Shown here: piece after piece, positions 1-64,000 of the stretch
How the letters are laid out: each line of letters opens with the position of its first letter
Numbering within the stretch: the first letter of the stretch is position 1
Assembly: GCF_028416635.1 (NCBI RefSeq)
Contig: NZ_CP114013.1
Span: 4,278,001 to 4,342,000, forward strand
DNA length: 64,000 nt
From: Baekduia alba
GTDB taxonomy: Bacteria; Actinomycetota; Thermoleophilia; Solirubrobacterales; Solirubrobacteraceae
Direction of reading: 5' to 3'
Position numbers and translations under genes: made by a program
The notes under the pieces: generated by a model
Database searches by the model: none
What the model was told of the DNA's origin: nothing
The model's input: only the letters and a program-made list of their open reading frames with translations

Positions 1-366
1 CGCGCCGCCCGCGGCGAACACGCGCGTCGCGGCCAGGCCGGCCATGGTGATCTGGTAGCTCTCGACCGCAGTGAGCTTGAAGCCGTCGCGCACGTAGACG
101 CCCTGGAACAGCAGCACGTAGCCGGCGAACGACAGCGCCGTGAACGCGCCCGCGACGATCAGCCACAGGGGGTCGCCGTCCTTCACCTCCTTCCAGGTGT
201 CGCCGAGGCCGGCGAGCTGGGGCAGCACCGCGGTCAGGAAGACGATGCACAGGACGACGAAGAGGCCACCGAAGAGCAGGGTGCGCTTGGTCACCCGGAT
301 CAGCGGCATCTCCTCGTCGTCGTCGACCTCCTCGACCTCGTCGACCGCGCCGACGTCGGTGGTCAT
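1..366 (-). CDS. Partial flippase-like integral membrane protein (YbhN/UPF0104 type)
   Basis: Only the N-terminal 122 codons are inside the window; the gene runs off the left edge. The ATG at 366 overlaps the stop of the PAP2 gene (ATGA), so the two are translationally coupled. The protein opens with a strongly acidic segment (about residues 4-19, Glu/Asp/Val), then a hydrophobic helix (about 27-47), a second one (about 65-85), and the segment ITMAGLAATRVFAAGGA near the break. That segment resembles the start of the lysylphosphatidylglycerol synthase transmembrane (YbhN/AglD-like) family. Members of this family are membrane proteins linked to lipid or polyprenol-linked metabolism; the substrate cannot be inferred here. 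The pairing with a PAP2 phosphatase fits a lipid role. The family call rests on one conserved segment and on the topology. Confidence 0.6.
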   Translation of the reverse strand, partial: MTTDVGAVDEVEEVDDDEEMPLIRVTKRTLLFGGLFVVLCIVFLTAVLPQLAGLGDTWKEVKDGDPLWLIVAGAFTALSFAGYVLLFQGVYVRDGFKLTAVESYQITMAGLAATRVFAAGGA

Positions 367-1295
367 GCGTGGGCCCGCCGCTCAAGCGCCTGCAACGCGT
401 GCGCGACGCGGCCGAGCGGCCTGCCGGCGACCGGCGCCACGGCGCGCACGCTCTCGGTCAGCGTCGCGCCGACCAGCAGGTCGACGAGGTAGTGCTCGCC
501 GAGGTAGACGAGCGCGAAGCCGAGCGTCAGCGCGTAGGTCCACCCCACCGCCCCTTCGACCGGTCCGGCCTCGGTGAGGAGGTGTGCGGCCATCAGCGAG
601 GTTGCGAAGTGCAACGAGGGCATGGCGGCGAGAGGGTTTCCTCCCAGGACACTGTAAAGGGGCTCCCAGCTGTCCTTCCAGAACGCCTCGCCGTGCTCGA
701 CCATCATGCGGCGGATCGCGACGTCGCCCTGCTCGCCGAGGCGGCCATGCAGCGACGCGTACCAGGGCGGCGCGGTCGGGACGGCCCAGTAGCCGACGAG
801 GCCGAGGTCGAAGACCGCGTAGGTCAACGCCGCCGTCCGCGGGAAGCGATCCGGGTGGCGCCACAGGATGTAGGCCACGGTCCCGTGCGGGAACAGGAAC
901 CAGAGCCAGTGCGACCACACCAGCACCTGGTCGCGCTTGCGGATCCGGCCCGGCACCGAGAACCAGCGCTGCAGCCGGACGTTGGGCATCTCGCCCAGGC
1001 CCAGGATCCGGTCCACCCGCGCGGGGTAGTCGAGGTGGACCCTGCGCTCCAGGGCCTCCGGATCGTCGTTGGGCATCTGGTAGGTGACGGTGTAGGCGTA
1101 CATCTGCAGCACGCACAGCACGACGTCACGCTTCTTGGACCGGGGAAGGGCGATGCTGAGGGCGAGGGGCGCCGCGGCGGCGGAGGCGGTGACGACCGGC
1201 GGTGGGATCCGCGCACGCCGGCGAACGAGCGGGACCGTCACACCGACCGCGACAACACCCCACGCAGCGACGCGAAGGGCTGAGGACAGGCGCAC
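363..1295 (-). CDS. PAP2-superfamily membrane phosphatase (Aur1/Ipt1-like)
   Basis: A 310-residue protein with several hydrophobic helices. The PAP2 signature is visible: PSLHF near residue 226 (catalytic His region) and GEHYLVDLLVG near 264-274 (second His/Asp site), preceded by AVPTAPPWYA near 170. This spacing is typical of the inositolphosphotransferase Aur1/Ipt1-like branch of PAP2 proteins, which act on lipid phosphates or transfer phospho-head groups at the membrane. GTG start at 1295. A TAGACT box on the minus strand at 1306-1311, 10 nt upstream, with no Shine-Dalgarno, suggests a leaderless message. The stop overlaps the next gene by 4 nt. The substrate is unknown. Confidence 0.8.
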   Translation of the reverse strand: MRLSSALRVAAWGVVAVGVTVPLVRRRARIPPPVVTASAAAAPLALSIALPRSKKRDVVLCVLQMYAYTVTYQMPNDDPEALERRVHLDYPARVDRILGLGEMPNVRLQRWFSVPGRIRKRDQVLVWSHWLWFLFPHGTVAYILWRHPDRFPRTAALTYAVFDLGLVGYWAVPTAPPWYASLHGRLGEQGDVAIRRMMVEHGEAFWKDSWEPLYSVLGGNPLAAMPSLHFATSLMAAHLLTEAGPVEGAVGWTYALTLGFALVYLGEHYLVDLLVGATLTESVRAVAPVAGRPLGRVAHALQALERRAHA

Positions 1296-1360
1296 GAGGC
1301 GGGCCAGTCTAGTGACCGCCCCGGACCTTCCGCCGGGAGGAATCGCTACCGTCGCGTGCC

Positions 1361-3388
1361 GTGAGCGGACTCGACACCGAGCTGCAGCCCGGAGACGAGC
1401 TCGCCGGCTACCGCGTGACCGGCATCGCCGGGCGCGGCGGCATGGGCGTGGTGTACCGCGCCGAGCAGCTCGATCTCCAGCGCCCGGTGGCGCTCAAGCT
1501 GATCGCGACGCCGCTGGCGCGCGACGAGGCGTTCCGCGAGCGCTTCGTCCGCGAGTCGCGGGCCGCGGCGGCGATCGACCACCCCAACGTGATCCCGGTC
1601 TACAGCGCCGGCGAGGACGACGGGCGCCTGTACCTGGCGATGCGGTTCGTCGACGGCGAGGACCTGCGCACCGTCGTCCAGCGCGAGGGCCCGCTGGACC
1701 CGACGCGGGCCGCGACGATCATCGCGCAGGTCGCCAACGCGCTCGACGCCGCGCATGCGCGCGGGCTCGTGCACCGCGACATCAAGCCGGCCAACGTCCT
1801 GCTGGACCACGACCACGCCTACCTCACCGACTTCGGCCTGACCAAGCGGCTGACCGGCGAGACGACGATGACCGGCTCGGGCCGCTGGGTCGGCACGCTG
1901 GGCTACATCGCGCCGGAGCAGATCCGCGGCGCCGGCGTCGACGCGCGTGCCGACGTCTACGCGCTCGGCTGCCTGTTGTTCTACATCCTGACCGGCGTCG
2001 CGCCCTACCGCCGCGACTCCGACGAGGCGACGCTCTACGCGCACCTCAACGACCCGGCGCCGGACGCGACCGCGCTGTCGCCCGCCGTCCCGGCCGGCCT
2101 GGCCGCCGTGGTCGCGCGCGCCCTCGAGAAGGACCCCGACGACCGCTTCCTGTCCGCCGGCGACCTCGGCCGCGCCGCGCTGGCCGCGGTGGGCGACGGG
2201 CCGGTGCCGCCGCCCGAGCGCGTCGTCGCCCGCGGCGCGGCGGCGCCCGGCGGCTTCGCCGACGACGAGACGTTCGTCGCCGGCGGCGGGCCGGACGCCG
2301 CCACGCGCACGCCGACGGCGCCGACCGCGCTGGCGCCCGGTGCCGGCCCGGGCGCCACGACGCGCTCGCGCGGGTGGATCGCGCCCGTCCTGTCGCTGGT
2401 CGCCGGCGCGGCCGTCGTCCTGATCGCCGTCCTCCTGCTGACCGGCGGCAACGACGACAACAAGGGCTCCGGGACCGCGAGCGGGACCCAGACCTCGACG
2501 ACGCCGGCGGCCGCCGCCACCGCGCACGTGGTCAACACCTACAAGGTGGACCCGCGGCCCAACGCCATCGCCTACGCGCATGGGCGCATATGGGTCGGCA
2601 GCGCGCACACGGGCCACCTGATCGGCATCGCGACCGACGGCAAGACGCCGCGGCGCACGATCCGCCTGCCGTGGAAGGGCGGGACGACGAGCATCGCCGC
2701 GGGCTTCGGCTCGCTCTGGGTGACCAACGGCGAGCAGGCCCGGCTGGTCCGGATCGACCCGGCGACCGGCGCGCTGCAGGGCGACCGCGCGCTCGGCACC
2801 GGCGAGGCGGTCGTCGTCACCGCGGGCGAGGGCGCGGTCTGGGTCGGGCGCCGCGCGATCAAGACGACCGACCCGCCGTCCTCGATCGTCAAGGTCGACC
2901 CGCGCGGCGGCAAGACGCAGGAGATCCTGTTCGGCCAGGAGGGCGTCAGCTGGATCACGACCGGCGGCGGCTACGTCTGGGTCCCGAACCGGCGCCGCGC
3001 GCGCGTGAGCCGCATCGACCCGCGCACCGGCGAGCGCAAGAGCCGGGCGATCGGCCTCGGCGCGCACCAGGCCGTCTTCGGCGCCAACCAGATCTGGGTC
3101 ACCAACTACGACGACGGCACCGTCACCCAGAACAACCGCGCGCTGGACAACCCGGCGCCGGTCGCGCTCGACGTGCGCGGCCCGCTGGGCATCGGCTACT
3201 CGGCGCACACGGTGTGGGTCGCCAGCCAGCTCGACAACGCGGTCGTGCGGATCGACCCGGCCAAGGGCGAGGTCGTCGGCGACCCGATCGAGGTGGGCCG
3301 CACCCCGTTCGCGATCGCCGCGCACGGCAAGTCGGCCTGGGTGACGAACCTCGCGAGCGCGACCGTCACCCGCATCGACCTCGGCTAG
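1361..3388 (+). CDS. Membrane Ser/Thr protein kinase with extracytoplasmic beta-propeller sensor
   Basis: 675 residues. The kinase domain covers about 17-275: glycine loop GRGGMG (24-29), VALK with Lys46, HRDIKPANVLL with catalytic Asp140, DFG with Asp157, then GTLGYIAPEQ. A Pro/Ala/Thr-rich linker leads to one membrane helix (about 338-362). The remaining ~310 residues contain repeated blades ending in motifs such as IWVGSAH, LWVTNGE, VWVGRRA, IWVTNYD and VWVASQL followed by RIDP, a YVTN/NHL-like beta-propeller outside the membrane. The layout is that of a PknB/PknD-like receptor kinase: external ligand, internal phosphorylation. GTG at 1361 fits the domain start; a GGGAGG lies 20 nt upstream, too far to be a good Shine-Dalgarno. 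The adjacent convergent gene encodes an FHA protein, a plausible phosphothreonine-binding partner. Its end carries a structured repeat. Confidence 0.92.
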   Translation: MSGLDTELQPGDELAGYRVTGIAGRGGMGVVYRAEQLDLQRPVALKLIATPLARDEAFRERFVRESRAAAAIDHPNVIPVYSAGEDDGRLYLAMRFVDGEDLRTVVQREGPLDPTRAATIIAQVANALDAAHARGLVHRDIKPANVLLDHDHAYLTDFGLTKRLTGETTMTGSGRWVGTLGYIAPEQIRGAGVDARADVYALGCLLFYILTGVAPYRRDSDEATLYAHLNDPAPDATALSPAVPAGLAAVVARALEKDPDDRFLSAGDLGRAALAAVGDGPVPPPERVVARGAAAPGGFADDETFVAGGGPDAATRTPTAPTALAPGAGPGATTRSRGWIAPVLSLVAGAAVVLIAVLLLTGGNDDNKGSGTASGTQTSTTPAAAATAHVVNTYKVDPRPNAIAYAHGRIWVGSAHTGHLIGIATDGKTPRRTIRLPWKGGTTSIAAGFGSLWVTNGEQARLVRIDPATGALQGDRALGTGEAVVVTAGEGAVWVGRRAIKTTDPPSSIVKVDPRGGKTQEILFGQEGVSWITTGGGYVWVPNRRRARVSRIDPRTGERKSRAIGLGAHQAVFGANQIWVTNYDDGTVTQNNRALDNPAPVALDVRGPLGIGYSAHTVWVASQLDNAVVRIDPAKGEVVGDPIEVGRTPFAIAAHGKSAWVTNLASATVTRIDLG

Positions 3389-3508
3389 CGCGATTCTGCG
3401 GCCCGACCGGTCGTGGCTGACGTCGCCGCTGAAGCGGCAGCGTGCACCCGCACGTGAAGCTCAGCGGCGACCGTCAGGCGCGGGCGGGCGGCCCGCAGAA
3501 TCGCGCTA
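3386..3508. repeat. Structured inverted-repeat element, copy D (between convergent genes)
   Basis: The arms CTAGCGCGATTCTGCGG (3385-3401) and its complement (3491-3507) are perfect and contain the stop codons of both convergent genes. Inside, TCGTGGCTGACG pairs with CGTCAGGCGCG, then a second stem TCGCCGCTGA/TCAGCGGCGA, then CGTGC/GCACG at the tip. The basal motif TCGTGGCTGACG...CGTCAGGCGCG is shared with copies A and B elsewhere in the window; the tip is different. It is well placed to act as a bidirectional terminator for the kinase and FHA genes. Confidence 0.75.
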
Positions 3509-4189
3509 GAGGTCGCGTTGCGTGAGGACGCCGCGCTGGAACGCCTCGGCGACCAGCCGCGAGCGCTTCTGGTTCTGCGGCAGCGACTCGATCCCGAAGC
3601 GCCGGAACAGCGACCGCAGGTGCGCCTTGACCGCGTCGACCGACAGGTGCAGCTCGGCCGCGATGGCCTGGTTGGTCGCGGGCGTCGGGAACTCGGCCTG
3701 CTTGTAGGGCCGCGCGAGCGCGATGAGCACCTGGCGCTGGGTCGCGGGGATGTCGGCCAGCGCGACGACCTCGCCGGCGACGACCGTGTGCTCGGCGCTG
3801 TCGTCGCCGTCGGGCCGGCGGTAGCCGAGCGTGGTGCGGCCGATGCGCAGGACGTCGCCGTCGCGCAGCCGCACGCGGCCGGAGATCCGCGTGCCGTTGA
3901 CGAACGTGCCGTTGCGGCTGAGCCCGTCGTCGACCACGGTCCACTCGCCCGCGATCCGCTCCAGCTCGGCGTGCAGCCGGCTGACCTCGGTGTCCCACGG
4001 CAGCCCGACGGCGTTGGACTCGGCGCGGCCGATGCTCAGGCGGTCGCCGTCGAGGCGCAGCAGCCGCTGCCGGCCGTCGCCGTCGCGCAGGACCAGGAAC
4101 GGCGACCCGGCGCGCTCGGCGCTGAGCCGCTCCTGGATCTCGGCAGGCGAGGCGACGTGGGCTGCGAGCGGGGACTCGTCGGCGGACAC
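3506..4189 (-). CDS. FHA-domain transcriptional regulator with C-terminal LuxR-like HTH
   Basis: 227 residues from the chosen start. An FHA domain (about 45-120) shows the phosphothreonine-binding set: LSIGRAESN, VSRLHAEL and NGTFVNGTRI. The C-terminal part (about 150-225) carries an HTH, TNQAIAAELHLSVDAVKAHL, followed by LFRRFGIESLPQNQKR, a combination known from FHA-HTH proteins of Thermoleophilia. GTG at 4189 was preferred over a GTG 16 codons upstream (4237), because TACCCT (minus, 4197-4202) lies 7 nt before it, in the pattern of leaderless starts seen across the window. The gene is convergent with the receptor kinase and divergent from the ECF sigma gene. Inference: it binds a phosphorylated partner of the kinase and relays this to transcription. 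Confidence 0.85.
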   Translation of the reverse strand: MSADESPLAAHVASPAEIQERLSAERAGSPFLVLRDGDGRQRLLRLDGDRLSIGRAESNAVGLPWDTEVSRLHAELERIAGEWTVVDDGLSRNGTFVNGTRISGRVRLRDGDVLRIGRTTLGYRRPDGDDSAEHTVVAGEVVALADIPATQRQVLIALARPYKQAEFPTPATNQAIAAELHLSVDAVKAHLRSLFRRFGIESLPQNQKRSRLVAEAFQRGVLTQRDL

Positions 4190-4266
4190 GCCTTGCAGGG
4201 TAGAGATCGACCCGGCCTCCACACCTAGGGGTAGCACGACCTCACCTGGGGTGTGGAAGGTCTAGA

Positions 4267-4280
4267 CCAGGGGTCCCTGG
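4267..4280. promoter_or_regulatory. Perfect inverted repeat between divergent regulator genes
   Basis: CCAGGG-GT-CCCTGG lies in the 115-bp region between the FHA-HTH gene and the ECF sigma gene, about 25 nt before the sigma gene start. It is the only short perfect palindrome in that gap, so it is a candidate operator, but the sequence alone does not show which protein binds it. Confidence 0.35.
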
Positions 4281-4304
4281 GAGCGGAGGCGCGCGGGCCC
4301 GAAC

Positions 4305-4922
4305 ATGTGGGACATGAGCACCCCGGTCCTCCCCTCCGCAGCGCGTCCCACCCGCCCGCGTCTCCCCCGCGCCGGCTCCGCGTCCGACGAGGCGCTGGTG
4401 GCCGCCGCCCGCGCCGGCTCCGACGCCGCCTTCACCGCGATCGTGCAGCGCTACGAGCCGCAGCTGACCGCGTACGCCCGCCAGGTCCTCGGCGGCCGCC
4501 ACCACGACGCCGAGGAGTGCGTCCAGGACGCGTTCGTCCGCGGACTGCGCTCGATGCGCTCGGGCGACGCCGACATCGCGCTGCGCCCGTGGCTGCACGC
4601 GATCGTCCGCAACCGCTGCCTCGACCAGCTGCGCAAGCCCAACCGCACGACCGACCTCGACCCGCACGAGGCCGTCCTCGCCGACCACGGGCCCGGCCCG
4701 GTCTCGATGATCGCGGGCCGCGAGCGGCTCGACGACGTCGTCCGCGGTCTGGAGTCCCTGCCCGAGCGCCAGCGCCGCGCGCTGGTCATGCACGAGCTCG
4801 AGGACCGCTCCCACTCGCACATCGGCCGCGCCCTCGGCGTGTCGGCCGGGGCGAGCAAGGCGCTGGTCTGCCGCGCCCGCCAGGGCGTCGCCAACGCCCT
4901 CGGCGGTCGCACCGCGGCCTGA
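4305..4922 (+). CDS. ECF-type RNA polymerase sigma factor
   Basis: 205 residues. Region 2 is seen at about 28-95 (DEALVAAARAGSDAAFTAIVQRYEPQLTAYARQVL... then DAEECVQDAFVRGLRSM, the region 2.2 helix), with WLHAIVRNRCLDQLRK closing it. Region 4 (about 143-198) has LPERQRRALVMHELE and SHIGRALGVSAGASKALVCRAR, the -35 binding HTH. Size and order are standard for a group 4 sigma factor. ATG at 4305 is used; ATG at 4314 is equally possible. No anti-sigma gene is adjacent. The neighbours are an FHA regulator and a receptor kinase, so control by phosphorylation rather than by an anti-sigma factor is a reasonable inference. Confidence 0.9.
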   Translation: MWDMSTPVLPSAARPTRPRLPRAGSASDEALVAAARAGSDAAFTAIVQRYEPQLTAYARQVLGGRHHDAEECVQDAFVRGLRSMRSGDADIALRPWLHAIVRNRCLDQLRKPNRTTDLDPHEAVLADHGPGPVSMIAGRERLDDVVRGLESLPERQRRALVMHELEDRSHSHIGRALGVSAGASKALVCRARQGVANALGGRTAA

Positions 4923-4969
4923 GCCATCCGGCGAGACCGCCCGCCGCGCCCTCTAGAGTCAGAGGGCGA

Positions 4970-7117
4970 ATGAGCTCCGTGCGCGTCGCCGAGCCCAGCG
5001 CCGGAGTGCGTGGGAACCCCCGTCCGGCGCCCCGCCGGCGCCGGGACTCGCCATGGACCTGGGTCGCCGCGCTGTACGTCGGGGCGGTCGTCGTCTACGG
5101 CGTCCTGGCGCTGCGCACACCGCTGCCCGTCCTGTTCCCGGACGAGTTCCGCTACGCGCACATCGCGCGCGACGGCCTGGGCTGGCGCGGCGAGCCCCTG
5201 GGGCAGACGGCCAGGTTGTACGTCTTCTTCATCAAGCCCGCGTGGGCGGTCTTCGACTCGACGGTCGACGCGTGGCGCGCGTCCAAGCTGCTCGGGACGC
5301 TGGCGCTGTGCACGCAGGTCGTGCCGGTGTGGTGGCTGGCGCGCGAGATGGTCGGCCCGCGGCTGGCGCTCGCGCCCGCGGCGCTGACGGTGCTCGGGAC
5401 GTGGATGCTCAGCAGCGCCGAGACCGCGACCGAGGCACTCGCCTTCCCGCTGACGACCGCGGCGCTGTGCCTGCTGGCGATGGGCCTGCGCCGCGCGGGC
5501 GGCGCCTCCGGATCGTGGCTGCCGTGGGCGGCGCTGGGCCTGGTCGTCCTGGCGACCGCGGCCCGGATCCAGATGGCGGCGCTGATCCCGGCGGTGCTCG
5601 TCGTCCTGCTGCTGGACGTGGTCCGCGACCCGCAGTCGCGCGCCCTGCGCCTGCACGCGCACCGCCGCCCGCTGGGCGTGCTCGGCCTCGCCTTCGCCGT
5701 GCTGGTGGTCGTGGCGCTCGCCGACCCCGGGATCGCCGGCGACTACTCGAGCGTGTTCAGCTACCGCCCGAGCCTCGGCACGATCCTGTCCAAGACCGGC
5801 CTGCAGCTGCTCGAGCTGGTCGCGACCGCCGGCTTCGCGCCCGTGCTGCTGGCGGCGGCCGCCGCGTGCTCGCCGGCCGCCTGGCGCGACGACGACAGCG
5901 GCCCGCTGCTGGCCGTCTTCTGGCCGGTCGCGCTGGTCACCGTCGTGCAGTCGGGCTTCTTCCTGGCCGGCTACGGCGGCGCGCCGTGGGCGATCGGGCG
6001 CTACATCACCTACGCGCTGCCGATCGCGTTCGTCCTCGCCACCGTCGTCATCACGCGGCCCGCGCTGCTGACGCGCGCGAGCCTGGTCGCCGGCGCGCTG
6101 CCGGCCCTGGCGCTCGTGCTCCGGCCGGCGATCGCGATGATCGGCGAGGAGCGCGGGAGCTGGGCCGTCGCCTACCGCGTCCATCAGGTGCTCGGCCTCG
6201 GCGCCGGGCCCGCGCTGTTGTTGGTGGGGTTGATCATGGCCGCGGTCGTGGTCGTCGCGCTGCGCCGCGCGGCGGGCGGCGACCCCATGCGCGCGGCGGC
6301 GCTGGCGCTCGGCGCGACCGCGGTCGTGCTGCTCGTCCAGAGCCAGGCCGCGTGGTGGCAGATGGACAAGACCGGCGACTCGTTCCGCTCGGTGATGCCC
6401 AGCGACCTGCAATGGGTCGACCACCACGCCAGCGGCCCGCTGGCGCTGCTGGCGATCACCCAGAACGCGCCGCAGTTCGACGACATCGACTACTTCAACA
6501 AGCAGGTCACGCAGGCCTACGTGCCCGAGCAGCCGCTGCTCGGCCGCGGCATCCAGGGCAAGCGCTGCACCTTCAAGTTCACGCTGACCGGCGCGCTCTC
6601 GGCCCAGCGGGGCTGCGGTCCGCTGCCGCGCCGCTTCCTGATCAACGACCCGTCGGCGCGCGTGCGCTTCCGCGACGAGGTCGCCTCGGCGACCGACCGC
6701 TGGACCGGCCGCGTGGTGGAGATCGCGCCCCACGCGCCGGTGCGCGCGCGCTCGCTGGCGATCCTGCCGTGCCCGCGCCGGACCCCGGGCTACTCGGCCG
6801 CCAGCCCGGACATCGTCCCGGTCGACTCCCCGATCACCTGCTCGCGCGAGCTGACCGTCGCGCTGTGGCTCGACGCGCCCGGGACGCTGGCGGTGCGCTA
6901 CCGCGGCGGGCGCACGCCGCAGACCGTGGAGCTCGCCGGCCGGACGTTCGACATCGCGCCGAACACGATCACGACCGTGCGCGTGGCCGTGCCCAAGGGC
7001 TACACGCAGCAGCGCGCGCTGCAGAGCTGGACGTCGAGCGTGGCGTCGCCGACGGTCGCGGGGATCACCCTGACCGGCGCGGACACGGGCGGCAAGCCCA
7101 TGTCCTTGAGCTGGTGA
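4970..7117 (+). CDS. Polytopic GT-C-fold-like membrane glycosyltransferase with C-terminal extracytoplasmic domain
   Basis: 715 residues. About ten or more hydrophobic helices between residues 28 and 470 are followed by a soluble C-terminal region of about 240 residues. In the first extracytoplasmic loop the segment FPDEFRYAHIAR (about 54-65) supplies the acidic pair expected of GT-C enzymes that use polyprenol-phosphate sugars (GT39/GT83/ArnT style). The C-terminal region has a beta-rich look and may bind carbohydrate. ATG at 4970 is chosen because TAGAGT (4954-4959) lies 10 nt before it and the first transmembrane helix starts shortly after; the frame is open further upstream but only as antisense-type, Arg/Pro-rich sequence. 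Sugar and acceptor are unknown. It follows the sigma factor gene by 47 nt and may be co-transcribed. Confidence 0.7.
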   Translation: MSSVRVAEPSAGVRGNPRPAPRRRRDSPWTWVAALYVGAVVVYGVLALRTPLPVLFPDEFRYAHIARDGLGWRGEPLGQTARLYVFFIKPAWAVFDSTVDAWRASKLLGTLALCTQVVPVWWLAREMVGPRLALAPAALTVLGTWMLSSAETATEALAFPLTTAALCLLAMGLRRAGGASGSWLPWAALGLVVLATAARIQMAALIPAVLVVLLLDVVRDPQSRALRLHAHRRPLGVLGLAFAVLVVVALADPGIAGDYSSVFSYRPSLGTILSKTGLQLLELVATAGFAPVLLAAAAACSPAAWRDDDSGPLLAVFWPVALVTVVQSGFFLAGYGGAPWAIGRYITYALPIAFVLATVVITRPALLTRASLVAGALPALALVLRPAIAMIGEERGSWAVAYRVHQVLGLGAGPALLLVGLIMAAVVVVALRRAAGGDPMRAAALALGATAVVLLVQSQAAWWQMDKTGDSFRSVMPSDLQWVDHHASGPLALLAITQNAPQFDDIDYFNKQVTQAYVPEQPLLGRGIQGKRCTFKFTLTGALSAQRGCGPLPRRFLINDPSARVRFRDEVASATDRWTGRVVEIAPHAPVRARSLAILPCPRRTPGYSAASPDIVPVDSPITCSRELTVALWLDAPGTLAVRYRGGRTPQTVELAGRTFDIAPNTITTVRVAVPKGYTQQRALQSWTSSVASPTVAGITLTGADTGGKPMSLSW

Positions 7118-7128
7118 CCGCGAGCAGG

Positions 7129-7677
7129 ATGTACGTCTTCGGCTACGCGTCGCTGGTGGCCGCGCCCGGCGCGCGCCCGGCGCGGCTGCGCGGCCACCGG
7201 CGCGTCTGGGGCGTGGCGATGGACAACTCCGTCGCCGTGCCCGGCTACAAGGTGTACGAGTTGCCCGACGGGACGCGGCCCGCCGCGGCGGTCGCCTTCC
7301 TGGACCTGGAGCGCGCCGACGACGACCACGCGATCGTCGACGGCGCGCTGATGGAGGTCGACGACGCCGACCTGGCCCGCCTCGACGCGCGCGAGCGCCA
7401 GTACGAGCGCGTCGACGTGTCCGGGCGGATCGCGGCCGACGGCCTCACCGGCCGCCCCGTCTGGACCTACGTCGGCCGCGCGCCTGGGCGTGCGCGGGTG
7501 GCCGCCGGCCGCGCCGGGACCGCGGAGGTCGTCGTGCAGCGCGCCTACGTCGACCTCGTCGAGGCCGCGTTCGCCCGGCTCGGCGACGACGCGCTGGCGC
7601 GCTACCGCGCCGGCACCGAGCTGCCGCCGCCGTTCCCGGTGCTCGAGCTCGCGCGTGTCGACCTGGCCGTCGCGTAG
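7129..7677 (+). CDS. Gamma-glutamylcyclotransferase-like (GGCT/AIG2) protein
   Basis: 182 residues opening with MYVFGYASL, the family's FGYGSL-type substrate loop at residues 3-9. The middle part with GALMEVDDADLARLDARERQY matches the cyclotransferase-fold pattern in which the Glu of the family's xxLDxxE stretch follows. The family releases 5-oxoproline from gamma-glutamyl compounds; the true substrate here is unknown. The next minus-strand gene is a gamma-glutamyl hydrolase-type amidotransferase, so both neighbours handle gamma-glutamyl bonds. ATG at 7129 puts FGYASL at the usual place; a GTG at 7114 that overlaps the previous stop (GTGA) is an alternative start five codons longer. The 3' end overlaps the convergent gene by 76 nt. 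Confidence 0.75.
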   Translation: MYVFGYASLVAAPGARPARLRGHRRVWGVAMDNSVAVPGYKVYELPDGTRPAAAVAFLDLERADDDHAIVDGALMEVDDADLARLDARERQYERVDVSGRIAADGLTGRPVWTYVGRAPGRARVAAGRAGTAEVVVQRAYVDLVEAAFARLGDDALARYRAGTELPPPFPVLELARVDLAVA

Positions 7678-8393
7678 TCGCGCGCGTCGTCGACCAGCGA
7701 GGCGATCAGCCGGCTGGTCTCGTCGGCCTCCGGGTGCCACTGCACGCCGAGCACGAAGCGGCTGCCCGGCAGCTCGACGGCCTCGGGCAGCTCGTCGAGG
7801 GCGGAGTGGCCGGTGACGACGAGGCCCTCGCCGAGGCGGTCGACGCCCTGGTGGTGGTGGCTGAGCGACCGGTGCGTCTCCTCGCCCGCGGCGCGGGCGG
7901 CCAGCGAGCCGGCCTCGAGGCGGACCTGGTGGTCGGCGCCCTCGAAGGTCCCCGGGTTGCGGCGGTGGTCGTCGTGGCCGTGGGACTCGGGCAGGTGCTG
8001 GAGCAGCGTGCCGCCGCGCGCGACGTTGAGCACCTGCATCCCGCGGCAGATCCCGAGGAACGGCAGGTCGCGCGCGACCGCGGCCTGGGCGAGCGCGATC
8101 TCGAACGCGTCGCGCTCCGGGTTGGTGTTGACGGTCGCCGGGTGCGGCTGCGCGCCGTAGGCGGCCGGGTCGATGTCGGAGCCGCCGGCGAGGAGCAGCC
8201 CGTCGAGCAGGTCGAGCAGCTCGTCGGGGTGCTCGCCCGCGCGCGGGTCGGGCGGCAGGATCAGCGCGATGCCGCCGGCGCGCTGGACGGCGTCGGCGTA
8301 CTCGCGGGGAAGCAGGTGCGCCGGCGAGCTCCACACGCCCCAGCTCGCGCGCTCGAGCGCGGCGCACAACCCGATAACCGGTCTGGCGGCCAT
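7602..8393 (-). CDS. Class I glutamine amidotransferase-like hydrolase (PuuD / peptidase C26 type)
   Basis: 263 residues. The nucleophile elbow GICRGMQVLNV (Cys near 115) and the GVQWHPE segment (His/Glu of the triad near 216) identify a class I GATase domain of the gamma-glutamyl-gamma-aminobutyrate hydrolase type, which cleaves gamma-Glu-GABA in putrescine degradation. SHHHQGVDRLGEGL is also typical of this group. The ATG at 8393 is preferred over one four codons earlier because TATGGT (minus, 8401-8406) sits 7 nt before it. The last ~25 codons (Ser/Thr/Arg/Gly-rich) lie antisense to the 3' end of the cyclotransferase-like gene and look like a late extension of the coding frame. Confidence 0.85.
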   Translation of the reverse strand: MAARPVIGLCAALERASWGVWSSPAHLLPREYADAVQRAGGIALILPPDPRAGEHPDELLDLLDGLLLAGGSDIDPAAYGAQPHPATVNTNPERDAFEIALAQAAVARDLPFLGICRGMQVLNVARGGTLLQHLPESHGHDDHRRNPGTFEGADHQVRLEAGSLAARAAGEETHRSLSHHHQGVDRLGEGLVVTGHSALDELPEAVELPGSRFVLGVQWHPEADETSRLIASLVDDARDYATARSTRASSSTGNGGGSSVPAR

Positions 8394-8400
8394 GCCTTCC

Positions 8401-8410
8401 ACCATAGGAT
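8401..8410. promoter_or_regulatory. Overlapping divergent -10 boxes
   Basis: Only 23 bases separate the two divergent start codons (8393 minus, 8417 plus). TAGGAT on the plus strand (8405-8410) is 6 nt before the enoyl-CoA hydratase ATG, and TATGGT on the minus strand (8401-8406) is 7 nt before the amidotransferase ATG. The two boxes share two bases, so RNA polymerase can hardly occupy both at once, and each -35 region must lie inside the other gene. Confidence 0.6.
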
Positions 8411-8416
8411 GCCCGC

Positions 8417-9217
8417 ATGACGACCCAGCTGGAGACCGTCCGCATCGAACGGCGCGGCGCCGCGGCGACCATCGTGCTGTCCCGACCGGAGACGATGAAC
8501 GCCTGGAACAAGCAGTTCGGGATCGACCTGCGCGCGGCGGTCGACGAGCTGGGCGCCGACGACGGCGTGCGCGTCGTGTGCGTCACCGGCGCCGGGCGCG
8601 GGTTCTCCAGCGGCGCCGACCTGCGCGACATCTCCGACGAGCAGACGCCGCAGGGCCGCCCCGACGTCTACAAGACGCTGACCGAGCGCTACCACCCGAT
8701 CATCACCGGCCTGCGGACGATGCCCAAGCCGGTCGTCGCCGCCGTCAACGGCCCGGCCGTCGGCATCGGGCTGAGCCTCGCGCTGTGCGCCGACCTCGTG
8801 GTCGCCAAGGAGTCGGCCTACTTCCTGCTGGCCTTCGTGAACATCGGCCTGGCGCCCGACGGCGGGTCCTCGCTCTTCGTCCCCGAGCGCGTCGGGTTCA
8901 CGCGCGCGATCGAGATGGCGATGCTCGGCGAGCGGATCGGCGCCCAGCAGGCGGCCGCGTGGGGCCTCATCAACCGGGCCGTCCCGGACGCCGACTTCGA
9001 TGCCGAAGTCGAGGCGCTGGTCGACCGCCTGGCGGACGGCGCGACCGCCGCCTACGCCGGCGTCAAGCGCCAGCTCAACGCCTGGCTGTACGCGCGCATG
9101 GACGGCCAGTTGGAGCTGGAAGCCCAGGTTCAGCAGGAGATGGCGCACTCCGACGACTTCGTCGAGGGCGTCACCGCGTTCCTCCAGAAGCGACCCGCGC
9201 GGTTCGCCGGTCGCTGA
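8417..9217 (+). CDS. Enoyl-CoA hydratase/isomerase family protein (PaaG-like)
   Basis: 266 residues of crotonase fold. SRPETMNAWNKQF near 24-36, GRGFSSGADLRDI (first oxyanion-hole segment, about 60-72), PKPVVAAVNGPAVGIGLSLALCADLVVA (second oxyanion-hole segment) and NIGLAPDGGSS match the family. The IGLAPDGG segment is nearer to 2-(1,2-epoxyphenyl)acetyl-CoA isomerase PaaG and related isomerases than to fatty-acid hydratases, but no other phenylacetate gene is in view. Members hydrate or isomerise enoyl-CoA thioesters in the cytoplasm. ATG at 8417 directly follows the TAGGAT box; no Shine-Dalgarno is present, so a leaderless message is likely. Confidence 0.88.
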   Translation: MTTQLETVRIERRGAAATIVLSRPETMNAWNKQFGIDLRAAVDELGADDGVRVVCVTGAGRGFSSGADLRDISDEQTPQGRPDVYKTLTERYHPIITGLRTMPKPVVAAVNGPAVGIGLSLALCADLVVAKESAYFLLAFVNIGLAPDGGSSLFVPERVGFTRAIEMAMLGERIGAQQAAAWGLINRAVPDADFDAEVEALVDRLADGATAAYAGVKRQLNAWLYARMDGQLELEAQVQQEMAHSDDFVEGVTAFLQKRPARFAGR

Positions 9218-9310
9218 CGGTCCGGCAGACGCCCGCGAACACCCGTACGGTCCCGAACGGAGTGCGCCCGCGCCGGGCCTCTCCGGCGAGCGGTCGTCTG
9301 ACGGCCGTTC

Positions 9311-10363
9311 ATGAATAGAATCCGCGCCGCCTTGGACACCTCTCGCCTTCGCAACCTCATGACTTCGCGCCGCGCCATCAAGACACCTGCTCCGGAGGAG
9401 ACAGCGTCGGTCTCTCGCAGATCGCGCAATCTCATCCTCGCCCTCCTTGCCGTCGTGACGGGCGCGCTGCTCCTGGCGCCCGTCGCCGGGGCGGATCTGC
9501 TGTCTCCGGAGTCGGGCGGTTCGCCGAACGCCGACGACATCGACACGCTCTACTGGATCATCTTCGGCGTCGCCGTCGTGGTGTTCGTCGGGGTCGAGGG
9601 CGTGCTCCTCTACTCCGTCTTCAAGTTCAAGGCGCGCAAGGGCGCCGTCCCGGCCCAGATCCGCGGCAACACGCGGCTGGAGATCGGCTGGACCGTCGGC
9701 GCCGCCGTCATCCTCGTGATCCTCGCGACCGTGACGTTCATCAAGCTCGACGCGATCCGCAACCCGCCGAACTCGAGCGCGAGCGGCCTGCAGCTCGCCG
9801 ACACGAGCCGGCGCCTGCCGCCCAGCGGCAAGTCCTTGAACATCTGCGTCAACGGCCAGCAGTACATCTGGCGGTTCACCTACCAGGAGAACTGCGACCC
9901 GAAGTCGGCCAAGAACCTCGGCGCGCCGTTCTCCTACGAGGAGATGGTCGTCCCGGTCGGCACGACGGTGACGCTGGACATCAACGCCCAGGACGTCGCG
10001 CACTCCTGGTGGATCCCGAAGCTCGGCGGCAAGTTCGACGCCATCCCGGGGTACACGAACCACACCTGGTTCCAGGTCCCGACCAAGTTCGGCGACAAGC
10101 CGGGTGGCACCGTCTTCTTCGGCCAGTGCGCCGAGCTCTGCGGCCGCAACCACGCGAACATGACGGCTCGCGTCCGCGCCGTCTCCGTTCCGGAGTACCA
10201 GAAGTGGCTCGCGCTGCGGAAGGCCAACATCAAGGCGGCCGAGGTGCAGGGCGCCGCTCAGCGCAAGAAGCTGAACGACTCCAACGCCAACAGCCAGCCC
10301 GCCGACTCGGCGGACCCGGGGCAGAACCCGGCGCAAGAAGACCTCTCCACCCCCCAGCCGTAA
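9311..10363 (+). CDS. ctaC: Cytochrome c oxidase subunit II
   Basis: 350 residues from the outermost start. A signal/anchor helix (about 39-60) and two transmembrane helices (about 77-100 and 121-145) precede a cupredoxin CuA domain with ligands His231, Cys273, Cys277, His281 and Met284 (GQCAELCGRNHANM). The subunit takes electrons from cytochrome c at the outer face of the membrane. There is no fused cytochrome c domain, unlike the second subunit II in this window; the C-terminus is a polar Pro/Asp/Asn tail. The start is uncertain: TAGAAT at 9315-9320 lies inside the first codons, so initiation may really be at TTG 9332 or ATG 9359, with all core domains retained. It leads the set ctaC-ctaD-ctaB-two small subunits. 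Confidence 0.93.
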   Translation: MNRIRAALDTSRLRNLMTSRRAIKTPAPEETASVSRRSRNLILALLAVVTGALLLAPVAGADLLSPESGGSPNADDIDTLYWIIFGVAVVVFVGVEGVLLYSVFKFKARKGAVPAQIRGNTRLEIGWTVGAAVILVILATVTFIKLDAIRNPPNSSASGLQLADTSRRLPPSGKSLNICVNGQQYIWRFTYQENCDPKSAKNLGAPFSYEEMVVPVGTTVTLDINAQDVAHSWWIPKLGGKFDAIPGYTNHTWFQVPTKFGDKPGGTVFFGQCAELCGRNHANMTARVRAVSVPEYQKWLALRKANIKAAEVQGAAQRKKLNDSNANSQPADSADPGQNPAQEDLSTPQP

Positions 10364-10387
10364 CCCCCTGAGGATCTGACAGACCGC

Positions 10388-12115
10388 ATGGCCGCCACCG
10401 TCGAAGCACCCACCACCACCGTCGAGCCGATCCCGCAGGTCGCCGCCCGCAAGGTCGACGCGCCCGCCACCGGCTGGACGTCGTGGGTCACCACGACCGA
10501 CCACAAGCGCATCGGGATCATGTACCTGGTCCTGACGTTCGCCTTCTTCATCCTGGGCGGCGTCGAGGCGCTGCTCATCCGCCTGCAGCTCGCGGTCCCC
10601 AACAACGACCTGCTGACGCCGCAGACGTACAACGAGCTGTTCACGATGCACGGGACGACGATGATCTTCCTGTTCGTCGTGCCGGTCATGGCCGGGTTCG
10701 GCAACTACTTCGTGCCGCTGATGATCGGCGCGCGCGACATGGCGTTCCCGAAGCTCAACGCGCTGTCGTTCTGGCTCCTGGCCGCCGGCGGCCTGGTCTT
10801 CTACGCGTCGATCTTCTTCAGCCCGCCCGAGTGCGGCTGGACGTGCTACTCGCCGCTGAGCGACACCGACTACCTGCCGTCGGGCGGCGTGGACGCGTGG
10901 ATCTTCCTCATCCACCTCACGGGCCTCAGCTCGCTGGTGGGCGCCGTCAACTTCTACGCGACGATCGCGAACATGCGCGCGCCCGGCATGGGCTGGGGCC
11001 GCCTGCCGCTGTTCGTCTGGGCGATCCTGACCTACGCGGTCCTGCTGATCCTCGCCCTGCCGGTCATCGCCGCGGCCGTGACGCTGCTGCTGACCGACCG
11101 CCACTTCGGGACGCACTTCTACGACGCGTCCAACGGGGGCTCGCCGCTGCTGTGGCAGCACCTGTTCTGGTTCTTCGGGCACCCCGAGGTGTACATCATG
11201 GTGCTGCCGGGCTTCGGCATCATCTCCGAGGTCCTCCCGGTGTTCTCGCGCAAGCCGATCTTCGGCTACAAGGCGATCGCCGCGGCGACGCTGGTCATCG
11301 CGTTCCTCGGCCTCCTCGTCTGGGCGCACCACATGTTCTCGACCCCGAGCCCGTCGCTCGTGCTCGTGTTCTTCATGATGAGCTCGTTCCTCATCGCGGT
11401 GCCGACCGGCGTCAAGATCTTCAACTGGATCGCGACGCTGTGGCGCGGCACGATCACCTACACGACGTCGCTGCTGTTCGCCGTCGGCTTCATCGGGACG
11501 TTCCTGATCGGCGGCATCACCGGCATCTTCGTCGCGGTGTTCCCGGTCGACTGGCAGCTGACCGACACCTACTTCGTGGTCGCGCACTTCCACTACGTGC
11601 TGATGGGCGGCGCGGTCTTCACGATCTTCTCGGGCCTCTACTACTGGTTCCCGAAGATGACGGGCCGGCTGCTCAGCGAGCCGCTCGGCAAGGCCTCCTT
11701 CTGGCTCATGCTCATCGGCTTCCACGTCACCTTCCTGGTGCAGCACTCGGCCGGCATGGAGGGCATGCCGCGACGGGTCTACGAGTACTCCGACGTCCAG
11801 GACCTGGCGATCCTCAACCTGATCTCGACGATCGGCGCGTTCATCCTCGGCTTCGGCATCCTGCTGACGCTGATCAACGTCCTGATCTCGGTCAAGAAGG
11901 GCGCCGTCGCGGGGCCGGACCCGTGGAAGGCCAACACGCTCGAGTGGTTCACGCAGTCGCCGCCGCCGGTCAACAACTTCGACTCGGTCCCGCGCATCCG
12001 CTCGGTCGAGCCGATGAAGGACATCCGCCGTCAGGTGATCGCGCAGACCGGCGCGCCGGAGCCGGCGTACATGACCGCCATGGAGGCTGGCCGGCTCGCC
12101 GGCGACGGCCACTAG
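10388..12115 (+). CDS. ctaD: Cytochrome c oxidase subunit I
   Basis: 575 residues with twelve predicted helices. Key segments: TMHGTTMIFLFVVPVMAGFGN (low-spin heme a His), FWFFGHPEVYIMVLPGFG (CuB His and the His-Tyr crosslink pair), WAHHMFS (the two further CuB His) and TDTYFVVAHFHYVLMGG (heme a3 and heme a His). The protein reduces oxygen to water and pumps protons. It starts 24 nt after ctaC. The YIMVLPGFG-type helix and the presence of the Tyr place it with A-type heme-copper oxidases. A paralogue lies at 15767-17680, so the cell carries at least two terminal oxidase cores. Confidence 0.96.
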   Translation: MAATVEAPTTTVEPIPQVAARKVDAPATGWTSWVTTTDHKRIGIMYLVLTFAFFILGGVEALLIRLQLAVPNNDLLTPQTYNELFTMHGTTMIFLFVVPVMAGFGNYFVPLMIGARDMAFPKLNALSFWLLAAGGLVFYASIFFSPPECGWTCYSPLSDTDYLPSGGVDAWIFLIHLTGLSSLVGAVNFYATIANMRAPGMGWGRLPLFVWAILTYAVLLILALPVIAAAVTLLLTDRHFGTHFYDASNGGSPLLWQHLFWFFGHPEVYIMVLPGFGIISEVLPVFSRKPIFGYKAIAAATLVIAFLGLLVWAHHMFSTPSPSLVLVFFMMSSFLIAVPTGVKIFNWIATLWRGTITYTTSLLFAVGFIGTFLIGGITGIFVAVFPVDWQLTDTYFVVAHFHYVLMGGAVFTIFSGLYYWFPKMTGRLLSEPLGKASFWLMLIGFHVTFLVQHSAGMEGMPRRVYEYSDVQDLAILNLISTIGAFILGFGILLTLINVLISVKKGAVAGPDPWKANTLEWFTQSPPPVNNFDSVPRIRSVEPMKDIRRQVIAQTGAPEPAYMTAMEAGRLAGDGH

Positions 12116-12140
12116 GCCCTCGCGGTAGGCTCGCCACGCC

Positions 12141-13055
12141 ATGGAGGCGTCACGCGCAACCCCTGCGCCCGCAGCGGCCCCGCTGCCGGCGTCCGGGACC
12201 CGTCAGCTGGTCAGCGACCTCGTCGCCCTGACCAAGCCCAAGGTCCAGTCGCTGCTCCTGCTGACGACGGTGACGACGATGCTCGTCGCCGGCAGCCCGT
12301 CGATCGAGCTGATCGTCGCGACGTGCATCGGCGGGTACATGAGCGCGGGCGGCGCCGGCGCGGTCAACCACTGGTACGACCGCGACATCGACGCGCAGAT
12401 GGCGCGCACCGCCACGCGGCCGATCCCGGCCGGGCGCATCGCGCCGCGCACCGCGCTGTGGTTCGGGATCGGGCTGGGCGTCGCCGGCTTCTTCTGGCTG
12501 TGGCTGACGTCCAACCTGCTCGCGGGCGCGCTGTCGTTCTCCGGCTTCCTGGGCTACACGCTGCTGTACACCGCGTGGCTCAAGCGCCGCACGTGGCAGA
12601 ACATCGTCTGGGGCGGCGCCGCAGGCGCCGTGCCGCCGCTGGTCGGCTGGGCCGCGGTGACCGGTGGTCTCACGGGCCTGCCGATCTACCTGTTCGCGAT
12701 CGTCTTCTTCTGGACGCCGCCGCACTTCTGGGCGCTGTCGATCCTGATGAAGGACGAGTACGCGAAGGTCGGCGTGCCGATGCTGCCGGTCGTGCGCGGC
12801 GAGGGCGAGACGCGCCGCCAGATCCTGCTCTACAGCGTGCTGCTCTACGCGGTCTCGCAGCTGCCGTTCTGCGGCGGCGGCGGGCTGGGCGCGCTCTACG
12901 TCGGCGCCTCGGGCCTCCTGGGCATCGTCTTCATCGCGCTGGCCGTCGGGCTCTATCGCCAGGCCACGCGCAAGGCCGCACTGCGGCTGTACCTGTTCTC
13001 GCTCCTCTACCTCGCGCTGCTCTTCGCGTCGATGGTGGCGGACGTCAAGCTGTAG
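12141..13055 (+). CDS. ctaB: Protoheme IX farnesyltransferase (heme O synthase)
   Basis: 304 residues, about nine helices, UbiA fold. The first polyprenyl-diphosphate site is NHWYDRDIDAQMARTATRP (Asp-rich, about 75-93) and the later loop has FFWTPPHFWALSI..DEY. It transfers a farnesyl group to heme b to give heme O, which is then made into heme A for the oxidases encoded on both sides. TAGGCT at 12126-12131 lies 9 nt before the ATG, so it can also be transcribed on its own as a leaderless message, separate from ctaCD. Confidence 0.96.
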   Translation: MEASRATPAPAAAPLPASGTRQLVSDLVALTKPKVQSLLLLTTVTTMLVAGSPSIELIVATCIGGYMSAGGAGAVNHWYDRDIDAQMARTATRPIPAGRIAPRTALWFGIGLGVAGFFWLWLTSNLLAGALSFSGFLGYTLLYTAWLKRRTWQNIVWGGAAGAVPPLVGWAAVTGGLTGLPIYLFAIVFFWTPPHFWALSILMKDEYAKVGVPMLPVVRGEGETRRQILLYSVLLYAVSQLPFCGGGGLGALYVGASGLLGIVFIALAVGLYRQATRKAALRLYLFSLLYLALLFASMVADVKL

Positions 13056-13081
13056 CCCCGTCTGGGAGAATCTCGACCCGT

Positions 13082-13192
13082 ATGGACCGCAACCTCGCCC
13101 GCAAGAACGTGCGCACCGGCCTGATCGCCGGCGCGGTGTGCTTCGTCATGTTCGGCCTGACCTTCGTCGCCGCGGCGATCTACGTCTCGTGA
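13082..13192 (+). CDS. Small single-helix membrane protein, probable oxidase accessory subunit
   Basis: A 36-codon reading frame, MDRNLARKN then a hydrophobic helix (about 12-35). It starts 26 nt after ctaB and its stop overlaps the GTG of the next small gene (GTGA). Small one-helix proteins in this place are often accessory subunits of actinobacterial cytochrome oxidases, but there is no diagnostic motif. Support comes from position, coupling and a charged N-terminus followed by a clean helix. Confidence 0.6.
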   Translation: MDRNLARKNVRTGLIAGAVCFVMFGLTFVAAAIYVS

Positions 13193-13425
13193 GCCACGAC
13201 CCGGACATCCCGCCCGTCGGTGAGGAGATCCACCTCCCCGGCGGCTCGATCCAGCCGCTGCTGCTGACGATCGGCATCACCGCCGCCCTGGTCGGCGTCA
13301 CGACGACCTGGTGGCTCACGGGCGCCGGCGGCGTCCTGGCGGTGTGGGTGATCCTGCGCTGGATCGCCGACACGCGCCGCGACATCGCCGAGCTCCCGCT
13401 CCACCACGACGCCGAGCACCACTAG
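13189..13425 (+). CDS. Cytochrome c oxidase subunit IV-like small membrane protein
   Basis: 78 residues. The segment GEEIHLPGGSIQPLLLTIGI followed by two hydrophobic helices (about 22-40 and 42-58) is the pattern of the small subunit IV found in actinobacterial and Chloroflexi oxidase operons (IHLP.PS..P...A.G). It ends in a charged, His-rich tail (LHHDAEHH). The GTG start overlaps the previous stop, so both small subunits are made from the ctaC-ctaD-ctaB transcript. It probably stabilises the complex. Confidence 0.75.
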   Translation: MSHDPDIPPVGEEIHLPGGSIQPLLLTIGITAALVGVTTTWWLTGAGGVLAVWVILRWIADTRRDIAELPLHHDAEHH

Positions 13426-13454
13426 CGCGCCGTTGGCATAGGCCTTGACTTGCC

Positions 13455-13482
13455 GGAGGGCGGGCGCGCGCGTTCGCCCTTC
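13455..13482 (+). terminator. Probable terminator hairpin after the first oxidase set
   Basis: GGAGGGCG (13455-13462) pairs with CGCCCTTC (13475-13482) with one G-U pair and a 12-nt loop, 30 nt beyond the last small-subunit gene and before the convergent CBS gene. No good T-run follows, which is common in such GC-rich genomes. Confidence 0.4.
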
Positions 13483-13540
13483 GTCGTTCCTGGGCGCCTT
13501 CTAGGCCTCCATGGCGCCGACGGAGGCGGCGGTGTGCTCG

Positions 13541-13673
13541 GGCACGTCGCAGATCGCGCGCACTATCCAGCCGACTGGCCGACGGACGCCCCGGCGGGCA
13601 CGTCGCAGATCGCGCCGCGCTATCCAGCCGACTGGCCGACGGACGCCCCGGCGGGCACGTCGCAGATCGCGCC
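13541..13673. repeat. Tandem repeat of 56-57 bp over the 3' end of the CBS-domain gene
   Basis: GGCACGTCGCAGATCGCG begins at 13541, 13597 and 13654; two full units plus a partial third. Read on the minus strand, the first unit is the last 18 codons of the CBS gene (AICDVP...), ending in the TAG at 13620. The two further copies are out of frame behind the stop. The farthest copy continues into AICDVPEHTAASVGAMEA and a TAG at 13501, which looks like the original gene end. Confidence 0.85.
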
Positions 13674-14045
13674 GTCGTCGGTCCAGCAGCGCACCACGTC
13701 GCGGACCGACAGGATCCCGCGGATCTCGCCGGCATCGGTCACGATCAGGTGGCGGAAGCCGCCGCGCACCATCGCCGCGGCCGCCTCTTCCAGCGACCAC
13801 TCCGGCGAGGCGAAGACGACCTCCTGGGTCAGGTGGTCGCCGACCAGCTCGGCGTCGACGTCCTGGCCCTTGCCGATCGCGTCGAGCACGTCGCGCTCGG
13901 TCAGGATCCCCGGTCCCATGGCATCCGGGTCCAACACGACCGCCGCGCCGACGTGCCGATCGGACATCGCCTTGGCGGCGGCTCGAAGGGTGTGGCCGGG
14001 GCCCACGGTGAGGACCATGCTGCTCATGCCGTCACGCACCTGCAT
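13620..14045 (-). CDS. CBS-domain pair protein with repeat-altered C-terminus
   Basis: 141 residues: two CBS motifs (about 8-60 and 68-124), with GPGILTERDVLDAIGKG and IRGILSVRDVVRCW, the typical GxxT/SxxD nucleotide-binding ends. Such stand-alone Bateman modules bind adenine nucleotides and report energy state; the target is unknown. AAGGAG stands about 10 nt before the ATG, so this gene, unlike many here, has a Shine-Dalgarno and a 5' leader. The last residues GASVGQSAG arise from a tandem duplication of the gene end (13541-13673); the presumed original tail EHTAASVGAMEA is now untranslated. It is divergent from an AraC-type regulator across a gap with twin TTGCAA sites. Confidence 0.85.
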   Translation of the reverse strand: MQVRDGMSSMVLTVGPGHTLRAAAKAMSDRHVGAAVVLDPDAMGPGILTERDVLDAIGKGQDVDAELVGDHLTQEVVFASPEWSLEEAAAAMVRGGFRHLIVTDAGEIRGILSVRDVVRCWTDDGAICDVPAGASVGQSAG

Positions 14046-14073
14046 CCTGAGATCGCTCCTTCGTCCTCCGCGC

Positions 14074-14103
14074 TTGCAACGATTGCCTCAAGGTTGCAAT
14101 CTA
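14074..14103. promoter_or_regulatory. Twin TTGCAA sites overlapping the CBS gene promoter
   Basis: TTGCAA occurs at 14075-ish and 14094-14099, flanked to form TTGCAAC...GTTGCAA arms 12 nt apart. TAGATT on the minus strand (14098-14103) is a plausible -10 box for the CBS gene, so the sites overlap or directly follow it. The block is unusually AT-rich for this DNA and lies between the CBS gene and the divergent AraC-type regulator, the obvious candidate binder. Confidence 0.5.
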
Positions 14104-14185
14104 GCAGCGTCGCCCACGACCGCCAACGGGTCCGCCGGGCCGGCGATGATCCGAAGGCGCACGCGCCACGTATCCCCCGCACGTC

Positions 14186-14581
14186 ATGCACCGACCAGCC
14201 ACCATCCGCCTGCGAACCAGCCTCTTCGAAGACGCGGTCGCGATCGTCGAGAGCGAGTACGCCCAGGACCTGTCGCTCGACGACATCGCCCGCCGCGTCG
14301 CGTCCTCCCGACGCCAGCTCCAGCGCGCCTACTCCGAGATCGGCGAGACCACCTTCCGGGAGCACCTGACGGCCGTGCGCATGGACCGTGCGGCCGAGCT
14401 GCTGCGGATCCGCGGCCTCACCGTGAGAGATGTCGCCCACCGCGTGGGCTACCGCCAGCCCGCCCAGTTCGCCAAGGCGTTCCGCCGTCATCACGGCATC
14501 GCGCCGTCCGATTTCCGCGCCAGTGGGCGGTTCTCGCGCCCTGAGGCCGTCCCCGCGACGGCCGACGACGCCGCCGCCTAG
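14186..14581 (+). CDS. Stand-alone AraC-family HTH transcriptional regulator
   Basis: 131 residues made almost only of the AraC double HTH: LSLDDIARRVASSRRQLQRAYSEIGETTFREHLTAVRMDRAAELL followed by TVRDVAHRVGYRQPAQFAKAFRRHHGIAPSDFR. There is no N-terminal sensing domain, so it may act constitutively, or pair with a sensor protein such as the divergent CBS protein (inference). ATG at 14186. It lies before the second oxidase operon, which begins 83 nt downstream on the same strand. Confidence 0.88.
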   Translation: MHRPATIRLRTSLFEDAVAIVESEYAQDLSLDDIARRVASSRRQLQRAYSEIGETTFREHLTAVRMDRAAELLRIRGLTVRDVAHRVGYRQPAQFAKAFRRHHGIAPSDFRASGRFSRPEAVPATADDAAA

Positions 14582-14663
14582 CGCCGCCGACACGCCCACC
14601 GAGGTCTGTCGGCACGATCACGCGTTGCGTGTCGTCGGTCCCGGCGCATAGGATCGCCGGGCT

Positions 14664-15770
14664 ATGGGTGAGGAGAGCACTCGAGCGGAGGCCGATCCCC
14701 TGGGAGGACGGGGAGGCCGACGCACCATCACGAAGATGGTGATCGTCGGCCTCATCGCGTCAGTTCTGGGCATCGCTCTCGGGCTCGTCATCGATTGGTT
14801 CCCCGCACAGGGGTCAGAGCAGGCGAAGAAGATCGACACGTTCTGGGACGTGTTGATCATCTGCTCGGTCCCCGTGTTCGTCCTCGTGACGGGCGTCGTG
14901 CTCTACTCGGCCCGGTACTTCCGGATGCGCCCCGGGGAGGAGAACCTCGACGGGCCGCCGATCCACGGCAACACGCGCCTCGAGGTCGTCTGGACCGCGA
15001 TCCCGGCGATCATGCTGATGGCGCTGTGCACCTACGCCTACCTCGTGCTGCACGACATCGAGAAGGCGCCGGCCGCCGGCAACGAGCGCCAGATCCAGGT
15101 CAACGGCCAGCAGTTCACGTGGACCTTCGACTACAACGAGGGCGGCAAGAAGTTCTCGTCGGCGCAGCTCTACGTGCCCGAGGGCGAGTCGGTCAAGTTC
15201 AACGTCAAGACCCGCGACGTGCTCCACGACTTCTGGGTCCCGGCGTGGCGGATGAAGATCGACGCCGTGCCGGGCATCACGACGAACTACCGGGTCACGC
15301 CGATCAAGCTCGGCACCTACCCCGTCGTCTGCGCCGAGCTCTGCGGCCTCGGGCACGCCTTCATGCGCCAGACCGCGCACGTGCTGCCCAAGGCCCAGTA
15401 CGCCGCCTGGGTCAAGAAGATGTCGGCGCCCGCGGCGGGCGGCGCGGCGGCCGGTGGCGCGGGCGGCGCGGCTCCGGCCGTCGACGCCAAGGCCCTCTTC
15501 CAGCAGGGTGAGACGCAGACCGGCGCGACCGCCTGCGGCGGCTGCCACAAGCTCGCCGACGCGGGGACGGCCGGCGGCGTCGGCCCGGAACTCGACCAGG
15601 TGCTCAAGGGCAAGGACGCGGCGTTCATCAAGGAGTCGATCCTGAACCCGAACGCCGAGATCGCCGCGGGGTTCGACAAGGGGATCATGCCCGACACCTA
15701 CAGCAAGCTCCTGACCGGCCCTGAGGTCGACGCGCTCGTCAAGTACCTGGAGGAGGTGGCGGCCAAGTGA
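14664..15770 (+). CDS. coxB: Cytochrome c oxidase subunit II with fused cytochrome c (caa3 type)
   Basis: 368 residues. Two transmembrane helices (about 25-45 and 60-85, then 105-130) precede a CuA domain with Cys223, Cys227, His231 and Met234 (CAELCGLGHAFM). After an Ala/Gly linker (about 253-272) comes a C-type cytochrome domain with the heme site CGGCH at 291-295 and a probable axial Met near 342 (GIMPDTYS). This is the caa3 arrangement: the fused cytochrome feeds CuA directly. TAGGAT (14649-14654) is 9 nt before the ATG, so the operon probably starts with a leaderless message. The stop overlaps the GTG of subunit I (GTGA). Confidence 0.95.
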   Translation: MGEESTRAEADPLGGRGGRRTITKMVIVGLIASVLGIALGLVIDWFPAQGSEQAKKIDTFWDVLIICSVPVFVLVTGVVLYSARYFRMRPGEENLDGPPIHGNTRLEVVWTAIPAIMLMALCTYAYLVLHDIEKAPAAGNERQIQVNGQQFTWTFDYNEGGKKFSSAQLYVPEGESVKFNVKTRDVLHDFWVPAWRMKIDAVPGITTNYRVTPIKLGTYPVVCAELCGLGHAFMRQTAHVLPKAQYAAWVKKMSAPAAGGAAAGGAGGAAPAVDAKALFQQGETQTGATACGGCHKLADAGTAGGVGPELDQVLKGKDAAFIKESILNPNAEIAAGFDKGIMPDTYSKLLTGPEVDALVKYLEEVAAK

Positions 15771-17680
15771 CCGCCAAGGTGCGCCAGCCCGGCTGGTACC
15801 GGGCCGCCTGGTTCATGTTCATCGCGGCGGCGGGCGCGACCGGCCTCAGCTGGCTCGTGCGCATGCTGTACGGGCACGACCGCTTCGGCCACTTCCTCGA
15901 GGCCGAGTCGATCGTCCTCATCGGGATGTTCGTCCTGCCGTTCGCGTTCCTGATCGGCCTGGGCTGCTTCGACTACTGGTTCTACTGGGCCGCCGGCAAG
16001 CCGACGCGGGCCGAGGACCACTCGTCGCACGGCGCGACGTCGTGGAAGAGCTACTTCCACCCGAACACCGACCACAAGGTCATCGGGATCCAGTACACCG
16101 TCCACTCGTTCTTCTTCCTGTTCGTGGGCGGCCTGATGGCGATGCTGATGCGCGCCGAGCTGGCCCAGCCGGGGCGGCAGTTCGTGGACGCCAACACGTT
16201 CAACGGGCTGTTCAGCGTCCACGCGTCGATCCTGATCTTCCTGTTCATCATCCCCGTGTTCGCGGGGCTGGCGAACTTCGTCCTGCCGCTGATGATCGGC
16301 GCGCCGGACATGGCCTTCCCGCGGCTGAACGCGCTGTCGTTCTGGCTGCTGCCGTGCGCGGGCGTGCTGATGCTCGCGTCGTTCTTCGCGCCGGGCGGCT
16401 CGTTCGCCTCGGGCTGGACGGCCTACGCGCCGCTGTCGACGACCGCGCCACTCGGGCAGATGTTCTTCACCATCGCGGTCCAGTTCGCGGGCGCGTCGTC
16501 GATCGCGACCGCGCTCAACTTCCTGGTGACGATCATCACCATGCGCGCGCCCGGCATGTCGTTCTTCCGGATGCCGCTGCTGGCGTGGGCGAACTTCTCG
16601 ACGTCGCTGCTGGTCGTCATCGCGACGCCGTTCATCGCCGCGTCGCAGTTCTTCGTCCTGCTGGACTACGCGCTCGGCTTCCACTTCTTCGACGCCGACA
16701 AGGGCGGCGACGTGCTGATGTACCAGCACGTCTTCTGGTTCTACAGCCACCCGGCCGTCTACATCATGATGTTGCCCGGCTTCGGCATCGTCAGCGAGGT
16801 GCTGGCGGTCAAGGCCCGCAAGCCGATCTTCGGCTACCGGATGATGGCCTTCTCGCTGCTGGCGATCGTCGTGCTCGGGTTCACGGTCTGGGCCCACCAC
16901 ATGTTCGTGTCGGGCATGCAGTCGTGGATCCGGATCCCGATGATGGTCACCACGGCGATCATCGCGGTGCCGACCGGCATCAAGATCTTCTCGTGGCTGG
17001 CGACCCTCTGGCGCGGGGTCATCCGGCTCGACACGCCGATGCTCTTCGCGCTCGGCTTCCTGACGATGTTCACCTGCGGCGGCATCTCGGGCGTGATGCT
17101 CGCGATGATCCCGCTGGACATCCACGTCAGCGACACCTACTTCATCGTCGCCCACATCCACTACGTGCTGTTCGGCGGGTCGCTGTTCACGATCTTCGCC
17201 GGCGTCTACTACTGGTTCCCGAAGATGACGGGCCGGATGTACGACGAGAAGCTCGGCAAGCTGCACTTCTGGACGACGTTCGTCTTCTTCAACGCGACGT
17301 TCGCGCCGATGCACATCATCGGCGTCAACGGCATGCCGCGCCGCGTCGCCGACTACGCGGACCAGTTCGCCACGTGGAACCTGGTGATCTCGCTCGCCTC
17401 GTTCTGCCTGGGGCTGAGCTCGCTGATCTTCGCCTACAACATGGTCGCGTCCTGGCGCGGCGGTGCGCGCGCGGTGGCCAACCCCTGGCGCGCGCTCACG
17501 CTGGAGTGGCAGGTCTCCTCGCCGCCGCCGGTGTTCAACTTCGACCAGGTCCCGACGGTCGTCGGCGGCCCGTACGAGTACGGGGTGCCGGGCGCGGTGC
17601 ACGGGATCTTCGGGCCGGCGGCGCCGGCCGAGGCCAAGGCGACCCCGGCGGGCACCCATGCCCAGCCACCCACCGAGTGA
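15767..17680 (+). CDS. coxA: Cytochrome c oxidase subunit I (second copy, caa3 type)
   Basis: 637 residues, longer than the first paralogue because of two extra N-terminal helices (about 10-30 and 42-65) before the conserved core. Core motifs: SVHASILIFLFIIPVFAGLANF (heme a His), FWFYSHPAVYIMMLPGFG (CuB His and Tyr), WAHHMFVSGM (CuB His pair) and SDTYFIVAHIHYVLFGG (heme His pair). HPAVY instead of HPEVY places it among B-like or divergent A-type cores (in the E-to-A change at this site the usual K/D-channel residue is altered), unlike the first subunit I. It is coupled to coxB by GTGA and shares the operon with subunit III. Confidence 0.94.
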   Translation: MTAKVRQPGWYRAAWFMFIAAAGATGLSWLVRMLYGHDRFGHFLEAESIVLIGMFVLPFAFLIGLGCFDYWFYWAAGKPTRAEDHSSHGATSWKSYFHPNTDHKVIGIQYTVHSFFFLFVGGLMAMLMRAELAQPGRQFVDANTFNGLFSVHASILIFLFIIPVFAGLANFVLPLMIGAPDMAFPRLNALSFWLLPCAGVLMLASFFAPGGSFASGWTAYAPLSTTAPLGQMFFTIAVQFAGASSIATALNFLVTIITMRAPGMSFFRMPLLAWANFSTSLLVVIATPFIAASQFFVLLDYALGFHFFDADKGGDVLMYQHVFWFYSHPAVYIMMLPGFGIVSEVLAVKARKPIFGYRMMAFSLLAIVVLGFTVWAHHMFVSGMQSWIRIPMMVTTAIIAVPTGIKIFSWLATLWRGVIRLDTPMLFALGFLTMFTCGGISGVMLAMIPLDIHVSDTYFIVAHIHYVLFGGSLFTIFAGVYYWFPKMTGRMYDEKLGKLHFWTTFVFFNATFAPMHIIGVNGMPRRVADYADQFATWNLVISLASFCLGLSSLIFAYNMVASWRGGARAVANPWRALTLEWQVSSPPPVFNFDQVPTVVGGPYEYGVPGAVHGIFGPAAPAEAKATPAGTHAQPPTE

Positions 17681-17696
17681 TGAGGAGCGGGAACTC

Positions 17697-18539
17697 ATGA
17701 GCACCATCTTGGTCGTGGCCAACGAGACGCTGGCGGGCGCGCAGCTGCTCGAGGTCGTCAAGGACCGCGTGGCGGCCGGCGGCGAGGGCACGCGCGTCAT
17801 CGTGTGCGTGCCGCGCAACAAGCCCAAGCACGGCAACATCATCTACGACGACTTCGTCTTCGACGCCGCGAAGGTGCGGATCGACCTGGCCCGGCGCTTC
17901 CTGCGCGACCAGGACATCAACGCCGTCGGCGACATCGGCGACCCGGACCCGTACACCGCGACGATGGACGCGGTGCGCGAGCACCATCCGGACGAGATCA
18001 TCGTGTCGACCTACCCGGCGACCGTGTCGGGCTGGCTGCGGCGCGACCTGATCGAGCGCATCGAGCAGGCGTCGGGGCTGCCGGTCACGCACGTCGAGCA
18101 GGACATCGACGCCGTCGGCATCCCGTTCCACGTGACGCTCGTGGTGGCGGCCAAGACCGCGTCGGGCGACGAGCTGCTGGCGTCGCTGAAGGCCAAGGCC
18201 GGCGACGACCCCCGCGGGTCGCTGTTCATCGTCATCGTCCCCCAGGAGGGCGGCGAGGGCCACCACGCGGCCCGGGCGCGCGCCCGCATGGCGCAGGTCG
18301 TGGACCGCCTGATCAGCGAGAACCTGATCGCGGCGGGCATGATCGGCGACCCGGACCCTTACACGGCGACGATGAACGCGCTGCAGTTCTTCCGCGTCGA
18401 CGACATCGTGATCTCCACGCTGCCCGCCACGCGCTCCGGGTGGCTGCGGGCCGACCTCGTCGAGCGCGTGCGCAAGGTCACCAACAAGCCGGTCGAGCAC
18501 GTCGAGACGGCGGATCGCTCCGCCACCCAAGCCGCGTAG
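17697..18539 (+). CDS. Internally duplicated universal-stress-like protein in the oxidase operon
   Basis: 280 residues made of two related halves of about 140. Each half has an ILVVANE/FHVTLVV-type first strand and the block IGDPDPYTATM..(A/L)..(D)(E/D)I(I/V)(I/V)ST(Y/L)PAT.SGWLR.DL(I/V)ER(I/V), at about 78-125 and again at about 214-262. The fold is probably Usp/Rossmann-like (HUP), as tandem UspA proteins are. Its place between subunit I and subunit III, with GAGGAGCGGG before the ATG, shows it is made together with the oxidase. A role in oxidase regulation or assembly is inference only. No catalytic residues recognised. Confidence 0.7.
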   Translation: MSTILVVANETLAGAQLLEVVKDRVAAGGEGTRVIVCVPRNKPKHGNIIYDDFVFDAAKVRIDLARRFLRDQDINAVGDIGDPDPYTATMDAVREHHPDEIIVSTYPATVSGWLRRDLIERIEQASGLPVTHVEQDIDAVGIPFHVTLVVAAKTASGDELLASLKAKAGDDPRGSLFIVIVPQEGGEGHHAARARARMAQVVDRLISENLIAAGMIGDPDPYTATMNALQFFRVDDIVISTLPATRSGWLRADLVERVRKVTNKPVEHVETADRSATQAA

Positions 18540-18554
18540 CCACGCAGGAGAACC

Positions 18555-19172
18555 ATGGAAGCCGCATCGATCCCCGCCGCCCACGGGCACGACCACCACG
18601 GTCCGCCGCCGGCCAACCGCAGCTCGCGGGTGGAGCCCGCGCTGCTCGGGATGTTGTTGTTCATCATCTCCGAGGTGATGGTCTTCGGGGCCTTCTTCAC
18701 GGCGTACTTCTTCATCCGCGTCGTGGCCGTCCCCGGCGGCTGGTTCCCGATCGACGACATGGACCTGCCGGTCGCCGTCGCAGGCGTCAACACCGCGATC
18801 CTGGTCTCGTCGTCGCTGACGCTGCACTGGGCGCAGACGTCGATCAAGAACGGCAACCGCTTCGGCCTGCAGGCCGGGATGTCGGCGACGTTCCTGCTCG
18901 GGCTGACGTTCCTCTTCATCCAGATCAACGAGTACGTCCACATCGGCTTCGCGCCGCAGGACAACGCGCAGGCGACGGTGTTCTTCTCGCTGACGGGCCT
19001 GCACGGCGCGCACGTGACGATCGGCCTGATCCTGCTCGGGATGGTCACGATCCGGGCGTTCCGCGGGCACTTCTCGCCGGAGCACCATCAGGGCGTCGAG
19101 ATCCCCGGGATCTACTGGCACTTCGTCGACGTGATGTGGATCGTCGTCTACACGTCGGTCTACGTGCTCTGA
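18555..19172 (+). CDS. ctaE: Cytochrome c oxidase subunit III
   Basis: 205 residues with five hydrophobic helices. After a His-rich start (AAHGHDHHG), MLLFIISEVMVFGAFFTAYF carries the conserved Glu of helix III, and GLHGAHVTIGLILLG and GIYWHFVDVMWIVVY match the C-terminal signature of bacterial subunit III. AGGAG stands 6 nt before the ATG. It is the only subunit III in the window although two subunit I/II pairs are present, so it may serve both oxidases or only the caa3 set. The stop overlaps the next start (TGATG). Confidence 0.95.
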   Translation: MEAASIPAAHGHDHHGPPPANRSSRVEPALLGMLLFIISEVMVFGAFFTAYFFIRVVAVPGGWFPIDDMDLPVAVAGVNTAILVSSSLTLHWAQTSIKNGNRFGLQAGMSATFLLGLTFLFIQINEYVHIGFAPQDNAQATVFFSLTGLHGAHVTIGLILLGMVTIRAFRGHFSPEHHQGVEIPGIYWHFVDVMWIVVYTSVYVL

Positions 19173-19348
19173 TGGCCGGCGACGTGACCGACCACGACGA
19201 CCCGCCCGGCCGCGACTGGAACGCGCTGCTGCTGCGCGCGCTCGAGCCCTTCCGGTCGGAGGCCGCGGCGTTCCGCGTCCTGCTGGCCACCATCGCGCTC
19301 TTCGGGACGATCATCTTGATCGTCCTCCTCGTTCGCGCGATCTTCTGA
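19172..19348 (+). CDS. Small membrane protein at the end of the caa3 operon
   Basis: 58 residues: an acidic N-terminus (DVTDHDDPPGRDW), an amphipathic stretch and one hydrophobic helix (about 36-57, FRVLLATIALFGTIILIVLLVRAIF-like). It starts on the last base of the ctaE stop (TGATG), so it is translated with it. It probably is an accessory oxidase subunit (subunit IV position), without recognisable motif. Confidence 0.6.
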   Translation: MAGDVTDHDDPPGRDWNALLLRALEPFRSEAAAFRVLLATIALFGTIILIVLLVRAIF

Positions 19349-19383
19349 GCTGAGGCAGCCGCGCACGGATGCGCGAAGCGGCA

Positions 19384-19408
19384 GGGCGGCGCACTGAGGG
19401 CGCCGCCC
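19384..19408. terminator. Bidirectional terminator hairpin between convergent genes
   Basis: GGGCGGCGC (19384-19392) and GCGCCGCCC (19400-19408) form a perfect 9-bp stem with a 7-nt loop, extended outside by GCGAAG/CTTCGC. It stands between the end of the caa3 operon and the end of the convergent cytochrome-cupredoxin gene. Apart from this hairpin nothing is visible in the gap 19349-19526. Confidence 0.55.
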
Positions 19409-19526
19409 TTCGCTGCTCTCGGCGTCCGCGGCGACCCCGCCGCGACGTTCGGGCGCCCACCGTCGGCAGACGTTGCCCACGCCGACGGCGCCGCCACCGC
19501 ACCCGCGCTCCGCAGGTGCGGCCTGG

Positions 19527-20252
19527 CTACTTGACGGTGAGCTTGCCTTCCATGCCCGCCTCGCGGTGGCCGGGCACCGAGCAGTAGTACGTGTAGCTCT
19601 GGCCCGCGTCGAGCGTGGCCTTGAACGAGGAGGTCCCGTTGGCCACGACCTCGCCCTTGCCGAGGCCGTCGATGACGATGTCGTGCTGCGTGCCCGACTT
19701 GTTGGGCATCTCGATCGTCACGGGGCCGGCCTGGCCGATCGCCTTGGCGTCGGCGAACGCGAGCTGGCCGCCGGGGTCGGCCGGGATCGAGATGACGCCG
19801 GCCTTCTCGGTCGCCGTCCCGCCGCCCGCGGCCTTGACCGCGGTCGCCAGGCGGCCGCTGTCCTTGCCGGTCAGCGATGAGACCGACGCGACGTAGGCCG
19901 CCACGTCGTGCGCGTTCTGACCGGAGACGAGCTTGGCCGGCATCTTGATGCCCTGGGAGTTCTTCAGCCGGTTCGGATACAGGATCTGCTTGTAGACGAC
20001 CCCGCGGACCGCGGACGTGCCGAAGCCCTCCTTGATGGACTGCTGGAACGCCTGGTCCAGGTCCGGGCCGGTCGTGCCCTTGGTCCCGGCACGCGAAAGC
20101 GTGTGGCAGGACCCGCATTTCTGCACGAACAGCTGCTTCCCGGCGACGACGTCCGGTTGCGGGTCCTTGACGCCCCCACAGGCGGACAGCGCCGGGACGA
20201 CGGCGACGATGGCAGCGCAGAGCGCAGCGCGCGGCATGATCCTCTTCCCCAT
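19527..20252 (-). CDS. Lipoprotein fusing cytochrome c and cupredoxin domains
   Basis: 241 residues. A lipobox LSAC with Cys25 anchors it outside the membrane. A class I cytochrome c domain (about 35-120) has CGSCH at 46-50 and a candidate axial Met in IKMPAKL. After a linker comes a cupredoxin domain (about 155-241) with type 1 copper ligands His190, Cys224, His229 and Met234 (YYCSVPGHREAGM). One polypeptide thus carries a heme and a blue copper, a likely electron carrier to the caa3 oxidase encoded convergently. Start: ATG at 20252, 11 nt after TAGGAT (minus, 20264-20269); an ATG at 20237 is possible. The donor and acceptor are inferred from context. Confidence 0.88.
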   Translation of the reverse strand: MGKRIMPRAALCAAIVAVVPALSACGGVKDPQPDVVAGKQLFVQKCGSCHTLSRAGTKGTTGPDLDQAFQQSIKEGFGTSAVRGVVYKQILYPNRLKNSQGIKMPAKLVSGQNAHDVAAYVASVSSLTGKDSGRLATAVKAAGGGTATEKAGVISIPADPGGQLAFADAKAIGQAGPVTIEMPNKSGTQHDIVIDGLGKGEVVANGTSSFKATLDAGQSYTYYCSVPGHREAGMEGKLTVK

Positions 20253-20302
20253 GATCGCGGCTGATCCTAACCGCAACCCAGGAGGGCAAGGCAAGGGAAC
20301 CG

Positions 20303-21874
20303 TCAGGGCTCGGGCAATGCGCGGTGCTCGCCGCGGGCCGCGGCGATGACGCCGTGGGCCACGCCGTCCCACGAGAACCGCTCCCGCGCCACCCGCACCA
20401 GGCCCTCGCGCGTGGCGTCGCGGACGTCCTCGCGGGCCTCCAGCCAGGCGACGATCCGGTCGGCCAGGTCGCGCACGGCGCGTGGTCCGGGCGCGAACCC
20501 CAGCCAGGCGCGGGCGGCCACCGGGACGGCGTCGGCCAGGATCGCCCGGACCTCGCCGAGCCCCGAGTGGTCGGCGACGATCGGCAGCGCGCCGCACGCC
20601 GCGGCCTCCACGGCGACCATCCCGAACGCCTCCGGGAACGTGGACGGGACGACCTGGGCGTCGGCGGCGCCCAGCAGCGGCGCGAGCTCGGGATGCTCCA
20701 GCCGTCCGGTCAGCACCACGCGCTCGCGGACGTGGCGCGCGGCCACGAGGTAGAGCTCGCGGTCGTCGGCGTGCTCGAGGTCGTCCAGGAACGCCTGCAG
20801 CAGCCGCAGCGGCGCGTGCGGGCCGCCCTCGGCCGCCCGGCCCTCCTGCGCGAGCGCGCGGACCGTGGCGAGGTCGCCGTCGGCCAGCGCGCCGAGCATC
20901 CGCTCCAGGGCGTCCCGGTAGGCGCCGAAGCCGACGACCACGAGCTTCGCGTCCGGGACGGCGGCGAGCACGAGCGGCCACGCGGCCGCGAGCAGGTCGA
21001 TCCCCTTGGAGACGATGAGCTTGCCGACGAACGCGACGAGCCGGTCGTCGTCGCCCCCGTTGACGATCCTGCCGAGCGCGCGCGCCGCCTCGGCGGGGTC
21101 GCGCGAGAACGACGACCCGGACGGGTCCGGCGGCGCGGCGAGCGCCTGCTCGGCCAGGTGCGCGCCCAGCGTGCGCAGGTCCGCGCTCGCGCCCGCGCGC
21201 GACCGCGGCCGGAACCGCTCGACGTCGACGCCGGGCGGGCCCAAGCGCGTCCGGGCCGGCAGCTCCGGGTCCTCCATCGCCGCCCACAGCGACTCGGCGG
21301 TGTGGCGGGAGCCGACGAGCACCGTCCGCGCCCCGGCCAGCCCCTCGCGGGCGAAGGGCAGGAACCGCTCGGGCTGCGGCTTGACCGCGTACTCCAGCGC
21401 GCTGCCGTGGATCTTGACGGCGTACGGGACGGTGCCCGCCAGGGCGCGCGCCACGATCGCCGGGCCCATCACGAGGTGGTTGGCCAGCGCGAGGTCGGGC
21501 TGGGCGAGCGCCGCGACCTCGCGGACCGCCTCGACGTTGCGCGCGACGTAGGTCGCGACCTCCGCGTCGGTCAGCTCCGCGAACGTGCGCGCCTCGACGC
21601 CCTCGTAGCGGTCGGCCACGTACACGGGCAGGACGCCGCCGATGTCGGGCCGGTAGGTCGTCACACGGCGCTCTGGGCGGATCTGACGCACGACCAGCGC
21701 CCCGGAGTCCCAGTCCCCGGCCGCCCCCACCGCGTCGACCTCCGCGGGGTGCGGCTCCTGACACAGCAGGTGCACGTCGTGCCCGGCGTGCGCCAGCGCC
21801 TCCGCCAGCAGCGCGTTGTAGACGTTCGAGCCGGTCCCGTGCAGCAGGTAGCCGTGGAAGATCAGGATCCGCAA
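20303..21874 (-). CDS. Family 4 glycosyltransferase (GT-B)
   Basis: 523 residues. N-terminal Rossmann half starts RILIFHGYLLHGTGSNVYNALLAEALAHAGHDVHLLCQ; the C-terminal half has VAFVGKLIVSKGIDLLAAAW, VVVGFG, VVLTGRLEHPELAPLLGAADAQVVPSTFPEAFGMVAVEAAACGALPIVADHSGLGEV, with the Glu-x7-Glu of GT4 enzymes. Donor and acceptor are unknown. An insertion of about 50 residues lies between the two half-domains (DGDLATVRALAQEGRAA...). TTG at 21874 is used because no ATG/GTG in frame precedes the first beta strand. The gene stands alone, divergent from a small Zn-ribbon gene. Confidence 0.88.
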   Translation of the reverse strand: MRILIFHGYLLHGTGSNVYNALLAEALAHAGHDVHLLCQEPHPAEVDAVGAAGDWDSGALVVRQIRPERRVTTYRPDIGGVLPVYVADRYEGVEARTFAELTDAEVATYVARNVEAVREVAALAQPDLALANHLVMGPAIVARALAGTVPYAVKIHGSALEYAVKPQPERFLPFAREGLAGARTVLVGSRHTAESLWAAMEDPELPARTRLGPPGVDVERFRPRSRAGASADLRTLGAHLAEQALAAPPDPSGSSFSRDPAEAARALGRIVNGGDDDRLVAFVGKLIVSKGIDLLAAAWPLVLAAVPDAKLVVVGFGAYRDALERMLGALADGDLATVRALAQEGRAAEGGPHAPLRLLQAFLDDLEHADDRELYLVAARHVRERVVLTGRLEHPELAPLLGAADAQVVPSTFPEAFGMVAVEAAACGALPIVADHSGLGEVRAILADAVPVAARAWLGFAPGPRAVRDLADRIVAWLEAREDVRDATREGLVRVARERFSWDGVAHGVIAAARGEHRALPEP

Positions 21875-21933
21875 GCCACGGATGATGCCCGGTTGCGGGG
21901 CCTCTGACGCCGACGGTCGATAGGCTTCAGGTT

Positions 21934-22215
21934 GTGAGCACCCTGCAGCGCTACCGCATGCGCACCCCCTCGACGGGTCGCGAGATCTTCCTCGAGGCCG
22001 AGCCGGGCAAGATCTACCGCGACCGCGACACCGGCGAGACTCTCGAGGTCGTCGGCAAGGTCATCCCGCTCGCGCCGAGCCCGTCGCGGCTGCCGTGGGC
22101 GGTCGAGAACCTTCGCTTCTGCAACTGGTGCGACGAGCTGGCGCAGAAGGACCTCAACGACTGCCCGACGTGCGGGCGCCGCATGGCACCCCTCGCGGTG
22201 CCGTCCGCCGACTGA
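21934..22215 (+). CDS. Small zinc-ribbon protein of unknown function
   Basis: 93 residues with FCNWCDELAQKDLNDCPTCGRRM near 69-89, a CxxC-x9-CxxC zinc ribbon, after a basic/acidic N-terminal part. GTG at 21934 is 7 nt after TAGGCT (21921-21926), a clear leaderless start. I do not recognise a named family. It precedes a lipoprotein gene by 14 nt and is probably co-transcribed with it. Confidence 0.7.
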   Translation: MSTLQRYRMRTPSTGREIFLEAEPGKIYRDRDTGETLEVVGKVIPLAPSPSRLPWAVENLRFCNWCDELAQKDLNDCPTCGRRMAPLAVPSAD

Positions 22216-22229
22216 GAGATCTTCTTCCC

Positions 22230-22733
22230 GTGCGGCGTCGCGCCACGGCCATCGCCCTGATGCTCCTCGCCACCGGTGGCCTGTCGGCCTGCGGCGGCAA
22301 CAGCGCGTCGCACGACACGATCCCGAGCAACGCGCCGGAGCTGGTCGCGCCCGAGAGCACGTCGCTGGGCGCCTCGACCCGCACGACGAGCGACAGCGCG
22401 TCCTCTTCGACCCCGAGCGACACCGCCTCGGACACCTCGCCGTCGACCACCTCCGCCCCCTCGTCGACCTCGTCGTCGAGCGGCACCGGCGCCGCCAGCG
22501 GCACCAGCGCGCCGCCGTCCTCCGGAACCGGCGCAGCCACCGGCGGAACGGGCGCGACCGGCACCGGCACCGGCACCGGCGCAGCCACGGGCGGCACGGG
22601 CGCCGCGACCGGCGGCACGGGCTCGACCGGGACCGGCAACGGCGCCACCGGCGGCAGCGGCGGGACCGGCACGACGAACTCCGGCGGCTTCAGCGACTTC
22701 TGCTCCCAGAACCCCGGCGCCTGCCCAGGCTGA
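22230..22733 (+). CDS. Low-complexity Gly/Thr/Ser-rich lipoprotein
   Basis: 167 residues: a short basic start, a hydrophobic helix and the lipobox LSAC (Cys15), then a Ser/Thr-rich stretch and a long GTGAATGG-type repeat region ending in GFSDFCSQNPGACPG. The mature part is probably an unstructured surface spacer with a small Cys-bounded C-terminal tail. No enzyme motif. GTG at 22230 fits the signal peptide. The last three codons and stop are part of the left arm of a structured inverted repeat. Confidence 0.65.
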   Translation: MRRRATAIALMLLATGGLSACGGNSASHDTIPSNAPELVAPESTSLGASTRTTSDSASSSTPSDTASDTSPSTTSAPSSTSSSSGTGAASGTSAPPSSGTGAATGGTGATGTGTGTGAATGGTGAATGGTGSTGTGNGATGGSGGTGTTNSGGFSDFCSQNPGACPG

Positions 22734-22849
22734 TCGTCCGGGCCGCCTCGCCGCGCCTGACGGCACCGACCGGCTTGACGGGGAGCCTGCCCGCCGGCGC
22801 TCGCCCGGCACCGCCAGCCACGACGCTGCGGGCCGGACGATCAGCCTGG
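22725..22849. repeat. Structured inverted-repeat element, copy A (reverse orientation)
   Basis: CCAGGCTGATCGTCCGG (22725-22741) and its exact complement (22833-22849) form 17-bp arms; the left arm holds the stop of the lipoprotein gene. The inside, read on the minus strand, matches copies B and C: TCGTGGCTG, GGGCGAGCGCCGGCGGGC, CCGTCAAGCCGGTCGGT, then CGTCAGGCGCGGCGAGGCGG. The inner stem pairs with G-U wobbles when read as RNA from the minus strand. The element lies between convergent genes. Confidence 0.82.
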
Positions 22850-22862
22850 CGCGTGACCGTCG

Positions 22863-23513
22863 CTACGGAGTGGAGATGATGCGCGCGGAGTACATGATGC
22901 GCGCGGTGCGGTACAGGCAGTAGTAGTTGCCGACCTGGTTGACCGCCTGCGCGGTCTGGGTCTGGCTGTCGTCGCAGGAGCCCTTGGGCCGTGAGGCGCG
23001 CCAGGATGTGTCGCCGCCGAGGCCGGCGGCCAGCGCCGGCACCCAGGTCGGGACCGTCAACCCGATGACGTAGCCCTTCTTGACCGGGATCGTCTTCTGC
23101 AGCGCGAACTCGACCGTCTGGCCGAAGTACGGCGTGAGCTTCTGCGTCTCGCCCATCGCGATCTGGCGCGCGTGGAGGTGCTTGCCCATGCGCAGCACCG
23201 CGATCGCCGCCTGCGACTCGCCGCCCAGCGACTTGTTGAAGAAGTCGATCTGCTTGTCGCCGGGCTTGGAGAGCTTGACCGTCCACGAGACGAGCACGCC
23301 GTCCTTCTGGACGGTGAACAGGCCGCGGTTGGTCCCGACCTTGGCCTGGTAGCCCGTGGTGCGTCCCAGGGCGTAGCAGGGCTTGTCGGGGCAGCTCGGG
23401 GTCGCGTCGCCGGGATCGACCGCCGGGACCTGGTCGAGCGTCGCGGGAGCGACGGCGGGATAGGCGAGGCCGGCGCCGATCAGGGCGACCAGCAAGGTGC
23501 GGAGACGAGGCAT
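22863..23513 (-). CDS. Secreted protein of unknown function
   Basis: 216 residues with an N-terminal signal peptide (about 1-25, MPRLRTLLVALIGAGLAYP). The mature part has six cysteines, among them CPDKPCYALGRTTGY near 41-55, and a beta-rich middle with FTVQKDGVLVSWTVKLSKPG and PYFGQTVEFALQKTIPVKKGYVIGLTVPTWVPALA. That pattern of a jelly-roll-like secreted domain is common in Solirubrobacterales proteins without assigned function. ATG at 23513 is chosen from the signal peptide. It is divergent from an MFS gene. Confidence 0.65.
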   Translation of the reverse strand: MPRLRTLLVALIGAGLAYPAVAPATLDQVPAVDPGDATPSCPDKPCYALGRTTGYQAKVGTNRGLFTVQKDGVLVSWTVKLSKPGDKQIDFFNKSLGGESQAAIAVLRMGKHLHARQIAMGETQKLTPYFGQTVEFALQKTIPVKKGYVIGLTVPTWVPALAAGLGGDTSWRASRPKGSCDDSQTQTAQAVNQVGNYYCLYRTARIMYSARIISTP

Positions 23514-23607
23514 CACGGCAGATTCAACACGACGGACCGGCGAAGTTGCGGCCGTTCGCTTGCGCGGCGGGTGTCTCAACGGAGACGCAACGTCGCCCAA
23601 TAGCCTG

Positions 23608-24834
23608 GTGGACATCCTCGTCTCCCCCGCTCCAGCCTCGTTGGACCGCCGTCTGGTCCTGCTCCTGGCGGCCGCCTGCGGCGCCACCGTCGCCAACCTC
23701 TACTACGCCCAGCCCCTGCTGCACGTGATCGCCCAGGACTTCGGCGTGTCGTCCGGCACGGCCGGCCTGCTCGTCACGTGCTCGCAGGTGGGCTACGTGG
23801 TCGGACTGGTCCTGCTCGTGCCACTGGGCGACCTCCTGGACCGCCGGCGGATGGTCTCGCGGATGCTGCTGCTCGCCGCGGTCGGGCTGGCGGTGGCCGC
23901 GGTGGCGCCGTCGTTCGCGGTCCTCGCCGCGGCGCTCGGGGTGATCGGCGTGACGTCGGTGGTCGCGCAGGTGCTGGTGCCGCTGGCCGGGACGCTCGCC
24001 CCCGAGCACGAGCGCGGCAAGGTGGTCGGCGACGTCATGAGCGGCCTGCTGATCGGGGTCCTGCTGGCGCGGACCGTGTCCGGCCTGATCGCCGAGCTCG
24101 GCGGCTGGCGCAGCGTATACGTGATCGGCGCGGCGCTGATGGTGCTCCTGGCCGGCGTGCTGGCCCGCGCGCTGCCGCCCACGCCGCCGGTCACCGACCT
24201 GCCCTACCGCGAGCTGCTGCGCTCGGTCGGCACGCTTGTCCGCGGCGAGCCGATCCTGCGGCGCCGCATGGTGTACGGGGCGGCCGGCATGGCGAGCTTC
24301 AGCATCCTGTGGACGTCGATCGCGTTCCTGCTCTCCGGCGATCCCTACAACTACGGCGAGGGCACGATCGGCCTGTTCGGCCTCGCCGGCCTGATGGGCG
24401 CCGGTGCCGCGCAGGGCGCCGGGCGGCTGGCCGACCGCGGGCACGGGCACGCGGCGACCGGCCTGTCGCTCCTGGCGGTCGCGGTCGCGTGGGGCCTGCT
24501 CGCGCTCGGCGCCTCGTCGCTGGCGGCGCTGATCGCCGGCATCGTGCTGCTCGACCTCGGGATCCAGGGCCAGCACATCCTCAACCAGAGCACGATCTAC
24601 ACGCTGCGCGGCGACGCGCGCTCGCGCGTGACGACGGCCTACATGGCCAACAACTTCGCGTGGGGCGCGCTGGGCAGCGCCGCCGCGGCGTGGGCGTGGA
24701 CCGCCGGCGGATGGGGTGCGGTCAGCGCGCTGGGCGCCGCCGCGGCGGTCGTGGCGCTGATCGCCTGGGGCGCCGAGCACGTCGGCCGCGTCCGCGCGGC
24801 GCGCCTGCGCCCTCAGCCCGAGACGATCGCGTAG
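23608..24834 (+). CDS. Major facilitator superfamily transporter
   Basis: About 408 residues and twelve hydrophobic helices in two halves. VPLGDLLDRRRMV after helix 2 is the MFS motif A loop (GxxxDRxxRR type) and HILNQSTIYTL in the second half fits the YnfM/inner-membrane efflux group. It probably exports small molecules; the substrate is unknown. The start is uncertain: GTG at 23608 has TAGCCT only 1 nt upstream, too close for a leaderless -10, and TTG at 23641 is an alternative. Its 3' end overlaps the convergent cupin gene by 22 nt. Confidence 0.85.
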   Translation: MDILVSPAPASLDRRLVLLLAAACGATVANLYYAQPLLHVIAQDFGVSSGTAGLLVTCSQVGYVVGLVLLVPLGDLLDRRRMVSRMLLLAAVGLAVAAVAPSFAVLAAALGVIGVTSVVAQVLVPLAGTLAPEHERGKVVGDVMSGLLIGVLLARTVSGLIAELGGWRSVYVIGAALMVLLAGVLARALPPTPPVTDLPYRELLRSVGTLVRGEPILRRRMVYGAAGMASFSILWTSIAFLLSGDPYNYGEGTIGLFGLAGLMGAGAAQGAGRLADRGHGHAATGLSLLAVAVAWGLLALGASSLAALIAGIVLLDLGIQGQHILNQSTIYTLRGDARSRVTTAYMANNFAWGALGSAAAAWAWTAGGWGAVSALGAAAAVVALIAWGAEHVGRVRAARLRPQPETIA

Positions 24835-25172
24835 ACCTTGCGCAGCGTCTCGTGCACGGTCCACACCGTGCGCTGACCGGCCTGCAGGCGGCACGCGTCG
24901 CCCGGCCCGACCTCGAGCACCGGCCCGTCCTCGAACGCGATCGTCGCGCGGCCGCTGAGGACGACGAACAGCTCGTCGGCCTCGACGTCGGTCACGGTGC
25001 CGGGCGTGATCTCCCAGACCCCGAGCTCGGCGGCGCCGGTCGCCGACCACAGCGGCGTCGACGCGGTCGCCGGCTCGCCGGCCAGGACGTCGGTCGGGTC
25101 CAGCTCGTCGGGCGCCAGGACGGCGTCGCCGACGGCGACGACCCACGGCGGCGCGGCGTCCGCGGCGCTCAC
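24813..25172 (-). CDS. Cupin-domain protein
   Basis: 119 residues. A single cupin barrel with GVWEITPGTVTDVEADELFVVLSGRATIAFEDG and VGPGDACRLQAGQRTVWTVHE. The usual metal-binding HxH of motif 1 is replaced (TVTDVEADELF), as in the DUF861/EutQ-like (S)-ureidoglycine-type group where Asp/Glu remain. GTG at 25172 overlaps the preceding stop (GTGA), so it is the last gene of the minus-strand run HIT - enoyl-CoA hydratase - secreted protein - cupin. Role unknown. Confidence 0.75.
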   Translation of the reverse strand: MSAADAAPPWVVAVGDAVLAPDELDPTDVLAGEPATASTPLWSATGAAELGVWEITPGTVTDVEADELFVVLSGRATIAFEDGPVLEVGPGDACRLQAGQRTVWTVHETLRKVYAIVSG

Positions 25173-25753
25173 TTCGCGGGCTCCTGCAGCTTCAGCGTGA
25201 GGGTCTTCGGCGCGTCGGGCGCCAGGTCGATGCAGCTGCCGCGCGGACAGCCGGGACGCGTCGTCTCCGCCGCGGCGTAGAGCGTCGCGGGCTTGCCGAT
25301 CGCCGTCTGGGAGAAGCGCAGCGTGACGGTGGCGTCCGACGGGCGCGTGACGTCCGCGCTCCCGGTGCGCGCCGGCAGCTTGTTGGCGCGCTCCTGCAGG
25401 ATCGAGCCGCGCAGCTCGCCGTCCTTGTCGGCGGTCGCGCAGGCCAGGTAGTCCGGCGTCGTGTCGGGCGGCGCGGTCGTCGTCCAGGCCTTCAGGCAGA
25501 CCGAGCCGGGCGGCCCGGAGTCGGCGAGCAGGTCCTTGGCGTCCCACGGGTCGGTGAGCGTGATCGACGCGCGCAGGCGCCCGTCGGCGCTGCGCGAGAG
25601 CGAGACGCGCTTGATGTCCAGCGGCGACCGCACGTCGCCCTTGGCGTCGGTGGCGACCTGGGGCTTGGGCGGCGCGGTGGCGGCCAGCGCGGCCGCGACC
25701 CCGAGCACGCCGAGCAGCGCGAGCGTCGCGAGCAGGATCGTGGCACGCCTCAT
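25169..25753 (-). CDS. Secreted protein of unknown function
   Basis: 194 residues with a signal peptide (MRRATILLATLALLGVLGVAAALAA). The mature part starts PPKPQVATDAKGDVRSPLDIKRVSLSRSADGRLRASITLTDPW, a pattern of small beta-sandwich domains found in secreted actinobacterial proteins, and has four Cys, probably two disulphides (VCLKAW, LACAT, GCPRGSC). ATG at 25753, 5 nt after the enoyl-CoA hydratase stop. No function can be assigned. Confidence 0.65.
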   Translation of the reverse strand: MRRATILLATLALLGVLGVAAALAATAPPKPQVATDAKGDVRSPLDIKRVSLSRSADGRLRASITLTDPWDAKDLLADSGPPGSVCLKAWTTTAPPDTTPDYLACATADKDGELRGSILQERANKLPARTGSADVTRPSDATVTLRFSQTAIGKPATLYAAAETTRPGCPRGSCIDLAPDAPKTLTLKLQEPAK

Positions 25754-25758
25754 CGCGA

Positions 25759-26538
25759 TCAGCGCCCCTCGTAGGTGGCCTTGCCCGGCCCGTCGGTGAG
25801 GAACGACTTCACGGCGTTCTGGAGGTCGGCGGTGTCGAACAGCGGGCCGGAGACGTCGGCGACCAGCGCGTCGGCCGCGCGCGCCCCGTGCTCCTTCTGC
25901 TCCCAGACCAGGCGCTTGGTCGCGGCGTGGGCCTTGGTCGGGCCGTTGGCGACCTTCGCGGCGAACGCGCGCGCCGCGGCGTCGAAGGTCTCGGGCGCGT
26001 ACACGCGGTTGACGACGTTCCAGCGCTCGAGCGTCGCGGCGTCGAACAGCTCGCCGGTGAAGATCAGCTCCTTGGCGCGGTTGGGGCCGGCGCGCTCGGC
26101 CAGCCGCTGCGGGCCGCCCATCGACGGCGTCAGGCCCACCACGATCTCGACGAGCCCGAACCTCGCGCGCTCGGACGCGAGCAGGACGTCGCACGCCAGC
26201 GCGATCTCGAACGCCGCGGTGAGGCACAGGCCGTGCGCGGCGAAGACCGTCGGCAGCGGCAGCTCCTCCAGCACGTGGATCGTGGCGAGCAGCTCGTCCC
26301 ACAGCTCGCCGCCGCGCTGCGCGGTCATGCCGTCGAAGACCTGGCCGACGTCCACGCCGCCGGAGACGACCTTGCCCTCGGCGCGGATCAGCAGCCCGCG
26401 CGGCGGGTCGGCGGCCACCTGGTCGATCGCCTCGCGGAAGCCCGTGAAGACCGCGTCGTCGAAGAGGTTCAGCGGCGGGCTGTCGAAGGTCAGGACCGCG
26501 AGCGGGCCCTCGGTCTCGAGACGGACGACGTCGCTCAC
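25759..26538 (-). CDS. Enoyl-CoA hydratase/isomerase family protein
   Basis: 259 residues, crotonase fold: LTFDSPPLNLFDDAVFTGF, then IRAEGKVVSGGVDVGQVF (first oxyanion segment) and LPLPTVFAAHGLCLTAAFEIALACDVLLASERARFGLVEIVVGLTPSMGG (second segment and the position of the general acid/base). The Glu usually seen in IGIxPxxGG is replaced in VVGLTPSMGG, so a hydratase role is not certain; thioesterase or isomerase activity is possible. GTG at 26538 overlaps the HIT gene stop (GTGA). Confidence 0.85.
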   Translation of the reverse strand: MSDVVRLETEGPLAVLTFDSPPLNLFDDAVFTGFREAIDQVAADPPRGLLIRAEGKVVSGGVDVGQVFDGMTAQRGGELWDELLATIHVLEELPLPTVFAAHGLCLTAAFEIALACDVLLASERARFGLVEIVVGLTPSMGGPQRLAERAGPNRAKELIFTGELFDAATLERWNVVNRVYAPETFDAAARAFAAKVANGPTKAHAATKRLVWEQKEHGARAADALVADVSGPLFDTADLQNAVKSFLTDGPGKATYEGR

Positions 26539-26960
26539 GCGTAGTGCTCCTTCAACTCGGCGCCGGTGGCCTGGATCTGCTCCTGGTCGCCGGCCGACGG
26601 GACCCACGGCAGCTGCAGCGGGTCGTCGGCGTAGCGCGGGATCACGTGGAGGTGGAAGTGGAAGACGGTCTGCCACGCCTCGGCCCCGCAGCTGTTGATG
26701 AGGTTGATCCCGTCGGCCCGCAGCGTCGCCTTGGAGACCTTGGCGAGTCGCTGGCCGGCCCGCGCGACGGCCGCGAGGTCCTCCGGGTCGATCTCCAGCA
26801 GGTCGCGCGCGTGGGTGCGCGGGACGACGAGCGCGTGGCCACGCGTCGCCGGGTTGATGTCCATGAACGTGACCGTGCGCTCGTCGGACGCGACGACCGT
26901 CGCCGGGATCTCGCCGGCCACGATCTTGCAGAACAGGCAGTCGGGGTCTGTGGTGGACAT
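26535..26960 (-). CDS. HIT-family nucleotide hydrolase/transferase
   Basis: 141 residues. CLFCKIVAGEIPA near 8-20 (first Zn/HIT box with CxxC), FMDINPATRGHALVVPRTHA, and the histidine triad HFHLHVIPR near 106-114. HIT proteins hydrolyse nucleoside 5'-phosphoramidates or dinucleoside polyphosphates. ATG at 26960 is preferred over one six codons upstream since TAAGGT (minus, 26968-26973) is exactly 7 nt before it. It opens a four-gene run and is divergent from the M28 peptidase. Confidence 0.92.
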   Translation of the reverse strand: MSTTDPDCLFCKIVAGEIPATVVASDERTVTFMDINPATRGHALVVPRTHARDLLEIDPEDLAAVARAGQRLAKVSKATLRADGINLINSCGAEAWQTVFHFHLHVIPRYADDPLQLPWVPSAGDQEQIQATGAELKEHYA

Positions 26961-27034
26961 GGCCGCCACCTTATCCATCGCCGTTCAGGCGACGTTCAGC
27001 TGAGTTCGGGCGCGCACCGGTAGCCTGAGGGAGG

Positions 27035-28243
27035 ATGACCGGTGTCGCCAGCACCCCGACCGAGGACGCCCTCTACGCCGACGTCACGGCGCTGTCCGGG
27101 CTCGACCGGCTGCCCTGCTCGCCGGGCGAGGCCGAGGCAGCGGAGTGGATCGCTGAGCGGCTGCGCGCGACCGGCGCGACGGTGAGCGTCGACGAGGAGC
27201 TCGTGCACGGCACGTACTTCACGCCGCTCGGCGTCCTCAACGGCGTGGCGGCCGCGGGCGGCCTCGCCGTGCTCGCGGGCCGGCGCTCGCTGGGCGGCGT
27301 CGTGGCGGCCGCGGCCGCCGCCGGGATCTGGCAGGACCTCACCGGTGGACCGCGCCGCGCATTGCGGCGGATCCTCAAGCGCCAGAAGACCACCAACGTG
27401 GTCGCGTCGATCGGGCCGCCGGACGCCGAGCACACGCTGGTCGTCCACGCCCATCACGACGCCGCGCGCACGAGCTTCATCTTCGACGACACGGTCGCCA
27501 AGTTCGTGATCGACCACCTGCCGTTCCTGATGAACGGCCGCGACCGCTGGCCGCCGCTGATGGGCCTGGTCTGGGGCGGCCCGTTCGCGATCGCGATCAG
27601 CTCGCTCACCGGCGGGCGCAAGACGGCGCTGGCCGGGACCGTGGCCGCCGCCGGCACCGCGGTCGTGATGGCGGACATGATCCGCCAGCCGGTCGTGCCG
27701 GGCGCCAACGACAACCTCAGCGGCGTCGCGGTCCTGCTCGAGGTCGCGCGCCGGCTGCGCGACGGCGGCGGGCCGCCCGAAGGCGTGCGCGTGATCCTGC
27801 TCAGCGCCGGCGCCGAGGAGGCCAACCAGGAGGGCATGCTCGCGTTCGCGCGCCGGCACTTCCCGTCGCTGTCGGTCGAGCGCACGTCGTTCCTGTGCCT
27901 CGACACCGTCGGCTCCCCCGACCTCGTGCTGATCGAGGGCGAGGGCTTCCTGAAGATGTTCGAGTACCCGTCGCACCTGAAGGAGCGCGTCGCGGCCGCC
28001 GCCCACGACGCGGGCGTCCGCCTGCGCCGCGGCATGCGCTTCACCTTCGCGACCGACGGCCTGGTGCCGCTGCGCCAGGGCTACGAGGTCGCCTCGATCG
28101 GCTCGATGACCGAGCACCTCATCCCCTCGAACTACCACTGGCCGACCGACACGGCCGACAACGTTGACTACTCCACGGTCGCCGACGCGGTCGCGATCGT
28201 CATGGCGACGATCGCGCGCAGCGCGAACGGCGAGACGCCCTAG
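27035..28243 (+). CDS. M28-family zinc peptidase with membrane-associated insert
   Basis: 402 residues. The zinc ligand set is recognisable: VVHAHHDAA (His-x-Asp), PGANDNLSGVAVLLE (bridging Asp), SAGAEEANQEG (catalytic Glu and ligand Glu), LCLDTVG (Asp) and SNYHWPTDT (last His). Between residues 60 and 100, and again 160-215, hydrophobic stretches suggest membrane association rather than a free exopeptidase. Family members cleave N-terminal amino acids. TAGCCT (27021-27026) lies 8 nt before the ATG; GAGGGAGG in that spacer could also serve as a weak Shine-Dalgarno. Its stop shares the bases CTAG with the stop of the convergent cca gene. Confidence 0.85.
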   Translation: MTGVASTPTEDALYADVTALSGLDRLPCSPGEAEAAEWIAERLRATGATVSVDEELVHGTYFTPLGVLNGVAAAGGLAVLAGRRSLGGVVAAAAAAGIWQDLTGGPRRALRRILKRQKTTNVVASIGPPDAEHTLVVHAHHDAARTSFIFDDTVAKFVIDHLPFLMNGRDRWPPLMGLVWGGPFAIAISSLTGGRKTALAGTVAAAGTAVVMADMIRQPVVPGANDNLSGVAVLLEVARRLRDGGGPPEGVRVILLSAGAEEANQEGMLAFARRHFPSLSVERTSFLCLDTVGSPDLVLIEGEGFLKMFEYPSHLKERVAAAAHDAGVRLRRGMRFTFATDGLVPLRQGYEVASIGSMTEHLIPSNYHWPTDTADNVDYSTVADAVAIVMATIARSANGETP

Positions 28244-29643
28244 ATCAGCGTCCGAGCCAGCGCGACGGCCTCGTCCGCGGTCGTGATCGCGCCGGCGTAG
28301 CGGGCCTCGTCGAGCTGGGCGAGGAGGGCTCCGAGGGCGGGGCCGGGCTTCATGGAGAGCGCGCGCGCCAGCTCGTCGCCGCGGATCAGCGGCGGCTGTG
28401 CGGCCCAGGCGGCGTAGGCCAGCGCGGCGGGGAGGACCAGGCGCGCGACCGCGAGGTGCTTGGCGATCGCCTCGTCGGCCTTGCGGCCGCGGGTCGCCAG
28501 GCGGTCGGCGATCGACAGCAGCGAGACGTCGACCTCGACCGGCGCGGTCCGGACCAGGTACTGGTGGATGGTGCGGGGGTCCAGCGGCGCCTTGTGCACC
28601 AGGTAGCCGAGCCCCAGGTGATGGCGCGCCAGCAGCGCGACGTGCGCGCGCAGCTTCTCGGAGGCCTTCAGCCGTGCGAGCGCGGCGCGAGAGCGCTCGG
28701 CGCCGAGGTCGGCGTGGCCCGGGAAGCCGAGGACGCTGCCGTCCTCGTGGAAGGCCTGCGTCTCGGGCTTGGCCACATCGTGCAGGATCGCGCCGAAGCG
28801 CAGCGCGGTCCCGCGCGTCAGCTCGTCGGAGAACGGCTCGGCCAGGAACGCGAGCAGCGGCGCGTTGAGCGCGTCGTCGCCGATCGTCGCGCCCGGGTCG
28901 CGCTCCAGCGCCACGGTCTCGGCCAGCACCTCGAGCGTGTGGTCGTGGACGTCGAGGTGGTGGTAGCGGTTCTGCTCCACCCCGCGCAGCGCGCTCAGCT
29001 CGGGCAGGACGTGCTCGGTGAGCCCGAGCGCGTCCATCAGCGCAAGGCCATCAAGAACGCGATCGGCCGCGATCACGCGCTTGAGCTCGGCGAAGACCCG
29101 CTCGGCGGCGACGCCCACGATCTGCGGCGCGCGCTCCCTCGCCGCCGTGATGGTCGCGGGATCCGCCTGGAGCCCCAGCTCGCAGGCGAAGCGCGCCAGG
29201 CGCAGGACGCGCAGCGGGTCGTCGTCGAAGGACGCCGCGGCGACCATCCGCAGCCGCCCCTCCGCGAGGTCGGCCGCGCCGCCGAACGGGTCGATGACCT
29301 CGCCGCCCTCGGCAAGCGGCCGCGCCATCGCGTTGACCGTGAAGTCCCGCCGCGCCAGGTCCTCGTCCAGCGTCGCGCCCTGCAGCGGCGTCAGGTCGAC
29401 CTGCCAGTCGCGGTCAGGTCCGATCACGCGCCAGGCGCCGAACGCGCCGGACAGCTCGAACACGGGCCCGCCGACCGCACGGGCCAGCGCCTTGGCCGCC
29501 GCGCGCGCGTCGCCGCCGGCGACCGCGACGTCCACGTCGGCGACCGGCCGCCCGAGCAGCGCGTCGCGCACGGCCCCGCCCACGATCCAGGCGGACTCCC
29601 CGGCCAGCGCCGAGCGGACCGCTTGGAGCGCGACCTCGCTCAC
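28240..29643 (-). CDS. cca: CCA-adding tRNA nucleotidyltransferase / poly(A) polymerase family
   Basis: 467 residues. The nucleotidyltransferase head has VGGAVRDALLGRPVADVDVAV (about 19-40; GG, RD and DxD for metal binding) and RRDFTVNAMA; then FDDDPLRVLRLARFACELG. An HD domain follows (RYHHLDVHDHTLEVL ... AILHDVAKPET), which in bacterial class II enzymes can give phosphohydrolase activity. It adds or repairs the 3' CCA of tRNAs. GTG at 29643 overlaps the alr stop (GTGA). It is the last gene of the rplM-to-cca minus-strand block. Confidence 0.92.
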   Translation of the reverse strand: MSEVALQAVRSALAGESAWIVGGAVRDALLGRPVADVDVAVAGGDARAAAKALARAVGGPVFELSGAFGAWRVIGPDRDWQVDLTPLQGATLDEDLARRDFTVNAMARPLAEGGEVIDPFGGAADLAEGRLRMVAAASFDDDPLRVLRLARFACELGLQADPATITAARERAPQIVGVAAERVFAELKRVIAADRVLDGLALMDALGLTEHVLPELSALRGVEQNRYHHLDVHDHTLEVLAETVALERDPGATIGDDALNAPLLAFLAEPFSDELTRGTALRFGAILHDVAKPETQAFHEDGSVLGFPGHADLGAERSRAALARLKASEKLRAHVALLARHHLGLGYLVHKAPLDPRTIHQYLVRTAPVEVDVSLLSIADRLATRGRKADEAIAKHLAVARLVLPAALAYAAWAAQPPLIRGDELARALSMKPGPALGALLAQLDEARYAGAITTADEAVALARTLI

Positions 29644-30779
29644 GTCCCGGCGTCCGGCGTGCCCGCTCCGTCGCAGTGGTGCTCGCGCGCCACGCGCGCC
29701 GTCAGGGCGGTGGTGATCTCGTAGTTGATGGTGTCGATGGCGCGCGCGACGTCCTCGGCGGTGATCTGCTCGGCGCCCTGGGCGCCGATCAGCACGACGT
29801 CGTCGCCGAGCTTGGCGCCGAGGCCGGCAGCGCTCACGTCGAACGTGACGTTGTCCATCGACACGGTCCCGACCAGCGGGATCCGGCGGCCGTGCAGCAG
29901 CGCCTCGCCGGTGTTGCCCAGCGCCCGGCGCCAGCCGTCGCCGTAGCCGATCGGGACGGTCGCGATCAGCGTCTCGCGCGCCGCGACGAACCGCCGGCCG
30001 TAGCCCGCGCTGTCCCCTGCCTCCGCCGTCTTCAGCGCCGCCACGTAGGACGTCAGCTCCAGCGCCGGCTCCAAGTCGCGCTGCGCCGGGTCCTCGCCGA
30101 ACGGATCGAGGCCGTAGATCGCGACGCCCGGCCGGACGAGGTCGAAGTGCGAGGCCGGGTCGCGCAGCAGCGCCGCGCTGTTGGCCGCGTGCAGCAGGAC
30201 GCCGGGATGCGCGGCGCGCACCGGCTCGGCCCACGCCTTGAAGCGCGCGAGCTGCTCGCCGAAGAAGTGGTCGCCGCGCTCGTCGGCGGTGGCGAAGTGC
30301 GTCCAGGCGCCGGCGAGCTCCAGCGCGTCGGCGCCCGCCACGACCTCCACGACCGCGTCGGCCTCCGTCGCGTCGCGCGTTCCCAGCCGGCCCAGGCCGG
30401 AGTCGAGCTTGACGTGCACCCGCGCGGCGCGACCGGACGCCGCCATCGCCTCGGCCCGCGCGACGGTCCACACCGACACGTCGGCCCCCACGTCCAGCGC
30501 GACCGGCAGCTCCGCGTCGCTCAGCGCGCCGAAGACCAGGATCCGGACGGCGTCGTCGCCCAGGCCGGCGCGCAGGTCACGCGCCTCGCCCGCGGTCGCG
30601 ACCGCCAGCCACGTCGCGCCGCCCCTCAGCGCGGCCCGCGCGCTCGGCACCATCCCGTGCCCGTAGCCGTCGGCCTTGACGACCGCGCAGACGGCGCTGC
30701 CGTTCGCCTCCCGGGCCAGCCGGGCGACGTTGCGCTCGATCGCGCACAGGTTCACGCGCGCCAGCGCGCGGACCGCCAC
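29640..30779 (-). CDS. alr: Alanine racemase
   Basis: 379 residues. PLP lysine in VVKADGYGHG (about residue 35), the second catalytic residue in SAGYGRRF (Tyr near 266), and GTVSMDNVTFDV are all present. The enzyme makes D-alanine for peptidoglycan. GTG at 30779 follows the TAG of an 11-codon reading frame without any gap, and AAGGGG inside that frame is 5 nt before the GTG, so initiation may depend on translation of the small frame. It lies downstream of nnr and a structured repeat. Confidence 0.95.
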   Translation of the reverse strand: MAVRALARVNLCAIERNVARLAREANGSAVCAVVKADGYGHGMVPSARAALRGGATWLAVATAGEARDLRAGLGDDAVRILVFGALSDAELPVALDVGADVSVWTVARAEAMAASGRAARVHVKLDSGLGRLGTRDATEADAVVEVVAGADALELAGAWTHFATADERGDHFFGEQLARFKAWAEPVRAAHPGVLLHAANSAALLRDPASHFDLVRPGVAIYGLDPFGEDPAQRDLEPALELTSYVAALKTAEAGDSAGYGRRFVAARETLIATVPIGYGDGWRRALGNTGEALLHGRRIPLVGTVSMDNVTFDVSAAGLGAKLGDDVVLIGAQGAEQITAEDVARAIDTINYEITTALTARVAREHHCDGAGTPDAGT

Positions 30780-30815
30780 CTAAGCCCCTTTGAACTGCGC
30801 GACGACGTCGGCCAT
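30780..30815 (-). CDS. Leaderless 11-codon ORF abutting alr
   Basis: ATG at 30815 reads MADVVAQFKGA then TAG, directly followed by the alr GTG. TAGAGT (minus, 30825-30830) stands 9 nt before its ATG and there is no Shine-Dalgarno for it, so it fits a leaderless transcript that begins at this codon. Its last codons contain the AAGGGG used by alr. It may be a leader peptide controlling alr by termination-reinitiation. The peptide sequence itself has no family. Confidence 0.45.
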   Translation of the reverse strand: MADVVAQFKGA

Positions 30816-30830
30816 GCCCGGCGGACTCTA

Positions 30831-30992
30831 GATGGTCGGTGCGGAACCGACCGTGGTCGTGCTCGCCCGACGGGCGGATGCCAGGCGTCGCACGACCCCG
30901 CAGGCGAGCCTGGGTGGATCGTCAAGGGTCGGGTGGCGGTCTGGCGCCGGCCGGCGGCCGAGCACGGCCGCGGGAGCTCCGCACCGGCCATC
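30831..30992. repeat. Structured inverted-repeat element, copy E (divergent member)
   Basis: GATGGTCGGTGCGGA (30831-30845) pairs with TCCGCACCGGCCATC (30978-30992) with one G-U. Inside, CGTGGTCGTGCTCG pairs with CGAGCACGGCCGCG with two U-G wobbles, and the centre carries GGATCGTCAAGGGTCGGGTGGCG, similar to the CCGTCAAGCC..GTCGG.GGC block of copies B and C. It fills the gap between nnr and the alr leader and borders the alr promoter. Confidence 0.55.
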
Positions 30993-30993
30993 C

Positions 30994-32528
<1,535 letters not shown>

Positions 32529-32532
<4 letters not shown>

Positions 32533-32879
32533 GTGCGCACGACCGCCACCGCGCCCGCCGTTCCCCGCGAGTGCGTCAGCGACACGTCGACGACGATCCC
32601 GCGTCCGGCCAGCGCGCCGTGCAGGACCACGCGCGGCGGGCCGCCCTCGGGCGTCGAGACGACCTCGATGTCCTGCCACGACCACGCCTCCAGCGCCAGC
32701 GCCTTGGCGACGGCCTCCTTGGCGCAGAACCGCGCGGCCAGGTGCTGCCCGGGCCGCGACCGCGCCGCGGCGTACTCACGCTCGGCCTCGGTGAACAGGC
32801 GCTCGGCGAGCGTCGGACGACGCGCCAGCGCCGCCTCCAACCGCTCGATCTCCAGCAAGTCCAGCCCGACTCCGCTCAC
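32529..32879 (-). CDS. acpS: Holo-[acyl-carrier-protein] synthase
   Basis: 116 residues. GVGLDLLEIERLEAAL (metal-binding Asp), FTEAEREYA and RFCAKEAVAKAL (catalytic Glu/Lys) are the AcpS signatures. The enzyme transfers 4'-phosphopantetheine from CoA to apo-ACP. GTG at 32879 is 7 nt after TAGTCT (minus, 32887-32892), so a leaderless acpS-nnr message probably starts here, just after a structured repeat that separates it from glmS. Confidence 0.93.
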
Positions 32880-32894
32880 GACATCGAGACTACT

Positions 32895-33016
32895 GCCGGC
32901 GCGTCTGCGCCCCGGATCGTCGTGGCTGACGCCGCCGGGCGAGCGCCGGCGGGCGCCAGCCCGTCAAGCCGGTCGGTGGCGTCAGGCGCGACGAGGCGGA
33001 GCGCAGACGCGCCGGC
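32895..33016. repeat. Structured inverted-repeat element, copy B
   Basis: GCCGGCGCGTCTGCGC (32895-32910) and its exact complement (33001-33016) form 16-bp arms touching the glmS stop. The inner stem TCGTCGTGGCTGACGCC pairs with GGCGTCAGGCGCGACGA with one U-G and one mismatch; the centre holds GGGCGAGCGCCGGCGGGC and CCGTCAAGCCGGTCGGT. It separates glmS from acpS, so here it is between genes of the same direction. Confidence 0.82.
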
Positions 33017-34911
33017 TATTCGACGGTGACGGTTTTGGCGAGATTGCGCGGCTGGTCCACGTTGAGGCCGCGTAGGCGCGCGATCTTGTAGGCCAGCACC
33101 TGCAGCGGGATGACGGCCAGCAGCGGCTGCAGCATCCAGTCCATCGCCGGGATCCGGATGACCTCCTCGGCGTGCTCCCCGATCTCGATGTTGCCCTCCG
33201 AGGCCACCGCGATGACGTGGGCGCCGCGGGCGCGAACCTCCTGGACGTTGGACACCACCTTGTCGAGGATCGGCGAGTCGGTCGCGATGCACACGACCGG
33301 CGTCGACTCGTCCAGCAGGGCGATCGGGCCGTGCTTCATCTCGCCGGCCGCGTAGGCGTCGGTCGGGATGTAGGAGATCTCCTTGAGCTTCAGCGCGCCC
33401 TCCAGGGCGACCGGCAGCCCGACGTGGCGACCCAAGTACAGGAAGAACTCACGCGAGTAGTGGCGCTGGGCGACCTCGTCGAGGTCCAGCCCCGCCAGCA
33501 GCGCGTCGATCTCGTGCGGGACGCGCTTGAGCTCGGACACCAGGCGCGTGCGGTCCTCGACGGCGAGCGTTCCGCGCAGCTCACCCAGGCGCAGGCCCAA
33601 CATGTACATGACGGCGACCTGGCAGACGAAGGTCTTGGTCGCCGCGACGCCGATCTCCAGCCCCGCGCGGGTGAACAGGACGCCGTCGCTGTCGCGCGTG
33701 GCCTGCGACCCCATCACGTTGGTGATCGCGACGACGCGCGCGCCGCGGTCGCGGGCCAGGCGCATCGCGGCCAGCGTGTCGGCGGTCTCGCCCGACTGCG
33801 TGATGCCGATCACCAGGTCGCCGGGCCCGACCACCGGGTTGCGGTAGCGGTACTCGGAGGCGACGTCCATCTCGACCGGGATCCGCGCCCACTCCTCGAT
33901 CGCGTAGCGGCCGATCAGGCCCGCGTGGTACGAGGTGCCGCAGGCGACGATGATGATGCGGTTGACGTCCTTGAGCAGCTCCTCGTCGAACGAGGCCTCC
34001 TCGGCGAGGTCGACGCCGTCGGCGCGCACCGTGCGGTCGGCGATCGTCTCGGCGATCGCGTCGGCCTGCTCGTGGATCTCCTTCAACATGAAGGTCTCGA
34101 AGCCGCCCTTCTCGGCGGTCTCCTCGTCCCAGTCGATCTCCACGACCTCGCGCTCGAGCTCGTCGCCCGCGGGCGTCAGGAACGTCGTGCCGTCCGGCGT
34201 GATGACGACCAGCTCGCCGTTCTCGATGTACTGGACCTTGCGCGTGTAGGCCAGGAAGGCCGGGATCGCGGAGGCCAGGAACGTCTCGCCCTCGCCGCGG
34301 CCCACGATCAGCGGGCACTCGCGGCGGGCGCCGACCAGGACGTCGGGTTCGTCCAGCGTCATCGCGACGAACGCGAAGTGGCCCTCGAGCTCGGCGTACG
34401 CGGCGCGCACGGCGTCGATCAGCGGGGTGGGTGGGGACGAGTTCTGGTGATGGGACACGAGGTGCGCGATGACCTCGGCGTCGGTCTCGCTCGTGAAGCG
34501 CGCGCCCATGTCGGCGAGCCTGTGCTTCAGGGCCAGGTAGTTCTCGACGATGCCGTTGACCACCACGTGCACGCGGTTGGTCGTGTCGAAGTGCGGGTGG
34601 GCGTTGGACTCGTTGACGCGCCCGTGCGTCGCCCAGCGCGTGTGGCCGATGCCCGTGGTGGGTGGGTGGGCCGTCATCGTCGCGACCGCGACGCCGCCGT
34701 CGGCCGCATCGGCCTCCGGTAGCGGGAGCGCGTCGATGGCCGCCTGCAGGTTGGCCAGGTTGCCGACGGCACGGACCGACTCGATAGCGCCCTCGGACGC
34801 GATGACGGAGATACCGGCGGAGTCGTAGCCGCGGTACTCGAGCTTCTGGAGGCCGGCGAGGAGGATCTCCTGGGCGGGCCGCTGGCCGACGTAGCCGACG
34901 ATGCCACACAT
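33016..34911 (-). CDS. glmS: Glutamine--fructose-6-phosphate aminotransferase (isomerizing)
   Basis: 631 residues. The N-terminal amidotransferase starts MCGIVGYVG with Cys2 as nucleophile, followed by YRGYDSAGISV and HTRWATHGRVNESNAHPH; two SIS domains follow with CGTSYHAGLIGRYAIEEWARIPVEMDVASEYRYR and ESTPVVCIATDS, ending NLAKTVTVE. It makes glucosamine 6-phosphate, the first step to UDP-GlcNAc; GlmM, the next enzyme, is encoded just upstream. TATCCT (minus, 34920-34925) is 8 nt before the ATG, so glmS has its own leaderless start. No ribozyme-like leader is visible. Confidence 0.97.
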   Translation of the reverse strand: MCGIVGYVGQRPAQEILLAGLQKLEYRGYDSAGISVIASEGAIESVRAVGNLANLQAAIDALPLPEADAADGGVAVATMTAHPPTTGIGHTRWATHGRVNESNAHPHFDTTNRVHVVVNGIVENYLALKHRLADMGARFTSETDAEVIAHLVSHHQNSSPPTPLIDAVRAAYAELEGHFAFVAMTLDEPDVLVGARRECPLIVGRGEGETFLASAIPAFLAYTRKVQYIENGELVVITPDGTTFLTPAGDELEREVVEIDWDEETAEKGGFETFMLKEIHEQADAIAETIADRTVRADGVDLAEEASFDEELLKDVNRIIIVACGTSYHAGLIGRYAIEEWARIPVEMDVASEYRYRNPVVGPGDLVIGITQSGETADTLAAMRLARDRGARVVAITNVMGSQATRDSDGVLFTRAGLEIGVAATKTFVCQVAVMYMLGLRLGELRGTLAVEDRTRLVSELKRVPHEIDALLAGLDLDEVAQRHYSREFFLYLGRHVGLPVALEGALKLKEISYIPTDAYAAGEMKHGPIALLDESTPVVCIATDSPILDKVVSNVQEVRARGAHVIAVASEGNIEIGEHAEEVIRIPAMDWMLQPLLAVIPLQVLAYKIARLRGLNVDQPRNLAKTVTVE

Positions 34912-35002
34912 AGCCCTTCAGGATACCGAGCACTCCATACGCCACCCTGGCCTTCAGGGCAGGCTCCGCCAGCCCGATCAAGCGGTCGCGGAGGTCTCCC
35001 GG

Positions 35003-35254
35003 ACGACCTCCACGAGGCGCGCGGCGACTGCGTCACGTCGTCGCCGAAGTGGCGACCACGACCTCCACGAGGCGCGCGGCGACTGCGTCACGTCGTCGCC
35101 GAAGTGGCGACCACGACCTCCACGAGGCGCGCGGCGACTGCGTCACGTCGTCGCCGAAGTGGCGACCACGACCTCCACGAGGCGCGCGGCGACTGCGTCA
35201 CGTCGTCGCCGAAGTGGCGACCACGACCTCCACGAGGCGCGCGGCGACTGCGTC
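35003..35254. repeat. Five-copy 55-bp tandem repeat at the 3' end of glmM
   Basis: ACGACCTCCACGAGGCGCGC begins at 35003, 35058, 35113, 35168 and 35223, period exactly 55. The copies are almost identical. The copy at 35223 codes for DAVAARLVEVV of GlmM; the next unit supplies the altered end VATSATT and the TGA at 35198. The copy farthest from the gene runs into RETSATA and a TGA near 34980, apparently the old C-terminus. Each unit holds GTCGCC-GAAGT-GGCGAC, a 6-bp stem. This repeat fills most of the glmM-glmS gap. Confidence 0.9.
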
Positions 35255-36532
35255 GGTCTCCTCGTGAGACGGCGCCTCGACCATGACGCGCACCAGCTGC
35301 TCGGTCCCGGACGGGCGCACGAGCACGCGGCCGCGGCCCTCCAGCGCCTCGCTCTCGCGCTCGATCGCGGCGGCCAGCCGGTCGCTGTGCATCGCCGCGT
35401 CGCGGTCGGCGACCGGGACGTTGACGAGCCGCTGCGGGATCTTCTTCATGCCCGCGCGCTGGGCCAGGTCGCCGCCGCGCAGCGCCTCGAGCGTCAGCAG
35501 CGCGGACGCGATCCCGTCGCCCGAGGGCACGAACCCCATGTCGATGATGTGGCCGGACTGCTCGCCGCCCAACGACCAGCCGCGCGTGCGCAGCTCCTCG
35601 AGGACGTAGCGGTCGCCGACCGACGTGATCGCGACCTCGACGCCCGCCTCGCGCATGCCGACGTGGAAGCCGTAGTTGGACATCACGGTCACCGCGACGC
35701 CGCCCTTGAGCCGGCCGCTCTCGCGCAGCGACAAGGCCGCGAGCGCGATCAGCTCGTCGCCGTCGACGACGACGCCGTCGCGGTCGACGGCCAGGACGCG
35801 GTCGCCGTCGCCGTCGAACCCGAAGCCGAGGTCGTGGCCGCCGGCGGTGATCGCGGCGATCAGCGCGTCGAGGTGCGTCGAGCCGCACGCGGCGTTGATG
35901 TTGCGGCCGTCGGGCTCGTCGGCCATGACCGTCACGCGCGCGCCGAGGCGGCGGAAGATCTCCGGCGCCGCCTGATAGGTCGCGCCGTTGGCGCAGTCCA
36001 GCACGACGTCGACGCCGGTCAGGTCCAGGTCGCCGAAACGCGTCTGAAGCTCGCGCAGGTAGTCCTCGAGCGTGCCGTGCAGGACGCGGACGCGGCCGAT
36101 CGCGGTGCCGCCCGCGCCGTTGGCGGACGCGGCGTCTTCGTCCAGGCGCGCCTCGATCGCGGCCTCGGCCTCGTCGGAGAGCTTGAAGCCGTCCGGGCCG
36201 AAGAACTTGATGCCGTTGTCGGCGTACGGGTTGTGCGACGCCGAGATGACCGCGGCGAGGTCGAAGCCGTAGCGGCCGATGAGGAGCGGCGCGGCCGGGG
36301 TCGGCAGCACGCCGCCCAGCAGCACGTCGCCGCCGGCGGACGCGATCCCGGCCGCGAGCGCGGACTCCAGCATCTCGCCGGACTCGCGCGTGTCGCGGAT
36401 GACGAGCACCTGCGGGCGCTCGGCGGGCGACTGGGCCGTGACGGCACGACCCAGCCGCAGGGCGAGGTCCGCGGTGAGGACCTCGCCGGCGACGCCGCGG
36501 ACGCCGTCGGTTCCGAAGAGCCGGCGGGCCAT
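35198..36532 (-). CDS. glmM: Phosphoglucosamine mutase
   Basis: 444 residues. N-terminal RLFGTDGVRGVAGE, the active-site phosphoserine in VISASHNPYADNGIKFFG (Ser99), the metal loop GFDGDGDRVLAVD and the phosphate-binding RPSGTEQLVRVMVEAP near the end are all intact. It converts GlcN-6-P to GlcN-1-P. The last seven residues (VATSATT) are encoded by a tandem repeat unit; the presumed original end RETSATA lies about 220 bp downstream. This change is beyond the conserved fold and probably harmless. The ATG lies 8 nt after the rpsI stop. Confidence 0.97.
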   Translation of the reverse strand: MARRLFGTDGVRGVAGEVLTADLALRLGRAVTAQSPAERPQVLVIRDTRESGEMLESALAAGIASAGGDVLLGGVLPTPAAPLLIGRYGFDLAAVISASHNPYADNGIKFFGPDGFKLSDEAEAAIEARLDEDAASANGAGGTAIGRVRVLHGTLEDYLRELQTRFGDLDLTGVDVVLDCANGATYQAAPEIFRRLGARVTVMADEPDGRNINAACGSTHLDALIAAITAGGHDLGFGFDGDGDRVLAVDRDGVVVDGDELIALAALSLRESGRLKGGVAVTVMSNYGFHVGMREAGVEVAITSVGDRYVLEELRTRGWSLGGEQSGHIIDMGFVPSGDGIASALLTLEALRGGDLAQRAGMKKIPQRLVNVPVADRDAAMHSDRLAAAIERESEALEGRGRVLVRPSGTEQLVRVMVEAPSHEETDAVAARLVEVVVATSATT

Positions 36533-36540
36533 CGCAGCGC

Positions 36541-37446
36541 CTAGCGCTTGCTGAACTGCGGCTTCTTACGCGCCTTCTTGAGGCCGGCCTTCTTGCGCTC
36601 CTTGGCACGGGCGTCGCGCGTCAGGAAGCCGCGACGCTTGAGCTCGGTGCGCAAGTTCGGGTCGGCCTCCAGCAGCGCGCGGGAGATGCCGTGGCGCAGC
36701 GCGCCCGCCTGGGCCGAGACGCCGCCGCCGTGCATGCGGGCGATGACGTCCATGCGGTCCTCGTAGCCCACCGTCTCCAGGGGCTGGCGGATCGTGCGCT
36801 GCAGGGTCGCGCGCGGGAAGAACTCGTCCAGCGTGCGGCCGTTGATCAGGTAGTTGCCGGTGCCCGGCTTGAGGATCACGCGGGCGATGGCCGTCTTGCG
36901 CTTGCCGGTCGCGCGGTAGCGCGCGTCGTCGGCGAGCTGGATCTGCGCCGTGATCGGCTGCTCCTCAACGACGTCCTCGTCGTCGGACGAAGCCTGGGGC
37001 TCCTCCGCGTCGGGATCCTCGTCCTCGGAGTAGCGCGGGCGGTCCTCGCCGTCGAGCACGATGTCGACCTCGAGGTCGGCGCCCGGGATCGCCGGCTTGA
37101 CGCGCGGCGTCGTGGGCTGCTCCTCGTAGTCCTCGGCCTGCTCGGCGTCGGCGGTCGGGGCGGCGGGCGTGGCCGGCGCGGCGTCGGTAGCCGGGGCGGC
37201 GGCGGGCGCCGGAGCGGCGTCGACAGCCGGGGCGTCGGCCTCGGCCTGCGGGGCCTCCGGAGCGGCGGCGGCCTGCGGCGCGGCCGGGGCCTCCTCGGCG
37301 TCGGCCTGCGGCGCCTCGGCGGCCGCCGTCTCCTCGGCGGCCGGAGCCTCCGGGGTCGGCGTCTCGTCGGCCTGAGCCTCGGCGCCGGTGTCCGGCGTCG
37401 TGGGCTCCTGCTCGTCCTTCGGGTCCTGCGGCGTCTGGTCGGACAT
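36541..37446 (-). CDS. rpsI: 30S ribosomal protein S9 with very long acidic N-terminal extension
   Basis: 301 residues. The S9 core occupies the last ~125 ([21 protein letters not shown] ... [20 protein letters not shown] ... [31 protein letters not shown]), with the canonical C-terminal KR that reaches the P-site tRNA. Ahead of it stand about 175 residues rich in Ala, Pro, Glu and Asp, e.g. repeated [15 protein letters not shown] motifs, strongly acidic and probably disordered. Acidic extensions of S9 are known in actinobacteria but usually are some tens of residues. ATG at 37446 is 2 nt after the rplM stop; the extension continues in frame with the core without interruption, and its composition (Ala/Glu/Pro) is that of translated sequence. 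Confidence 0.93.
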
Positions 37447-37448
37447 GC

Positions 37449-37883
37449 CTAAGAGTTGAGCTCCAGGGGCTGGGGCTGCTGCGCGGCGTGCGGATGCTCC
37501 GGGCCGGCGTAGACCTTCAGCTTCGTGATCTGCTTGCGGGCGAGGCGGTTGCGGGGCAGCATGCCCTTGACCGCGATCCGGATGACCTCTTCGGGGCGCC
37601 GCTCGAGCATCTCCTCCAGCGTGCGGGACTTGATCCCACCGGGGTAGCCGGAGTGGCGGTAGTAGCGCTTCTCTGCGCGCTTGTTTCCGCTCACCGAGAT
37701 CTTCTCCGCGTTGACGACGATGACGAAGTCACCGGTGTCCACATGCGGGGTGTACTCGGGCTTGCGCTTGCCTCGCAGAGCGTCAGCGATCTGCGTCGCG
37801 AGCCGGCCAAGAGTCTGGCCGTTGGCATCGACGACGAGCCAGTTGCGCTCGCGGGTGGTGGAGTTGGCGACGTAGGTCTTCAC
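37449..37883 (-). CDS. rplM: 50S ribosomal protein L13
   Basis: 144 residues. [49 protein letters not shown] and [22 protein letters not shown]...[36 protein letters not shown] are standard L13. It opens the block that continues with rpsI and glmM. GTG at 37883 has no Shine-Dalgarno; an 8-bp hairpin stands 12 nt before it, and a structured leader of about 120 nt is likely. Confidence 0.97.
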
Positions 37884-38019
37884 GGCGTAAAGGAAGCCGC
37901 GTGACGGGGCACGCGGCGACGGACGATTGTAGGGAACCGGGCTCGATCGCGGCCTCTCCGGGGAGAGGGATCGAACCGCGGCGAGTCGCAGGGCGACCCG
38001 ATCCAGCCCGCCGAGTCTA
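37884..38019 (-). promoter_or_regulatory. Structured 5' leader and promoter of rplM-rpsI
   Basis: On the minus strand TAGACT (38014-38019) is a probable -10 box, giving a leader of about 120 nt. Downstream are GTCGC-CCT-GCGAC (37985-37997 region), a long hairpin (arms 37940-37948/37969-37977 with an inner CCTCTCC/GGAGAGG at 37953-37959/37962-37968), and GCCGCGTG/CACGCGGC (37896-37903/37910-37917) close to the start. Such a leader may give autoregulation by L13 or S9. Between the -10 and the divergent start at 38135 nothing else is visible. Confidence 0.5.
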
Positions 38020-38134
38020 GCGACTCCGCGTCCGGGCGGCCGTGCGCCTGCTCTCGTCCGCGTGCCGACCAGGTCGAGTGGAACATCCGTCCAGGTGCTG
38101 GACTCGGATATGAGACCAGCCGACGTACCGGACT

Positions 38135-39931
38135 GTGTCGGTCCCTCCTCCCAGCACCAGCCATACGACGGCTCCTGCCGTCCCGCCGCTCCCCGAGCAC
38201 GCGGCGGAGTCGGACATCCCCGGCCTGATGCCCCCGCTCTCGCGCGGTCGTTCCACGCGCTTGATCGGTCAGGTCGTGGTCGAGCTGGGCTTCGCCAAGG
38301 AGGCCGACGTCGAGCGTGCGGTCATGCACGCCCGCGAGTCGGGCCGCCTCACGGGCCGCGTGCTGATCGAGGACGGCGTCCTGACGCCGCAGCAGCTGGC
38401 CCGCGTGCTGGCCGAGCGGTTCGGCATCGAGCGGATCGACCTGACGATCTTCAAGATCGACAACGACCTCGCCCGCCTCGTCGACCCCGCGTTCGTGCGC
38501 CGCTACGACGCGATCCCCGTCGGCCAGGACGACGAGGGCCAACTCCTGCTCGCGATGGCCGACCCGGCCAACATGCTCGCGATCGACGACGTCACGATGA
38601 TCACGGGCATGGCGGTGCGCCCGGTGGTCGCCGCATACGACGACATCCACCGCCTGAGCGTGCGGCTGGGCAACGACCTGCCGGACCTGTCGGCCGACGA
38701 CGACGGCGACACGTCCTCCGAGGTCGACCTGTCGGTCCCGCAGTCCGAGGTCACCGACCTCGGCGCCGACGACCAGGCGCCGATCATCAAGCTGGTCAAC
38801 TCGGTCCTCAAGCGCGCGATCCGCCGCGGCGCCTCGGACATCCACTTCGACCCGTCCTCCGAGGACATGCACGTGGTATTTCGCGTGGACGGGATGCTCG
38901 ACTCCGCCGTCACGATCCCGCGCCGCATGTCGGTCGGCGTCGTGTCCCGGTTGAAGGTCATGTCCAACCTGGACATCGCCGAGCGCCGCACGCCGCAGGA
39001 CGGCCGCGTGTCGCTGCTCATCGACGGCCACGAGATCGACCTGCGCATCGTCACGCTGCCGACGGTCTACGGCGAGGCGGTCGTCGCCCGCATCCTGGAC
39101 TCCTCCTCGGCCCCGGTCGGGCTGGAGCAGATCGGGATGCTCGAGGCCGACCGCGTCAACGTCGAGGCCGCGATGGCGCGCCCGTACGGCGGCGTGCTCG
39201 TGACCGGCCCGACCGGCTCGGGCAAGTCCACCACCTTGTACTCGTGCCTCGCGCACGTCAACAACGGCACGCGCACGATCGTCACCGTCGAGGACCCGGT
39301 CGAGTACCGGATGGACGGCGTCAAGCAGATGGCCATCAACGCCAAGGCGAAGATGACGTTCGCCGGCGGCCTGAAGGCCATCATGCGCGCCGACCCGGAC
39401 ATCATCATGGTCGGCGAGATCCGCGACGGCGAGACCGCGCACATCGCGGTCGAGGCGGCGTTGACGGGCCACCTGGTCCTGAGCACGCTGCACACGCGCG
39501 ACGCGCCCAACGCCGTGTCCCGGCTGCTGGACATGGGCGTCGAGCCCTTCCTGCTGTCGAGCGCGATCGACTGCGTCGTCGCCCAGCGGCTGGCGCGCAA
39601 GCTCTGCGACTCCTGCAAGAAGCCGGTCCGCGTCGAGGTCGACGTCATGCGCCACAACGGGTTCGACGTCGACGGCGACGTCGAGGTCTGCAAGCCCGGC
39701 GGCTGCGACCGCTGCAACCAGACCGGCTACCGCGGCCGGCTGGGCATCTTCGAGATCCTGCTGATGGACGAGGAGATCCGCTCGCTCGTCCTGCGCCGCG
39801 CGTCGGCCGACGAGATCGCGGCCGCCGCGGTGGCGAAGGGCATGAAGCGCCTGCGCGAGGACGGCCTGGACAAGGTCCGCCTCGGCCAGACCTCGCCCGA
39901 AGAAGTGCTGCGCGTCACCGCGTCGGGCTAG
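38135..39931 (+). CDS. Type II secretion / type IV pilus assembly ATPase (GspE/PilB)
   Basis: 598 residues. N-terminal MshEN-like domain (about 40-180, [22 protein letters not shown]... [21 protein letters not shown]), then the ATPase core: ASDIHFDP, Walker [10 protein letters not shown] (about 357-366), Asp box [14 protein letters not shown], Walker [17 protein letters not shown], His box [11 protein letters not shown], and a tetracysteine zinc site CDSC (about 490) / CDRC (about 524). It powers pilus or pseudopilus assembly from the cytoplasmic face. GTG at 38135 is chosen from the domain start; no clear Shine-Dalgarno. No other pilus gene is adjacent; only an Flp-type pilin is found at 52962. 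The stop is 3 nt from the stop of the convergent lipase gene. Confidence 0.92.
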
Positions 39932-39934
39932 CGC

Positions 39935-41161
39935 TCACGGCTTCAGGAGCTTCTTGAGGTACTTGGTCGCGTCGGCTCCGCCGGCGCCGGCCGTGATGCC
40001 CGCGTGGTCGACGCCCGCGACCTTGTTGTAGGTGATCTTCGTGGCACCGTCGTCCTTCAGCTCGGTCGCGAGCTGGTCGGTGAACAGCGGGATGACGGTC
40101 TGGTCGGCGGTGCCCTGCTCGATCAGCAGCGGGGTGCGGATCGCGAGGTGCGACGGGTCGTTGGCGTCGAGGAGCCGGCGCAGCTGCGTGAAGTCGACGC
40201 CCGGCTTGAACATCGCGGCGGGCGTGAGGCCGAGCTTGGTCGCCGCGGCGCCGAGCTCGGGCAGGCACTGGCTGGCCGCCTCGTTGGTGAGCTGGATGCC
40301 GTCGGGCGTCAGCACGGTCGCGGGGTCGAAGGCGGTCAGGCTCATGCCGGCGTCGCCGTACGCGGCGGCCAGCCCCTCGCCGATGATGGCGACCAGCGCA
40401 GTCAGCCCCGCGTTGGGCTGCGTGATGCCGGTGGTCAGCGGGATCTGCTCGTCGAGGTGCGAGGCGGGCGCGAAGGCGACCGTGCCGGCGAGGTGCAGCT
40501 CGGGCGTGTACTTCGGCGCCTCGGCCGCCGCGAACAGCGCGGCGTGACCGCCCTGGGAGTGGCCCGCGATCGCGATGTCGGTGGAGAGCTGACGGGGCGC
40601 CGCCTGACGGGCCGCGCGGACCATGTCCAGGACGCTGTGACCCTCGGTGACGCCGACCAGGTACTCGTGCTCGTACAGCGTGCCGAGGCCCTGGTAGTCG
40701 GTGCGGACGACCGCGTAGCCGGCCTTCAGCCAGGTCGTGAGCAGCGGGTAGATGTAGGCGTTGTAGGGGTGCGCCGACGAGCCGGCGACATCCCGCGACG
40801 GCGCGCACTGGTCGGCGATCCCGGTCGTGCCGTGCGCCCACGTGATGACCGGCCACCCGGCCTTCGGCCGCTTGCCCTTCGGGATCGAGACGACGCCCGA
40901 GACCGGCACGACGTCGCCGTGCACGTCGGTCGAGCGGTAGATGATGACCTTGGTCTGCGCCGCGCCGGGGACGACGGCGGCGCCGGTGAGCCGGCGCTGG
41001 CGGATGAGGTCGCCGTGCGCCTTGCCGGGGAGCTTGGCCGGCGGCGGAGCGGTCCGGTAGAACGGGTCGCCGGACGGATCGGCGGCGCTCGCGGCGCCGG
41101 GCAGCACGGCGGCGAGGATGGCGATCGTGGCGGCGAGGACAGGCGCGACCCGGCGGGACAT
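39935..41161 (-). CDS. Secreted lipase-family alpha/beta hydrolase
   Basis: 408 residues with a signal peptide (about 1-26, ending AASAADP). Nucleophile elbow GHSQGGHAALF (Ser near 200), Asp in GTADQTVIPLF and His in AGVDHAGITAG complete the triad; VITWAHGTTGIADQCAPS near 105-122 supplies the oxyanion region. This is the secretory lipase family (LIP, PF03583-like), with two Cys probably bridged. It probably cleaves extracellular esters. TAGGGT (minus, 41168-41173) is 6 nt before the ATG, a leaderless start. The remnant of a TetR regulator abuts it head-to-head. Confidence 0.88.
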   Translation of the reverse strand: MSRRVAPVLAATIAILAAVLPGAASAADPSGDPFYRTAPPPAKLPGKAHGDLIRQRRLTGAAVVPGAAQTKVIIYRSTDVHGDVVPVSGVVSIPKGKRPKAGWPVITWAHGTTGIADQCAPSRDVAGSSAHPYNAYIYPLLTTWLKAGYAVVRTDYQGLGTLYEHEYLVGVTEGHSVLDMVRAARQAAPRQLSTDIAIAGHSQGGHAALFAAAEAPKYTPELHLAGTVAFAPASHLDEQIPLTTGITQPNAGLTALVAIIGEGLAAAYGDAGMSLTAFDPATVLTPDGIQLTNEAASQCLPELGAAATKLGLTPAAMFKPGVDFTQLRRLLDANDPSHLAIRTPLLIEQGTADQTVIPLFTDQLATELKDDGATKITYNKVAGVDHAGITAGAGGADATKYLKKLLKP

Positions 41162-41179
41162 CGGCCGACCCTATCCGCT

Positions 41180-41659
41180 GGTCGGACCCACGCGGCCGAG
41201 GCGGCCGGGGTCGGCGCGGGCACGATCTACCGCGGCTTCGGCTCCAAGCGCGACTTGCTGTTGGAGCTGCTCGGCGAGCGCGAGCGCGAGCTCCAGGACG
41301 CCGTCATCTCCGGCCCTCCCCCGCTCGGCCCCGGCGCGCCGGCCGCCGAACGCCTCGTCGCGTTCTTATTGGCCTTGCACCAGCTCGTCGGCGAGCACCG
41401 CGCGCTGTTCCTCGCGGCCGACGAGTCCTCACCGCTCTCGCGCTTCAGCCTGTCCACCTACGCCGCCTGGCGCCAGCACACCGCGATCCTGCTCCGCCAG
41501 CTCCATCCCGACGCCGACGCGCTGACGCTCGCCGACCTGACCCTCGCACCCCTCACCGCAGCCGTCCACGTCCATCTCCTCGACGAACGCGACCTCGACC
41601 TCGACCCGAAGCACCTCCAGGCCGAGATCGAGCGCTTCGCACGGCTGCTCAGCGGCTGA
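41180..41659 (+). pseudogene. 5'-truncated TetR-family regulator
   Basis: From about 41189 the frame reads HAAEAAGVGAGTIYRGFGSKRDLLLELL, the recognition part of the TetR HTH, followed by a normal ~120-residue C-terminal ligand domain ending RFARLLSG. The first ~25-30 residues of the HTH are absent. No ATG, GTG or TTG in frame precedes the motif after the stop-free antisense stretch; upstream of 41189 lies the promoter and start of the lipase gene. A deletion therefore removed the start, probably in the event that brought the lipase promoter next to it. The rest shows no frameshift, so the loss seems recent. Confidence 0.7.
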
Positions 41660-41686
41660 GGGCTACTCCCACGCAGTGGGGATGGG

Positions 41687-41790
41687 CTGCGGCCCGGATC
41701 GTCGTGGCTGGGGCCGCACGGCGAGCGCCGGCGGGCGCCAGCCCGTCAAGCCCCGTCGGGTGGCTCCAGGCGCGACGAGGCGGCCCGCAG
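41687..41790. repeat. Structured inverted-repeat element, copy C
   Basis: CTGCGG (41687-41692) and CCGCAG (41785-41790) are the outer arms; inside, GTCGTGGCTGGGGCC pairs with GGCTCCAGGCGCGAC. Compared with copy B two neighbouring bases changed on both sides of this stem, keeping it paired (one as G-U). The centre GGCGAGCGCCGGCGGGCGCCAGCCCGTCAAGCC is almost identical to copy B. It lies between the TetR remnant and guaA, both of which read toward it. Confidence 0.8.
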
Positions 41791-41791
41791 A

Positions 41792-43405
41792 TCATTCCCA
41801 CTCGATGGTCCCGGGGGGCTTCGACGTGATGTCCAAGACGACGCGGTTCACTTCGCGCAGCTCGTTGATCATCCGCGAGGCGATCTGCTCGAGGAGGTCG
41901 TAGGGCAGGCGGGCCCAGTCGGCGGTCATCGCGTCGTCGGAGGTGACGGCGCGGATGACGACGACGTAGCCGTAGGTGCGCTCGTCGCCCTGGACGCCGA
42001 CGGTGCGGACGTCGGGCAGGACGCAGAAGGACTGCCACAGCTCGCGGTAGAGCCCGGCGCCGCGGATCTCGTCCTGGAGGATGTAGTCGGCGTCGCGCAG
42101 GACGTCGAGGCGCTCCTTGGTGGCCTCGCCGCCAACGACGCGGATCGCCAGGCCCGGGCCCGGGAACGGCTGGCGCCAGACGAGGCGCTCGGGCAGTCCC
42201 AGCTCAGCGCCGACCGCGCGGACCTCGTCCTTGAAGAGCGCGCGCAGCGGCTCGACCAGCTCGAACTCGAGGTCGTCCGGCAGGCCGCCGACGTTGTGAT
42301 GGGACTTGATCGTCGCCGCGCCCGTGCCGCCGCCCGACTCGATCACGTCGGAGTACAGCGTGCCCTGCACGAGGAACTTGGCGTCACCGATCTTCGACGC
42401 CTCCTCCTCGAAGACGCGGATGAACTCGGCGCCGATGATCTTGCGCTTGGCCTCCGGCTCGCTCACGCCCGCCAACCGGTTCAGGAACCGGTCCTCGGCG
42501 TCGACGGCGACCAGCGGGATCTTGTACAGGTCGCGGAACGCCTTGATGACCTGCTCGCCCTCGTTCTTCCGCATCAACCCGTGGTCGACGAAGATGCACG
42601 TGAGCTGGTCGCCGATCGCCTTGTGGACGAGCACGGCGGCCACCGAGGAGTCGACGCCGCCGGACAGCCCGCAGATGACCTTCGCGTCGCCGACCTGGGC
42701 GCGGATCCGCGCGATCTGCTCCTCGACGATCGACGCCGCGGACCAGTTGAGCTCCGCACCGCAGACGTCGCCGAGGAACTTCTTCAGCACGTCCTGCCCG
42801 TAGGGCGTGTGGACGACCTCGGGGTGGAACTGGATGCCGTAGATCCCGCGCTCGGTCGACTCGAACGCCGCCACCGGCGACGCCGTCGACGACGCGAGCG
42901 CCGTGAACTCCGGCGGCGCCTCGAACACCGTGTCGCGGTGCGACATCCAGCACGACTGCTCGGCGGGCAGGCCGTCGAGCAGCGTCCCGTGCTCGCGCAC
43001 CGTCAGCTGGGACCGGCCGAACTCGCCGACCTCGGCGCCCTCGACCTTGCCGCCCAGCTTCAGCGCCAGCAGCTGCATGCCGTAGCAGATGCCCAGCACC
43101 GGGATGCCGAGCTCCAGCAGCTCCGGGTCGAGCTTCGGCGCGCCGTCGGCGTACACCGACGCCGGGCCGCCCGACAGGATCAGGCCCTTGGGCTTGCGCC
43201 GCCGGACCTCCTCGGCCCCGACGTGATGCGGCAGCAGCTCGCTGAACACGCCGCACTCGCGGACGCGGCGCGCGATCAGCTGCGAGTACTGCCCGCCGTA
43301 GTCGAGGACGACGACCTCGTCGACCGCCGTCGGGCGGTCGAGGGGCGCCGACTCGTCGGCGAGCTCCGTGGCCGCCGTCGAGGCGGTGACGAGGTGATCA
43401 CTCAT
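41792..43405 (-). CDS. guaA: GMP synthase (glutamine-hydrolysing)
   Basis: 537 residues. The class I amidotransferase domain has [11 protein letters not shown] (Cys), and [11 protein letters not shown]; the ATP pyrophosphatase domain has the P-loop [37 protein letters not shown]; the C-terminal dimerisation domain ends KPPGTIEWE. It converts XMP to GMP. The ATG at 43405 overlaps the stop of a 38-codon frame that follows guaB3, and GAGGGG precedes it. GuaB3 is encoded just upstream. Confidence 0.97.
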
Positions 43406-43518
43406 CTGACGGGCCCCTCGACGCCGCTCGCGGCGTCATCGCACCGGACAGGTGCTGCCGCACGATGCCCGGCGCTCTTCCTCGCGAGCGACGACGATGG
43501 GCGCGTCAGACTTTGCAT
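43402..43518 (-). CDS. Possible 38-codon ORF between guaB3 and guaA
   Basis: ATG at 43518, 8 nt after the guaB3 stop, reads [20 protein letters not shown] and continues to a TGA that overlaps the guaA ATG (ATGA). Composition is Ser/Ala/Arg-rich with no domain. The DNA near its end forms GACGCCG-CGAG-CGGCGTC (43420-43437), a 7-bp hairpin directly before the guaA ribosome site. Either a small coupled gene or a leader that controls guaA entry; it may also be chance. Confidence 0.3.
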
Positions 43519-43526
43519 AGATCGTC

Positions 43527-44765
43527 CTACGAACCCGCGAGGGCGGGGGTCTTCTCCTCCGCCGGGGTCGAGGACGCCGGGCCGTGGGCCCCGACCGCCG
43601 CGCCGCGTGAGCCCATGCCCACGGCCTGCGAGGTCTGGAGCTGCTTGCCCTCGGTCTGCAGCGACGGGGCGATCATCAGCTCGGCCCGGTTGAACTCGGC
43701 GATGTCCTGGTAGCCGCAGGTCGCCATCGATGTGCGCAGGCCGCCCATGAGGTTGAACGTGCCGTCGTTCTCGCGGGCGGGGCCCACGAGGATCTCCTCG
43801 AGCGTGCCGTTCTGCGTCGTCGCCACCCGCGCGCCGCGCGGGAGCGTCGGGTGGAACGTCGCCATGCCCCAGTGGAAGCCACGGCCGGGCGCCTCGTGGG
43901 CGCGGGCCAGCGGCGAGCCGATCATCACGGCGTCGGCGCCGCAGGCGATCGCCTTGGAGACGTCGCCGCCGTTGCGCATGCCGCCGTCGGCGATGACGCG
44001 CACGTACTCGCCGGTCTCCAGCATGTGCTGCGAGCGGGCGGCCGCGACGTCGGCGATCGCCGTCGCCTGCGGGACGCCGATGCCCAGCACGCCGCGCGTG
44101 GTGCACGCCGCGCCGGGGCCGACGCCGACGAGCACGCCGGCCGCGCCGGTGCGCATCAGGTGCAGGCCCGTGTGGTAAGAGGCACAGCCGCCGACGACCA
44201 CCGGAACCGGCAGATCGGCGATGAACTCCTTGAGGTTCAGCGCCTCGGAGGTCTGCGACACGTGCTCGGCCGAGACGACCGTGCCCTGGATGACCAGGAT
44301 GTCGAGGCCTGCGTCGAGGACCTTCTCGTAGTACTTGTTGACGCGCTGGGGCGTGAGCGAGGCGGCGGTGACGACGCCCTGCTCCTTGATCTCCCGGATG
44401 CGCTGGACCATCAGGTCCTCGTCGATCGGGGCGCGGTAGATCTCCTGCATCTCGCGCGTCGCGACGTCCTTGGGCAGGGCGGCGATGCGCTCGAGCTGCT
44501 CGTCGGCGTCTTCGTAGCGGGCGAAGATGCCTTCGAGGTTCAGGACGGCGAGGCCCCCGAGCTTGCCGATGATCCCCGCGGTGCGGGGCGAGACCACCCC
44601 GTCCATCGCGGACGCGAGCAGCGGCAGCTCGAAGCGGTAATCACCCAGCTTCCAGGAGACGTCGACGTCATCAGGGTCACGGGTGCGTCGTGAAGGCACG
44701 ATCGCGATGTCGTCGAATCCGTAAGCTCGGCGGGCCTTCTTCCCGCGGCCGATCTCGATCTCCAT
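43527..44765 (-). CDS. guaB3: GuaB3-family IMP dehydrogenase-related protein
   Basis: 412 residues, IMPDH/GMPR barrel without the CBS pair: [24 protein letters not shown] near the start, [21 protein letters not shown] with the catalytic Cys, [31 protein letters not shown] (phosphate site) and [23 protein letters not shown]. GuaB3 proteins are found beside guaB in actinobacteria; a GMP reductase role has been proposed for the family, and IMP dehydrogenase is the alternative. TAGGAT (minus, 44772-44777) is 6 nt before the ATG, so a leaderless guaB3-guaA message starts here, after the terminator of the upstream operon. Confidence 0.88.
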
Positions 44766-44793
44766 TAGCGAATCCTAGGTCTGGGGCCGGACG

Positions 44794-44817
44794 AAAAGAC
44801 CCCGCGCAGACGGGGTC
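44794..44817 (-). terminator. Intrinsic terminator after the hup-to-fruK operon
   Basis: On the minus strand GACCCCG (read 44817-44811 complement side) pairs with CGGGGTC over a TCTGCG-type loop and is followed by TTTT (44797-44794). It is the best stem-plus-T-run in the window. It stops transcription from the kinase gene before the guaB3 promoter. Confidence 0.7.
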
Positions 44818-44879
44818 CAGGACGGGCGTTGCGGCGTGATGTGGCGGCAACCAAACACGCGCCAACCACAGTAGCAATG

Positions 44880-44894
44880 GGTTCGTACGGAACC
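44880..44894. promoter_or_regulatory. Palindrome GGTTCGTACGGAACC between the kinase and guaB3 genes
   Basis: GGTTC/GAACC arms around GTACG, 18 nt after the sugar kinase stop. The surrounding 44818-44911 stretch has no coding potential and is somewhat less GC-rich. It may be an operator of guaB3 or part of the kinase mRNA end. Confidence 0.3.
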
Positions 44895-44911
44895 GAACAG
44901 CGGGCGTGGCT

Positions 44912-45871
44912 TCAGGACACTTCGGCCGGCGCCGACAGCGCTCTGACCTCGACGTCGGAGAGCAGCCGGTCGACCTCGCGCGCCTCGACGAGCCCCGCGC
45001 CCAGGTGGTTCGTCGACTCCGCCCCGCAGGCGACGCCGTAGGCCAGGCAGTCGGCCGGCGACTTGCCCGAGTAGCGCGCGGCGACGTAGCCGGCGAGGAA
45101 CGCGTCGCCGGCGCCGACGCCGGCGACGTCCTCGCGCGTCGGCACCGACACGCGGAAGCGCTGCGCGTGGCCGTCGACGAGCACGCACGCGACGCACCCG
45201 TCCTCCAAGGTCATGATCGCCTCGCGCGCCCCCTGCTCGACCATCTCGCCGACGGCGATGATCCGGTCCTCGTCGTCGTTGAACTCATGGCCGACGAGCT
45301 CCTCGGCCTCGAGCACGTTGGGCGAGATGACGTCGGGCTCCGCGCGCGCGGCGTGGCGCAGCGGCTCGCCGTCGGTGTCGATCAGCGTCATCACGTCGGA
45401 CTTGCGCAGCTCGCGGATGAGGTGCGCGTAGATGTCGGAGTCGACGCCGCGGGGCAGCGAGCCGGCCATGACCACCATGTCCGCGCCGCGCGCGAGGTAG
45501 AGCAGCTTGTCGCGGAAGAGCTCGAGCTCCTTCTCCGACACCGCGGGCCCGCGCTCGTTGATCTCGGTCTGCTGCCCGTTGGTCGGGTCGTAGACCGCGG
45601 TGTTCGTGCGCGACTCCTCCCGGATGCGGACGAAGTCGTTGAGGATCGACTCCTCGGTGAGCTGGTCGACGATCCGCGTGCCGGTCGGCCCGCCCGCGAA
45701 GCCCGTGGCGATCACCGGCTGGCCGAGGGTCTTGAGCGCGCGGGCGATGTTGACGCCCTTGCCGCCCGCGGCCGTCCGCTGCTCGACGGTGCGGTGGCGC
45801 CGCCCCAGCCGGAAGTTGGGGACGGACAGCGACTTGTCGATCGCAGCGTTGAGGGTGACGGTGATGATCAC
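44912..45871 (-). CDS. PfkB-family sugar kinase, 1-phosphofructokinase type
   Basis: 319 residues. TVTLNAAIDKSLSVPNFRLG...AGGKGVNIARALKTLG (substrate end, PfkB signature 1) and EDVAGVGAGDAFLAGYVAARYSG (signature 2 with catalytic Asp in GAGD). The TLNPAID-like start groups it with FruK/LacC hexose-phosphate kinases. No PTS gene is near, so the substrate (fructose 1-phosphate, tagatose 6-phosphate or other) is open. GTG at 45871 overlaps the carboxypeptidase stop (GTGA). Confidence 0.88.
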   Translation of the reverse strand: MIITVTLNAAIDKSLSVPNFRLGRRHRTVEQRTAAGGKGVNIARALKTLGQPVIATGFAGGPTGTRIVDQLTEESILNDFVRIREESRTNTAVYDPTNGQQTEINERGPAVSEKELELFRDKLLYLARGADMVVMAGSLPRGVDSDIYAHLIRELRKSDVMTLIDTDGEPLRHAARAEPDVISPNVLEAEELVGHEFNDDEDRIIAVGEMVEQGAREAIMTLEDGCVACVLVDGHAQRFRVSVPTREDVAGVGAGDAFLAGYVAARYSGKSPADCLAYGVACGAESTNHLGAGLVEAREVDRLLSDVEVRALSAPAEVS

Positions 45872-47136
45872 GCGACGGGTGCCCCCTTGCCGGCGCGACG
45901 GCTCTGCTTCCGCCGCACCGCGCGCCGCCGGAGCAGCACGAGGTAGAGGCTACAGACGCCGAAGGCGGCGAGGAGGGCGAGGGTCATCGAGCTGCCGAGC
46001 CAGTCCTGCAGGCGGTCGAAGAACGTGGCGGCGTCGACAGCGCCGGCGGTGACGACCGGGACGTGCGCGACGACCTTCCCGCGCTGGGTGATCGTGATCG
46101 TCCCGACGCGCGAGCCCTTGGGCAGCGGGCCGTCGATCGTGGCCGGGACGTCGTTGACGGTGACGACGATCTTGTCGCCGCGGCGCGCGGTGCGCCGGAT
46201 CGTGCGCTCGGCGACGAGGTTGACGTGCGTGTCGCGATGCGCGAGCGCCGACTGCCCGACGAGCTGGCCCGCCTTGATCGCCGTGACGACGTGGTAGCGG
46301 GCCAGGCCGTACTTCAGGAGCTCGAGGCTGTCGGAGTCGCGCGCCGCCTCCGACGGGTCGCCGAGGACGACCGAGACCACCGTGATGCCGTCGCGGCTCG
46401 CGGAGCCGACGAGGATGTAGCCGGCCGAGTTGGTGTGGCCGGTCTTGACGCCGTTGACCGCCGGGACGCCGCGGACCAGGAGGTTGCGGTTGAGGAACGT
46501 GCGCGGGTGGTCGCCGGACTTCAGCGTGACCTTCGGCAGGTTCACCGTCGTGCGCAGGAACGCGTTCTGGCGCAGGATCAGCGTCATCTTCGCCAGGTCG
46601 CTGGCCGTGGAGTAGTTCTCCTCGTTGTCCAGGCCGATCGGGTTGGCGAAGTGCGTGTCCTTGAGGCCGAGCTGCCGCGCCTTGGCGTTCATCATCTGGA
46701 CGAACTTCGCGCGCGAGCCCGCGACGCGCTGGGCGAGCGTGGCCGCGGCGTCGTTGGCGGACGTGACGAGCAGCGCGCGCAGGAGGTCGCGGACCGTCAC
46801 GCGCTCGCCGCCCTCGAAGCCGGCGAGCGACTCGACGGGGCTGCCGTGGTAGTCGACGGTCGTCATCACGTCGTCGAGCGCCGCGTGCTCGACCGTGATG
46901 AGCGCGGTCATGATCTTGGTCGTCGACGCGATGCCGCGACGCTGGTCGGCGTTGCGCTGGTAGACGATGTCGCCGGTCGCGGGCTCGACGAGGATCGCGG
47001 CGGGGGCGCGGACCGAGGGCGTGCTGGCGGCGCCCTGGGCGGGCGCGGCGCCGGGGGCGATGAGGGCGATGACGACCAGGACCGCGGCGACCGCGGTGCC
47101 CGCCGCCCGCCGGAGTGCGGACGTCGAGCCGGTCAT
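45868..47136 (-). CDS. D-alanyl-D-alanine carboxypeptidase (PBP5/DacF type)
   Basis: 422 residues. Signal peptide, then the S11 active-site motifs: GIASTTKIMTALIT (SxxK), LVTSANDAAATLAQ (SxN), and GVKTGHTNSAGYILVGSA (KTG). A C-terminal domain (about 290-370) and a final transmembrane helix (about 380-402, LALLAAFGVCSLYLVLLRRR) anchor it to the outer face. It trims D-Ala from peptidoglycan peptides. The ATG at 47136 overlaps the LysM gene stop (ATGA), pairing two cell-wall functions. Confidence 0.93.
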   Translation of the reverse strand: MTGSTSALRRAAGTAVAAVLVVIALIAPGAAPAQGAASTPSVRAPAAILVEPATGDIVYQRNADQRRGIASTTKIMTALITVEHAALDDVMTTVDYHGSPVESLAGFEGGERVTVRDLLRALLVTSANDAAATLAQRVAGSRAKFVQMMNAKARQLGLKDTHFANPIGLDNEENYSTASDLAKMTLILRQNAFLRTTVNLPKVTLKSGDHPRTFLNRNLLVRGVPAVNGVKTGHTNSAGYILVGSASRDGITVVSVVLGDPSEAARDSDSLELLKYGLARYHVVTAIKAGQLVGQSALAHRDTHVNLVAERTIRRTARRGDKIVVTVNDVPATIDGPLPKGSRVGTITITQRGKVVAHVPVVTAGAVDAATFFDRLQDWLGSSMTLALLAAFGVCSLYLVLLRRRAVRRKQSRRAGKGAPVA

Positions 47137-47471
47137 CGAGGCAGCTTCAGCTTCTGACCGGGGTGCAGGGCCGACGCGTCGACCTTCGGGTTGGCTTCCT
47201 GGAGCGCGGCGATGTCGATGTCCTCCTTCGACGCGATCACCGAGAACGAGTCGCCGGACTTCACGACGTAGGTCTTGGACTTCTTCGTGCTCTTGCGCTT
47301 GGTGGTCGACGTCGTGCCCGTCGCGTTGCCGGTGCTCGACTTCGTCGACGAGGTCGTCTTGGCGCCGCCGTCGTCGGACAGCAGCTCGTGGTCGACGACC
47401 GTGTAGATGGCGACCGCGCAGGTCACGAGGGCCAGCGGGGCCAGCCAACGGGCAGGGGAGCGGCGGCGCAT
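47133..47471 (-). CDS. LysM-domain membrane-anchored protein
   Basis: 112 residues: one N-terminal membrane helix (about 8-27), a Ser/Thr/Lys-rich linker and a single LysM domain (YVVKSGDSFSVIASKEDIDIAALQEANPKVDASALHPGQKLKLP, about 65-111), which binds peptidoglycan GlcNAc. ATG at 47471 is preferred over one 14 codons upstream because TATCCT (minus, 47481-47486) is 9 nt before it. It may target the coupled D,D-carboxypeptidase to the wall (inference). Confidence 0.88.
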   Translation of the reverse strand: MRRRSPARWLAPLALVTCAVAIYTVVDHELLSDDGGAKTTSSTKSSTGNATGTTSTTKRKSTKKSKTYVVKSGDSFSVIASKEDIDIAALQEANPKVDASALHPGQKLKLPR

Positions 47472-47520
47472 CAGGGCCGCAGGATAGGGAGCGCGCCGGT
47501 CTGGACGCGGCAACGGGCGT

Positions 47521-48474
47521 TCAGCCCAGCGCCCACGCGGCGGTGCGGAGGCGTTCGGCCTCGGCGCGGGCGGCGGCGGCCGGCGACGCGGGCGCGCCCG
47601 GCTGCTCGTGGGCGCGGACGAGCGACCGCGAGGCGGTCACGAGGCCGGCGGCCCGGCCGGGCGCGAAGGCCGGCGCGAGGTCCTCGACGCGGCCACCCTG
47701 CGCGCCCACGCCGGGCAGCAGGAAGATCGCGTGCGGGAGCAGCTCACGGGCGCGCGCGAGGTGCTCGGGCTCGGTGGCGCCGAGGACGGCGCCGACGTCG
47801 GCCAGCCCGGACTCGGGCGCCAGGTGCTCGGCGCCGAGCCGCGCGACCAGCTGCGCCACGCGGTGCCAGACGGCGCCGCCGTCTGCCAGGCGCGCGTCCT
47901 CGACGTCGGCCGCGCCCGGGTTCGAGGTGCGGACCAGGACGAACAGGCCGGCGCCGTGCTCGCGCCCGACGGCGGCGAACGAGCCCAGCGTGTCGGCGCC
48001 CATGTACGGGGCGACGGTCATCGCGTCGGCGCCGAGGCCGGGGATCGTCTCCCCGTCGAGGCCGGGCGTCGCGCCGATCAGGCCCTGGGCGTAGGCGGTC
48101 GCGCTGACGTCGATGTCGCCGCGCTTGGCGTCGGCGAGGACGAACAGACCGGCCGCGCGGGCGTGCGCGACGGTCGCGCCGAGCGCGGCCCAGCCGGGCG
48201 CGCCGAGGCGCTCGAAGCACGCGACCTGCGGCTTGACCGCGACGATCGCGTCGCCGACCGCGTCGATGACGGCGCGGCAGTGGGCCAGGACGGCCGCCGC
48301 GGCGCGGGCCGCGGGCGTCGTGCCGTCGGCGGCGCGCACGGCGTCCGGCCAGAGCCGCGCCGGATCCGGGTCGAGGCCGAGCACGATCTGCGACTCGCGC
48401 TCGGCCACGATCGCCGCCAGCCGGTCGGCGACATGGACGTCGCCGGTCGGCCGCGCGGCCCCAGATGGGGACAA
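47521..48474 (-). CDS. pyrF: Orotidine 5'-phosphate decarboxylase (actinobacterial type 2)
   Basis: About 317 residues. IVLGLDPDPARLWP, AVKPQVACFERLG, LFVLADAKRGDIDVSATAYA (the catalytic Lys-Asp region), PYMGADTL and FLLPGVGAQGG are the marks of the long, subfamily 2 PyrF found in actinobacteria. It makes UMP from OMP. The start is uncertain: TTG at 48474, 13 nt after the hup stop, is the best candidate before the conserved DRLAAIVAERESQIVLG. Confidence 0.92.
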   Translation of the reverse strand: MSPSGAARPTGDVHVADRLAAIVAERESQIVLGLDPDPARLWPDAVRAADGTTPAARAAAAVLAHCRAVIDAVGDAIVAVKPQVACFERLGAPGWAALGATVAHARAAGLFVLADAKRGDIDVSATAYAQGLIGATPGLDGETIPGLGADAMTVAPYMGADTLGSFAAVGREHGAGLFVLVRTSNPGAADVEDARLADGGAVWHRVAQLVARLGAEHLAPESGLADVGAVLGATEPEHLARARELLPHAIFLLPGVGAQGGRVEDLAPAFAPGRAAGLVTASRSLVRAHEQPGAPASPAAAARAEAERLRTAAWALG

Positions 48475-48487
48475 AGCGGCCAGTGGG

Positions 48488-48766
48488 CTAGCCGCCCTTG
48501 ACGGCCTTCTTGAGGCCGGACCCCGCGGTGAACCGCGGCACCTTCGACGCCGCGATCTGGATGGGCTCGCCCGTGCGGGGGTGGACGCCCTCGCGTGCGC
48601 CGCGGTCGGCGACGTGGAACTTGCCGAACCCGGAGAAGGTGATCTCGCCACCGCGGGCCAGCGTCTCCTCGATGACTCCGAGGACGGCGTCGACCGCCGT
48701 GGCGGCCTCCTTCTTGTCGAGGTCGCCCTTCTGGGCGACGTGATCGACGAACTCGCTCTTCGTCAC
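48488..48766 (-). CDS. hup: HU-family DNA-binding protein
   Basis: 92 residues. MTKSEFVDHVAQKGDLDKKEAATAVDAVLGVIEETLARGGEITFSGFGKF and GVHPRTGEPIQIAASKVPRFTAGSGLKKAV are a complete HU; the beta-arm has the RNPxTG-like HPRTGEP. No long basic Lys/Ala tail is present, unlike HupB of mycobacteria. GTG at 48766 has a strong AGGAGG 7 nt before it, one of the few classical ribosome sites here. It heads the operon hup-pyrF-LysM-carboxypeptidase-kinase. Confidence 0.96.
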   Translation of the reverse strand: MTKSEFVDHVAQKGDLDKKEAATAVDAVLGVIEETLARGGEITFSGFGKFHVADRGAREGVHPRTGEPIQIAASKVPRFTAGSGLKKAVKGG

Positions 48767-48800
48767 TGCGGTCCTCCTATCGAGGGTCGTAGTCGGGGCG

Positions 48801-48806
48801 ACGCTA
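48801..48806 (-). promoter_or_regulatory. Probable -10 box of hup
   Basis: TAGCGT on the minus strand, 34 nt before the hup start codon; with a transcript start near 48793 it gives a leader of about 27 nt that contains AGGAGG, unlike the leaderless genes around. No clear -35. The rest of the 48767-48976 divergent region shows only GC-rich hairpins. Confidence 0.4.
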
Positions 48807-48976
48807 GCAGCGTGGTCGGCCATGGCCGCCGCTCTCCAACGCGGTTTTCCGCCCTCCGCGGCCGCGAAACCCCGCATGCTGCGGGCCTGTCGCGGACGGT
48901 CGGCGGGGCAGTGTGGTGCCCCCGCCGGACGGATCGGGAGGCAGGCGTCGCGGCGACCGTCCAGAATGTGGCTCCG

Positions 48977-49117
48977 ATGACCCTGCAGCGCATCGCCTGG
49001 CTGGTGACCGTGGTGGCCCTCCTGATCGGGGCGCTCATCATGTTGGTGTCCAACTACCAGGGCTACGCGGCGCTGTTCACGGCGGTCGCCGCGTCGGCGG
49101 CAATCAACCTGCGCTGA
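48977..49117 (+). CDS. Small two-helix membrane protein of unknown function
   Basis: 46 residues: MTLQRIAWLVTVVALLIGALIMLVSNYQGY and a second short hydrophobic part AALFTAVAASAAINLR. A clean hydrophobic profile and a following hairpin support a real gene. Divergent from hup. No family recognised. Confidence 0.5.
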   Translation: MTLQRIAWLVTVVALLIGALIMLVSNYQGYAALFTAVAASAAINLR

Positions 49118-49130
49118 GCGGCGGCGGAGT

Positions 49131-49147
49131 CCGCTCGCGGCGAGCGG
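49131..49147 (+). terminator. Possible terminator after the small membrane protein gene
   Basis: CCGCTCG (49131-49137) and CGAGCGG (49141-49147) form a perfect 7-bp stem with loop CGG, 14 nt after the stop; TTTT follows 10 nt later. The remainder of the gap to 49276 holds only weak GC-rich stems. Confidence 0.4.
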
Positions 49148-49276
49148 GCTTGGGGCTGTTTTGCAGGCCTTTCGCGCCGCGCGAGCGTGGGCGTCCGGGG
49201 ACGCGGCGCTGCCCGCGCCTCACCCTTCGGGATGCGGGGCGGCCCGACCCGGCGGCGACCTCGCGCCCGGGCGCGG

Positions 49277-50734
49277 CTAGCCCGGCGACTCCTCCGGCTC
49301 GGTATGCACGATCACCTCGTCGATGGTCGGCGCGCGGTCGCGGATGCGCCGTTCGAGCTCGCTGGCGACGTCGTGGGCCTGGTCGAGCGTCTGCGACCCC
49401 GCGAGCCGCACGGTCAGCAGCACGACGAGGCCGACGTCGGCCGTCCGGAAGCGCAGGTCCTCCGGCTCCGAGCCGGTCAGATCACGGACCACGGCCCGCA
49501 CGATCCGCTCCTCCTCGGCGACCTCCGAGCGCTGTGGCTGGGCGCCTTCGGCCTCGGCGGAGAGCGGCTCGATGTGGGTGTGGATGTCCACGACCTCGGG
49601 CACCGCCGTGTGGATCGCGGCCTCGACCGCGCACGCGATGTCGTGCGCGGCGCCGAGGCCGAGCGCCGCGGGCAGCTTGAGGTGCAGCGACAGCTCGGGC
49701 TCGCCGTCGACGTCGACCACGCGCACGTTGTGGACCTCGCGCACGCCGCGCACGGTCAGCGCGGCCGCGCTCGCGCGCTCGCGCAGGTCGCCCTCGGCGG
49801 TCCCGGGCTCGACGTGCACGACGACGTCGCTGCCGGGCAGCTCGCGCCGCACCGCGTCCTCGATCGAGTCGGCGACCGCGTGGCCCTCGCCGAGCGCGGC
49901 GTCGGGCGGGACGGCGACCGTGGCCTCCACGAAGTTGCGGCCGGCCGCGGCACGTACGCGCAGGCGGCGCAGCTCGACGTCGGGCTCGGCGTCGCGGATC
50001 GCGGCGCGCGCGGCCGCCTCGGCCTCGGCGGGCGTGGCGTCCATCAGCACGTTGACGTTGCGCCGCATCAGCCGCACCGCGGCGACGACCACGAGCACCG
50101 CGACGACGAGCGCGGCGATCGCATCCGCCTCGGGCGTGCCGCTGGCGGCGAACACCAGGCCGATGAGCACCGCGACCGTGCCGAACATGTCCGAGGCGAA
50201 GTGCACGGCGTTGGAGGCGAGCGCCGGGCTGCTGTGGCGGACCGCGGCGCGGTGGGAGATGAGCAGGCGCGAGACGTCGACGACCAGCACCACGCCGAGC
50301 ACCGCGAAGGTCCACACGGTGGCGTTGACCTCGTGGCTGCCGCCGCCGGTGAGCCGGACGAGCGCCTGCCCGGCGATGAACGCGCTCGCCAGGACCAGGA
50401 AGCCGCCCTCGCCGAGCGCGGCGAGGTGCTCGGCCTTGCCGTGGCCGTAGGGGTGGTCGCGGTCGGCCGGCCGCACCGCGACGCGCAGCGCCAGGAACGT
50501 GAGCAGCGCGGCGACGAGGTCGGTCCCGGAGTGCACGGCCTCGGCGACCAGGCCGAGGGAGCCGGACAGCAGGCCGGCGACGAGCTTGAGCGTGACCAGG
50601 AACGCGGCGGCGAGGACGGAGCCCAGCGCCGACCGCAGGATGACCTGCGTCGACCCCGCACCGCGCGGGCCGTCGCCGGGATCGGGCGCCCCGCCGGACG
50701 GCGTGGCGTCGTCGGTGGCGGCGACCGCGCTCAT
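49277..50734 (-). CDS. Cation diffusion facilitator with three tandem C-terminal domains
   Basis: 485 residues. The transmembrane part (about 30-220) has AEAVHSGTDLVAALLTFLAL and NAVHFASDMFGTVAVLIG (HxxxD metal sites) and DHPYGHGKAEHLAALGEG. After it come three ferredoxin-like ZT-dimer units instead of one, ending DVVVHVEPG (about 303), VVDIHTHIEPL (about 383) and EVIVHTEPEE (about 478). It exports Zn or similar metals; the extra units may tune metal sensing. ATG at 50734 overlaps the rdgB stop, so it is made with the murI-rph-rdgB genes. Confidence 0.9.
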   Translation of the reverse strand: MSAVAATDDATPSGGAPDPGDGPRGAGSTQVILRSALGSVLAAAFLVTLKLVAGLLSGSLGLVAEAVHSGTDLVAALLTFLALRVAVRPADRDHPYGHGKAEHLAALGEGGFLVLASAFIAGQALVRLTGGGSHEVNATVWTFAVLGVVLVVDVSRLLISHRAAVRHSSPALASNAVHFASDMFGTVAVLIGLVFAASGTPEADAIAALVVAVLVVVAAVRLMRRNVNVLMDATPAEAEAAARAAIRDAEPDVELRRLRVRAAAGRNFVEATVAVPPDAALGEGHAVADSIEDAVRRELPGSDVVVHVEPGTAEGDLRERASAAALTVRGVREVHNVRVVDVDGEPELSLHLKLPAALGLGAAHDIACAVEAAIHTAVPEVVDIHTHIEPLSAEAEGAQPQRSEVAEEERIVRAVVRDLTGSEPEDLRFRTADVGLVVLLTVRLAGSQTLDQAHDVASELERRIRDRAPTIDEVIVHTEPEESPG

Positions 50735-51309
50735 CCGCCCAGGTGCTCGCGGAGGTGGGCCGCGGCGCGGCCGCGGTGGCTGATCGCGCCCTTCTCGGCC
50801 GGCGTGAGCTCGGCCATCGTGCGGCCCGCGGGCGGCGGGATCTCGTCGTCGGGCAGGAACGCCGGGTCGTAGCCGAAGCCGCCGTCGCCCCGCGGCCGCG
50901 CCGCCAGCGTCCCGGTGCAGCGGCCCTCGAAGTGCGCTTCGGTTCCGGCCGTCGGGTCGACGAGCGCGATCACGCAGACGTACGCCAGCGCGCTGCCGGC
51001 GGGCGCCTCGACGAGCAGCTTGTCGAGGTTCTGCGCGTCGGTCGCGTCCTCCCCGGCGAATCGCGCGGAGTAGACGCCCGGCCGGCCGCCGAGCGCCTCG
51101 GACGCGATGCCGGAGTCGTCGGCGATCACCGGCACGCCCAGCGCCTGCGCGGCCGCGCGCGCCTTGCCCAGGGCGTTCTCGGCGAACGTCGTCCCGGTCT
51201 CGGGCGGCAGCGCGACGGCGGCCGGCAGCGCGACGACTTCGTGCGGCGCGAGCAGCGCGGAGAACTCCTCCGCCTTGTGGTCGTTGCGCGTCGCGAGGAC
51301 CAACCTCAT
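50731..51309 (-). CDS. rdgB: XTP/dITP diphosphatase (RdgB/HAM1)
   Basis: 192 residues. [78 protein letters not shown] and ISHRGRAA are the family's substrate and metal sites. It removes non-canonical purine triphosphates. ATG at 51309 overlaps the rph stop (ATGA); the rph-rdgB pair is a classical order. Confidence 0.95.
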
Positions 51310-52037
51310 GGCCTTGCTCCGGCCGCGATCGCCGCGTCCTGCACGCGGCGCAGCTCGACGATCCCGCTCTCGGCCAGCCGCAGCAGCTCGTCGAGGTGCG
51401 CGCGGCTCAGCGGCGTGCGCTCGGCCGTGGCCTGGACCTCCACGAGTCCGCCGTCGCCGGTCATGACGACGTTGGCGTCGACCTCGGCGCTCGAGTCCTC
51501 GGGGTAGTCGAGGTCGAGCAGCGGCACGCCGTCGACGATCCCGCACGAGATCGCGGCGATCGAACCGGTCAGCGGCGAGCGCGGGATGGTGCCCGCCGCG
51601 ACGAGCTTCTCGCACGCGAGCGCGAGCGCGACGTAGGCGCCGGTGATCGACGCGGTCCGCGTCCCGCCGTCGGCCTGCAGCACGTCGCAGTCGAGGTAGA
51701 TGGAGTTCTCGCCCAGCGCGGAGAAGTCCACGACGCCGCGCAGCGAGCGGCCGATCAACCGCTGGATCTCGACCGTGCGGCCGTCGGCGCGGCCCTTGGT
51801 GACGTCGCGCGCCTTGCGCGACCCCGTCGACGCGGGGAGCATCCCGTACTCGGCGGTGACCCAGCCCAGGCCGCTGTTGGCGCGCCAGCGCGGCACGCCG
51901 TCCTGCGCCGACGCCGTGCAGATCACGCGCGTCTCCCCCATCGAGATCAGCGCCGAGCCCGACGCGGTCCGGACGAAGCCGGGCTCGATGGTCACCGGCC
52001 GCAGCGCGTCGGCGCCACGGTCGTAGGAGCGGGTCAC
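51306..52037 (-). CDS. rph: Ribonuclease PH
   Basis: 243 residues. [10 protein letters not shown] near the start, [88 protein letters not shown] (phosphate/metal site) and [16 protein letters not shown] are intact. It trims tRNA 3' ends using phosphate. GTG at 52037 gives the GTGA overlap with the murI stop seen throughout this block; a GTG four codons earlier (52049) is possible. Confidence 0.95.
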
Positions 52038-52912
52038 GGTCGCGGCCACGCGGGCACCTCGGCGTTCGGGGAGGGCGCGAGGTCGACGTGCTCGACCTCG
52101 GTCAACGGCATCTGCAGGAAGCGGGTGCCGAGCGCGCGGAACGCGCCGGCGTCGCCGGTGCAGAGGAAGGAGTAGGTGCCCTCGCCCGCGCGCCCCGAGG
52201 CGAGGTCGCGCGAGCCGAGGACGTGCTCGACCTGGCGGGCCAGCGCGGCGCCGGACGTCACGATCGTCGCGTGGCGGCCGAGCATGCGCTGGATCATCGG
52301 GCGCACGAGCGGGTAGTGCGTGCAGCCGAGGATCACGGTGTCCACGCCGGCCTCGACGAGCGGGGCGCAGTAGCCGCGGACGACGTCTTCCAGCTCACGG
52401 GTGAACAGGTCGCCGCCCGGCGGGTCCTGGACCAGCGGCGCGAGGTCCGGGCACGCGACCGCGAGCAGGTCGACGTGCGGGTCGACGGCCGCGACCGCCC
52501 GCTCGTAGGCGCCCGAGGCGACCGTGGCGCGCGTGGCGAGCAGGCCGATCCGGCCGCTGCGCGTGACCGCGACCGCCTGCGCCGCCTCGGGCCGCACGAC
52601 CCCGATGACGTCGATGCCGAGCGTCGTCTCCAGCATGCGGCGTTGCAGGGCCGGCAGCGCCGCGGACGTCATCGAGTTGCAGGCGACGACGAGCAGCTTG
52701 GCCCGGCGCGCGATCAGCTCGTCGGCGATGTCCATGCCGAAGCGCTCGAGCTCCTCTGGCGTGCGCTCCCCATACGGAAAGCGCGCGCTGTCGCCTAGGT
52801 AGACGTAGTCCTCCTGGGGCAGCGAGACGAGGAGCTCGTGCAGCACGGTGAGCCCTCCGACGCCGGAGTCGAAGACGGCGATCGGACGGTCGCGCGGGTC
52901 GGCGGCGGGCAC
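52034..52912 (-). CDS. murI: Glutamate racemase
   Basis: 292 residues. [33 protein letters not shown] (first catalytic Cys) and [13 protein letters not shown] (second Cys) are the racemase marks; [10 protein letters not shown] is also conserved. It makes D-glutamate for peptidoglycan. GTG at 52912 is chosen because TACGAT (minus, 52920-52925) is 7 nt before it. First gene of the run murI-rph-rdgB-CDF. Confidence 0.95.
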
Positions 52913-52961
52913 GCCGCCCATCGTAGGCGGCGTGCCCGAAGGAGCGCGGGCGGCCACGTCG

Positions 52962-53210
52962 CTACTTGGACTTCGGCGGATCGCCGACACCGTCGATCGA
53001 GTCCTTCAGCTTGCCGATGATCGTCGCGCCGAGGTCGGTGCCCGACTTGGTCTTCAGCGCGACGATCGCGGCCATGATCCCGGCGATGAGCAGGATCAGC
53101 CCGATGTACTCGACGGTCCCCTGCCCGTCGTCGCGGGCGATGAGGGCGCGGTGGGCCTTGTGCAACTCGTGATGGGTCGTCGCGTGAGCGAAACCCAGGG
53201 CGCGGTACAT
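52962..53210 (-). CDS. Flp/Fap-type (type IVb) pilin-like protein
   Basis: 82 residues. Basic N-terminal part to about residue 30, then DDGQGTVEYIGLILLIAGIMAAIVAL, the processing region (G before QGTVEY, with Glu at position 5 of the mature part) and hydrophobic helix of Flp-type pilins, then a short tail GKLKDSIDGVGDPPKSK. The leader is long for the family. GGAGAG 6 nt before the ATG is a Shine-Dalgarno. No prepilin peptidase or Tad genes are adjacent; the GspE/PilB-type ATPase at 38135 is the only pilus-type partner in view. Confidence 0.75.
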   Translation of the reverse strand: MYRALGFAHATTHHELHKAHRALIARDDGQGTVEYIGLILLIAGIMAAIVALKTKSGTDLGATIIGKLKDSIDGVGDPPKSK

Positions 53211-53326
53211 ACGTCTCTCCAAGTGATGCGGGTGAACGAGATGACCGAGATGCTGGGCTGCCGCGCGTGACGGATCTACGCGCGAACGTGACGAAAGCGC
53301 GCAGCGCTGGCGACGGAACACGCTGG

Positions 53327-53356
53327 TATGGTCCGGACCGGCGCCGAAGAGGCGCC
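53327..53356 (+). promoter_or_regulatory. -10 box and 5'-terminal hairpin before a Zn-ribbon gene
   Basis: TATGGT (53327-53332) predicts a transcript start near 53339. GGCGCC-GAAGA-GGCGCC (53340-53356) would then be the first bases of the mRNA, followed by TTCTTCCT and the ATG at 53365. There is no Shine-Dalgarno. A hairpin at the very 5' end could protect the mRNA or block initiation. Confidence 0.4.
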
Positions 53357-53364
53357 TTCTTCCT

Positions 53365-54195
53365 ATGAAGGGTCCCCTCCGCCGCATCAGCCTGCGTCGG
53401 CGTCCAGCCGAGGCGAGCCCGCAGGAGTCGCAGCCCACGATGGTCGCGCCTCCGCAGGCGCCGCCGGCCGCTCCGCTTCCCGCCGGCCTCGCCCCCGAGG
53501 ACGTCGCCCCGTCCCGTCCCAGCTTCCGCGACCGCGGGCGGCTGCGGCGCCGGCTGCGCTACCTGCGTCGCGTCCGCGAGCTGGGCTTCCGCGACCTGGG
53601 CGGCCTGGCCTTCGACCTGCACCGCTTCGCCCGGCGCAACGACGAGCTGGTGCTCGGCAAGCTGGCCGCGCTGGACGCCGTGGACCGTGAGCTGCGCGCG
53701 ATCGAGCGGGTGCTCGACGAGCGCCGCGACATCGTCGAGCTGCGCGAGCCGGGCGTCGCCGCGTGCCCCCGCTGCGGCGCGCTGCACGGCAGCGACGCGC
53801 GGTTCTGCCCCCAGTGCGGGACGCAGTTCAGCGGGCCGCTGGCGATGGTCGAGGTCGGCGGCGTCGCGACGCCGGCGCCCGAGGCCGCACCGTCCGCACA
53901 GCATCCGCCAGCGGTGAGTCCCGCTGAGCTCGCTTCAACGCCCGTGTCCGGCGCACTGGAGGGCAACCCGCCGGCCGAGACGCCCCCGGTGGAGGAGGCG
54001 CCGACGACGGTGACCGAGGGCGACGCGCCCGCCGGTCCGACGCCGGGCCCCGACGCCCCGACCACCCCCGGCGACTCGCCCACCCAGGCGTTCCGGCCGG
54101 TCGGCGGCGAGGGCCCGAGCCACCGCGAGTCCAACGGCTCGCCGTCGGTCAGCAGCGGCGACCCGCTCGCCCAGCGCGAGCGCCCCGAGGCGTGA
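53365..54195 (+). CDS. Zinc-ribbon protein of unknown function with disordered tail
   Basis: 276 residues. Basic N-terminus and Pro/Ala linker, then a helical Arg-rich part (about 52-125, RDRGRLRRRLRYLRRVRELGFRDLGGLAFDLHRFARRNDELV), then CPRCGALHGSDARFCPQCG (about 134-152), a CxxC-x10-CxxC ribbon, and a long Pro/Thr/Glu tail. The helical part followed by a ribbon suggests a scaffold or nucleic-acid-binding role, but nothing specific. It is coupled with the next Zn-ribbon gene by a 4-nt overlap. Confidence 0.65.
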   Translation: MKGPLRRISLRRRPAEASPQESQPTMVAPPQAPPAAPLPAGLAPEDVAPSRPSFRDRGRLRRRLRYLRRVRELGFRDLGGLAFDLHRFARRNDELVLGKLAALDAVDRELRAIERVLDERRDIVELREPGVAACPRCGALHGSDARFCPQCGTQFSGPLAMVEVGGVATPAPEAAPSAQHPPAVSPAELASTPVSGALEGNPPAETPPVEEAPTTVTEGDAPAGPTPGPDAPTTPGDSPTQAFRPVGGEGPSHRESNGSPSVSSGDPLAQRERPEA

Positions 54196-54572
54196 GCGCG
54201 CACGAGCCGCCGCACGTGCCCGGGCCCGCCCCGGTGCCGTTGCGGTGCCCGCGCTGCGGGGCGAACGTCGCGCCGGAGCAGGACTGGTGCCTGGAGTGCG
54301 GCGCGCCGGCCAGGACGCGGCTCGCGCCGACGCCGAACTGGCGCGCGCCGATCGCGCTCGTCGCCGTCGTGGTCCTGCTCGCCGGCGTCGCGCTGGCCTT
54401 CGCCTTCACCGCGCTGACCGACGACGACGGCACGATCTCCGCCGCCACCTCGGCGACGACCGCGCCCGCCCAGCCGAACGAGACGACGCCGCAGACGAGC
54501 GTCCCGACCGCGCCCGCCGCGACCGCGACCTCCCCCGCCGCCTCCGCGGCGATCCCGGGCAGCGGGGGGTAG
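54192..54572 (+). CDS. Zinc-ribbon single-pass membrane protein
   Basis: 126 residues: CPRCGANVAPEQDWCLECG (about 19-37) and one transmembrane helix (about 53-74, IALVAVVVLLAGVALAFAFTAL), then a Thr/Ala/Pro-rich external tail. GTG at 54192 overlaps the previous stop (GTGA). Both neighbouring proteins have the same ribbon type, so they may work together. Function unknown. Confidence 0.7.
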   Translation: MSAHEPPHVPGPAPVPLRCPRCGANVAPEQDWCLECGAPARTRLAPTPNWRAPIALVAVVVLLAGVALAFAFTALTDDDGTISAATSATTAPAQPNETTPQTSVPTAPAATATSPAASAAIPGSGG

Positions 54573-54610
54573 CTGGGCCCCAGGGGGCGATTTCACGCCA
54601 CGACCAATGG

Positions 54611-55633
54611 CTACCCCAAAAGCCCCGCGTGCCGCGCGAGGAACCCCTCGCTCAGCGCGTGCACCGGCAGCTCCGGCGCCGCGACGGCGCCTTCCGCCCC
54701 GAGCACCTCGAGCGTCGCCACCAGGCCCCTCGACAGCGCGCCGAGGTCGTAGCCGCCCTCCAGGACGACGCCGACGGGAACGTCCAGCGCGTCGGCGACC
54801 GCGCGCACCGACGCCGCCATCGTGGCGTAGCCCGCGTCGGTCACGCGGCCGTCGGCCAGCGGGTCGTCGGCGTGCGCGTCGAAGCCCGCCGACACCAGGA
54901 TCAACCCAGGCCTATAAGAACGGGCGAGCGGCACCACGACGTGCTCGACCAGCGACCCGTACACGTCGTCGCCGCTGCCCGGCGGCACCGGCAGGTTGAC
55001 CGTGTGCCCGCGGCCCGCGCCGGCGCCCGTCTCCCCCGCCGCGCCCGTCCCCGGGTAGAGCGGCCACTGGTGGATCGACGCGAACAGCACCTCGTCGGTG
55101 TCGTAGAACACGTCCTGCGTGCCGTTGCCGTGATGGACGTCCCAGTCGAGGATCAGCACGCGCTCGATCCCGTAGCGCGCGCGCGCCCAGCGGGCGCCGA
55201 CCGCCACGTTGTTGAACAGGCAGAACCCCATCGAGCGCCGGATCTCGGCGTGATGGCCCGGCGGGCGATGGAGGGAGACCGCGAGCCGCGGCGCGTCGGC
55301 GCCGTCACCGCCCAGCAGCGTGTCCACGACCCCGACGGCGCCGCCGGCCGCGTGCAGCGCCGCCTCCCACGATCCCGGCGAGACCACCGTGTCGGCGTCG
55401 ATCGCGCCGCCGCCCGACACGCACAGCTCGTGCAGGCCGTTGATCAGCCGCGCCGGATGCACCGCCTCGAGCTGGCCGCGCGTCGCCTCCGGGGACTCGG
55501 CGCGGGCGAAGCCCAGCCAGTCGCGCGCCTCGAGCGCGCGCTCGATCGCGACGATGCGCGCCGGCTGCTCCGGGTGCGGCCCCGGGTCGTGCAGCAGCGA
55601 CGAGGGATGTGAGAGCAGGACGGGTCGAGCCAT
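54611..55633 (-). CDS. Histone-deacetylase-family hydrolase (AcuC/acetylpolyamine amidohydrolase-like)
   Basis: 340 residues. HPSSLLHDPGPHPEQPARI at the N-terminus, RPPGHHAEIRRSMGFCLFNNVAVGA (catalytic His pair), LILDWDVHHGNGTQDVFY (zinc Asp/His) and SAGFDAHADDPLADGRV (zinc Asp) are complete. Bacterial members deacetylate acetyl-lysine or acetylpolyamines. TAGCGT (minus, 55643-55648) lies 9 nt before the ATG. Divergent from nadB across a tandem promoter repeat. Confidence 0.9.
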   Translation of the reverse strand: MARPVLLSHPSSLLHDPGPHPEQPARIVAIERALEARDWLGFARAESPEATRGQLEAVHPARLINGLHELCVSGGGAIDADTVVSPGSWEAALHAAGGAVGVVDTLLGGDGADAPRLAVSLHRPPGHHAEIRRSMGFCLFNNVAVGARWARARYGIERVLILDWDVHHGNGTQDVFYDTDEVLFASIHQWPLYPGTGAAGETGAGAGRGHTVNLPVPPGSGDDVYGSLVEHVVVPLARSYRPGLILVSAGFDAHADDPLADGRVTDAGYATMAASVRAVADALDVPVGVVLEGGYDLGALSRGLVATLEVLGAEGAVAAPELPVHALSEGFLARHAGLLG

Positions 55634-55654
55634 CGCGTGGCTACGCTACCCGCG

Positions 55655-55835
55655 CGGCGGTGTCTGGGACGCCCGCCACCAGCTGAACGAAGGGCGCCGG
55701 CGCTAGGGTCCTGGCGGTGTCTGGGACGCGCGCCGCGAGCTGAACGAAGGGCGCCGGCGCTAGGGTCCTGGCGGTGTCTGGGACGCGCGCCGCGAGCTGA
55801 ACGAAGGGCGCCGGCGCTAGGGTCCTGCGCGTGTC
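55655..55835 (+). repeat. 57-bp tandem repeat carrying promoter and start codon of nadB
   Basis: GTGTC(T/C) occurs at 55660, 55717, 55774 and 55831, exactly 57 apart; the last is the nadB start. TAGGGT occurs at 55704, 55761 and 55818, each 7-8 nt before the following GTG. The units are nearly identical (the first differs in its CGCCC...ACC part). Each extra GTG opens a short frame such as VSGTRAAS then TGA. So nadB has three in-tandem copies of a leaderless promoter-start module. Confidence 0.88.
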
Positions 55836-57297
55836 CGGTCCCCCGCCGTCCCCCACTGTCGACGCCGAGGTCGCGGTCGTCGGCGCCGGCGCCGCCGGCC
55901 TGTACGCCGCGCTCACGGCCGCGCGCGCCGGCGCGCGCGTAGCCCTCGTCTCCGCCACGCCGCTCGCCCAGACCGCGTCCTACTGGGCGCAGGGCGGGCT
56001 CGCCGCCGCGCTGGACCCGACCGACTCGCCGGACCTGCACCGCCGCGACACCGAGATCGCCGGTCGCGGCATCGTCCGGCGCTCGGCCGCCAGCCTGCTG
56101 TGCCGCGAGGCGCCCGGCGCCGTGCGCGAGCTCGAGGAGCACGGCGTCACCTTCGACCGCGACGCCAGCGGCGGCCTCGCCCTCGGCCTCGAGGGCGGTC
56201 ACTCCAAGCGCCGCGTCGTCCACGCCGGCGGCAGCGCCACCGGCCGCCGCGTCGTCCGCCAGCTCAGCGCCGTCGTCGTCGAGGAGCCCCGGATCGAGGT
56301 CCTGGAGCAGGCCCGCGCCGCCGCGCCCTGGACCGTCGACGGCCGCTGCGTCGGCGTCGTGCTCGAAGACGGCCGCGCCGTCCGCGCGCGCGCGACCGTC
56401 CTGGCCACCGGCGGCGCCGCCGCGCTCTGGGCCCGCACGACCAACCCGCCAGGCTCCCTGGGCATCGGCATGATGCTCGCCCACGCCGCCGGCGCCGCGC
56501 TCGCCGACCTGGAGTTCGTCCAGTTCCACCCGACTGCGGTGACGGGCATCCCGGGCCGTGAGGGCTTCCTGGTCTCCGAGGCGATCCGCGGCGAGGGCGC
56601 CACGCTCCTGGACGCCAACCACGAGCGCTTCGTCGAGGAGCTCAAGCCGCGCGACGAGGTCGCGCTCGCCGTCTTCCGCAAGATGGTCGAGCAGGACACC
56701 AAGAACGTCTGGCTCGACATGCGCCACGTCGACCCGATGGCCTTCCCGAACATCGTCGGCGCGCTGCGCGAGTCCGGCCTGGACCCGGCGACCGAGCTCG
56801 TCCCGGTCAGCCCCGCCAGCCACTTCTGCATGGGCGGCGTGGTCGCCGACCTGGACGGCGCGAGCAGCGTGCCCGGGCTGTACGTCGTCGGCGAGACCGC
56901 GTGCACCGGCCTGCACGGCGCCAACCGCCTCGCGTCCAACTCGCTGACCGAGTGCTTCGTCCAGGGCAAGCGCGCCGCGCTCGCCGGCCTGTCGGAGCCG
57001 CGCCTGCCCGTCGCGCCCGAGAACCCGCCGCAGACGACGGCGATCGTCGCGCCGACCCAGGCGACCCGCGACGCCCTCTGGCTCCACGCCGGGCTGCGCC
57101 GCGACGCCGACGGTCTGCGGCAGCTCAGCGCCGATCCGCACCCACTGGCGCAGATCGTCGCCGCGTGCGGCATGCTCCGCCAGGAGAGCCGCGGCGCGCA
57201 CTTCCGCAGCGACTTCCCCGAGGTCGATCCAGCCCTCGACGGCCACCACGCCGTCGTGCGCAACGGCGGTTCCCCCGCCTTCGAGTCCTGGACCTGA
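55831..57297 (+). CDS. nadB: L-aspartate oxidase
   Basis: 488 residues. FAD motif VAVVGAGAAGLYAALTAARAGARVALVS, SYWAQGGLAAAL, GFLVSEAIRGEGATLLD, and CTGLHGANRLASNSLTECFVQGKRAA are typical of NadB; HFCMGGVVADLDGASSVPGLYVVGETA is also present. It oxidises aspartate to iminoaspartate in NAD synthesis. The length is somewhat below the usual 510-540 because the C-terminal helical domain is short. GTG at 55831, 7 nt after TAGGGT. No nadA or nadC lies downstream here. Confidence 0.94.
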   Translation: MSGPPPSPTVDAEVAVVGAGAAGLYAALTAARAGARVALVSATPLAQTASYWAQGGLAAALDPTDSPDLHRRDTEIAGRGIVRRSAASLLCREAPGAVRELEEHGVTFDRDASGGLALGLEGGHSKRRVVHAGGSATGRRVVRQLSAVVVEEPRIEVLEQARAAAPWTVDGRCVGVVLEDGRAVRARATVLATGGAAALWARTTNPPGSLGIGMMLAHAAGAALADLEFVQFHPTAVTGIPGREGFLVSEAIRGEGATLLDANHERFVEELKPRDEVALAVFRKMVEQDTKNVWLDMRHVDPMAFPNIVGALRESGLDPATELVPVSPASHFCMGGVVADLDGASSVPGLYVVGETACTGLHGANRLASNSLTECFVQGKRAALAGLSEPRLPVAPENPPQTTAIVAPTQATRDALWLHAGLRRDADGLRQLSADPHPLAQIVAACGMLRQESRGAHFRSDFPEVDPALDGHHAVVRNGGSPAFESWT

Positions 57298-57438
57298 GCG
57301 GCGCTTCGCGCCGGTCGGCTGAACGCCGGCACCCTCTTAACGCGAACTCAACAGACCGTGCGTTGGTGCTTCATGAGGCCGGGGCACGATGGATCCGGTC
57401 GGGGAGCCAGCCAAGCCCAGGGTCAAGGGGAGGTCAGC

Positions 57439-57870
57439 ATGTACCAGTTCAGCCGAGGGATGTACCGGGAGCTCGCCAAGGACGTCGACGCGTCCGTCTG
57501 CGAGGAGGCGCACCAGCACGTCCTCCACGCATGCGAGCAGAACATCGAGCGACTCGTCGGCGATCGTCATTACTTCGCGCGGCCCGCGCGAACGCTGTTC
57601 AACGACATCCGGCGCTACTTCCCGATGACGGCGCAGGCGCGGGTCTGGAGCGTCGTCCAGCGCTACGTCGCGTGCGCCGAGGAGTGGCTCGACCGCCTGC
57701 CGCAGAACGGCATCGACGTCAACGGCCAGCCGCTGCAGTGCCGCGCGACCACCCGCCGCGGGACCGCCTGTCAGCGCATGCCGCTGCCGCACAACGGCTA
57801 CTGCCCGTCGCACCAGCACCTCGCCGAGACCGAGGAGCTCGACGACGTGCGCGAGGCCATCGCCGCGTAG
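57439..57870 (+). CDS. Small protein with C-terminal CxnC-CxxH zinc motif
   Basis: 143 residues. Helical N-terminal part (about 1-90), then CRATTRRGTACQRMPLPHNGYCPSHQ (about 96-121), the pattern CxxxTxxGxxCxxxxLxxxxYCxxH of small zinc-binding modules (DUF5763-like) found in phage-related and environmental bacterial proteins. GGGGAGG 6 nt before ATG 57439 is a good Shine-Dalgarno. Function unknown. The nadB-side gap has CGGCGC-TTC-GCGCCG (57298-57315 region), a short stem that may end nadB transcription. Confidence 0.65.
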   Translation: MYQFSRGMYRELAKDVDASVCEEAHQHVLHACEQNIERLVGDRHYFARPARTLFNDIRRYFPMTAQARVWSVVQRYVACAEEWLDRLPQNGIDVNGQPLQCRATTRRGTACQRMPLPHNGYCPSHQHLAETEELDDVREAIAA

Positions 57871-57900
57871 CACCCCGAGAAGCTTGGAGGCAGCACCCCG

Positions 57901-57948
57901 CGAGGCGCGGACCGGCTCCCCGACCGAGGAGACGCGGCCCGCGCCTCG
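57901..57948. promoter_or_regulatory. Inverted repeat over the -35 region of hyuA
   Basis: CGAGGCGCGG (57901-57910) and CCGCGCCTCG (57939-57948) are perfect arms 28 bp apart. The right arm ends one base before TAGGTT (57950-57955), the likely -10 box, 8 nt before the hyuA GTG. A dimeric regulator bound to both arms would cover the promoter. Confidence 0.5.
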
Positions 57949-57963
57949 ATAGGTTCCGTCCCG

Positions 57964-59919
57964 GTGCTGCTCGGGGTCGACGTCGGAGGGACCTTCACCG
58001 ACGCCGTCCTGGTCGACGGCGGGCGCCTCGTCACGGCCAAGGCGCCGACGACGCCCGAGGACCAGTCGCGCGGCGTGCTCGACGCGGTTCGCGCCGCGCT
58101 GCAGGCCGCGGGCGATCGCGCGGCGGGCGACGTCGCGGGCTTCGCGCACGGCATGACGGTCGCGACCAACGCGCTGCTGGAGGGCGTCGGCGCGCGGACC
58201 GTGCTGTGCGCCACCGAGGGCTTCGTGGACGTCGTGGAGCTCGGGCGCCAGGCCCGTCCGGAGCTGTACCGGCTGTGCGCCGACCGGCCGGCGCCGCTCG
58301 TGCCGCCGCAACGCCGTGTCGCGGTGCCGGAGCGGATGGGCCCGGACGGCGTCCTACGCACGCTGACCGAGGACGCCGCGCGCGCCGTCGCCGACGCGGT
58401 CGCGGCGCTGCGCCCGGAGGCGGTGGCCGTCGTGCTGCTGCACGCCTACCGCCATCCGGAGCACGAGCAGCGGCTGGGTCGCGCGCTGCGCGAGCGGCTC
58501 GGCGACGACGTCCACGTCTCGCTCTCCCACGAGGTCACCGCGACGTTCCGCGAGTTCGAGCGCGCCGCCACCACCGAGGTCGACGCCGCGTTGTCGCCGC
58601 TGTTGCGCGCCTACCTGCGGCGGCTCGTCGCCGGCGCGCGGGACGACGGCCTCCCGGAGCCGGCGATCATGCAGTCCAGCGGCGGGCTGACGGACGCCGC
58701 GACCGCGGCGGGCCACGCGGCGCTCACGGTCCTGTCCGGGCCCGCCGGCGGCGCCGCGGCGGCCGCGCTGCTCAGCGCCCGCCTCGACGAGCCCGACCTG
58801 CTGTGCTTCGACATGGGCGGGACGTCGTGCGACGTCTGCGTCGTCGAAGGCGGGCGCGTGCGCATCAAAGGGACTCACCCGCCCCGCGAGATCGGCGGCC
58901 GCCCGCTGGCGCTGCCGATGGTCGACATCCACACCGTCGGCGCCGGCGGAGGCTCGATCGCCTGGCGCGACGCGGGCGGCGCGCTGCGCGTCGGGCCGCG
59001 CTCGGCGGGCGCCGACCCCGGGCCGGCCTGCTACGGCCGCGGCGGCACCGAGCCGACGGTCACCGACGCCAACCTCGTCCTCGGGCATCTCGACGCCGAG
59101 CGCCCGCTGGCCGGCGGCGTGCGCCTGAACGCCGACGCGGCGCGGCGCGCGGTCGCCGCGCTGGCCGACGAGCTGGGGCTGCCGGACGCGCGGGCGTGCG
59201 CCGAGGGCATCGTCCGCGTCGCCAACACCGAGATGGTGCGGGCGCTGCGCGTCGTCACCGTGGAGCGCGGGATCGACCCGCGGCGCTTCGCGCTGCTGGC
59301 CTTCGGCGGCGCCGGCCCGCTCCACGCGGCGGCGATCGCCGAGGAGCTCGGCATCGGGCGGATCGTGGTGCCGCGCGCCGCCGGCGTCCTCAGCGCGCTC
59401 GGCCTCGCCGCCGCCGAGCGCCGCCGCGACAGCGCCCGGTCGGTCCTGCTGCGCGGCGCGGCGCTGACCGACGACGCGCTGCGCCAGCTGGCCGGCGACG
59501 CCGACGAGGTCACGTGGGACGCGCGCTACGTCGGCCAGTCCCACGAGCTGTCGCTGCGCGACGTGCCGCCGGCCGCCGACGCGCTGCGCGAGGCGTTCGC
59601 CGCCGCCCACGACGAGCGCTACGGATACCGCGACGACGGCGCCGAGATCGAGCTGGTGACCGTCCGGACCGCGCGCGTCGAGGCCGGGCCCGAGGTGCGC
59701 TGGGAGGCCGAGGACGGCGCCGCGCAAGACGCGGTGGTCGGTCCCACCGTCGTCCACCTGCCCGAGGCGACGCTCGTCGTGCCCGACGGCTGGCGCGGCG
59801 CGACCGACGCGACCGACGCGGTGCTCCTGGAGCGCGCGGAAGCGCTCGCCGAGGGAGCTCGCCTTCCGGGCGGGAGCTCGCCGGAGGCTCCCTCCCGCGG
59901 CGGTGGAGGGCCACCATGA
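57964..59919 (+). CDS. hyuA: Hydantoinase/oxoprolinase family protein, subunit A
   Basis: 651 residues. LGVDVGGTFTDAVLVDGG (actin-like ATP phosphate 1 site), HGMTVATNALLEGVGARTVLCATEGFVDVVELGRQ, MQSSGGLTDA and CFDMGGTSCDVCVVEGG, VDIHTVGAGGGSIAWRDAGGALRVGPRSAGADPGPACYGRGG and FGGAGPLHA are the HyuA set. With HyuB it forms an ATP-dependent amidohydrolase; substrates in the family are N-methylhydantoin, 5-oxoproline or (for acetone carboxylase) ketones. GTG at 57964 follows TAGGTT by 8 nt. The stop overlaps the hyuB start (ATGA). Confidence 0.92.
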   Translation: MLLGVDVGGTFTDAVLVDGGRLVTAKAPTTPEDQSRGVLDAVRAALQAAGDRAAGDVAGFAHGMTVATNALLEGVGARTVLCATEGFVDVVELGRQARPELYRLCADRPAPLVPPQRRVAVPERMGPDGVLRTLTEDAARAVADAVAALRPEAVAVVLLHAYRHPEHEQRLGRALRERLGDDVHVSLSHEVTATFREFERAATTEVDAALSPLLRAYLRRLVAGARDDGLPEPAIMQSSGGLTDAATAAGHAALTVLSGPAGGAAAAALLSARLDEPDLLCFDMGGTSCDVCVVEGGRVRIKGTHPPREIGGRPLALPMVDIHTVGAGGGSIAWRDAGGALRVGPRSAGADPGPACYGRGGTEPTVTDANLVLGHLDAERPLAGGVRLNADAARRAVAALADELGLPDARACAEGIVRVANTEMVRALRVVTVERGIDPRRFALLAFGGAGPLHAAAIAEELGIGRIVVPRAAGVLSALGLAAAERRRDSARSVLLRGAALTDDALRQLAGDADEVTWDARYVGQSHELSLRDVPPAADALREAFAAAHDERYGYRDDGAEIELVTVRTARVEAGPEVRWEAEDGAAQDAVVGPTVVHLPEATLVVPDGWRGATDATDAVLLERAEALAEGARLPGGSSPEAPSRGGGGPP

Positions 59920-61421
59920 ACCGCCTCGACCCCATCGCCCTGCAGGTCGCCACCGGCGCGCTGCGCGCCGCGTGCGAGGAGATGGGCGCCGTCCTGATCC
60001 GCAGCGCGCACTCGGCCAACATCAAGGAGCGCCACGACTGCTCGACCGCGCTGTTCGACGCGCACGGCGAGATGGTGATGCAGGCCGAGCACATCCCGGT
60101 CCACCTCGGCGCGATGCCGGCGTCGGTCGAGGCCGTGCTGGCCGAGGACCACGCCGAGGGTCGGTCCTGGGTCCTGAACGACCCCTACCGCGGCGGCACG
60201 CACCTGCCCGACATCACGGTCGTCACGCCGATCAAGGACGATGACAACACGTTGTTGGGGTTCTCGGCCTCGCGCGCGCATCATGCCGACGTCGGCGGCC
60301 GCGTCCCGGGGTCGATGCCGTTCGACTCGCGCACGCTCGACGAGGAGGGCGTGGTCATCGCGCCGCGCGTCCTGGACGACGCGGCGATCGAGGACCTGGT
60401 GGCTCGCATGCGCCAGCCGGCCGAGCGCCGCGCGGACCTGCGCGCGCAGCTGGCGGCCAACCGCCTCGGCGCGCTGCGCGTGCGCGAGCTCGCGGCGCGG
60501 CTGGGCGCCGAGGGCCTGCGCGACGCGTTCGCGTCGGTCCTCGACTACGCCGAGCGCCGGACGCGCGCGTGCCTGGCCGAGCTGGAGGACGGCACGCGCG
60601 AGGCGGTCGACGTGCTGGAGGGCGTCGACGGCGACCTCGAGCTGCGCGTCGCCGCCACCGTCGCCGGCGACCGGCTGATCCTGGACTTCACCGGCAGCGC
60701 CGGGCAGGACCCCGGCAACCTCAACTGCCCGGTCGCGGTGACGCGCAGCGCGTGCCTCTTCGCGGTCCGGGTGCTGACCGACGCCGACATCCCGCCGTCC
60801 GCCGGCGCCCACCGGCCCGTCGAGGTGATCACCGAGCCCGGCACGCTGCTCGACGCCCGCGCGCCCGCCGCGGTCGCGGCCGGCAACGTGGAGACCTCGT
60901 CGCGCGTCGCCGACCTCGTGTTGAAGGCCTTCGGGCGCGCCTGCGGCCAGGGCACCATGAACAACCTGACCCTGGGCAACGACGACTTCTCCTACTACGA
61001 GACGCTCGGCGGCGGCCAGGGCGCGTGCCCGGACGCCGACGGCCCGTCCGCGGTCCACGTCGCGATGTCCAACACCTTGAACACGCCGGTTGAGGCGCTG
61101 GAGCTCGAGTTCCCGCTCCGCGTCGTGCAGTACGCGGTCCGCCGCGCCTCCGGCGGCGCCGGCGCCTTCCACGGCGGCGACGGCGTGATCCGCGAGGTCG
61201 AGGCGTTGACCGAGATGTCGTTCTCGCTGATCACCGAGCGCCGCCGCCACGCGCCGCCAGGGGCCGCGGGCGGCGCGGACGGCGCGACGGGCCGCAACGT
61301 CCTGGACGGCGAGGCGCTGCCGTCCAAGGCCGGCGGGACGCTGCGCGCCGGCCAACGCCTCCGCCTCGACACGCCCGGAGGCGGCGGGCACGGCGCCGCC
61401 GCCTCCGACCCGTCCGGCTAG
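59916..61421 (+). CDS. hyuB: Hydantoinase/oxoprolinase family protein, subunit B
   Basis: 501 residues. LDPIALQVATGALRAACEEMGAVLIRSAHSANIKERHDCSTALFDAHGEMVMQAEHIPVHLGAMP, LNDPYRGGTHLPDITVVTP, ADVGGRVPGSMPF, and GGGQGACPDADGPSAVHVAMSNTLNTPVEALELEFPLRVVQY are the HyuB hallmarks. It pairs with HyuA in one complex. ATG at 59916 overlaps the hyuA stop; the preceding ~60 bp code for a Gly/Ser/Pro tail of HyuA. The stop shares CTAG with the convergent VOC gene. Confidence 0.92.
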   Translation: MNRLDPIALQVATGALRAACEEMGAVLIRSAHSANIKERHDCSTALFDAHGEMVMQAEHIPVHLGAMPASVEAVLAEDHAEGRSWVLNDPYRGGTHLPDITVVTPIKDDDNTLLGFSASRAHHADVGGRVPGSMPFDSRTLDEEGVVIAPRVLDDAAIEDLVARMRQPAERRADLRAQLAANRLGALRVRELAARLGAEGLRDAFASVLDYAERRTRACLAELEDGTREAVDVLEGVDGDLELRVAATVAGDRLILDFTGSAGQDPGNLNCPVAVTRSACLFAVRVLTDADIPPSAGAHRPVEVITEPGTLLDARAPAAVAAGNVETSSRVADLVLKAFGRACGQGTMNNLTLGNDDFSYYETLGGGQGACPDADGPSAVHVAMSNTLNTPVEALELEFPLRVVQYAVRRASGGAGAFHGGDGVIREVEALTEMSFSLITERRRHAPPGAAGGADGATGRNVLDGEALPSKAGGTLRAGQRLRLDTPGGGGHGAAASDPSG

Positions 61422-61789
61422 GACGCCGCCGGCGCCTGCAACAGCCCGACGACCACGCCGTCGGGGTCCGCGAACTGGGCGAGCGTCACGCCCTCCATGA
61501 TCGTCTCCGGCCCGAAGAGCTTCTGGCCCCCGAGCTCCTCGGCCTTGGCGAGCGTCGCGTCGATGTCCGGGACCTCGATGTAGACGACCGTGCGGGGCGG
61601 GGAGCCCTCCATCGCCCCGGCGACGCCGCCGGCGATGCCGCGGTCCTGCGAGCCCTCGCCCGGGTCGACGAGGCCGTACTTCATCGGGTTGTCGGCGTTG
61701 ATGCTCCAGCCGAGCAGGTCGCCGAAGAACTGCCGGGTCTTGTCACCGTCCTTGCCGATGAACTCGAAGTGCACGACGGGGTTGGCCAT
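61418..61789 (-). CDS. VOC-family (glyoxalase/bleomycin-resistance fold) protein
   Basis: 123 residues. VVHFEFIGKDGDKTRQFFGDLLGWSINADN and VVYIEVPDIDATLAKAEELGGQKLFGP...LAQFADPDGVVVGLLQ show two beta-alpha-beta-beta-beta units. Possible metal ligands are His/Glu in HFE and Glu in YIE. Substrate unknown; DxxGN/V at the end is the usual VOC end. AAGGAG 6 nt before the ATG is a strong ribosome site. Probably same transcript as, or near to, the MarR gene upstream. Confidence 0.85.
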   Translation of the reverse strand: MANPVVHFEFIGKDGDKTRQFFGDLLGWSINADNPMKYGLVDPGEGSQDRGIAGGVAGAMEGSPPRTVVYIEVPDIDATLAKAEELGGQKLFGPETIMEGVTLAQFADPDGVVVGLLQAPAAS

Positions 61790-61847
61790 GGTGGTCTCCT
61801 TGATCGAGTGTGCGTGACCGTCTCAAGACGGCGACCGTCACGCAAAC

Positions 61848-62306
61848 TCATCGCGCTCGCGGATCGGCGTGCGCGAGCGCCTTGGCGGCGAGGCGGTGCA
61901 GCTCCGCGCGCTCGGCCGCCGACAACGGGGCCAGCAGCTCCTGCTCGGCGGCGACGACGCGGCGCTCCGCGCCGGCCAGCGCGCGCCGGCCCTTGGCGGT
62001 GATCGTCACGCGGTGGCGGCGGCGGTCGTCCGGATCGCGGTCGCGGCGGACGAGGCCGCGACCCTCCAGGTCGTCGAGCACCCCCACCAGGTCGCTCGGG
62101 TCCTGACGCAGCCGCGTGCCGAGGTCGCGCTGCGACGACGGGCCGAAGTCCTCGAGCGCGGCCAGCGTGGCGACCTGGCCGAGGCGCAGGTCGCCCTGGG
62201 CCGTCGCGGCGACCGAGCCGGCGCGGGCCGCGCGACCCAGGAGCGACAGCACGTAGCTGGGCAGCGCGAGCAGCCGCGGAGGCAGGAGCAGATCGTCGTC
62301 GGCCAT
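61848..62306 (-). CDS. MarR-family transcriptional regulator
   Basis: 152 residues. A winged HTH at about 42-105: LGQVATLAALEDFGPSSQRDLGTRLRQDPSDLVGVLDDLEGRGLVRRDRDPDDRRRHRVTITAKGRRAL, with the DxRxR wing. ATG at 62306 is 6 nt after TAGGGT (minus, 62313-62318); a second TAGGGT overlaps at 62318-62323. Divergent from a DUF1579-like gene with a palindrome between them, the typical layout of an autoregulated MarR pair. Confidence 0.92.
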   Translation of the reverse strand: MADDDLLLPPRLLALPSYVLSLLGRAARAGSVAATAQGDLRLGQVATLAALEDFGPSSQRDLGTRLRQDPSDLVGVLDDLEGRGLVRRDRDPDDRRRHRVTITAKGRRALAGAERRVVAAEQELLAPLSAAERAELHRLAAKALAHADPRAR

Positions 62307-62330
62307 GGGACCACCCTACCCTAGGTGGAC

Positions 62331-62341
62331 CCAATCGTTGG
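62331..62341. promoter_or_regulatory. Candidate MarR operator
   Basis: CCAATCGTTGG is a perfect palindrome with a TCG centre in the 48-bp divergent region. It directly precedes the TATCGT box (62342-62347) of the plus-strand gene and lies upstream of both TAGGGT boxes of marR, so a bound dimer would block both. Confidence 0.5.
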
Positions 62342-62354
62342 TATCGTCCCACGA

Positions 62355-62876
62355 ATGACCCTCTCCTCCCTCGCCGGCGCCTGGGCCGGCACCGAGACGC
62401 TCTCAGACTCCCCCTGGTCGCCCGGCGGCCTCGCCCACGGCCGCCACGCCTTCGCCCTCGGCCTCGACGGGAAGGTCCTGCTCCAGGACTACGTCGAAGA
62501 GCGCGACGGCGCCGTCGCGCTCACCGGCCACGGCGTGCTCATGCACGACACCGAGACCGACGACGTCCTCTGGTTCTGGTTCGACTCGATCGGCTTCCCG
62601 CCGCTGTCACCGTCGCGCGGGCGCTGGAACGGCGCGACGCTCACGCTGCACAAGGAGACGCCACGCGGCGTGCAGCGCGCGACGTTCTCCCTCGCCGGCG
62701 ACCGGCTCGAGCACCGCATCGAGGTCCGGCTCGGCGACGCGACGGAGTTCGCGACGCTGGTGACCGCGACCTACGCGCGCGAGACGGACGCGCCGCCCGC
62801 GCGCACGACGACCGCCGCCAGCGCGAGGCAGACCGCGCCGGCGCCCGCGAACGCCAGCTCGCTTCCCGCGTCGTAG
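62355..62876 (+). CDS. DUF1579-like lipocalin-fold protein
   Basis: 173 residues. SSLAGAWAGTETLSDSPWSPGGLAHGRHAFALGLDGKVLLQDYVEERDG and MHDTETDDVLWFWFDSIGFPP resemble DUF1579-type barrels that start with an (L)xGxWxGxE motif. Role unknown; control by the divergent MarR protein is likely. ATG at 62355 is 7 nt after TATCGT. The last ~35 codons (Ala/Thr/Pro/Ser) lie antisense to the 3' end of the MFS gene, so the conserved domain ends before the overlap. Confidence 0.75.
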   Translation: MTLSSLAGAWAGTETLSDSPWSPGGLAHGRHAFALGLDGKVLLQDYVEERDGAVALTGHGVLMHDTETDDVLWFWFDSIGFPPLSPSRGRWNGATLTLHKETPRGVQRATFSLAGDRLEHRIEVRLGDATEFATLVTATYARETDAPPARTTTAASARQTAPAPANASSLPAS

Positions 62877-63928
62877 AGCGCCAGCCAGCACACCGGCGCG
62901 AGCGCGTTGCCGGCGAACTTGAAGGCGCCGATCACCGAGACGGCGCCGCCGCGGTTCGCCGGCGCCGCGCCGACCGTCAGGACGTTCAGGCCCGCCCACA
63001 GCAGCGCCGAGGCGACGCCGGTCGCCAGCCAGACCAGCCCGAGCCCCAGCGCGCCGCCCGTGAGGCCCAGCAGCGGCAGCAGGACCACGCACGCCAGCGC
63101 TCCGCAGACGGCGACGGCGACCGCGCCACGCCGGTCGGTCAGGTCGCCGGCGGGCCGCCCCGCGACGACGCCCGCCGCGCCGAACGCCGCCAGCAGCAGC
63201 CCGCGCGCGGTTGGCCCCAGGCCGAAGGCGTCGCCGGCGCGCAGCGCGACCACCACGCCGAGGCCGGTGATCGCGAAGAACGCCAGGAAGGCCGCGCCCG
63301 CGGTCCAGCGCGTGCGCGACGTGAGCGCGTCGCGCAGCCGCGGCCGGACCGCGGCGGCGCCGCCCGGCGTCGCGGCGCGCGCCTCGCCCGGCGGCGCCGA
63401 CTTCCACGCCAGCACCAGCGCCGCGAGCGCTGCGACGACGAACGCCAGCCGGTAGTCCAGCGCCCCCGCCAGCCCGCCGACGAGCGGCGCCCCGACCACG
63501 CCCGCCGTCTGCACCGCGGCGAACGTGCCCATCGCACGGCCGAGGTCGCGGTCCTCGGTCGCGTCGGCCAGCGCGGCCAGGACCAGCGGCGTCGTGAACG
63601 CGTTCGCCGCGCCCTGGACCGCACGCGCCACGAGGAACACCCCGAACCCGCCCGCCGCCGCCGCCCACAGCGAGGCCAGGGCGTACACGACGAACGCGAC
63701 CCGGGTCGCGCGCCGGCGCCCGAACCGCTCACCCAGCGTCCCGGACACCAGCTGCAGCACCGCGAACGGCACGAGGTAGGACGTCAGCGCCAGCGACGCC
63801 GTCGACGAGGACACGTCGAACGCGTCGCGCAGCTCCGGGATCAGCACCGTGACCATGCCGCCGCCGAACGGCCCGATGAAGCCGCCGGCGTACAGCGCCG
63901 CGCGCGTGGCGCGGCTCTCGCCGCTCAC
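62771..63928 (-). CDS. Major facilitator superfamily transporter
   Basis: 385 residues, twelve helices. VSGTLGERFGRRRATRVAFVVYA is motif A between helices 2 and 3, and LGRAMGTFAAVQTAGVVGAPLVGGLAG in helix 5 is the antiporter-type motif C (G-rich, GxxxGPxxGG-like). A drug or metabolite exporter is likely; substrate unknown. GTG at 63928 overlaps the stop of the gene upstream (GTGA). Convergent 106-nt overlap with the DUF1579-like gene. Confidence 0.88.
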   Translation of the reverse strand: MSGESRATRAALYAGGFIGPFGGGMVTVLIPELRDAFDVSSSTASLALTSYLVPFAVLQLVSGTLGERFGRRRATRVAFVVYALASLWAAAAGGFGVFLVARAVQGAANAFTTPLVLAALADATEDRDLGRAMGTFAAVQTAGVVGAPLVGGLAGALDYRLAFVVAALAALVLAWKSAPPGEARAATPGGAAAVRPRLRDALTSRTRWTAGAAFLAFFAITGLGVVVALRAGDAFGLGPTARGLLLAAFGAAGVVAGRPAGDLTDRRGAVAVAVCGALACVVLLPLLGLTGGALGLGLVWLATGVASALLWAGLNVLTVGAAPANRGGAVSVIGAFKFAGNALAPVCWLALYDAGSELAFAGAGAVCLALAAVVVRAGGASVSRA

Positions 63929-64000
63929 GCGACCGCGACCACCACGCCACGGCGCGAGCTCTCGCGCGCGGCCTCCAGCAGCTCCAGCACCCCGGTCGCC
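63925..64000 (-). CDS. C-terminal end of an oxidoreductase-like gene (partial)
   Basis: Only the last 24 codons are in the window: ATGVLELLEAARESSRRGVVVAVA and the stop, which overlaps the MFS start (GTGA). The tail pattern (helix with LLEAA..S...G then a beta strand) resembles the end of Gfo/Idh/MocA oxidoreductases. The identity is a weak inference; the coupling to the MFS gene is certain from the overlap. Confidence 0.4.
   Translation of the reverse strand, partial: ATGVLELLEAARESSRRGVVVAVA

What the first reader, a model, noticed from the sequence alone, without database searches (positions are those of the whole stretch)
35003..35254. VNTR-like 55-bp repeat rewrites the C-terminus of glmM and displaces the ancestral tail
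Five near-identical 55-bp copies start inside the last codons of glmM. Since 55 is not a multiple of three, the new stop TGA is created in the second copy, giving VATSATT. The farthest copy leads into RETSATA and TGA, the likely original end. Copy number would not change the protein any further, so the array can vary freely in the glmM-glmS gap, with possible effect on mRNA coupling of the two amino-sugar genes.
Basis: partly seen in the sequence, partly recalled or inferred. Interest (0 to 1): 0.62.

Follow-up and report, generated by a model that had tools for sequence, protein, structure and literature searches.

The report
Tandem repeat extending a gene's end
A perfect 55-base repeat has been copied in tandem over the stop codon of a cell-wall gene in a soil actinobacterium, giving the protein a new last few residues and pushing the probable old ending downstream; it is one of several similar arrays on gene ends in this genome and resembles the typing repeats of the tuberculosis bacterium.

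Summary
In detail: 4.58 perfect 55-bp copies (35003-35254) begin 18 codons before the glmM stop; TGA sits on the copy 1/copy 2 junction (tail VATSATT) and the last partial copy runs into RETSATA. The reading is partly right. For RETSATA as the displaced old end: removing 220 bp leaves a 66-bp glmM-glmS gap, the sister species' exact gap; at a second array of the same layout (L185) the far tail matches one congener's gene end at 95%, the near tail 76% (a second congener does not separate them). GlmM tails do not decide: 0 of 93 relatives end in either. mRNA coupling is not supported: glmS has its own -10-like hexamer and the array RNA folds like shuffles. The array is not alone: 24 strong arrays in 2.06 Mb of this genome, 12 with 53-59-bp units, 14 on a gene end. 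At five of them near and far tails differ mostly by synonymous codons, so the near tail looks like a diverged gene end, not a decayed copy. Most likely a neutral VNTR, a kind known from M. tuberculosis; the recoded tails are unexplained. Copy-number variation could not be observed.

The parts
35198..36532 (-). glmM, phosphoglucosamine mutase, 444 aa, ends ...VVVATSATT
   Evidence: NCBIfam TIGR01455 489.7 bits, cut-off 447.55
35003..35254 (-). 55-bp tandem array, 4.58 perfect copies
35200..35254 (-). copy 1: last 18 sense codons of glmM and the T of TGA (32-bp U part + 23-bp S part)
35198..35200 (-). present glmM stop TGA across the copy 1/copy 2 junction
35035..35199 (-). copies 2-4; all but the GA of the stop untranslated
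35003..35034 (-). partial copy 5 (32-bp U part only)
34978..35002 (-). displaced, probably original glmM tail (RETSATA, TGA 34980-34978)
34920..34925 (-). -10-like hexamer TATCCT, 8 nt before the glmS ATG; sister L006 has TACCGT at the same distance
33016..34911 (-). glmS, isomerising glutamine-fructose-6-phosphate transaminase
   Evidence: NF001484 784.5 bits, TIGR01135 755.8 bits, both over cut-off
13539..13674 (-). similar array: 57 bp x 2.4 over the stop of a 141-aa ORF (CBS-domain label recalled); near tail AGASVGQSAG, far tail EHTAASVGAMEA
   Evidence: no NCBIfam hit
55656..55835 (+). similar array: 57 bp x 3.2 upstream of and into the start of a nadB-like gene; each of three full units carries TAGGGT and a GTG
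   Evidence: L-aspartate oxidase models best but below their cut-offs

Best explanation
It is a minisatellite-type tandem repeat (VNTR class) seated on the 3' end of glmM. Steps: (1) glmM once ended in RETSATA, 66 bp before glmS (inferred). (2) A second, codon-diverged version of the gene's last 55 bp (tail VATSATT, stop included) came to lie in front of the old end; how is not shown, and illegitimate recombination with a diverged homologous gene end is my preferred guess. (3) Slippage or unequal recombination between the identical 32-bp parts multiplied and homogenised the unit to 4.58 copies (inferred from 100% identity). (4) Because the stop sits on the first junction, further copies are untranslated and tolerated (direct from the sequence). 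The GlmM tail varies in length and sequence among relatives, so the change is probably neutral for the enzyme; glmS keeps a promoter-like site of its own between array and start codon.
For: Perfect array and reading frames. Collapsed gap 66 bp = sister gap 66 bp; the collapsed version aligns to the sister with 159 identical of 212 aligned positions, score 93, the actual sequence with score 64. Tails after the RLVxxV motif, placed in 83 of 94 distinct ends (own included), run from 3 to 19 residues; two readings of 2 are misplaced motifs. Similar arrays recur: 24 in 2.062 Mb, 12 with 53-59-bp units. 14 of 24 touch a gene start or stop against 4.7 at random placement (0 of 2000 trials as many); 4 of 24 lie inside genes against 17.2, all four with periods divisible by three. 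L185: far copy 95% over 40 nt (64.4 bits) to the G001 gene end, near copy 76% over 63 nt (47.3 bits). Near and far tails at five loci differ by 14 synonymous and 8 other codons; random change gives 5 synonymous on average, and 1 of 20,000 trials and 0 of 5,000 reach 14.
Against: No strain-level data, so 'variable number' is not shown. For glmM alone the tail comparison is equivocal: the sister ends VVVAEAAV and shares GTGGTCGCC with the near tail, and near and far tails are about equally close to 93 relatives. At L185, congener G006 does not separate the tails: far 87% over 52 nt, 61.7 bits; near 82% over 66 nt, 66.2 bits. The 13620-14045 gene did not help: homology to congeners ends at or near the end of the U part in three of the five that hold the gene, and runs on into the near tail in two (G002, G001). 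The source of the near-tail sequence was not found. In the codon test glmM alone gives P 0.038, L253 and L272 give no signal (P 1.0 and 0.38), and the five loci were picked by eye.
Confidence: 0.7

Rival explanations
1. VATSATT is the long-standing glmM tail and the partial copy with RETSATA is the intruder (an imported or decayed end).
For: The nearest relative G006 shares VVVA and 9 identical nucleotides at the start of the tail; over all 93 relatives the near tail is closer in 41, the far tail in 35.
Against: RETSATA is contiguous with downstream DNA that aligns to the sister and gives the sister's exact gap of 66 bp. Of six congeners four are closer to the far tail (far/near identities of 30: 18/16, 17/13, 21/20, 13/12) and two to the near tail (16/18, 13/14). 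At L185 the far tail is the one that matches G001.
Confidence: 0.15
2. The array is regulatory: copy number tunes glmS (or glmM) expression, as promoter tandem repeats do in M. tuberculosis.
For: It ends 77 bp upstream of the glmS -10-like hexamer. Published precedents: repeat length goes with fpg1 mRNA (PMC2734929, passages) and lpdA repeat number with lpdA expression (PMC12817950, passages). The nadB-side array in the same window repeats a -10-like site and a start codon.
Against: The E. coli-type consensus scan finds no promoter- or terminator-like site in 34850-35400 (it also misses the glmS hexamer, so it is weak evidence); no excess RNA structure (z 0.20 for 34960-35260, -0.25 and -0.12 for single units); the glmS hexamer lies outside the unit.
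Confidence: 0.15
3. Assembly artefact (false tandem expansion, or a join of two strain haplotypes).
For: Near and far tails look like two alleles; no reads could be examined.
Against: The genome is one 5.86-Mb contig; the compared units are locus-specific, periods differ from locus to locus, and the four in-gene arrays keep period 3n, which real selection explains and an assembler does not.
Confidence: 0.07
4. Scar of an integrative element that replaced the gene's 3' end (attachment core = U, element tail = S, old tail = R), as recalled for elements in icd or guaA.
For: Identical core, new tail with partly synonymous codons, displaced old tail.
Against: Nothing but the repeat lies between the copies; the 12 units of 53-59 bp share no clear common sequence.
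Confidence: 0.03

Closest known systems
M. tuberculosis VNTR/ETR minisatellites and promoter tandem repeats (VNTR3239/ETR-F between rnc and fpg1; 57-bp dop; 54-56-bp cysG; lpdA)
   Same: Locus-specific units, several in the mid-fifties of bases, in a GC-rich actinobacterium, between or across neighbouring genes; the gap is enlarged relative to array-free relatives (279-358 bp against 1-54 bp at rnc-fpg1; PMC2734929, passages). The nadB-side array here looks like the promoter-repeat type.
   Different: Here the glmM unit covers the gene's 3' end and stop and supplies a new tail; the displaced tail is codon-diverged; copy-number change is not shown; another class of actinobacteria.
MIRU (mycobacterial interspersed repetitive units)
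   Same: 40-100-bp repeats scattered over the genome, some in tandem (PMC2734929, passages)
   Different: MIRUs are one related sequence family (recalled); the units here show no clear kinship
Homology-facilitated illegitimate recombination
   Same: One homologous and one illegitimate joint (PMC3240628, start of abstract in a search listing) could place a diverged gene end before the resident one
   Different: No donor found; nothing here shows that it happens in this lineage; a guess only

Membership tests
VNTR (minisatellite-type tandem repeat locus) | head-to-tail array of near-identical units | tested here: met
   55 bp x 4.6, 100%
VNTR (minisatellite-type tandem repeat locus) | copy number varies between strains | not testable with these tools
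   one genome per species; the six congeners have no array at the glmM end
MIRU | units at different loci belong to one sequence family | tested here: inconclusive
   66 pairs of the twelve 53-59-bp units, mean score 18.0 against 15.9 for shuffles, best 28 against a 99% point of 26 and a maximum of 33; the shuffles keep base composition only, so the slight excess proves no kinship
MIRU | 40-100-bp units between genes | tested here: met
   55 bp, from the end of glmM into the glmM-glmS gap
Promoter tandem repeat | each unit carries a promoter of the downstream gene | tested here: inconclusive
   one search finds no promoter-like site in 34850-35400 but knows only the E. coli type; the glmS hexamer lies 77 bp outside the array
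Intrinsic terminator repeat | stable hairpin plus T-run in each unit | tested here: not met
   folding no better than shuffles, no terminator-like site

The most novel reading that the evidence does not exclude
This genome has a recurrent process that places a codon-diverged but peptide-conserving version of a gene's last (or first) ~55 bp in front of the resident gene end and then amplifies it in tandem, leaving the ancestral end behind as a fossil: a natural replacement of gene ends that leaves a readable record at each locus.
Probability: 0.25. Interest if true: 0.7.

Novelty: new variant of a known kind. Interest (0 to 1): 0.42.

Why it matters
Tandem repeats of this size are best known from M. 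tuberculosis as typing markers (PMC2734929, passages, calls their function not well understood). Here the arrays keep both the new and the displaced gene end, so the founding step can be read. If the codon-diverged tails hold up, at least some arrays began with a second, diverged gene end and not with a simple duplication, which sequencing of sister strains can test. For GlmM itself the consequence is small.

Tried and rejected
Source of the near tail: searched with up to 3 mismatches in the own genome and in 146 family genomes; only the array itself. RNA structure of the array: no excess. A transfer of the whole glmM: its body is no more diverged from the sister than its neighbours (same-amino-acid codons that differ: glmM 0.195, glmS 0.199, and, with gene names recalled, nnrD 0.237, rplM 0.178, rpsI 0.167); the last 52 aligned codons are higher (0.33), too few to build on. 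Deciding the glmM tail by relatives: equivocal. The 13620-14045 gene: not decisive.

A genome-specific burst of 53-59-bp arrays: I first thought so and withdraw it. The 1.2 Mb of own stretches not chosen beside known arrays hold 1 such array, 0.8 Mb of three congeners hold 0; the other 11 of the 12 come from the window (3), its neighbourhood (2) and (6), whose stretches I chose next to arrays already seen.

The displaced-tail scan (1858 own genes) shows an excess only at the top: at score >=60, 4 real against 0 permuted; at lower scores real and permuted are nearly alike (>=50: 5 against 3); G001 and G005 each have one real hit at >=60, G006 none real and one permuted. Of the 11 arrays that touch a stop codon, five went into the codon test; 13539 and L263 were left out (tails of unequal length), L125:2672, L179, L268 and L272:13280 were not examined for a far tail. 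A control duplication at the glmM end of L051 differs by 0 synonymous and 4 other codons, as expected of a decaying copy. The period excess (12 of 24 in 53-59 bp; P 2.7e-8 if periods 15-110 were equally likely) uses a range chosen after seeing it.

Full report
WHAT IS THERE. On the minus strand, glmM (36532-35198) is followed by glmS (34911-33016); NCBIfam equivalog models confirm both. Bases 35254-35003 are four identical 55-bp units and the first 32 bp of a fifth. I call those 32 bp U (GACGCAG...GGTCGT) and the remaining 23 bp S. Copy 1 is the last 18 sense codons of glmM and the T of its stop; TGA (35200-35198) is formed by the last base of copy 1 and the first two of copy 2. The fifth U runs into a different tail, R, which reads RETSATA and TGA in the glmM frame. 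So one or more extra units give VATSATT; none gives RETSATA. The genome is a single contig of 5,863,246 bases; its named relatives are mostly Solirubrobacterales such as Conexibacter and Solirubrobacter.

WHICH TAIL IS OLD. R is contiguous with downstream DNA that aligns with the sister G006. Without the four extra units the distance from glmM stop to glmS ATG is 66 bp, the same as in G006; with them it is 286 bp, the largest of the 74 of 94 distinct loci (own included) in which glmS follows glmM within 400 bp (9-286 bp). The tails themselves do not decide: 0 of 93 other GlmM ends is VATSATT or RETSATA; G006 ends VVVAEAAV, L036 ends LGTSAPA. Of 30 terminal bases the near tail is nearer to 41 relatives, the far tail to 35, with 17 ties; among six congeners it is two against four. 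Tails after the RLVxxV motif run from 3 to 19 residues (placed in 83 of 94 ends; two readings of 2 are misplaced motifs), so I expect no effect on the enzyme.

IT IS ONE OF A SET. The window has two more strong arrays, both with 57-bp units: 13674-13539 covers the stop of a short gene, 55656-55835 runs into the start of a nadB-like gene. In 2.062 Mb of the own genome (35%), TRF with at least 90% match and score 100 finds 24 arrays (a second row for the L185 array dropped); 12 have units of 53-59 bp. The sample is not random: 11 of those 12 are in the window, its neighbourhood and stretches chosen beside arrays already found; 1.2 Mb of other own stretches hold one, 0.8 Mb of three congeners none. 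I therefore claim no difference between this genome and its relatives, only that such arrays exist here in number and look clustered. 14 of 24 touch a gene start or stop (11 a stop, 3 a start; 4.7 expected, 0 of 2000 random placements as many), as do 8 of the 12 with 53-59 bp (2.9 expected, P 0.003); four arrays lie inside genes, all with period 3n. Selection against frameshifts is enough to explain this placement. Gene calls are my own codon-score calls.

THE CURIOUS PART. At five arrays over a stop codon the near tail (in the gene) and the far tail (next to native DNA) can be compared codon by codon: glmM VVVATSATT/VVRETSATA, L185 AQVAGAAVTWRDRL/APVASAAVTWRDRL, L198 GKVVLVP/GKVVLVP, L253 TLADILS/RLADILA, L272 ARLDG/TRLDG. 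Of 22 differing codons 14 are synonymous; random change of the same size gives 5 (1 of 20,000 trials reaches 14; 0 of 5,000; without glmM P 0.0008, without L198 0.0028, without L185 0.0022). Singly: glmM 0.038, L185 0.013, L198 0.0096, L253 1.0, L272 0.38. A simple tandem duplication followed by decay of the untranslated copy would not do this; a control duplication in L051 shows 0 synonymous and 4 other changes. At L185 the far copy matches the gene end of congener G001 at 95% over 40 nt and ends at its stop (gene placed), the near copy 76% over 63 nt; in G006 the two are not separated, 87% over 52 nt (61.7 bits) and 82% over 66 nt (66.2 bits). L185's units alternate between two haplotypes. 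I infer that the far tail was translated until recently and that the near tail came in already diverged. The five were picked by eye from arrays whose far copy has an in-frame stop, which favours peptide-conserving pairs; a blind genome-wide count is needed. A 5' counterpart may exist at apt (L256; TIGR01090 over cut-off), where VDIGSFV stands upstream of units reading VDLNNFV.

FUNCTION. glmS has TATCCT 8 nt before its ATG, as G006 has TACCGT at the same place; such a hexamer stands 4-12 nt before the start in 40 of 74 loci (own included) against 1 of 74 in a control interval. The own site is also one of the 4 of 74 that have an SD-like AAGG besides. The array ends 77 bp upstream of the hexamer. 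The E. coli-type scan finds no promoter- or terminator-like site within 34850-35400, and does not see the glmS hexamer either. The array RNA folds like its shuffles (z 0.20 for 34960-35260; single units -0.25 and -0.12). The coupling idea therefore has no support beyond analogy; transcripts were not examined.

AGAINST WHAT IS KNOWN. In M. tuberculosis and its near kin the rnc-fpg1 gap holds repeats with 55- and 79-bp units, is 279-358 bp long against 1-54 bp in other mycobacteria, and its length goes with fpg1 mRNA (PMC2734929, passages read). A 57-bp dop and a 54-56-bp cysG promoter repeat vary in copy number, and lpdA repeat number changes its expression (PMC12817950, passages read). The glmM array is the same kind of thing on a gene's 3' end. 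My searches of the paper library showed no title or abstract start about arrays with codon-diverged displaced gene ends or tandem repeats in Solirubrobacterales; they list only the best rows (for example 15 of 127, 10 of 23) of one open-access library, so this is no proof of absence from print.

Noticed in passing
window 13539-13674: 57-bp array over the stop of a short minus-strand gene; near tail AGASVGQSAG, far tail EHTAASVGAMEA, both followed by TAG.
   Followed up: partly
window 55656-55835: 57-bp array upstream of a nadB-like gene; each full unit repeats a TAGGGT hexamer and a GTG, so it may be a promoter tandem repeat.
   Followed up: partly
glmS upstream regions of 74 loci, e.g. L006, L044, L082: glmS starts fall into two kinds: 40 of 74 have a -10-like hexamer 4-12 nt before the start, 36 an SD-like site, only 4 both and 2 neither; this looks like repeated switching between leaderless and leadered glmS.
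   Followed up: partly
L051 around and after position 1735; L106: Independent short duplications of the glmM end across the stop in other Solirubrobacterales (offsets 62 and 30).
   Followed up: partly
L185 9800-9900, minus strand: The far gene end there forms a long hairpin with the stop codon at its loop (z -4.49 for the 101-base stretch); the array lies between the gene body and this hairpin.
   Followed up: no
G000:C1:336745-338049: A second GlmM-like match, 59% identical to this GlmM;'s table of 61 genomes no other genome has a second copy above about 34%.
   Followed up: no
L125 2672-2824 and 8620-8839: Two arrays 6 kb apart (78 and 107 bp) share a GACGGGCTGGCGCCC segment.
   Followed up: no
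L240 17307-17423: A 54-bp (18-codon) in-frame array inside an acyl-CoA-dehydrogenase-like gene (name recalled).
   Followed up: no
L042, L050, L113 (titled Bifidobacterium breve), L095 (titled Chlamydiae bacterium): Public records whose GlmM is 64-76% identical to this Solirubrobacterales GlmM; the titles look mislabelled.
   Followed up: no
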